The translations under genes were made by a program, and so were the position numbers. A DNA stretch of 24,843 nt from a virus. Positions 1 to 24,843 of this stretch are shown in pieces. Below the pieces are notes generated by a model, which saw only the letters and a program-made list of their open reading frames with translations, had not been told where the DNA came from and made no database searches. The DNA lies in the IMG/VR virus record IMGVR_UViG_3300011432_000043, positions 1 to 24,843 of that record; one strand, given 5' to 3'. Each line of letters opens with the position of its first letter. Positions within the stretch are counted from its first letter, which is position 1.

Positions 1-489
1 AACGTTGATATCGACAAGGTAAAGAACACGGACACTTATGAGACGTACGCTAAACGTCCAAAGGTGGAACGTAATGACGTGTTCTTTAATGCTTCTCAAT
101 TGCAGAAGATTGAGGATCATATCCCGCACATTAAGCCGGATGCTACCGCTGTAGATATCCGCGCTATGCTTAAGACTGCTAAAAAGGGTGCGGCGAATAT
201 CACTAAGGCTAAAGGCAACGGCGAAGCTATTGCACCTAGCAAGCTTGCGGAACCCGTTGCTAATCTTGATAGCACCTTGGCAGGACTAGCTAAGGATGAC
301 GGCGGGTTTGCTGTAGGTACTGAGGCTAGCAAAGCGTTAATGTTAATGTATGCCCGCATGCATTTCTCATATAACGAAACGCAACGTCAGCATGCATACG
401 ATATGTTCGCCGCTGAAGGTGCCAATGGCAAGCAAGCCGCTAAGCCCATCAACGTAGTGACAGCGGTTAAGAAAGCCGCAAGCAAGTAA
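1..489 (+). CDS. Unrecognised protein, 3' part only
   Basis: The reading frame is open from the first base of the window, so the gene begins upstream and only the last 162 residues are visible. A GTG at 64 is in frame but has no clear ribosome binding site, and coding continues before it, so I do not take it as the start. The visible part is rich in Lys and Ala, predicted mostly helical, with no signal peptide, membrane segment or motif I recognise. It ends in a basic Lys/Ala tail. It is followed by a palindrome (495-507) and an intrinsic terminator (507-545), so it closes a plus-strand transcription unit distinct from the one started by P1. Function unknown. Confidence applies to its being a gene, not to any role. 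Confidence 0.8.
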   Translation, partial: NVDIDKVKNTDTYETYAKRPKVERNDVFFNASQLQKIEDHIPHIKPDATAVDIRAMLKTAKKGAANITKAKGNGEAIAPSKLAEPVANLDSTLAGLAKDDGGFAVGTEASKALMLMYARMHFSYNETQRQHAYDMFAAEGANGKQAAKPINVVTAVKKAASK

Positions 490-494
490 GCATC

Positions 495-507
495 TATACA
501 ACGTATA
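495..507. repeat. Palindrome TATAC-AAC-GTATA, site 1
   Basis: Exact 13-bp dyad between the stop codon of the first gene and the terminator; its last base abuts the terminator stem. Putative operator, function inferred only from repetition. Confidence 0.85.
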
Positions 508-545
508 AGCCGCGCGAGCCTCACAGCTTGCGCGGCTTTCTTCGT
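507..545 (+). terminator. Intrinsic terminator
   Basis: The stem is 508-519 paired with 526-537 (12 bp including one G-T wobble, core AGCCGCGC/GCGCGGCT). The loop is CTCACA, followed by TTTCTTC. This is a classic rho-independent terminator shape for the plus strand, placed 18 bases after the stop codon of the first gene. Confidence 0.8.
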
Positions 546-835
546 GTCTATTGTGCAACAGACATGAAAGACACACAGACAAGCGAGGCAGTGTCAGCAG
601 TAGCTGCGCACAGCCGAGCGCCCGCCACCGCATACGCCGCATCTACATCACATATAGCACATGTGCACTAGGAGCGCAGCGACACATACCCACTACACAC
701 GTAACTACTCAAACACACATATACATTGTATAAATCAACAATCAGCGACAAGTGGGTGTCGGCTCCGCCTCCTAGTGTAGATGTATAAGTCTAGATCTAG
801 TAGTTGTGTCAACTATACACACAACAGCATGTGGG
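546..835. other. Gene-free region with a large imperfect hairpin
   Basis: No convincing gene lies between 490 and 935; short open frames here have no ribosome binding sites and unusual composition. The region can fold into a long hairpin: 664-674 pairs with 769-779 (11 bp, one wobble), 680-685 with 756-761, and 690-693 with 752-755. The apical loop contains the palindrome at 720-732. Other small symmetries are GCACATGTGC (657-666), CTAGATCTAG (791-800) and GTTGTGT/ACACAAC (803-809/819-825). It lies between a terminator and promoter P1, so it may be a regulatory region, a structured RNA or a replication element. I cannot tell which. Confidence 0.55.
720..732. repeat. Palindrome TATAC-ATT-GTATA, site 2
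   Basis: Exact dyad in the gene-free region, in the apical loop of the 664-779 hairpin and about 105 bp upstream of the P1 -35 box. The spacer ATT is the reverse complement of the AAT spacer of sites 3 and 9. Confidence 0.85.
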
Positions 836-836
836 C

Positions 837-864
837 TTGCATGTGATTTATATTCTGCTATAAT
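837..864 (+). promoter_or_regulatory. Promoter P1 (sigma70-type, extended -10)
   Basis: The -35 is TTGCAT (837-842), the spacer is 16 bp, and the -10 is TATAAT (859-864) preceded by TGC, giving an extended -10. The block CTTGCATGTGATTTA recurs almost exactly at P3 (8976) and partly at P2 (6334), all with the same 16-bp spacing. The predicted start near 871 yields a leader of about 65 nt carrying palindrome 906-918 before the DUF932 gene. Confidence 0.85.
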
Positions 865-905
865 AAGTATACTGTCGAGGAAGATAGGTAGCATAAGTTG
901 TGCTA

Positions 906-918
906 TATACAATGTATA
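906..918. repeat. Palindrome TATAC-AAT-GTATA, site 3
   Basis: Exact dyad in the leader of the P1 transcript, about 35 bp downstream of the predicted start and 3 bp before the AAGGAG of the DUF932 gene. The position suits a roadblock operator or control of ribosome access. Confidence 0.85.
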
Positions 919-935
919 ACCAAGGAGATGTAGCT

Positions 936-1817
936 ATGGGTTATGTTGTTGTTATCATCACGAGTGATGGAAGTGAGAAACGCATATCGTATATTGAGAG
1001 CCAAAAGCCTACTGCTGAACTCAATGCACAAGAAACTGCTAAAGTATTCGAGGACATCAATGCAGTAAGAGAACGTGCACCTGCACTATTCGCTACAACT
1101 GCACACCCACGTATGAGTGAGCGTTATAGCTTCACGAATACATATGACATTGTGTTAGCTATGCACAATCGCGGGTATCGTGTGAATAGCATTAGCGGTG
1201 GTACTAGTACGTATAAGAAACTAATGGTGCGTATGCGTAATACTAACTACGATGTAAAGAATGGTGTATCATTCGCACCTGAGTTAGTACTGCTAGATAG
1301 CCATGATGGTACATCTAGGCTGAAGATGTTCCTTGGTGCAATTAAGTTCGCATGCATGAATGGTATGATTGCTGGTGATATACTCTATGCACGCAGCTAT
1401 CTACACTTTGCTCAAGATCTAATGGCACAAATACGCCTCGACATGGATGACATCAACACGCACACAGTTAAGCTTATACAACGTATAGCTGCGATGCGTG
1501 AGCATAAGGTGACATATGCTGAGCGCATTATGTTGGCTGATACAGCAGTCAAACAACGCTATGGTGAGAACAAGGACGGCAGCTTTGTCGCTGATGTGCG
1601 TCAGTCATTCCTTGCTACACGTAGACCTGAAGACGAGAGCAATGATCTATTCACTGCAATGAACGTAGTACAGGAGAACGCACTGCGTGGTGGTGGCTAC
1701 TATACTAACAACAATCGCGTACAGCATATCCGCGCTATCACTCAAGTAGATCGCAACGTACACATCAACCAAGCTCTTTGGCAGTGCGCTGAAGACATCA
1801 TGCAGAAGGCGGCTTAA
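936..1817 (+). CDS. DUF932 family phage/plasmid protein
   Basis: A 293-aa protein with the hallmarks of the DUF932 phage/plasmid-like family: PELVLLDSHDGTS (residues 115-127), the C-x-NGM segment (140-144), RRPEDESNDLFTAMN followed by VVQENALRGG (219-243), and NQALW-x-x-AE near the C-terminus (278-287). The family is widespread on phages, plasmids and prophages; its biochemical role is unknown. I chose ATG 936 because AAGGAG at 922-927 is 8 bases upstream. In-frame starts at 900 and 912 overlap the palindrome and lack such a site. It is the first gene of the P1 transcript. Palindrome 1475-1487 lies inside it and encodes Ile-Gln-Arg-Ile. Being first behind the strongest promoter suggests early expression; this is inference. 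Confidence 0.88.
   Translation: MGYVVVIITSDGSEKRISYIESQKPTAELNAQETAKVFEDINAVRERAPALFATTAHPRMSERYSFTNTYDIVLAMHNRGYRVNSISGGTSTYKKLMVRMRNTNYDVKNGVSFAPELVLLDSHDGTSRLKMFLGAIKFACMNGMIAGDILYARSYLHFAQDLMAQIRLDMDDINTHTVKLIQRIAAMREHKVTYAERIMLADTAVKQRYGENKDGSFVADVRQSFLATRRPEDESNDLFTAMNVVQENALRGGGYYTNNNRVQHIRAITQVDRNVHINQALWQCAEDIMQKAA
1475..1487. repeat. Palindrome TATAC-AAC-GTATA, site 4 (in gene)
   Basis: Exact dyad inside the DUF932 gene, read as codons ATA CAA CGT ATA. Confidence 0.85.
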
Positions 1818-1819
1818 CA

Positions 1820-1885
1820 ATGAGCGAGATAGTGTTATCGTGTAGCTGGGTCGTGATACTTGTACTAATAGTACTATTCGCATAG
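1820..1885 (+). CDS. Possible 21-aa membrane micropeptide
   Basis: ATG 1820 begins 2 bases after the DUF932 stop. The frame encodes MSEIVLSCSWVVILVLIVLFA and ends at TAG 1883-1885. Almost all of it is hydrophobic, as in a single membrane helix. AAGG at 1806-1809 is a fair Shine-Dalgarno. A random 21-codon frame is common, so the case rests on placement directly after a stop, the filled gap and the membrane-like composition. It could be a tiny membrane effector or simply chance. Confidence 0.35.
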   Translation: MSEIVLSCSWVVILVLIVLFA

Positions 1886-1904
1886 GACGCAGCACCAAAC
1901 ACAA

Positions 1905-1920
1905 GGCGGGCTTCGCCCGT
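1905..1920 (+). other. Short GC hairpin before the next gene
   Basis: CGGGC (1907-1911) pairs with GCCCG (1915-1919) around the loop TTC, plus a G-T pair outside. No T tract follows. It ends immediately before the AGGGGAG ribosome binding site (1921-1927) of the 310-aa gene, so it may tune translation or RNA stability rather than terminate. Confidence 0.5.
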
Positions 1921-1931
1921 AGGGGAGCTAA

Positions 1932-2864
1932 ATGCTAGCGCAAGATTGGCTATATGGTCATCGTGTAGCTACACCATATGATGCACGTGTAGAGCGTCAT
2001 CTTAAACTCCCAACGGAGTTCAATAAGCACAGCTCACTCGCTGTGCTCAACCTATTAGCTGAGCGCATTGTCTTCACTGACGATGTGCCCAGCTTGCTCT
2101 ATGATATGAATGACAACAGACAACTCACATTCGAGGGTGTACTTGGTAGTGCTAAACTACCCTATGACTGCTTCTGGATTGAATACAACACAATGATAGG
2201 CATGGGTACAGATGAGCCAGACTTAGATCACTGTAGCTATGGTGCGCTTATACAACGTATAGGCTCAATCGGTGTACGCATGTACATCATCATCGGCCTC
2301 AAGTGGAATGATGCTGACATGATAAGCACGCTTGCATATGTAGTAGACTTCGATAAGTGGCCGCCTATTGAACCTAGTGTGAAGCATGGTGGTCGTATGG
2401 CTCTCACATTCTCTGTAGCATATGCATTCAACTACGAACGCATAATGCGTGGTAAAGGCACCGCTGCAACGGCTGACTTGGGTAGTGTAGTGAATGAACT
2501 AATCTTCGGCATCTTCCTAGTAACACAGCCCAAGGTCTATAGTGATGAACAAGTCAAGTGGAAGGCGTCTCACAAACGCGCTCGTGTTGAACGTAACAAA
2601 CCACCGCTACTTGAGTATAGAAAGATACGTCTGCACATCTGCAAACCCAGCAAGCACTATACCACTCGACCAACTGGTATCGGTGGAGACAGTGTTGATA
2701 CTGAGAGCGCCGCTGCTGTGCAACATCGTCGTTACCACAAGGTCATGGGACACTTTCGACATTACGTCAATCACGAGCCGCCTCATACCGTCTGGATAGA
2801 GCCACACTATCGCGGTGATCCAGCACTAGGTGTGACGTTCACAGAGAGAGATGTAACACGATGA
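1932..2864 (+). CDS. Phage protein of unknown function with GHFR / HYRGD motif
   Basis: A 310-aa soluble protein started at ATG 1932 with AGGGGAG at 1921-1927. I do not recognise an enzyme. Its C-terminal segment YHKVMGHFRHY (268-278) followed by HTVWIEPHYRGDPALGV (285-301) resembles a conserved ending, GH-aromatic-R then W-x-x-PH-x-RGD, that I recall from uncharacterised phage proteins; this is memory, not a search. The N-terminal LPYDCFWIEY (76-85) also looks conserved. Palindrome 2249-2261 lies inside it, read as Ile-Gln-Arg-Ile. The stop overlaps the next start as ATGA, implying translational coupling with the 80-aa gene. Confidence 0.82.
   Translation: MLAQDWLYGHRVATPYDARVERHLKLPTEFNKHSSLAVLNLLAERIVFTDDVPSLLYDMNDNRQLTFEGVLGSAKLPYDCFWIEYNTMIGMGTDEPDLDHCSYGALIQRIGSIGVRMYIIIGLKWNDADMISTLAYVVDFDKWPPIEPSVKHGGRMALTFSVAYAFNYERIMRGKGTAATADLGSVVNELIFGIFLVTQPKVYSDEQVKWKASHKRARVERNKPPLLEYRKIRLHICKPSKHYTTRPTGIGGDSVDTESAAAVQHRRYHKVMGHFRHYVNHEPPHTVWIEPHYRGDPALGVTFTERDVTR
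2249..2261. repeat. Palindrome TATAC-AAC-GTATA, site 5 (in gene)
   Basis: Exact dyad inside the 310-aa gene, codons ATA CAA CGT ATA, the same frame as site 4. Confidence 0.85.
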
Positions 2865-3103
2865 AGAAACGCAAACGCAGGTATATGTCTAATGGACGTG
2901 CATGCTTAATCATAGCTGATTGGGCAGCACAGAATGACAGAGAGAACTATGAGCGTTATCGTGTTGTAGCTAGCCACATCAACATGTGGTACATGATATA
3001 CATACCAACAGGTAAACAGATTGGCGATCCTAAGATGCGTTGGCGTACTTGGTTGCGTAAGAACCATCCTGACATGTACAAGATAGTGTGGCCCAATGAA
3101 TGA
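2861..3103 (+). CDS. Small basic protein, unknown (80 aa)
   Basis: Starts at the ATGA overlap with the preceding gene (2861-2864), so it is probably translated by coupling. The protein has a very basic N-terminus (KKRKRR) and is rich in Trp, Tyr and Arg, for example MRWRTWLRKNHPDMYKIVWP near its end. The basic, aromatic composition is compatible with nucleic acid binding, but I see no helix-turn-helix, zinc site or ribbon-helix-helix pattern. Its stop overlaps the start of the 77-aa gene. Function unknown. Confidence 0.7.
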   Translation: MKKRKRRYMSNGRACLIIADWAAQNDRENYERYRVVASHINMWYMIYIPTGKQIGDPKMRWRTWLRKNHPDMYKIVWPNE

Positions 3104-3329
3104 GGCATTGAACAATGTATGGCTACAACCGGGCACACGTGCTCACATGCTTGTGTATCGTCCTATCACTAACACATGGCAACTATGGACAGCTACAAAC
3201 AAACGCAGCGGCAATAGCGATACATGGTTTGGGACTTACATGGAGTTGTATGCTGATGGAACCTGCATACAACATTACCGCTCTGAGACTGAGGTGCGAG
3301 AGATTACAGTAAGACCAGCATGTGAATAA
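3096..3329 (+). CDS. Small protein, unknown (77 aa)
   Basis: ATG 3096 overlaps the last codons of the preceding gene. The protein alternates polar and aromatic residues (YRPITNTWQLWTATN, then DTWFGTYMELYADGT), which suggests a small beta-rich fold. No motif is recognised. A competing frame at 3115-3312 is shorter, has no ribosome binding site and does not fit the overlapping arrangement, so I prefer this one. The gene ends 13 bases before palindrome 3343-3355. Confidence 0.62.
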   Translation: MNEALNNVWLQPGTRAHMLVYRPITNTWQLWTATNKRSGNSDTWFGTYMELYADGTCIQHYRSETEVREITVRPACE

Positions 3330-3342
3330 CTAGGATAACATC

Positions 3343-3355
3343 TATACAACGTATA
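3343..3355. repeat. Palindrome TATAC-AAC-GTATA, site 6
   Basis: Exact dyad in the gap between the 77-aa and 105-aa genes, 6 bp before the GGAG that serves ATG 3374. Confidence 0.85.
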
Positions 3356-3373
3356 ACCAACGGAGTACAACGA

Positions 3374-3691
3374 ATGATACCTCTCGTAACATCACAGATT
3401 GACGACATGGACCGCGCTCGCATGGAGTTCATCGACAAGTTGAACGACCATATACATAAGCTACGTGAGGAACTGCGCAGCAATGAGATCATACTGCATA
3501 GCGTAGTGCAATCACTTAGCGCACCTACAGATGATATGGCTGAGTTAGACATATCGCTGCATGAACAGAGGAAGGAGTCCGCCACCCACCGACCAATGAT
3601 ACTCACTGCTGATGAGCAGAAGCGTGTAAACCGTATGCAACAGGCCCTCTTAGGAGAAGTAGGTAAGATCAATGCCGACCAAGACAACTAA
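3374..3691 (+). CDS. Small coiled-coil protein, unknown (105 aa)
   Basis: Start ATG 3374 with GGAG at 3362-3365. The first half (residues 10-45) is a charged helix with heptad-like hydrophobic spacing (MEFIDKLNDHIHKLREELRS), typical of a coiled coil. The second half has another charged helix (DEQKRVNRMQQALLGE). No membrane segment or enzymatic motif is seen. It is preceded by palindrome 3343-3355 and its end overlaps the next gene by 20 bases. It may be a small oligomeric accessory protein; function unknown. Confidence 0.72.
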   Translation: MIPLVTSQIDDMDRARMEFIDKLNDHIHKLREELRSNEIILHSVVQSLSAPTDDMAELDISLHEQRKESATHRPMILTADEQKRVNRMQQALLGEVGKINADQDN

Positions 3692-3884
3692 CTACACAGT
3701 CACTGTATTAGGTGAAGACTGCGGTGTGCTGAAGTATGTAAGACAACGCCTTGCGTGGTTCTACGATGGTGAAATGCGTATGCTCTATCACCGTGATGCT
3801 GGCATCCGTAAGGTACGTGCTAGCATAGCTCGCGCTCTAGATGTACCTGTTGCTCAACTCAACATCAAATACAACAAGGAGTAA
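3672..3884 (+). CDS. Small protein, unknown (70 aa)
   Basis: ATG 3672 lies inside the end of the previous gene. AGGAG near 3652 is rather distant, so coupling to upstream translation is likely. The protein starts with a beta-like segment (NYTVTVLGEDCG) and ends in a helix and strand (KVRASIARALDVPVAQLNIKY). The layout resembles a small ubiquitin-like or DNA-mimic-size fold, but I have no motif to support that. It ends 5 bases before the GHKL-like gene, whose ribosome binding site overlaps its last codons. Confidence 0.68.
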   Translation: MPTKTTNYTVTVLGEDCGVLKYVRQRLAWFYDGEMRMLYHRDAGIRKVRASIARALDVPVAQLNIKYNKE

Positions 3885-3889
3885 TAACA

Positions 3890-5122
3890 ATGACTACCAT
3901 GTCAAACACAGTATGCTTCTATAACAACGGCGAGTTTGATCGTCGCTCTCTCACTATGATGGGCTTGTCTGCTAAGAAGGACGATACAGCTATCGGCTTC
4001 TTTGGCACAGGCTTCAAGTACGCTATCGCTACACTACTGCGCCTTGGTGCTACGATTGAAATCACTGCGCGTAGTGGTGAAGGCTATACAACGTATAACT
4101 TCTATTCAATCGGTGACAAGTTCCGTGGTAAGGAGTTTGAATGCATCTACTGTGAGAGTGAGCAAGATCGCATCGAGCTTCCATTCACCACACATCTAGG
4201 TGCTAACTGGAAAGCATGGCAAGCCTATCGTGAGCTATTCACCAACGCTAAAGATGAAGGCGGTGGCGTAGCTCTCATTGATGACCTCAAGGTTGCTGCT
4301 GCTGACATCGTTGTATCAGTGACAGACAACAACATCGCTAAGGTGTTTGAGGAACATGATAAGTACTTCCTCAATGAAGAAGCTGTTAGCACTGGCTATC
4401 GCATGCGCTGCGTACAGAAACGCCAAACACATGATAACGTGGTGTACTACAAATCCATGTACACAGGCACACGTTTAGACAAGCCAACGTTCTTCACGTA
4501 CGACTATGTGAAGACTGTAGACTTGACTGAGGATCGCACACTCGCTGACACATGGTACATTCGTACACACATTGGCGAGCTATGGGCATGCAACATGGAC
4601 TACGATACTCTCGTAGAATATCTGCCTAAGATCGCTAATCAAGACTACTTCGAGAACAGTCTTGACACAGGCTATCATGCAGGCAGCGAAGACTTCCTCA
4701 ATGCGTGCGCTTATCTCAACAAGATGCATCGCCCTATGCCTATGTGGGCGCGTGATATGTACATCAAGACACTACCATTCGATCAACAGATCGAGGCATA
4801 CAAACCTACACGTCATCAGAAGGCACAGCTTGCTAAGGCTATCGAGATCCTCGCACACCATAAGTACATGATCGACTTGGAGAAGCTGCACCTATGCACC
4901 TCTCTACCTAGTGACGTACTCGGCTACTATCGTGATGGTAACATCTACATCGCTAAGGAAGCGTTCGACCGTGGCTTTGAGAAGCTGCTAGGCACGTTGT
5001 ATGAGGAATGGCTGCACATGCATGAACAGTGTGATGACATGTCACGCAGCATGCAGAACATACTCGTAGATCGTGTAGCTTCACTAATGGAGCAGGTCTA
5101 CGATATGGAACAGGTAGTGTAG
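3890..5122 (+). CDS. GHKL-type ATPase-like protein with zincin-like C-terminus
   Basis: A 410-aa protein, start ATG 3890 with AAGGAG 8 bases upstream. It carries two ATP-site signatures of the GHKL (gyrase, Hsp90, histidine kinase, MutL) fold: the glycine box GFFGTGFKYA (36-45), very like the Hsp90 GQFGVGF box, and the N-box RELFTNAKDEGG (114-125; E115, N119, D122). The glycine box precedes the N-box, the reverse of the usual order. The C-terminus has VLGYY-x(4)-IYIA followed by LYEEWLHMHEQCDDMSRSMQ (380-399), resembling a zincin helix in which the first His of HExxH is Glu (EExxH). The domain assignment is inference from motifs. Palindrome 4085-4097 lies within it. Possible roles include remodelling or inhibiting a host ATPase; unknown. 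Confidence 0.8.
   Translation: MTTMSNTVCFYNNGEFDRRSLTMMGLSAKKDDTAIGFFGTGFKYAIATLLRLGATIEITARSGEGYTTYNFYSIGDKFRGKEFECIYCESEQDRIELPFTTHLGANWKAWQAYRELFTNAKDEGGGVALIDDLKVAAADIVVSVTDNNIAKVFEEHDKYFLNEEAVSTGYRMRCVQKRQTHDNVVYYKSMYTGTRLDKPTFFTYDYVKTVDLTEDRTLADTWYIRTHIGELWACNMDYDTLVEYLPKIANQDYFENSLDTGYHAGSEDFLNACAYLNKMHRPMPMWARDMYIKTLPFDQQIEAYKPTRHQKAQLAKAIEILAHHKYMIDLEKLHLCTSLPSDVLGYYRDGNIYIAKEAFDRGFEKLLGTLYEEWLHMHEQCDDMSRSMQNILVDRVASLMEQVYDMEQVV
4085..4097. repeat. Palindrome TATAC-AAC-GTATA, site 7 (in gene)
   Basis: Exact dyad inside the GHKL-like gene, read as codons TAT ACA ACG TAT (Tyr-Thr-Thr-Tyr), a different frame from sites 4 and 5. Confidence 0.85.
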
Positions 5123-5132
5123 CGTATGTGTA

Positions 5133-5181
5133 ATGGCGGTGGTGTGCTAACAAGGTCGCGCATATAGCACGCCACCGCTAT
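5133..5181 (+). terminator. Strong intergenic hairpin (possible terminator or processing site)
   Basis: The stem is 5136-5149 paired with 5165-5178 (14 bp with one wobble, GCGGTGG/CCACCGC at the base) and a 15-nt loop. It can extend by three weak pairs into the adjacent palindrome at 5179. There is no T tract, since TATACAACG follows, so classical termination is uncertain. It lies between the GHKL-like gene and the 130-aa gene. Confidence 0.6.
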
Positions 5182-5191
5182 ACAACGTATA
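5179..5191. repeat. Palindrome TATAC-AAC-GTATA, site 8
   Basis: Exact dyad directly abutting the 5136-5178 hairpin and 3 bp before the AAGGAA of the 130-aa gene. Confidence 0.85.
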
Positions 5192-5207
5192 ACCAAGGAA
5201 CATGACA

Positions 5208-5600
5208 ATGAAATCACCAACCACGACTGATGAAGGCTACTACATCGACATCGTTAGCGATAACCCTCGCATGCCTGCACCTATGGTACAGACACACATT
5301 CGTCACCTTATGCTAGCAATCGAACTAGGTGACCTCGTAATAGTCGAGTGCATGCGTACTAACGACGACGTTACAGGCTACATCATCTGCGCTAGTGTAG
5401 TAGGCGCTGACAACAAGCGCGCTCTGCTACCTATCTGCGAACTACCGAACACTGCTGACCTGCTCGAAGGCTTTCGTCCGCCACGGGCAGCACAGAACCG
5501 CTTCGTCAAACCTACGCACACAGGACACTATGAAGTGTGCACGCTACATGACCCTGAAGAAGTCGCACTTGCGGAGGTAGCTGGCAAGGGTGCACACTGA
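5208..5600 (+). CDS. Unrecognised 130-aa protein
   Basis: Two ATGs are possible, 5202 and 5208. AAGGAA (5195-5200) is 7 bases from 5208 but only 1 base from 5202, so I choose 5208. The protein appears mixed alpha/beta with a hydrophobic core segment (HLMLAIELGDLVIVECM, residues about 31-47) and a second strand (GYIICASVVG). I see no signal peptide and no known motif. The start is controlled by the region holding the 5136-5178 hairpin and palindrome 5179-5191. Its TGA overlaps the ATG of the 52-aa membrane protein by one base. Confidence 0.75.
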   Translation: MKSPTTTDEGYYIDIVSDNPRMPAPMVQTHIRHLMLAIELGDLVIVECMRTNDDVTGYIICASVVGADNKRALLPICELPNTADLLEGFRPPRAAQNRFVKPTHTGHYEVCTLHDPEEVALAEVAGKGAH

Positions 5601-5758
5601 TGCCACATGAATACGCACTGCACATGATGTGGCTATACGCTAAGTACTACTTCTCAGCTATCCTCATCTACGGACTACTCTACATGCTACCAATCACACT
5701 CACTCTATATGGAGTTAAACAGTGGCTGAGAAGAAGACAATCCCGCAGCATGTCATAG
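5600..5758 (+). CDS. Small membrane protein (52 aa)
   Basis: ATG 5600 shares its A with the TGA of the preceding gene and runs to TAG 5756-5758, encoding 52 residues. A hydrophobic stretch FSAILIYGLLYMLPITLTLY (residues about 18-37) fits one membrane helix. It is followed by KQWLRRRQSR, a strongly positive tail that by the positive-inside rule predicts a cytoplasmic C-terminus. The length and topology fit small phage membrane proteins such as holin-like, spanin-like or superinfection-exclusion peptides, but no lysin gene is adjacent, so I assign no role. It overlaps the start of the HNH gene by 37 bases. Confidence 0.62.
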   Translation: MPHEYALHMMWLYAKYYFSAILIYGLLYMLPITLTLYGVKQWLRRRQSRSMS

Positions 5759-6420
5759 ATCAACGTGCTGGTGCTATTAACGAGAAGTTCCGCCCACGCA
5801 AACAGAAGTCAGAGTTCTACGATGTGTTCCGTCGCATCAACATGCATGATGGTGACAAAGAACTATGCTGGGAGTGGAAGGGCGCACATGGTAAAGGCAC
5901 ACGCGGTGAATACAGACCGCGTGTGGTGATAGGACAGAAGGACTACTACGTACATCGCATCGTGTATCAGCTCTATACAGGCTACACGCTGCAAACTGGT
6001 GATGTGATCAGGCACAACTGCGACAACTCATGGTGCTGCAATCCACATCACATGATCGTAGGCACACAAGCTGACAACGTTCAAGACATGCTCGCTCGCG
6101 AACGTGTAGGTATGCGCCTATTCTACGTCAAGCGTATCATGCAGATGCTTGAGACTGGCTGCGATGCGTCATTCGTAACTGCTAAGATGAAAGAAGGCTA
6201 CAACATACAGTTGGACGTATCAACTATACGTAAGATCCGCATGCGTACATTGTATAAGCACGTTGAGTGGCCTTGGGGTGATGAGTACAAGGCCACACGT
6301 AGGAAGCGACTAGATGAGGTAAAGGCTGCTAAACTTGCATGTGTTTCTGAATGTGATATAATACTAGATGCTACCAACAGACAAGGAGACGATGATGGCA
6401 ACGACAAAGATAAAGCCTAA
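5722..6420 (+). CDS. HNH endonuclease (homing-type)
   Basis: A 232-aa protein starting at GTG 5722 with GGAGTT at 5711-5716. It shows an HNH homing endonuclease signature: CWEWKGAHGKGTRGEYRP (49-66), HRIVYQLYTG (78-87), and RHNCDNSWCCNPHHMIVGT (97-115), followed by ADNVQDMLARERVG, typical of phage free-standing HNH enzymes. The pattern of Cys and His suggests a metal-binding core. The C-terminal part (about 130-180) could be a helical DNA-recognition segment ending in STIRKIRM. It would nick or cut double-stranded DNA. The last 30 residues are encoded by the DNA that forms promoter P2, and the end of the gene overlaps the next gene, so the tail may be dictated by regulation. It starts inside the 52-aa membrane gene. 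Confidence 0.85.
   Translation: MAEKKTIPQHVIDQRAGAINEKFRPRKQKSEFYDVFRRINMHDGDKELCWEWKGAHGKGTRGEYRPRVVIGQKDYYVHRIVYQLYTGYTLQTGDVIRHNCDNSWCCNPHHMIVGTQADNVQDMLARERVGMRLFYVKRIMQMLETGCDASFVTAKMKEGYNIQLDVSTIRKIRMRTLYKHVEWPWGDEYKATRRKRLDEVKAAKLACVSECDIILDATNRQGDDDGNDKDKA
6335..6362 (+). promoter_or_regulatory. Promoter P2 inside the HNH gene
   Basis: The -35 is TTGCAT (6335-6340), the spacer is 16 bp, and the -10 is TATAAT (6357-6362). It shares CTTGCATGTG with P1 at the same spacing, with TGTGA upstream of the -10 instead of TGC. The predicted start is near 6369, which supports translation of the next gene from 6395 rather than from the in-frame ATG at 6368. Confidence 0.75.
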
Positions 6421-6847
6421 AGAAGAACCGCTGCCGCTTGAAATGCGCGTTATACAATGTATAGCCGACTTCACAGCACCTAAGACTACGCAAGATAGCG
6501 TTGACCAACTAGCTGCTGAGTACATGACTGCAACACTGCTGCGCTCCAACGCAGAGAAACGCTACAACGCTATTAAGTCAGTCATCAACGATGAGTTCGC
6601 TGTCAAGATCGCTAAGGTGCGTAACGAAGCTGCTGAGAAGATGCTGAAGGCTACTGACAACCTCATAGGTAGTGATTGGCAGTTCGACTTCGCAGCTAAC
6701 AAGCCTGCTACACGTGTTGACGTTGATGAGTTGAAGACTGAGCTTATCAAGCGTGGTGTGAAGGCTTCGTTAGTAGATGAAGCTGTGACGAAGGTTGAGA
6801 AGAAAGCTACGCCTGCGCTTATCATCACAGCTAAACCAGTGGTATAA
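6395..6847 (+). CDS. Helical protein of unknown function (150 aa)
   Basis: AAGGAG at 6383-6388 is 6 bases from ATG 6395 and 3 from ATG 6392; the in-frame ATG 6368 lies at the predicted P2 transcription start, so I choose 6395. The protein is Lys/Glu/Ala-rich and mostly helical: a long helix from about 40 to 90, then DWQFDFAANKPATRVDVDEL, then a C-terminal LIKRGVKASLVDEAV segment. This layout is seen in uncharacterised phage proteins near recombination genes, but I cannot name the family. It is the first gene of the P2 transcript. Palindrome 6451-6463 lies near its start and is read as Ile-Gln-Cys-Ile. Confidence 0.75.
   Translation: MATTKIKPKEEPLPLEMRVIQCIADFTAPKTTQDSVDQLAAEYMTATLLRSNAEKRYNAIKSVINDEFAVKIAKVRNEAAEKMLKATDNLIGSDWQFDFAANKPATRVDVDELKTELIKRGVKASLVDEAVTKVEKKATPALIITAKPVV
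6451..6463. repeat. Palindrome TATAC-AAT-GTATA, site 9 (in gene)
   Basis: Exact dyad inside the 150-aa gene, about 82 bp downstream of the predicted P2 start. It is read as codons ATA CAA TGT ATA. Confidence 0.85.
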
Positions 6848-6853
6848 CCTCCC

Positions 6854-7216
6854 ATGACAGACGACAACAACAAAGTCGTCAAACTGCGCCAGCCCACGGT
6901 AACACGTGCGGCTGGCGTTGTTGTTGATGACCCTATCAATCCCAAGTCGCTGCTCAACATGACTGACGTTGAGCAGGATGCATTCTTGCAAACACTACGT
7001 GACCGTCGCCTTCGCGCTGCTGAACTCATTAAGTCAGCACAACAAGCTAAGCATCATGCTAGTAGCATCGCATCAGCTATCAAGTTGGAGCGCAAAGCTG
7101 AGCAAGCACAGCGCCAGTATGAGAAAGCCAACAAGGCGCTTGAGCGTCTAGAGGAACTTCTATACGATCTACGTGCGCTCACACTGCAACACGCTGACAT
7201 CGACATCACCAAGTAG
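6854..7216 (+). CDS. Coiled-coil protein, unknown (120 aa)
   Basis: ATG 6854 is 6 bases after the previous stop and has no convincing Shine-Dalgarno, so translation is probably coupled. Residues 35-110 form a continuous charged helix with regular hydrophobic spacing (KLERKAEQAQRQYEKANKAL, then RLEELLYDLRALTLQ), a likely coiled coil. The N-terminus is short and apparently disordered. No catalytic motif or membrane segment is seen. It is followed, one base after its stop, by palindrome 7218-7230. Its role is unknown; such short coiled coils are common as oligomerisation or scaffold-like accessory proteins. Confidence 0.7.
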   Translation: MTDDNNKVVKLRQPTVTRAAGVVVDDPINPKSLLNMTDVEQDAFLQTLRDRRLRAAELIKSAQQAKHHASSIASAIKLERKAEQAQRQYEKANKALERLEELLYDLRALTLQHADIDITK

Positions 7217-7217
7217 C

Positions 7218-7230
7218 TATACAACGTATA
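7218..7230. repeat. Palindrome TATAC-AAC-GTATA, site 10
   Basis: Exact dyad in the 25-bp gap between two genes. Its last A is the first A of the AAGGAG (7230-7235) serving ATG 7242, so a bound protein or folded palindrome would directly cover the ribosome binding site. Confidence 0.85.
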
Positions 7231-7241
7231 AGGAGACTGCA

Positions 7242-7511
7242 ATGGTTAACTATGTGCAGAGAGCTAGAGATATACGTCACACCCTTAAGACAATGGGTAC
7301 AGAGCAAGGTGTGATTAAGTGTCTAGAGCTACTCGCTGAAGACAACGAAATGCTACGTCAGGAAATGACGCAGATCATCACAACTGTAGATAAGATGGCT
7401 GACATCATCGCTAACATCGCTACAGTAGGACAGAAGCTGAAGCAAGACTGGGAGAAGGTCCGCCAGTCGATGCACCCGCAGAATGAAGCAGGTGAGGACA
7501 TCAAACAATGA
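7242..7511 (+). CDS. Small helical protein, unknown (89 aa)
   Basis: ATG 7242 with AAGGAG 6 bases upstream. The protein is predicted fully helical, with two amphipathic helices: GVIKCLELLAEDNEMLRQEM (about 23-42) and TTVDKMADIIANIATVGQKL (about 47-66). The C-terminus is polar. The hydrophobic spacing suggests a coiled coil or helical hairpin. Its stop overlaps the next start as ATGA (7508-7511), so the two products are probably made together. Function unknown. Confidence 0.7.
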   Translation: MVNYVQRARDIRHTLKTMGTEQGVIKCLELLAEDNEMLRQEMTQIITTVDKMADIIANIATVGQKLKQDWEKVRQSMHPQNEAGEDIKQ

Positions 7512-7801
7512 CATTCCCACCTGATAACCAGTTCAAGATAGACATACCAGAGTACAGTGATTGGCACTGCTACATGTTCGGTGCCACACCTAAACATGGT
7601 GGCTTCGTGTGGCGTCCGCACAAAGGGTATGAACCTAACTGGTTCTGGCGTAAGATGCAATACATCTGCTTCGGCAACACATGGGTAAAGGAGCCTATCA
7701 AGAATGCCATCGACTATACAACGTATAACTACGGCGAAAGCACTGTTGGACCTAATGAACGAACAAACAGAAGGGAGCAAGGATTGGGCACGCCTAGCTG
7801 A
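7508..7801 (+). CDS. Aromatic-rich small protein, unknown (97 aa)
   Basis: Starts at the ATGA overlap with the preceding gene. The sequence is unusually rich in Trp, Tyr, Phe and Pro (DWHCYMFGATPKHGGFVWRP, then EPNWFWRKMQYICFGNTW), suggesting a compact beta-rich fold. No family is recognised. Palindrome 7715-7727 is inside and gives Tyr-Thr-Thr-Tyr near the C-terminus. After that the sequence becomes polar and low in complexity, where the coding overlaps the next short gene, so the C-terminal 15 residues may carry little function. Confidence 0.66.
   Translation: MTFPPDNQFKIDIPEYSDWHCYMFGATPKHGGFVWRPHKGYEPNWFWRKMQYICFGNTWVKEPIKNAIDYTTYNYGESTVGPNERTNRREQGLGTPS
7715..7727. repeat. Palindrome TATAC-AAC-GTATA, site 11 (in gene)
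   Basis: Exact dyad inside the 97-aa gene, codons TAT ACA ACG TAT. The flanking codons (Asp before, Asn-Tyr after) give DYTTYNY, close to GYTTYNF at site 7, although the proteins are unrelated. Confidence 0.85.
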
Positions 7802-7928
7802 CCGCTGCATCGAGTTGCTGATGACACGTCACATAGAACAACTACAGGAGCTAGAAGATAATGCTAATAAAGCCAACAGTGGACCTAACGCTGCCGTGGA
7901 TAGACTACAGCACGATGAGCGCAGTTAA
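7755..7928 (+). CDS. Possible small helical protein (57 aa)
   Basis: ATG 7755 runs to TAA 7926-7928 and bridges the gap between the 97-aa gene and the nuclease gene, overlapping both. The product is polar and helical (EGSKDWARLADRCIELLMTR, then HIEQLQELEDNANKAN). Only a weak GGA precedes the start, so expression would need coupling. In its favour: without it there would be an isolated 60-base gap, and the composition is protein-like. Against it: overlap on both sides and a weak start. Confidence 0.45.
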   Translation: MNEQTEGSKDWARLADRCIELLMTRHIEQLQELEDNANKANSGPNAAVDRLQHDERS

Positions 7929-8943
7929 TACGTGTCCACGTTGGGGTATCATTCATAGCTGGCACGGTAAACGTTTGCCTAGCGGCAATGAACGAGTGCT
8001 ACCACTCGAAGCCGGTCGCGCTATGCATGACGTGTTCGCATGTTGTCGCTTCTTCGACTTGCTAACTGACTTCAACAGCAAAGAGCCAACTAACTATACA
8101 AAGTATACCGCAATCAACGACTACGCAGGAAAGCTATTCAACAATGCTGCTTTTCCAGATCGCTGGCAACAGGCGCACACTTACTTTAATAGCGCGGAAG
8201 ATGCCGAGACACGCTGCATGCAGATGTGTCTCAATCTCTTGGAAACGTCTGGCTATCACGATGATCCGAGAGACAATAGACGAACGCAATCTAACCTTGA
8301 AAGTGCGGCTATATCCTACGTACAGCGTTATCCGCTTGGTCGCTTCATACCAATCTGTAACGACGACGCAAGCATCATCGGCATAGAAGTACCATTCGAT
8401 GTCACACTGCATGATCACGGCGATAAGCCTATTGTTCGGTTCATTGGTAGGGTCGATGCTGTGTGCCTTGATACTCTTAGACCTAATGACACCATACCTG
8501 AAGTACATGAGAACAAGACTGGTAGTCGCATTGATACTGTCTGGAGCAGCAGCTTTGACACTTCTAATCAAGTCACTGGATACTGTGTCGCGATGTCAAC
8601 TGTCCTAGACAAGCCCATTCGCAACGTCATCATGTGGGGCCTACAGATACCAGTGCCTAAGTCTAGTAGCTACAGCGACGGCATCATGCGTTATCCTACT
8701 ACACGCAATGAAGACACATTCTACGAATGGCATAAGTGGGTAATGCACACACTCGCAACCATACTACAATACGACGACGAGCCTACTAACGCACCTATGT
8801 ACACACATAGCTGCAACCGCTACTTCCGTGCATGCGCCTTCATCCCACTATGCTGTGAGAATGAAGAACAACGTAAGCACATATTCGATAACGAGATGGT
8901 AGTAGATCGCTGGTCGCCACTAGCAGAAACACTTGATCCATAG
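7861..8943 (+). CDS. RecB/Cas4-type PD-(D/E)XK exonuclease
   Basis: A 360-aa nuclease, ATG 7861 with GGAG at 7847-7850. Motifs in order: AGRAMHDVF (51-59; the GxxxH motif), IGRVDAV (195-201; catalytic D199), VHENKTG (215-221; E217 and K219 of the ExK pair), and QVTGY (237-241; the Q-x-x-x-Y helix). A single N-terminal Cys (C25, in NTCPRW) and a C-terminal Cys cluster (C318, C325, C331, C332) match the layout of the iron-sulphur site of Cas4/AddB-type nucleases. Such enzymes resect DNA ends for phage recombination and usually pair with an annealing protein, here the Sak4-type ATPase just downstream. Palindrome 8095-8107 is inside it. Confidence 0.85.
   Translation: MLIKPTVDLTLPWIDYSTMSAVNTCPRWGIIHSWHGKRLPSGNERVLPLEAGRAMHDVFACCRFFDLLTDFNSKEPTNYTKYTAINDYAGKLFNNAAFPDRWQQAHTYFNSAEDAETRCMQMCLNLLETSGYHDDPRDNRRTQSNLESAAISYVQRYPLGRFIPICNDDASIIGIEVPFDVTLHDHGDKPIVRFIGRVDAVCLDTLRPNDTIPEVHENKTGSRIDTVWSSSFDTSNQVTGYCVAMSTVLDKPIRNVIMWGLQIPVPKSSSYSDGIMRYPTTRNEDTFYEWHKWVMHTLATILQYDDEPTNAPMYTHSCNRYFRACAFIPLCCENEEQRKHIFDNEMVVDRWSPLAETLDP
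8095..8107. repeat. Palindrome TATAC-AAA-GTATA, site 12 (in gene)
   Basis: Exact dyad arms inside the nuclease gene with spacer AAA, read TAT ACA AAG TAT (Tyr-Thr-Lys-Tyr). Confidence 0.8.
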
Positions 8944-8945
8944 TT

Positions 8946-8973
8946 GGGAGTGAGCGTGTGTCGCTCCGCTCCT
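8946..8973 (+). other. Hairpin upstream of P3
   Basis: GAGCG (8952-8956) pairs with CGCTC (8962-8966) and GGAG (8947-8950) with CTCC (8969-8972), around the loop TGTGT with a small internal loop. It starts 3 bases after the nuclease stop. No T tract follows, so it may be a weak terminator or RNA-stability element. The CTCCTAG ending also occurs upstream of P1 at 769-775. Confidence 0.5.
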
Positions 8974-8976
8974 AGC

Positions 8977-9004
8977 TTGCTTGTGATTTAGTGTATGCTA
9001 TAAT
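8977..9004 (+). promoter_or_regulatory. Promoter P3
   Basis: The -35 is TTGCTT (8977-8982), the spacer is 16 bp, and the -10 is TATAAT (8999-9004) with a TGC extension. CTTGCTTGTGATTTA differs by one base from the same block in P1. It drives the Sak4-type gene, with a leader of about 20 nt, and probably the replication genes downstream. Confidence 0.85.
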
Positions 9005-9031
9005 AGTACTTACACATCAGGGAGATACCAC

Positions 9032-9808
9032 GTGGAGTTGAAGATAGAGAAACCTACTGACATGCTATCGCGTATGTCAATGATACTATGGGGTGATGCA
9101 GGTTGTGGTAAGACTACACTAGCTGCAACTGCGCCCGGTCGTAAGCTGTTCATCGCATTAGATCCTGACGGTGATATGTCTATTCGTAACATGCCTAATT
9201 GGGCACGTATCAACCTGACAAGTGAGAAGTCTGTAGACATTGTTAAGGAAGGAATGAAGCCTGACCCCTATACATTGTATAACATGCTGAATGACTTCGA
9301 CACTGTGATCGTAGATAGCCTCACGAAGTTCTCTGAACATGCACTACGTCACGCTGTCAACGTCGCACCTAAGTCTAGCATCGAGTCGCCGGGTTTGAAT
9401 GGCTACGGTATGCGTAACATCTACGTTGGTGCCTTCGTGTCTAACATGATCCGTATCACTGGCATGCTCAACAAGCACATCATCTTCATCACGCACGAGA
9501 AAGATGCAGATCGTAATAGCGATGGTGGTGTGATCGGTGTGAGCATGATGCTCGGCGGTCAACTACCTAACATGACGAGCAAGGACATCAGTGAAGTATG
9601 GAACATGCGTGATCAAGGTGGCAAACGCTATATCTCTATACGCCCTGAGCGGTTGAGAAGCCCGATGAAATCACGCATGTTCGACATGTCAGGCAACACC
9701 TCGTTCGAGTGGAAGTACAACGCTAACAAGAACGAAGGCAACACTATAGCTGACTGGTGGGACACATTCACCAAAGGCGGCTACGTTAAACTCCCAATCC
9801 CGAAATAG
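9032..9808 (+). CDS. Sak4-type RecA-fold recombination ATPase (AAA_24)
   Basis: A 258-aa protein starting at GTG 9032 with GGGAGA at 9020-9025. It shows Walker A GDAGCGKT (21-28), Walker B DTVIVDS (90-96) and the IIFITHEKD segment (150-158), typical of the phage nucleotide-binding AAA_24/Sak4 group. These are small RecA-core proteins that promote single-strand annealing and need the cognate SSB. The pairing with an SSB-like gene directly downstream (9916) and a RecB-type nuclease upstream (7861) supports that role. Lacking tools, I cannot exclude another RecA-like function. Palindrome 9269-9281 lies inside, read Tyr-Thr-Leu-Tyr. The gene is the first behind P3. Confidence 0.85.
   Translation: MELKIEKPTDMLSRMSMILWGDAGCGKTTLAATAPGRKLFIALDPDGDMSIRNMPNWARINLTSEKSVDIVKEGMKPDPYTLYNMLNDFDTVIVDSLTKFSEHALRHAVNVAPKSSIESPGLNGYGMRNIYVGAFVSNMIRITGMLNKHIIFITHEKDADRNSDGGVIGVSMMLGGQLPNMTSKDISEVWNMRDQGGKRYISIRPERLRSPMKSRMFDMSGNTSFEWKYNANKNEGNTIADWWDTFTKGGYVKLPIPK
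9269..9281. repeat. Palindrome TATAC-ATT-GTATA, site 13 (in gene)
   Basis: Exact dyad inside the Sak4-type gene, about 260 bp downstream of the predicted P3 start, codons TAT ACA TTG TAT. The spacer is the reverse complement of the AAT type. Confidence 0.85.
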
Positions 9809-9810
9809 CC

Positions 9811-9878
9811 CTACTACATCTAGTAGTAGTTCTATCCACACGGACTAGCCGTCGTAGCTTGCTAGTTCTAATGTGTGG
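9811..9878 (+). other. Two hairpins between the Sak4-type and SSB-like genes
   Basis: The first is CTACTA (9811-9816) with TAGTAG (9821-9826). The second is GGACTAGC (9842-9849) with GCTAGTTC (9861-9868), enclosed by CCACAC (9836-9841) and GTGTGG (9873-9878). No T tract follows. The second ends one base before the degenerate palindrome at 9880. They may attenuate readthrough or set differential mRNA stability for the SSB-like gene. Confidence 0.55.
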
Positions 9879-9879
9879 T

Positions 9880-9892
9880 TGTACGCTGTATA
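9880..9892. repeat. Degenerate palindrome TGTAC-GCT-GTATA
   Basis: Matches the TATAC-N3-GTATA dyad at 9 of 10 arm positions. It sits just after the 9836-9878 hairpin and 13 bp before the SSB-like ribosome binding site, the same arrangement as at 5179. Confidence 0.55.
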
Positions 9893-9915
9893 GCTACATA
9901 AACATGGAGACTACA

Positions 9916-10323
9916 ATGGGTTTGCTTACCTTTAGTTCTAACATTGCCGATGCGGAAGCACCTCCGCAGCTACCGCCGGGTGAGTACAAGGTGATCTGTT
10001 CTGCTGCACAGGACAAGGTTGCTGCGTCATCTGGCAACACGATGCTCACGCTCACGTTGCAAGTGCCACGCTCGGAGTTCCCTGCTGACTTCGATCCGGG
10101 TGATGGTGTTGATGAGTTGACGTTCACTCTCAACGTGGTAGCTCGCGACATTCCGGCTGATCGCTGGCGGTTGAAGAAGACGTGCCAAGCGTTCGGTGTC
10201 GCTGCATCTAACGCGGTTGATCCTAACGACTTCGTAGGTCGTGAAGCTCGCGCCCGCGTTCGTATGGGTAAAGACCTTGAGAACAATCCACGTGCGGAAG
10301 TGTCTCAGGTGTTGCCTATCTAA
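9916..10323 (+). CDS. SSB-like single-stranded DNA-binding protein
   Basis: A 135-aa protein. I chose ATG 9916 with GGAGA at 9906-9910; upstream in-frame ATGs at 9859 and 9904 lack a suitable site. The sequence PPGEYKVICSAAQDKVAASS (20-39), then TMLTLTLQVP (42-51) and DELTFTLNVV (66-75), gives alternating strands like an OB fold. The ending LENNPRAEVSQVLPI resembles phage SSB-type proteins (DUF669-like) found beside Sak4/AAA_24 genes. I infer that it coats single-stranded DNA and partners the Sak4-type ATPase. It lacks the acidic C-terminal tail of E. coli SSB. It is followed by a 14-bp hairpin. Confidence 0.7.
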   Translation: MGLLTFSSNIADAEAPPQLPPGEYKVICSAAQDKVAASSGNTMLTLTLQVPRSEFPADFDPGDGVDELTFTLNVVARDIPADRWRLKKTCQAFGVAASNAVDPNDFVGREARARVRMGKDLENNPRAEVSQVLPI

Positions 10324-10340
10324 CTAGCCTGTGTATACTA

Positions 10341-10373
10341 GCTAGGTGGCGTACTCAACGTGCGCCATCTAGC
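10341..10373 (+). terminator. Very stable 14-bp hairpin (partial terminator or RNA processing site)
   Basis: Positions 10341-10354 pair with 10360-10373 across 14 bp (two wobbles) around the 5-nt loop TCAAC. No T tract follows (ACTTCAACC), so strong termination is not predicted. Between the SSB-like gene and the 95-aa gene it could protect the SSB message or act as an RNase III-type site. Confidence 0.6.
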
Positions 10374-10407
10374 ACTTCAACCCAACTCTTACAAGAGGAT
10401 ACACCTA

Positions 10408-10695
10408 ATGGCTACTTCTCCTATCCGTTCCGCCACTTCATCGTCCGCGAAGAAGCAGGTCAACCGCGCACCGCAGAAGCGCACGTTCCATTTCTTCGTG
10501 CGTGTCACCGATGAAGCTGGCAACGTCATCCCAGGTGCCAAGCTCACTGTGGATCGCATCATGTCTGACGCACGTAAGGTGGTCGAGTTCCTTGACACCC
10601 CTGAGTATGCCAACTCGGGCCTGACGCGCATCAAGCATGAGGTCATCGCCAACAAGCGCGGTGAGGAAAGCGATGGAGCTACGTCAGTCGGTTAA
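10408..10695 (+). CDS. Small basic protein, unknown (95 aa)
   Basis: ATG 10408 with AGAGGAT at 10394-10400; the in-frame ATG at 10360 falls inside the hairpin and lacks a site. The N-terminus is basic and low in complexity (SSSAKKQVNRAPQKR), followed by a predicted small beta/alpha region: TFHFFVRVTDEAGN (24-37), AKLTVDRIMSDARKVVEFLD (44-63), then GLTRIKHEVI. The basic, disordered start fits nucleic acid binding. It sits between the SSB-like protein and the helicase, so a replication or recombination role is plausible but unproven. Confidence 0.72.
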   Translation: MATSPIRSATSSSAKKQVNRAPQKRTFHFFVRVTDEAGNVIPGAKLTVDRIMSDARKVVEFLDTPEYANSGLTRIKHEVIANKRGEESDGATSVG

Positions 10696-10727
10696 CGCCC
10701 CCGTTTCGTCTAGCTGACTGACTGAGC

Positions 10728-10771
10728 AGCGCCGTGCACACTTGTATTCCCCCTGTGTGTGCGGCGTTTGC
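10728..10771 (+). terminator. Probable intrinsic terminator
   Basis: CGCCGTGCACAC (10730-10741) pairs with GTGTGTGCGGCG (10755-10766) over 12 bp with two wobbles, extended by two weak pairs; the loop is 13 nt. TTTGCTTTAT follows. It would end the P3 transcript after the 95-aa gene, at least in part, before palindrome 10774-10786 and the helicase gene. Confidence 0.65.
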
Positions 10772-10773
10772 TT

Positions 10774-10786
10774 TATACAACGTATA
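10774..10786. repeat. Palindrome TATAC-AAC-GTATA, site 14
   Basis: Exact dyad immediately after the 10728-10771 hairpin and about 40 bp before the helicase start. The following GCTGGCT...AGCAGC (10787-10808) can form a further small hairpin. Confidence 0.85.
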
Positions 10787-10825
10787 GCTGGCTGCGAAAC
10801 CTAGCAGCATATAAGGAACATCGCT

Positions 10826-12166
10826 ATGGAATTAGATGCGGAACAGCAAGCCGCAGTAGCTGCTTGCATAGATACAGCTAAGCGTCTTGTCAGCGTAACA
10901 GGTGAGGCTGGCACAGGTAAGACTACAATCATCAAGCAAGCTTGCGAACAACTCGATGCAGTTGGTGTATCATTCGCAATCGCTGCACCTACTGGTAAGG
11001 CAGCGCGGCGTATTAGAGAAGCGACCGGCTACCCAGCTACAACTATCCACAAGCTGCTAGAGTTTAACCGCCCTGACATAGACGAAGAAACAGGTGAACC
11101 TACATCTGTTAGTGGTCCCACTCGCAAACGCACCAACCCACTTGAGCAATACGTTATCATCGTCGATGAGTATGCGATGGTATCAACAGCACTACATCGT
11201 GACCTAGTAGCAGCTATCCCTAGTGGTGGCTGCTTGCGTACGTTCGGTGATGTTCGACAACTACCACCGATCGAGAACACACAACTAGCTGATCCAACGT
11301 CGCCGTTCAGCAAGTGTCTCGCTATGCCTAACACCTTCACACTCAACAACATCTATCGACAAGCCGAAGGCAACGGCATCATCGAAGCTGCTCGACGTAT
11401 CGCACGTGGTCAGTTCTTTACTAGCAATCAAGACGTTGGCGTACATCTAGGCGACGCAGTGCTGCATACATTGTATGGCTCACTTACTAACAGCGAGGTA
11501 GATTGGAGTAGCATCAACAACCAGATCATATCGCCAGCACGTAAGAGTGACATCGGCACTATCAGGTTGAACACCATACTACAAGCACGCTTCAACCCTA
11601 CCATGCCGGGTAAGATCGAACTACCACGCAACAAGTGGGAGGTGAAGAACAAGGTCTACGTCAGCATAGGCGACAAGGTTGTATGCAACACGAACAGCTA
11701 CGACCTACGTGACTACGGTGAACGCTTCACAGAGTATAACAACAATGGTGTCGGCTTGATGGGCAGCTTCATCCCATGTCCTGAGACTAAGCAGATGCTC
11801 AACGGTGAGGTAGGTAAGGTAGTAGACATCGACCCACTAGGTGTACTTGAGATTGACTTCGGTGATCGCATTGTCGAACTACCACCAGCCGTTGAGGAAT
11901 ACAGTGCTAAGCATATGCGACACTACACCTACGACCCACGTAAGGTGATCGAGCTAGCCTACGCACTGACAACTCACAAGTGTCAAGGTAGTCAGTACGA
12001 CAACGTGACATACATCATGGCATCATGTGCGTTCTTCAACCTAAGCCGACCTAACTTCTATACAGGAGTAACACGCGCAGCAAAGCACGCAACGATAGTA
12101 ACCGACCAACGCAGCCTAGCTACATCGCTCAAGTCAATGGGTTGGAAAAGGAAGTTCAACAAATGA
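10826..12166 (+). CDS. RecD-type SF1 DNA helicase
   Basis: A 446-aa ATPase, ATG 10826 with AAGGAA at 10813-10818. Helicase motifs in order: GEAGTGKT (26-33, Walker A), APTGKAA (54-60, motif Ia), DEYAM (114-118, motif II), GDVRQLPP (141-148, motif III), THKCQGSQYDNV (383-394, motif V) and YTGVTRAAKH (412-421, motif VI). This matches RecD/Dda-like SF1B helicases, which move 5'-3' on single-stranded DNA and serve phage replication and recombination. It lacks the N-terminal extension of RecD2 proteins. Its last codons overlap the polymerase start as ATGA (12163-12166), so the two are probably coupled. Confidence 0.9.
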   Translation: MELDAEQQAAVAACIDTAKRLVSVTGEAGTGKTTIIKQACEQLDAVGVSFAIAAPTGKAARRIREATGYPATTIHKLLEFNRPDIDEETGEPTSVSGPTRKRTNPLEQYVIIVDEYAMVSTALHRDLVAAIPSGGCLRTFGDVRQLPPIENTQLADPTSPFSKCLAMPNTFTLNNIYRQAEGNGIIEAARRIARGQFFTSNQDVGVHLGDAVLHTLYGSLTNSEVDWSSINNQIISPARKSDIGTIRLNTILQARFNPTMPGKIELPRNKWEVKNKVYVSIGDKVVCNTNSYDLRDYGERFTEYNNNGVGLMGSFIPCPETKQMLNGEVGKVVDIDPLGVLEIDFGDRIVELPPAVEEYSAKHMRHYTYDPRKVIELAYALTTHKCQGSQYDNVTYIMASCAFFNLSRPNFYTGVTRAAKHATIVTDQRSLATSLKSMGWKRKFNK

Positions 12167-14694
12167 ACATGACAGAACTGCGCGACAAGTTCACACTACA
12201 AGCACAGACGGCGGGTATGGTTGTGGAGTGTGCGATGGGAGGTGTCACCCTTGCCACACTCGCAGTGATAGCCGAAGCTCCCGGACGTAACGAGATCGCT
12301 CAAGGTGTGCCACTGGTAGGTGGGGCGGGCAACATACTGTGGAAGGCCATACGCACATACTGTCCAGAGGTGAAACGCCATGAATGTTACGTCACTAACG
12401 TAGTCAAGCGCCAAGTCGCGTTTGATGTAACTGACAGCACTAATCGTAAACCAGTTGGTAAGCATGAGCTGACTTCATGGCAAGAGCTATTGCTGTGGGA
12501 GCTATCACTACTACCCAATCTCAAGCACGTACTACTGCTAGGCAACTACGCAGTCGAAGCGGTGCTAGGTAAGAAAGGGATAACTAACTGGCGCGGCAGT
12601 GTAATGGATTGTCAGATACTTGGCAAGCCTGTCACAGCTATATGCACATACAACCCTGCCTACTGCGCACGTGATCCTATGTCACACGTCATCTTCGACA
12701 TGGACATCGCTGATAAGCTACGCCCTGTGATACTTGGCAAGTACAAACCACATGCAGTCACTACCCACATCAACCCCACCTACACACAAGCAGTTGACTA
12801 TATTCGTATGTGTAAAGCCTCACGTGATCCGGTCGCTTCGGACATTGAGGTCATCAGTAATGAGACAGCTTGCGTCGGCCTTGCTCCTACAGCACACGAG
12901 GCCATGTGCATCGCATTCCGTAACGAACAAGATAACATCTATACACCGTATGAAGAACGAAGCCTACGCTCTAATCTGCAACAGCTATACACATCGCCTA
13001 CTGCAAAGCTGGTGTGGCAGAATGGAGGCTTCGACATGGCGTGGCTCTGGTTTAAGGATCGCATTCGCTGCAAGCCAGCATACTCCGACACGCTGCTTGG
13101 TCATCATGTGTTATATCCCCCAATGCCGCACGACCTTGGCTTCATCGTCAAGCAGTACACAATGCATCCGTACTATAAGAATGAGAAGGACGATTGGCGT
13201 CACACAGGGGGTGTTGATAATTTCTGGATATACAACTGTAAAGACTGCGCTCTCACACTTGCAGCGAATGCGCACATCGTTGCGGAGTTGAAGGAGCAGA
13301 AGCTAGACAAGTTCTACTTCGAGCATGTCATGCGCTTGCAAGCACACCTAGTACTAATGACTGTCGGTGGTGTGCTCAACGACATGCCGATGCGTGAGCA
13401 GATGCTAGATCCTAACATCGGTGGCAACCTATACGCTGACCTACAACGCAAGCTGCAAGAGTTCTACGACGCAGCACGTAAGGCTGTTGGTGATGAGTAC
13501 TACACACCTAACCCTAACAGCCCGAAGCAGATGGCAGAGCTATACTTCAGTAAGCTGAAGCTTGTCGGCAGGGGAACGAGTACTGACGCTACCAATCGCG
13601 AATTGATGCGTAAGCACCCAAGAACCCCTGCCGCTGCACGTGCAGTGCTTGATGCTGTAGATGCGTACATCGAAGACGACAAGTTCTACAGCGTGTATGC
13701 ATCAGCTAGGCCAGACAACGACTCACGGATGCGATGCGACTACAGACAAACGGGGGTACGCAACGCGCCGGGTAGATTGAGTAGTGCTCAAACGCTGTGG
13801 GGTAGTGGAGCTAACCTTCAGAACATTCCCGACCGCGCGAAAGCGATGTTCATTGCTGATCCTGACTGCTGCTTTATATACATCGACGGCAGTCAAGCGG
13901 AGGCTCGCGTCGTCGGCTGGCGCTACAACATCGACACGTGGATTGCTCAGTTTGAGCGGGCGCGTATTGATGGCTCCTACGATTGTCACCGCGCTCTTGC
14001 CGCTGACATGTTCGACATACCGTACGACAAGGTTCCCACCTTCGACCGCTACCCATTGGACGACATCGCCGCTAAGCGCGACGGCATCGAGTACAACGCG
14101 GAGCTTGCTGGCAAGCCAACCATTCGCTTCGTTGCTAAGAGGTGTCGTCATGGTCTTAACTACCGTATGATGCCTGACAGGCTCGCGCTTACAACTGGCT
14201 TATCACTAAGCACAGCAAGCGAGGCGTTTGTCAAGTACCATAAGCTAACTCCCGAACTGAAGAAAGGTTGGGAGCAAGACCTAAAAAGGGTTCGTGAGGA
14301 ACGAGCGATCTACAATGCATACGGTAGGCGGTACATGCAGTTGATACCAGCTACCGATGAAAGCACCGAAGCTATCGTAGCATTCTATCCACAGTCAACT
14401 ATCGGGGATCACATATGCAGGGTAATATACAAAGCGCACGACGACCCCGCTTGGCCGAAGGGTAAAGCACGCATCGCACTTAACACACACGATGGACTCA
14501 TCGGTATCGCTCGACGTGATGTAGCTAAAGCCGCTCTTAGGATACTCGTTAAGCACGCAGAAGCACCCATCCTGATAGGAGGTAAGCAACTCATAATCCC
14601 TGCCGAATGCGGTATATCTGTGCCAGATGCCGATGGTGTTCATCGGTGGTCTACTATCAAGAAGATCAAGAAGGCTGACGTATACAGTGTATAG
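12163..14694 (+). CDS. Family A DNA polymerase fused to a UDG-like domain
   Basis: An 843-aa protein. I chose ATG 12163 (ATGA overlap, AAGGAAG upstream); a TTG at 12142 is less likely. Residues 30-190 match the family 4 UDG-like fold (EAPGRNE then GVPLVGGAGN, 38-56), but the expected HPA motif reads NPA (164-166) and the four-Cys iron-sulphur pattern is not clear. Residues 225-370 match a DnaQ-type 3'-5' exonuclease: D227/E229, D291, Y357/D361. The polymerase has motif A with D575 and E580 (IDGSQAEAR), motif B R655-x3-K659-x3-H663-x3-Y667, and motif C THDG (D777). The E. coli F762 position is His and the HDE motif is HDG. It is probably the phage replicative polymerase; glycosylase activity is doubtful. 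Confidence 0.9.
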   Translation: MNMTELRDKFTLQAQTAGMVVECAMGGVTLATLAVIAEAPGRNEIAQGVPLVGGAGNILWKAIRTYCPEVKRHECYVTNVVKRQVAFDVTDSTNRKPVGKHELTSWQELLLWELSLLPNLKHVLLLGNYAVEAVLGKKGITNWRGSVMDCQILGKPVTAICTYNPAYCARDPMSHVIFDMDIADKLRPVILGKYKPHAVTTHINPTYTQAVDYIRMCKASRDPVASDIEVISNETACVGLAPTAHEAMCIAFRNEQDNIYTPYEERSLRSNLQQLYTSPTAKLVWQNGGFDMAWLWFKDRIRCKPAYSDTLLGHHVLYPPMPHDLGFIVKQYTMHPYYKNEKDDWRHTGGVDNFWIYNCKDCALTLAANAHIVAELKEQKLDKFYFEHVMRLQAHLVLMTVGGVLNDMPMREQMLDPNIGGNLYADLQRKLQEFYDAARKAVGDEYYTPNPNSPKQMAELYFSKLKLVGRGTSTDATNRELMRKHPRTPAAARAVLDAVDAYIEDDKFYSVYASARPDNDSRMRCDYRQTGVRNAPGRLSSAQTLWGSGANLQNIPDRAKAMFIADPDCCFIYIDGSQAEARVVGWRYNIDTWIAQFERARIDGSYDCHRALAADMFDIPYDKVPTFDRYPLDDIAAKRDGIEYNAELAGKPTIRFVAKRCRHGLNYRMMPDRLALTTGLSLSTASEAFVKYHKLTPELKKGWEQDLKRVREERAIYNAYGRRYMQLIPATDESTEAIVAFYPQSTIGDHICRVIYKAHDDPAWPKGKARIALNTHDGLIGIARRDVAKAALRILVKHAEAPILIGGKQLIIPAECGISVPDADGVHRWSTIKKIKKADVYSV
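14681..14693. repeat. Palindrome TATAC-AGT-GTATA, site 15 (at convergence)
   Basis: Exact dyad arms covering the last codons of the polymerase gene (Val-Tyr-Ser-Val, third frame type) and part of its stop. It lies at the point where plus- and minus-strand genes converge. Confidence 0.8.
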
Positions 14695-17600
14695 CTACGG
14701 GACCGGCTGTTGTTGCGTACCGACAGGAGCAGCAGCCGGTCTACCACTGTTCTCACGCATGATCTTGTCAAGCGTAGACATGTTAATCTGCCTACCGCGT
14801 AGTAGTGGTTGCAGAGCTTGACCATACTTATCGCTTATCACCTGCTCAGCATACAGCGTTGCAAGCCTTTGCTGTTCTAGGTTAGCATTCTGCAACTTCA
14901 CATACTTGTTCTTCTCTTGAGTGCGTTGTTCGAGTGGCATGTTATACTGTGCATCAATGCCACGTACAGCCGCACGTATCTTTGCTTGCTGTGCTTTCAG
15001 CTTGCCTAGATCACCACTTGGATACTGCCACGCTGCGATGTCATTAGCGATTTGTGTAAGCAGTGCACTAGTCATCGCCTTCTCAGGTATACCACCAGCA
15101 TCCACCGCAGCTTGTCTACGCTCCATCGCAGCCTTGCCTAAGTCATTACGCATACCTACAATAGAGCTGATGTGCACATTGTTCTGTGATGTCACCTGCC
15201 ACGTTGGCGTCATTGCACTGTAGCGTTCTTTGTTCTGCCATACTAGCGGTATCTCTGGCACCCTAGACACAGTGCGATCAAACACTTCACCAGTAGCACG
15301 ACGCAACCCTTCACCGTAGTTAGCACTCTCTCTAGGTGTTGGCAGTGGCGAAGGCCCTGTGCCTTTGTTGTAGTTAGCAGAGTGCAACATCACATCAGTA
15401 GCCATCGCTATGTGTGTACCCATAGCACCGAACATAGCGGCCATCATCAACGATGTGCTATTGCTTATCTCACCTAAGTTAGACACGCTCTCCGCATTAG
15501 GACCAGCACGGAACAGTGAGCCACTATCACGTATCCAATTGCCACCACGTGTTTCAGACGTAGATGGATCAAGCCGCTTGCCACTCTGTGCAAGTAGTAT
15601 CTGCAACACAGGCGGCATAGCTGGTGTGAAGCTATCAATGAACACCTTGCCTATGTCACTGCTCAATGGCTTGATAGTAGCACTACTAGGAATAGCGCCC
15701 ATCATCTGAAAGAATGCGGCAGTACCAGCAACCATGCCTGCGATGTCAGGAGGTATGCGTATCTTATAGTACAAGTCCTCGCTGAATGGCAGCGTCTTAC
15801 CTTGGAAGTGTGCTAGTGCTAGCTTCGGTGCGGGCAAGTATGCGTAGCGATACCTGTCATACTCAGGTGTCTGCTCCCACAGCATCTTGCGGCTCTCGTC
15901 ATTCCAGTGCGTCATAAAGTAGTATGACTGTGCTATAGCACCCATACCCACCATCATACGCGGTAGTGTCGTAAGCGCGGTATCCCTACCGAACATGTTC
16001 CGTATCAGGTGATATGCACCTAACTTGGTCTGCGTCATGTAAGGTACCATGCGCTCTACATCTTGCATTATCTTACTACCCGGTACAAGCGACATGTCAC
16101 CGGCGATATTGCGTGTCTCATCAAGTAGTCGCTCTATCCGAGCAGGAGGTATATTGCCACCATACTGACGTGACAACATCGCATGGTTCTGTGTGTAGTA
16201 CTGCACCTTGTCAGCCATGTGGAAGCTGTCAAGTATGTCTGTATACAACTGCCACACATGCCTCATAGGTGCAGGCACATGCTCCTTCATTGCACTGAAT
16301 GAGTTGCGTACAACTGGTATGTTGTCGATGCTATGTGTACCATGCCCAGCACCACCTCTGCGCACCGCTACAGCTTCAGCATTGTCAGCCCACAGCGCAG
16401 CGCGTGATGCCGCAGCGATCACAGCATTATATGCACGTGGACCTAGTGCAGTCTGCAACGCCTGAAAGGGCGCTACCTGTTGTGCAAGTGCTCGCGCTAT
16501 GGGACGTGTCAAGTAGTGTGTCTGTAGTTGAATAAGGTTCCTAATCGCGTAGTACGGTATACCAACTATCACCGATGATATGTCAGGCACTACAGCGTTG
16601 ATGCCTCTAGCTACACGCTCTGGTAAGAACTGATGCAGCCTATGTGATATAGGTCCGAAGACACGATCATTCCTATGGGTCAGCATCGCAATCGCTGTAT
16701 TGTAGTAAGCGTTGATGAATGCGAATGGTGCGTTGCCTGGACCTGTTGTCCAGAACTTATTGTTGTTAGTGATGACTGTAACAGCTTTCATCAAGCCACT
16801 AAGTTGCACAGGCTCCATGCGCGCAGCACGTGCTACTTCAGGATCACCGAACTCCCATACACGTGCACGACCGTTCTCCCACTCGATGCCGATGTTAGGG
16901 CTATCTTCTAGGTGTCTAAACTGCTGCGACTTTAGCTGTGCAGGTGTGAACCAGTAACGACCCTGCCCACTTTGTACAGCACGTATACGCCCATTGGTAA
17001 CAAGGTGTGAAGGATTACCAACAGCATCACGTGTTAGCAGTCTAAACAATTGATTACGTGCTGTCGTGTGTGCAGCCTCACGTAGCGTCTTATCTGTATA
17101 TTGTTTCGCCGCACTTAGTGGATGCAGTGGTTGTGTGATGCGTGTCTCTGGCGCATTAGGTGTAGTAGGTGGTTGTGGTATCTCTCTGCTGAATGAGCGT
17201 AGTGGACCTTCACGTAGTGCACCCTTAGACGTACCCTCGCTAGCCCTGAGCCTTGAGGTACGTGCTTTATCACTGAGGTCTGCAAACGTACGCGACCAAC
17301 CAGTTAGATCACCGTGCGGATCGCTGACTGCTTGTACATAGTACGGGTTGCGTCTATGCCATTCATCAGCAACAACGCTCGACAACCTACCACTTCTTAC
17401 CTGTCTATCAAGCAACTCTCTATTGCGCGCTTGTACAGCGTTCCTATACGCAGCAACTTGTGGATCAGGATCAACTATGAATGCATTACGTGCAGCGAAT
17501 ACAGAGTTCTGCGGACGTGCGGGTATGCGTTGACGTGCTGTAGGATCATCAGCTACTAGCCGTTGCAAGTCAGTCTGTAATGCAGCTTCCTCTCTACGCA

Positions 17601-19017
17601 AGCCCGCTAGTGACGACTGGTGCGTGTAAGGATTGTTTATCTGTGTCTGTATATCAGCGATCCTAGCACGGTAGTCATCCATCGTCGTGAGTATGTCTGA
17701 CCCGTACGATGTCAACCAATGTGAGGCAGCAACTGCGCGCTGTTTCTCAGGCACCATCGCTGACCAAGCATCAAGCACAGGGCCATCTATAGTGAGGCTG
17801 TCTGATGCTACGCGATCATTCAACACCGCGCCTGTGTTACGTGTGTATAAGTCTTCAGCTTCACGTGCTACTTGACCACCGTGTATATCACGGATCATAC
17901 CAAGAGGCTGTGCGTTCTGATCAATGAAACGCTCACGCGCTGTACGGCGTAGGTTTTGTATACGTCCCCACATACCGCTGTTAGCTACAGCATCAATCTC
18001 CGATGATGGACCTAGCTGTTGTACAGGACCACCGTCTATAATAGCTTGACCTGTCGGTGCATTAGGGCTAACGCTGTAGTTTAGGTGCGGATCATTGTTA
18101 AGGTTGATTTCAACTTGACTAGGGTGTATCGCCTGCCTAGTCCTACCACGCACAGCAGCTACGAATGCAGCGGCAGCGCCTGTTGCACCTACCACACCAG
18201 CTAGTGCAGGAATGCCAGCAGGATCTTCTGGTGTAGGTGTGAATGCAGTACTCTTACCCTGTGCATAGCGCATGCCCTGATCTATAGCTAGACCAGCACC
18301 GGCGTTGATAGCTACGTTCGTAGCGTTATAAGGTATGGTCAACGGTGTGAGTGCTTCACCTACACGCACAGCACCACGTACTGCGGGATTAGCCATGACA
18401 CTCGCGGCAGCAGCACTCGTACGTGCAATGGCATTAGCACCGCTAAGAACAGGTCCAACAGGTGCACCTATGAACGCACCACCTATAGCTTCGGCAGCAC
18501 TCTCTGTCCAACTGCGCTCATCTTCGGTGCGCTCATCACCTAATAGTCGTCTACTAGTATCACGCCACTTAGCTGCAAGGTAGTGTGGACCGCTCAACTG
18601 TTCAGTAGAGAAGTCTTCAAACGCTTTCGACTTCTGATAGTCAGCGATACCACTCTTTAGTTGTTCATCAGTTAACGAAGGATCACGCCGTCTCCATGAC
18701 GCTATTACATCTTGCAGATGCTTGAGCTTGTTATCATCAGCACCTTCAACTTGAATGCGCTTCTGAAACTCATCTGAGAACTTGGTGTCCTTAGAATACG
18801 CATCGTAGAGTGCGCCTGCACCTTGATACACAGTAGGCCCGAAGTTGATTAAGTCTGTAGGCAGTGTCATCACACCTACAGCAGCAGACTTCAAGTGGTT
18901 CCTAACCCACGGCTCATCTGCGCTCGCAGTCTTAGCGTCTGTAGCTACACCGTCAGGATCGTAGCCGAACTTGGATATGAAGTCCTCACGTGTATACGCT
19001 GTATAACCGTCAGACAT
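14695..19017 (-). CDS. Giant (1440-aa) virion/DNA-ejection-type protein
   Basis: ATG 19017-19015 overlaps the stop of the upstream muralytic gene (TAATG), so it is translated by coupling. At 1440 aa it is of the size of the largest internal virion proteins (T7 gp16 is about 1300 aa). Visible segments: a hydrophobic stretch about 270-293 (AGIPALAGVVGATGAAAAFV), another near 1019 (MMVGMGAIAQSYYF), and a region about 935-1015 with ETRNIAGDMSLV and MVPYMTQTKLGAYHLI that resembles large polyvalent protein-associated domains (LPD38-like; low confidence). It ends in a Pro/Gln tail. Probably packaged and ejected with the DNA. Palindrome 18993-19005 lies in its first codons. It ends at a TAG abutting the polymerase stop. 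Confidence 0.78.
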   Translation of the reverse strand: MSDGYTAYTREDFISKFGYDPDGVATDAKTASADEPWVRNHLKSAAVGVMTLPTDLINFGPTVYQGAGALYDAYSKDTKFSDEFQKRIQVEGADDNKLKHLQDVIASWRRRDPSLTDEQLKSGIADYQKSKAFEDFSTEQLSGPHYLAAKWRDTSRRLLGDERTEDERSWTESAAEAIGGAFIGAPVGPVLSGANAIARTSAAAASVMANPAVRGAVRVGEALTPLTIPYNATNVAINAGAGLAIDQGMRYAQGKSTAFTPTPEDPAGIPALAGVVGATGAAAAFVAAVRGRTRQAIHPSQVEINLNNDPHLNYSVSPNAPTGQAIIDGGPVQQLGPSSEIDAVANSGMWGRIQNLRRTARERFIDQNAQPLGMIRDIHGGQVAREAEDLYTRNTGAVLNDRVASDSLTIDGPVLDAWSAMVPEKQRAVAASHWLTSYGSDILTTMDDYRARIADIQTQINNPYTHQSSLAGLRREEAALQTDLQRLVADDPTARQRIPARPQNSVFAARNAFIVDPDPQVAAYRNAVQARNRELLDRQVRSGRLSSVVADEWHRRNPYYVQAVSDPHGDLTGWSRTFADLSDKARTSRLRASEGTSKGALREGPLRSFSREIPQPPTTPNAPETRITQPLHPLSAAKQYTDKTLREAAHTTARNQLFRLLTRDAVGNPSHLVTNGRIRAVQSGQGRYWFTPAQLKSQQFRHLEDSPNIGIEWENGRARVWEFGDPEVARAARMEPVQLSGLMKAVTVITNNNKFWTTGPGNAPFAFINAYYNTAIAMLTHRNDRVFGPISHRLHQFLPERVARGINAVVPDISSVIVGIPYYAIRNLIQLQTHYLTRPIARALAQQVAPFQALQTALGPRAYNAVIAAASRAALWADNAEAVAVRRGGAGHGTHSIDNIPVVRNSFSAMKEHVPAPMRHVWQLYTDILDSFHMADKVQYYTQNHAMLSRQYGGNIPPARIERLLDETRNIAGDMSLVPGSKIMQDVERMVPYMTQTKLGAYHLIRNMFGRDTALTTLPRMMVGMGAIAQSYYFMTHWNDESRKMLWEQTPEYDRYRYAYLPAPKLALAHFQGKTLPFSEDLYYKIRIPPDIAGMVAGTAAFFQMMGAIPSSATIKPLSSDIGKVFIDSFTPAMPPVLQILLAQSGKRLDPSTSETRGGNWIRDSGSLFRAGPNAESVSNLGEISNSTSLMMAAMFGAMGTHIAMATDVMLHSANYNKGTGPSPLPTPRESANYGEGLRRATGEVFDRTVSRVPEIPLVWQNKERYSAMTPTWQVTSQNNVHISSIVGMRNDLGKAAMERRQAAVDAGGIPEKAMTSALLTQIANDIAAWQYPSGDLGKLKAQQAKIRAAVRGIDAQYNMPLEQRTQEKNKYVKLQNANLEQQRLATLYAEQVISDKYGQALQPLLRGRQINMSTLDKIMRENSGRPAAAPVGTQQQPVP
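14701..14741. terminator. Hairpin at the convergent junction
   Basis: GACCGGCTG (14701-14709) pairs perfectly with CAGCCGGTC (14733-14741); the stem extends to 14714/14728 with wobbles and the loop is 13 nt. It lies inside the last codons of the 1440-aa gene, 7 bp past the polymerase stop. The lack of T tracts on both sides makes termination uncertain. It may act as a two-way block or pairing site. Confidence 0.5.
18993..19005. repeat. Palindrome TATAC-GCT-GTATA, site 16 (in gene start)
   Basis: Exact dyad arms within codons 5-8 of the 1440-aa minus-strand gene (Tyr-Thr-Ala-Tyr), starting 10 bp after its ATG. On the coding strand the spacer reads AGC. Confidence 0.8.
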
Positions 19018-22000
19018 TATTCTGGCTCTGCGGCTTCTTCAACTATAGGTGCTTGCACTGCTGCATTAGGCACAACGAATACAGGTGTACCATCAGGACC
19101 GATGATACGCTGCACAGGTGTACCTTTAGCAGCAGGCTTACCAGCACCCGGTAGAGGTACAGCATCTGCACCTGTAGCTGGCGGTCCACTAAGCACAGTG
19201 TTAGCAGGTCCAGCTTTACCCTTTGGTGGTGGTACTATAAGTTCTTCTGACTTCGGATAGTACGGTTGTCCGTTAGGCATCAAACGCTCAGGTGCAGGTG
19301 GTGGTGGTGTAGGTGCACTAGGTGGACGACCATCCATCTTAGGTGGCTGCTGTTGTCGATCTCTATACAACCAGTTAGTCAACATGCTCGCAGCATTAGG
19401 ACCAGCGTTCTTTACAAACTCTTGTACAGCTTTCTGGAACACCTCTTGATTATCAACAGGTGGTTTGTTGTTCTCACCTGCGTAGTTGTAACGCTCCTTC
19501 AACCACTCACCGATCTGTTGCAGCTTCTCAGATGTGTTGCCACCACTAATGTAGTTCTTGTAGCTATCAACGTCAGTCTTCGGTCGGTCATTGGTAGCGT
19601 TAGGGTCTAGCGATGTAGACATATTAGGCAGCTTGCCACTATAGATAGCATCAATGATACTACGTGTAGTAGGCGCGTTACCTGATACAACCTCCGGCTC
19701 AAGCTGACGTGGTAGATTAGGTGGTAGCTGCGTTCCACCACGCGGCATCGTGTTGCTAGGTGCGCTAGCTACTGCACTTGTGCTACTACCATCTAGGGCA
19801 GGGAACGGCACTTTGAAGCCGGGAGGCAGCGGTGCGCGTGCTTCTGCTGTAGGTGTGTCTAGCGACGGCGAGAGCTTGAAGTAGTTAGGCGGCGTAGCAC
19901 CACCGAGCAGTGGGTCAGGTGTAGCCTGACGTGGTGTTACAGATGAGAACTCATTAGGCAGTGGCTGCTTAGGCATAGCACCAGCTTCAAGCTGCGGAGG
20001 CATATCCGCTGGTGGTGTAGCTACTGCAAAGTCTTCATCAGTGTACGCAGGATTAGTGCGCTGCTTCATCGCACCGACCATAGCATCCTGCACGCTGTCA
20101 TACGGACCCGGCGTACGATCAGCTTGTGTTATCTCCTGTTCAATAGGTGGACGAATAGGTGGCATGGGCATATCGAAGTATGACCCATACATGTCACCCG
20201 GTAGTTCATTATCAGCAGGCGTACCAGCAGCCGCAGCGTTGTAGTCAGGATCACTACGTGCTGTGAGTGTAGCTACATCAGGCGGTGTCTGCGGTCCCTG
20301 ACTAGGCTGACCTGTGATAGTGTCAACACCATCTACGAACCTGTTAGGATGATCTGGTCCTTTGAACTTGCTGGGCCAATGCAGCATGTTGTTGTCAGTA
20401 GGATCACGTACATCAGGACGCGCTCCAGACTTCCATGCTTCACGGTAGTTGTAGTTAGGATCATCTAGGTTAGGTGGTTCATTGTACTTAGTGTTGAACT
20501 CCTTGTACCAATCAGTGTCACGTATACCACGCTGGAAGCGGCCTTCTTCATCTAGCCCATGATCAAGGTCACTACGTGCTATGACACTAGCTCTATCAGG
20601 CGGCGTGATACCTTTAGGCGTAGCTTCAGGAGTGGTAGGTGCAGTAGCAACCTGTGGTGTAGGTGCCTTATCACCAAATGCATTTTGTATAGGCGGTGCA
20701 AAGCTAGCAGTCACTTCACCGCTAGTCGGTATACGCGACATAGCTGAAGTAACTTCAGGGCGTGTAGGTGTGGTCGATGTAGCGGCTTGAGTTTGAGTTG
20801 CAGCAGGTGAAGCTGGTCCGGGCTGCGCCCTCTGGGCTACTTGTGTAGGTGCATTGCGTTCATGGTCTGCAAGCAGTTGCAGTCTAGAGAACTGTACTTC
20901 AGGACGCAGACGACCGCGACTACCACCCCAATCATAGTGCATCGTATCAGCACGACCACTACCTTTGCTAGTCTCAAACGCACCACCATAGCCAATATGC
21001 TTCTCAGCCTCTGGATCGTTCTCACGTACCCACGTCTTAACACCACGTGCTAGCCGCGTATACAATCCAGTGTAGTCTGGACCGCTATGAGGTATACGCT
21101 CGCCATCAGGTGTAATGATCCTGAAGTCGCCAGCATTGCCTTTGTGATGATGACTAGAAGCACGACCACCCGGTCTAGCACCTGATGTCTGCTCTATTGT
21201 ATAACCCGGAGGTAGTGCTATCTCAGCACCACCACGCACTGCACGTACTAGACGCGGATCAGTTCCCTTCGTGTCATGCTCTCTATGTGCACCGAACTGC
21301 TCACGCGGCATAAGCCCTGCTGGACGCTGTGGTAGTTGTGCAGTCTGTGGCTCCTGTACCTCTGGAGCAGGTGTAGACTTATACTGTCCTACAGGTTGAT
21401 TGGCATGATCTGGGAACTGCCGCATGTACGCGTTCAGATATGGCGCTGACTTGTTCTGCAACGCCTCACGCACAGTTACGGTAGGCTTCTGACCATTGAT
21501 AGCCAACACGTTGTAGTTAGGAATGACATTGCCACTTGCATCGCGCGTAGTACCCATGATGTTGCCATCAATCATACGCGCGTCAGGGTTCTTCAAGTAT
21601 GCAGCTATAGCACGTGGCCCAGCACCGCTACCCCACTGATGCAGCGCGACAAACATCGGCACAGTTTCAGGCGTGAGTGGTAGCTTGATCTTATGATCAC
21701 GCTCTAAGATGTCAGCGTTACGCCGCATATTGAATGCAGCCGCAGGGATCATCTTAGCAGGGTTGTATATGTCTTGATTGCTGAGCTTGTATTCATCACG
21801 CAGCTTCTGTGTGAACTGGAAGATACCTTCAGCAGTGCTGTTCGGGTTCTTACCAAATGAACGACCACCGCCGTTCTCCATACCATACGCAGTCATCAGC
21901 GTACCACGTGGCAGTTGGAACTTGTCCTCCTGCTGGTGCATCAAGTCTAGCCACTTCTGATCTATGGGTAGATAAGTTGCTTGAGGCCGGGTCTGTGCTG

Positions 22001-22625
22001 TCCTAGCGGTAACACGCGGTTGCGAGGGTAGTTGAGTGTTAGGTGGAGGTTCTCTCCGAGGGGATCGTGGAGGCGCTGAGACAGACGGTGTACCTGTTGG
22101 CGGTAGCTTTGCTTGTGCACTGAAGTCCGTATGATCTGCGGCTGCATAAGCATCCATTCCTGCGCCAGCGTTAGATGATTGTCGCGCGGGTGCTGCTGGC
22201 GCATTCACACCCGCGCCTTGACCGTTGTCATACGGGTTAGGCAGTGAGTAGACACTAGGACGTTGAGTACCTGTAGGCGCTGCTGATTGTGGTGCAGGAG
22301 CAGCATTAGGTGCCATAGGGTTGCCAACACCGGCAGCACCGGGTCCAAGTAGGTTAGGCCCTTGTGGTGCACCTGCTGGATTACGTAGTTGGTGGTCGTA
22401 GTCTCTACGATCATACCACCTAGTCTCATTCTCACCTGTACGCCTATCAGCATCAGCAGAGCGCATGCCGTACATCTTCTCTTGATGTTCCTGCTGCGCC
22501 ATGCGTTCTTCGTATCTAGCTAGCAACTGCGTATACAGACGTGCAAGAGCCTGATTGCCCTGTGCCATCTGCATAACAAAGTCGCCAGTCTGATCCTTAA
22601 TAGCGACTGGCATCGTCTTAGGCAT
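19017..22625 (-). CDS. Virion protein with lytic transglycosylase and M15-type peptidase domains
   Basis: A 1202-aa protein started at ATG 22625 with AGGAGT 5 bases upstream (22636-22631). Residues 221-345 form an SLT-like lytic transglycosylase: TAYGMENGGG with candidate catalytic E250, then TAEGIFQFTQ, and ALHQWGSGAGPRAIAAYL. Residues 470-570 match an M15-type peptidase: the motif SxHxxGxAxD is met exactly by S491, H493, G496, A498 and D500, and DTMHYDW (560-566) supplies a second His. Together they could cut glycan strands and peptide cross-links as DNA enters the cell. The N-terminal 200 and C-terminal 600 residues are Pro/Ala-rich and likely flexible, with a duplicated segment at 674-689/780-795. 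Whether the domains are active cannot be told here. Confidence 0.82.
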   Translation of the reverse strand: MPKTMPVAIKDQTGDFVMQMAQGNQALARLYTQLLARYEERMAQQEHQEKMYGMRSADADRRTGENETRWYDRRDYDHQLRNPAGAPQGPNLLGPGAAGVGNPMAPNAAPAPQSAAPTGTQRPSVYSLPNPYDNGQGAGVNAPAAPARQSSNAGAGMDAYAAADHTDFSAQAKLPPTGTPSVSAPPRSPRREPPPNTQLPSQPRVTARTAQTRPQATYLPIDQKWLDLMHQQEDKFQLPRGTLMTAYGMENGGGRSFGKNPNSTAEGIFQFTQKLRDEYKLSNQDIYNPAKMIPAAAFNMRRNADILERDHKIKLPLTPETVPMFVALHQWGSGAGPRAIAAYLKNPDARMIDGNIMGTTRDASGNVIPNYNVLAINGQKPTVTVREALQNKSAPYLNAYMRQFPDHANQPVGQYKSTPAPEVQEPQTAQLPQRPAGLMPREQFGAHREHDTKGTDPRLVRAVRGGAEIALPPGYTIEQTSGARPGGRASSHHHKGNAGDFRIITPDGERIPHSGPDYTGLYTRLARGVKTWVRENDPEAEKHIGYGGAFETSKGSGRADTMHYDWGGSRGRLRPEVQFSRLQLLADHERNAPTQVAQRAQPGPASPAATQTQAATSTTPTRPEVTSAMSRIPTSGEVTASFAPPIQNAFGDKAPTPQVATAPTTPEATPKGITPPDRASVIARSDLDHGLDEEGRFQRGIRDTDWYKEFNTKYNEPPNLDDPNYNYREAWKSGARPDVRDPTDNNMLHWPSKFKGPDHPNRFVDGVDTITGQPSQGPQTPPDVATLTARSDPDYNAAAAGTPADNELPGDMYGSYFDMPMPPIRPPIEQEITQADRTPGPYDSVQDAMVGAMKQRTNPAYTDEDFAVATPPADMPPQLEAGAMPKQPLPNEFSSVTPRQATPDPLLGGATPPNYFKLSPSLDTPTAEARAPLPPGFKVPFPALDGSSTSAVASAPSNTMPRGGTQLPPNLPRQLEPEVVSGNAPTTRSIIDAIYSGKLPNMSTSLDPNATNDRPKTDVDSYKNYISGGNTSEKLQQIGEWLKERYNYAGENNKPPVDNQEVFQKAVQEFVKNAGPNAASMLTNWLYRDRQQQPPKMDGRPPSAPTPPPPAPERLMPNGQPYYPKSEELIVPPPKGKAGPANTVLSGPPATGADAVPLPGAGKPAAKGTPVQRIIGPDGTPVFVVPNAAVQAPIVEEAAEPE
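20241..20606 (-). repeat. Duplicated segment inside the muralytic gene
   Basis: Residues 674-689 (TPPDRASVIARSDLDH) and 780-795 (TPPDVATLTARSDPDY) are clear copies. The DNA agrees as well: 20569-20606 and 20251-20288 share most of 38 bases, including TCACTACGTGCT and ATCAGGCGG. The copies lie about 318 bp apart, with Pro/Asp-rich linker between them. Confidence 0.65.
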
Positions 22626-22634
22626 TGTGTACTC

Positions 22635-23705
22635 CTAGTACGAACTATCGTAGTCACTCTGGTTCATTGTAAACATGCCATTACTGCCACCACTATCACC
22701 TGTAGCAGCGAAGCCACCAACACCAGCACCACCACCTTGTCTGTTGTTGTACGCACCCTTGGCACCCATAGCACCGAATGCACTGCTAATGCTGCTACCA
22801 AGTCCTGCTAGTGCATTACCGTATCCGAGGTTAGGCTGTACGTAGTCAAACTCACCACCTTGCTTAGCGAACATCTTCGTGATGTCCTGACCAGCAACCA
22901 GCGAGTTACGTGCAGCATCGCCCATCTTATCACCAGCGAGCGGATCTTGTGGCTTGTATTCAGCATTGGCACCTTGCGATGCACGTGTAGCGAACAGGTT
23001 GTAGAGGTTAGCAAGTGGCATACGCTGTTCGTTCTTCTCACGACGACCCATACCACGCGACATGAGTTTAGATTGTAGTGCTGCATTAGAGTATGCGCGG
23101 TTAGTCTTATCCTGCATAGCAGCCGCAGCAGCAGCTACGTTGCTACTACCTGCTCCAGTGCGGAACAAGTTCATAAACGCCTTGCCACCAGCTTCGCGCT
23201 CTGCATCCTGCAAGCCACGTGTCTGTGCAGTGTAGAGGTCATTAGCATATGCCTCATCACCACGCTCAGGTGTAGCTTCTAGGTTAGCAAGCTTACGCTT
23301 ATACGTATCAGCTAGAGCTTCTTCACCTAGTCCGCGGTTGTAGTTGCGCTGCCGTACAGCACGCGCCATCGGCAGGTCTTTAGTGAGTACGTTGAGTTGC
23401 TCAGCCTCTTGCAACTCGAACAGACGCTTCATCGTATCTGACGGCGTACTCACCCATCCCTGACCGGGGACGAACTTAGTACGCATACCACGTGCGTCAG
23501 TGTATCCTAGCTTCTGTTCCGCTTGCAGCTTCTTAGCCATCTGAATGGCTTCTTGCCGCTCACGTTCACGCATCGCCATGTTGGCGTAGTTGAAGTCCAT
23601 GTTGGCGCGCGTAGCATCACGTTGCGCGTCAGCCTGCTCCATCTGCCCCATGTAGCTAAGGACACCACCGGCAATACCGCCGATTGCTCCTAGACCCATG
23701 TCCAT
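22635..23705 (-). CDS. gp14-like internal virion protein
   Basis: A 356-aa protein with a perfect Shine-Dalgarno, AGGAGGTG (23718-23711), 5 bases from ATG 23705. It starts with a Gly-rich hydrophobic segment (MGLGAIGGIAGGVLSYMG) that could insert into a membrane, then a long charged helix (about 20-65, AMRERERQEAIQMAKKLQAE). An Ala-rich stretch SSNVAAAAAAMQDKTNRAYS lies in the middle, and the C-terminus is Gly/Ser-rich and disordered. This layout is that of T7 gp14-like ejection proteins: short, helical, with a hydrophobic N-terminus. Gene order before the muralytic and giant proteins fits a gp14-gp15/gp16-like cassette. The assignment rests on layout, not on detected homology. Confidence 0.7.
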   Translation of the reverse strand: MDMGLGAIGGIAGGVLSYMGQMEQADAQRDATRANMDFNYANMAMRERERQEAIQMAKKLQAEQKLGYTDARGMRTKFVPGQGWVSTPSDTMKRLFELQEAEQLNVLTKDLPMARAVRQRNYNRGLGEEALADTYKRKLANLEATPERGDEAYANDLYTAQTRGLQDAEREAGGKAFMNLFRTGAGSSNVAAAAAAMQDKTNRAYSNAALQSKLMSRGMGRREKNEQRMPLANLYNLFATRASQGANAEYKPQDPLAGDKMGDAARNSLVAGQDITKMFAKQGGEFDYVQPNLGYGNALAGLGSSISSAFGAMGAKGAYNNRQGGGAGVGGFAATGDSGGSNGMFTMNQSDYDSSY

Positions 23706-23717
23706 TGTTGCACCTCC

Positions 23718-23730
23718 TATACAGCGTATA
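23718..23730. repeat. Palindrome TATAC-AGC-GTATA, site 17
   Basis: Exact dyad arms in the 27-bp gap between two minus-strand genes, 2 bp after the upstream stop. On the coding strand it runs straight into the AGGAGG ribosome binding site of the 356-aa gene, as at 7218 on the plus strand. Confidence 0.85.
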
Positions 23731-23732
23731 CC

Positions 23733-24843
23733 TTAGAAGATGCCTTCGTTAGCCTTGACGTTGGTGTTGTTACGAGTAGCTTCATTCTCGAAGGTATCGA
23801 GCAATGCGCTGCTACCGCTATCAGCACCCGGCGCGCTAGCACTTCCAACACGTGCCTTAGCTTTACCGAGTAGCGAGTTAACATCGAAGAACTGCTTGCC
23901 ACCAACAGCGCCACGTACGTCACCTTCAAGCTGCGAACCACGCTCATCAGCATAACGCTTGATGCGGCCAGCTTCAGCAGTCGGATCGTATGTAGAGCCG
24001 AAGTCCCATGCAGCAGCACTATCGAGGCTACCCTGACGACGAGTGTTGATGTCACCAACAATGTCCTCAAGCACACCGCGACCAATGCCTTGTAGTTCGG
24101 TGTTAGCAGTAGCACGACCAGTGTCGAGGTCGCGTAGTGCACGATCATACACACTGCTCGTAGCCTGACCACGATCACGTGCAGACTGCAAGTCCGCGAG
24201 AGCATCGCCGTATTGCGTATCGAGGATGCTGCTCAGGATTGCGTCATCGCGTGTATTACCGAAGGTGTCTTCAGCGTAGTAGGGGTTGATCTGGCTACCA
24301 AACTGCTGACCGTACTTAGTACGCTGACCAGTACGTGCACTACCGATTTCTTCTTCATACACGTTCGGTGAGAATGCACCACTGTAGTCGGCACCTGTTT
24401 GCAGCGAGTTGTTAGCAGTGTCATACTTACCCATGATGCTGCTATACAACCCGTACTCATCACCGGGCTGAATGCCGAGAGAGTTCAACCTATTACGTGC
24501 GCTTGACTGTGCACCTTGATAAGCTGAGTTCTTACTAGACAACCACGCAGCATCAGCAGCGTCTTTCTCAGTCTTAGCTTTCAAGTCGGCAGCAGCTTGA
24601 CGCTTTTCCTCACGTGCAAACTCTTGCTGAGCTTCCCACTCGCGGGCTTCAGCTTGTTCTTTAGGTGTAGGTTGCGGTGGTGGCACATATCCACCACCGC
24701 CCTTAGTCTCAAGCACACGCTCATGCTTGACGACCTTCCCAGGTTTCTTACTCGTAACTGATGTGACGGCAGTCGCAGCCACACCTTCGTTGTTGCTATT
24801 GCGCTGTGCGTTGTTCTTCGACAGCGCCCACGACGCGATGTGT
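23733..24843 (-). CDS. Virion-type protein, C-terminal 369 residues
   Basis: The frame is open to the window edge; a GTG at 24782 has no ribosome binding site and coding continues upstream (IASWALSKNNAQRNSNNEG precedes it), so the gene starts beyond the window. The visible part has a Lys-rich linker, a Pro-rich segment (GGGGYVPPPQPTPKE), a charged helix (AREWEAQQEFAREEKRQAAA) and long helical stretches rich in Asp, Arg, Ala and Gly. No enzyme motif is recognised. Its position just before the gp14-like gene suggests a structural or ejection component. The TAA stop is 2 bp from palindrome 23718-23730. Confidence 0.75.
   Translation of the reverse strand, partial: HIASWALSKNNAQRNSNNEGVAATAVTSVTSKKPGKVVKHERVLETKGGGGYVPPPQPTPKEQAEAREWEAQQEFAREEKRQAAADLKAKTEKDAADAAWLSSKNSAYQGAQSSARNRLNSLGIQPGDEYGLYSSIMGKYDTANNSLQTGADYSGAFSPNVYEEEIGSARTGQRTKYGQQFGSQINPYYAEDTFGNTRDDAILSSILDTQYGDALADLQSARDRGQATSSVYDRALRDLDTGRATANTELQGIGRGVLEDIVGDINTRRQGSLDSAAAWDFGSTYDPTAEAGRIKRYADERGSQLEGDVRGAVGGKQFFDVNSLLGKAKARVGSASAPGADSGSSALLDTFENEATRNNTNVKANEGIF

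Follow-up and report, generated by a model that had tools for sequence, protein, structure and literature searches.

GHKL proteins (Hsp90, gyrase B, MutL and histidine kinases) form one of the largest groups of ATPases and, to our knowledge, all share one motif order. ATP-driven conformational switching is their general working mode and, in classical members, the aspartate of motif G1 contacts adenine. TRAP1, topoisomerase VI-B and sacsin-type domains display the canonical order, with the N-box followed by G1 and G2, and as far as known this presumably also holds for T4 rIIA. Selecase and abylysin, to which the tail domain described below is compared, are small metallopeptidases with an HExxH motif. 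Outside the topoisomerases, T4 rIIA is a phage-encoded GHKL ATPase (PMC7824862). In the Mesyanzhinovviridae paper PMC11946847, ATPase is mentioned for the terminase only. A search of the open-access literature returned no report of a circularly permuted GHKL, Bergerat or histidine kinase-like ATPase.

The gene studied here most likely encodes a circularly permuted variant of the GHKL fold. It lies in a 24.8 kb virus record (hereafter the window, i.e. the whole stretch of DNA that was analysed), in which phage replication genes occupy one strand and large genes, likely coding for virion proteins, the other. Its features are as follows (positions in the window, residues of the protein in brackets):

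3890..5122, + strand, whole gene, circularly permuted GHKL ATPase-like protein of family phrog_8203 (410 aa)
3908..3940, + strand, strand C and G1-like motif NNGEFD (residues 7-17)
3992..4042, + strand, G2 box IGFFGTGFKYAIATLLR and its helix (residues 35-51)
4052..4156, + strand, strands D, E and F (residues 55-89), located after G2 as in canonical relatives
4169..4276, + strand, relocated unit of strand A, N-box helix and strand B (residues 94-129), which opens the fold in canonical relatives
4229..4264, + strand, N-box RELFTNAKDEGG (residues 114-125) with invariant R114, E115, N119, D122 and E123
4307..4639, + strand, strand G and the region after it (residues 140-250), which is co-linear with canonical relatives and contains LTEDR (212-216)
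4802..5119, + strand, minigluzincin-like C-terminal domain (residues 305-410), absent from canonical-order relatives
5003..5017, + strand, EExxH motif EEWLH (residues 372-376), followed by the invariant D383 and Q389

Gene 3890-5122 and its family

The open reading frame is real, its ATG being preceded at good spacing by the ribosome-binding site AAGGAG. In a PHROGs search, its product matched phrog_8203 over the full length (E 1.1e-62, residues 6-403 of 410) and, as second match, phrog_6077 partially. Family phrog_8203 is recorded as being of unknown function; a few of its records are annotated as HATPase, ATP-binding protein or metallopeptidase. Searches by tblastn yielded 71 annotated phage records, mostly Mesyanzhinovviridae-like and chiefly from Pseudomonas, Bordetella and Stenotrophomonas phages of this family, as well as 359 matching stretches of viral contigs, 80 of which were kept. 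Phage-like genes were also found near the matches in bacterial genomes, at the two loci checked (L107 and L108). A match in Escherichia phage ERS-1, unverified and with a broken reading frame, was set aside, and one to an integrase of a Sulfolobus virus was judged to be due to chance. YuA gp29 is about 33% identical to the window protein, which belongs to a separate clade with members 50-58% identical.

Pfam gave zero matches for the window protein, for the 69 aligned members of the family and for the tail alone. Its HATPase models in particular missed every phrog_8203 member scanned, which is a consequence of the permutation. Searches of PDB sequences with full-length and tail profiles found nothing, and a plasmid collection gave no match. 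Since PADLOC displayed just marginal matches, to TmtA and DrmB, no defence-system claim is made.

The GHKL gene is a non-structural gene of the replication region and sits in the replication module both in the window and in YuA. No partner gene within 3 kb was conserved family-wide. In the window, an HNH endonuclease gene (5722-6420, + strand) is located about 600 bp downstream; its ORF cluster recurred in 23 of the 103 loci compared, downstream in 22 of them. A gene for a DUF932 (PF06067) protein (900-1817, + strand) belongs to the same early gene cluster. Further along, the DNA polymerase A gene (12142-14694, + strand) codes for an N-terminal uracil-DNA-glycosylase-like domain (PF03167, residues 38-179) that precedes the exonuclease and polymerase domains.

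Motif order and conservation

The earlier note had read GFFGTGFKYA (residues 36-45) and the N-box (114-125), exactly at these positions, as standing in reversed order and as a hint of circular permutation. The reversal is real and common to the whole family, which displays the order G1, G2, N-box. Permutation itself is strongly supported by sequence profiles, by the curated model NF047352 and by the succession of elements in two structural models of high confidence.

Conservation was assessed on 69 aligned members displaying 21-57% identity to the window protein. Twenty-three positions were invariant, distributed among the G2 box, the N-box, a downstream E-x-R motif and the tail motif. Outside the tail, these included G25, K29, G36, F38, G39, G41, K43, R51, W107 and W110 as well as R114, E115, N119, D122, E123, E214 and R216. 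At the sequence level, such invariance across homologues means that the motifs of the window protein are not a product of chance. The Glu and Asn of the N-box are carried by a helix, as in GHKL proteins, but this helix is no longer the first in the chain. The G2 loop GxxGxG is present, with G36, G39, G41 and K43 invariant, and is supported by the NF047352 match. The G1 motif departs from DxGxG since it reads NxGxxD in the window protein, the classical Asp being missing.

The swapped order became apparent by comparison with GAP31_101 and the protein of Luteibacter phage Pluto, which both display the usual succession of N-box (VRELIQNAID), G1 and G2. BLASTP of GAP31_101 against YuA gp29 aligned residues 54-99 with 12-56 (E 4e-7) and, as second match, residues 16-44 with 93-119, hence in swapped order. 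When a canonical-order profile built from 73 proteins was compared to the permuted one, residues 7-320 of the latter aligned with canonical 43-330 (E 1.7e-15, probability 98.5), leaving out permuted residues ~92-130; permuted residues 95-124 aligned separately with canonical 4-33 (E 1.4e-6, probability 90). Likewise, window segment 91-131 scored 54.0 against the canonical-order family, again at canonical residues 4-33; among 100 column shuffles, the highest score was 22.8. Scores against the canonical N-terminal piece were 43-50 for segments of the protein covering residues 109-120 and at most 15.2 for all others. The canonical HMM produced swapped-order matches in the window protein, in YuA and in the bacterial-genome copies (L107, L108 and L109), and reciprocal matches were obtained too. 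NF047352, the NCBIfam sacsin-type ATP-binding model, matched 54 of the 69 members. In the window protein, residues 6-43 were matched to profile positions 26-68 only; in a canonical relative, the match was contiguous over positions 4-68. The possibility that a wrongly called start conceals an N-box further upstream was rejected: residues 1-90 align from canonical position 43 on, and the upstream ORF is devoid of N-box motif.

AlphaFold2 models of the window protein (pLDDT 92.9) and of the canonical protein from PaMx11 (pLDDT 94.4) indicated the same rearrangement. The PaMx11 model runs through A (8-15), N-box helix (24-38), B (44-48), C (51-57), lid helix, G2 helix (86-96), D, E, F (122-131), G (137-143) and a helix (147-155). 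The window model displays C (7-12), lid helix (19-22), G2 helix (40-51), D (55-62), E (65-78), F (81-89), A (94-100), N-box helix (109-122), B (126-129), G (140-145) and a helix (147-154). Elements correspond one-to-one once the single unit A-N-box helix-B, first in the canonical protein and located between strands F and G in the window protein, is moved. As modelled, the change is thus a circular permutation of the A-to-F block, the protein being unchanged from strand G on.

Foldseek related the canonical model to TRAP1 (E 3.3e-6) and topoisomerase VI-B (E 6.2e-5), and the permuted model, in BFVD, to a canonical-order Erwinia phage protein (E 1.2e-10, probability 1.00). Against the PDB, the permuted model gave nothing significant (best E 0.2; topoisomerase VI-B at a probability of just 0.14-0.16), as expected since the Foldseek search is sequential and the chain is permuted. 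Structure prediction, which the earlier note had proposed as a check, therefore matched the elements to those of a GHKL relative but returned no significant direct PDB match, and the Bergerat fold of the permuted protein is inferred through its relatives.

When a tree was built from the co-linear part, the permuted proteins and the canonical ones separated on either side of a single branch (support 100/100). Since TRAP1, topoisomerase VI-B and sacsin-type domains are canonical, the permuted order is probably derived and probably arose once. Within Mesyanzhinovviridae, the permuted form occurred in Yuavirus and Vojvodinavirus (Rabinowitzvirinae) and the canonical one in Abidjanvirus (Bradleyvirinae), both between primase and exonuclease/terminase genes; YuA and Ab19 carry one form each in their first 50 kb. 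The canonical-order phage family (L012:2851-3999, L111, L112 and A4 members) displays SxG at G1, and is also devoid of the classical Asp. Both families, as their sequences suggest, may for this reason bind nucleotide otherwise than Hsp90. The canonical-order genes of Abidjanvirus (L112:6971-8053 and L111:6962-8053) directly follow a 72-aa gene that in Ab19 carries the annotation 'hydrolase, metallopeptidase'. A similar metallopeptidase annotation was found directly upstream of the permuted gene in AN14.

The C-terminal tail domain

The earlier note had also described a degenerate zincin-like tail, with EEWLH at residues 372-376, where the motif indeed lies. In the AlphaFold2 model, residues 305-410 form a helix, strands, a helix carrying EExxH and a last helix. 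Minigluzincins such as selecase and proabylysin have a layout of about 105 residues (helix, strands, active helix, second helix, with the motif within the active helix) that the modelled tail appears to resemble. The Foldseek match is weak (selecase 4qhi, probability 0.82, TM 0.50 by target length, E 0.26; abylysin 4jiu, probability 0.35), and sequence similarity is not detectable. The tail domain had no sequence match in Pfam, peptidase families or PDB chains. Minigluzincins display HExxH, in contrast to EExxH in all tails of the family: among the 103 tail domains found, EExxH occurred in every one and HExxH in none. Zincin membership fails on this absence, and the zincin-like label is best taken as a lead weakly suggested by modelled shape.

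'Degenerate' is misleading, since EExxH, D and Q are invariant (E372, E373, H376, D383 and Q389 in all 69 members). Constraint on the tail motif is therefore equal to that on the ATPase motifs. No stand-alone copies of the domain were recorded among the fetched loci. In five members whose end differs (L009, L010, L104, L105 and L106), the tail profile found no match; the permuted GHKL genes of L009 and L010 (LR756500.1, a 462 kb phage) lack the EExxH motif of the tail or the whole domain.

Proposed mechanism and relation to known systems

That the protein is homologous to canonical GHKL phage proteins, that its order is swapped, that a single branch separates the two orders and that the motifs are invariant is shown here. 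To these we add a working model that we consider quite probable as a whole: a GHKL module in which the unit of strand A, N-box helix and strand B moved once, with preservation of the pocket and with an ATP switch repositioning the tail onto a target. Originally at the head of the fold, the unit would have come to lie between strands F and G. From strand G onwards nothing was displaced, and the three-dimensional pocket was for this reason probably preserved. ATP would be held by the N-box (E115, N119 and D122) and the G2 loop, upon which the lid would close. Closure would change the conformation or dimer state and reposition the minigluzincin-like domain, which would then bind or cut a protein target at the early replication stage of infection. 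An ATP-gated conformational switch placing the tail on its target early in infection is thus the most likely function, a proposal based on general GHKL behaviour and on gene location. Action on host chaperone or topoisomerase functions, as suggested in the earlier note, was left without support.

Several other readings were weighed against this model. That the motif similarity is fortuitous and the protein unrelated to GHKL ATPases could draw on the lack of Pfam HATPase matches and of a significant PDB fold match, which, together with the absent G1 Asp (also lacking in canonical-order phage relatives), are the arguments against a permuted GHKL fold. Yet the two profile alignments, the shuffle controls, NF047352, the BFVD match and the one-to-one correspondence of structural elements with a canonical relative leave it a negligible probability, and it is already refuted to a high degree. 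The permuted fold might instead have been kept as a scaffold, with loss of ATP hydrolysis and perhaps of binding. The missing G1 Asp (NxG) and the loss of the C-terminal domain in some members (L009 and L010) would suit such a pseudo-ATPase, which we nevertheless regard as quite unlikely: invariance of E115, N119, D122, G36, G39, G41 and K43 at such low overall identities is hard to explain without nucleotide chemistry.

Other alternatives concern what the protein does. The tail might be an active, unusual metallohydrolase gated by the ATPase, with a putative metal on E372, H376 and D383 and E373 as base. The invariant EExxH, D383 and Q389 and the resemblance of the fold to selecase and abylysin argue for it; the Glu found throughout in place of the first HExxH zinc ligand, the weak fold match and the failure to match any peptidase family or PDB chain by sequence make it rather doubtful. 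The more specific combination of a naturally permuted GHKL ATPase, retained throughout a large phage clade, with an active metalloprotease that it gates and whose metal site is a non-canonical EExxH...D appears unlikely; if true, the protein would represent a previously undescribed type of ATP-switched protease. A role as counter-defence or host-takeover factor, comparable to T4 rIIA, is in keeping with the position of this non-structural gene in the replication region, and GHKL phage proteins like rIIA have been discussed as counter-defence factors (PMC7824862). Against this role, which we hold to be somewhat improbable, no defence-related neighbour was conserved across the family and the PHROGs search gave no family match to rIIA. 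The C-terminal domain of rIIA is different.

The preferred reading, a permuted GHKL switch, provides a testable function for a 'hypothetical protein' that occurs in over 50 records of Pseudomonas phages. The window protein resembles YuA gp29 and its relatives from Mesyanzhinovviridae (phrog_8203) in combining the swapped order with the EExxH tail. The swap is retained throughout this large family of phages, and a protease-like tail is fused to it. With sacsin-type domains, TRAP1 (Hsp90) and topoisomerase VI-B, it shares the N-box Glu and Asn and the G2 glycine loop, but differs from them by its element order, missing G1 Asp and C-terminal domain. Family phrog_6077 (GAP31_101, PaMx11 gp71 and Ab19 gp34) displays homologous G1, G2, N-box and downstream beta region together with a conserved (D/E)DR-type motif, in contrast to the window protein in canonical order and without the EExxH tail domain. 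The swap can thus be compared directly with canonical-order relatives from sister phage subfamilies, which offers a natural before-and-after pair for testing how a fold survives permutation.
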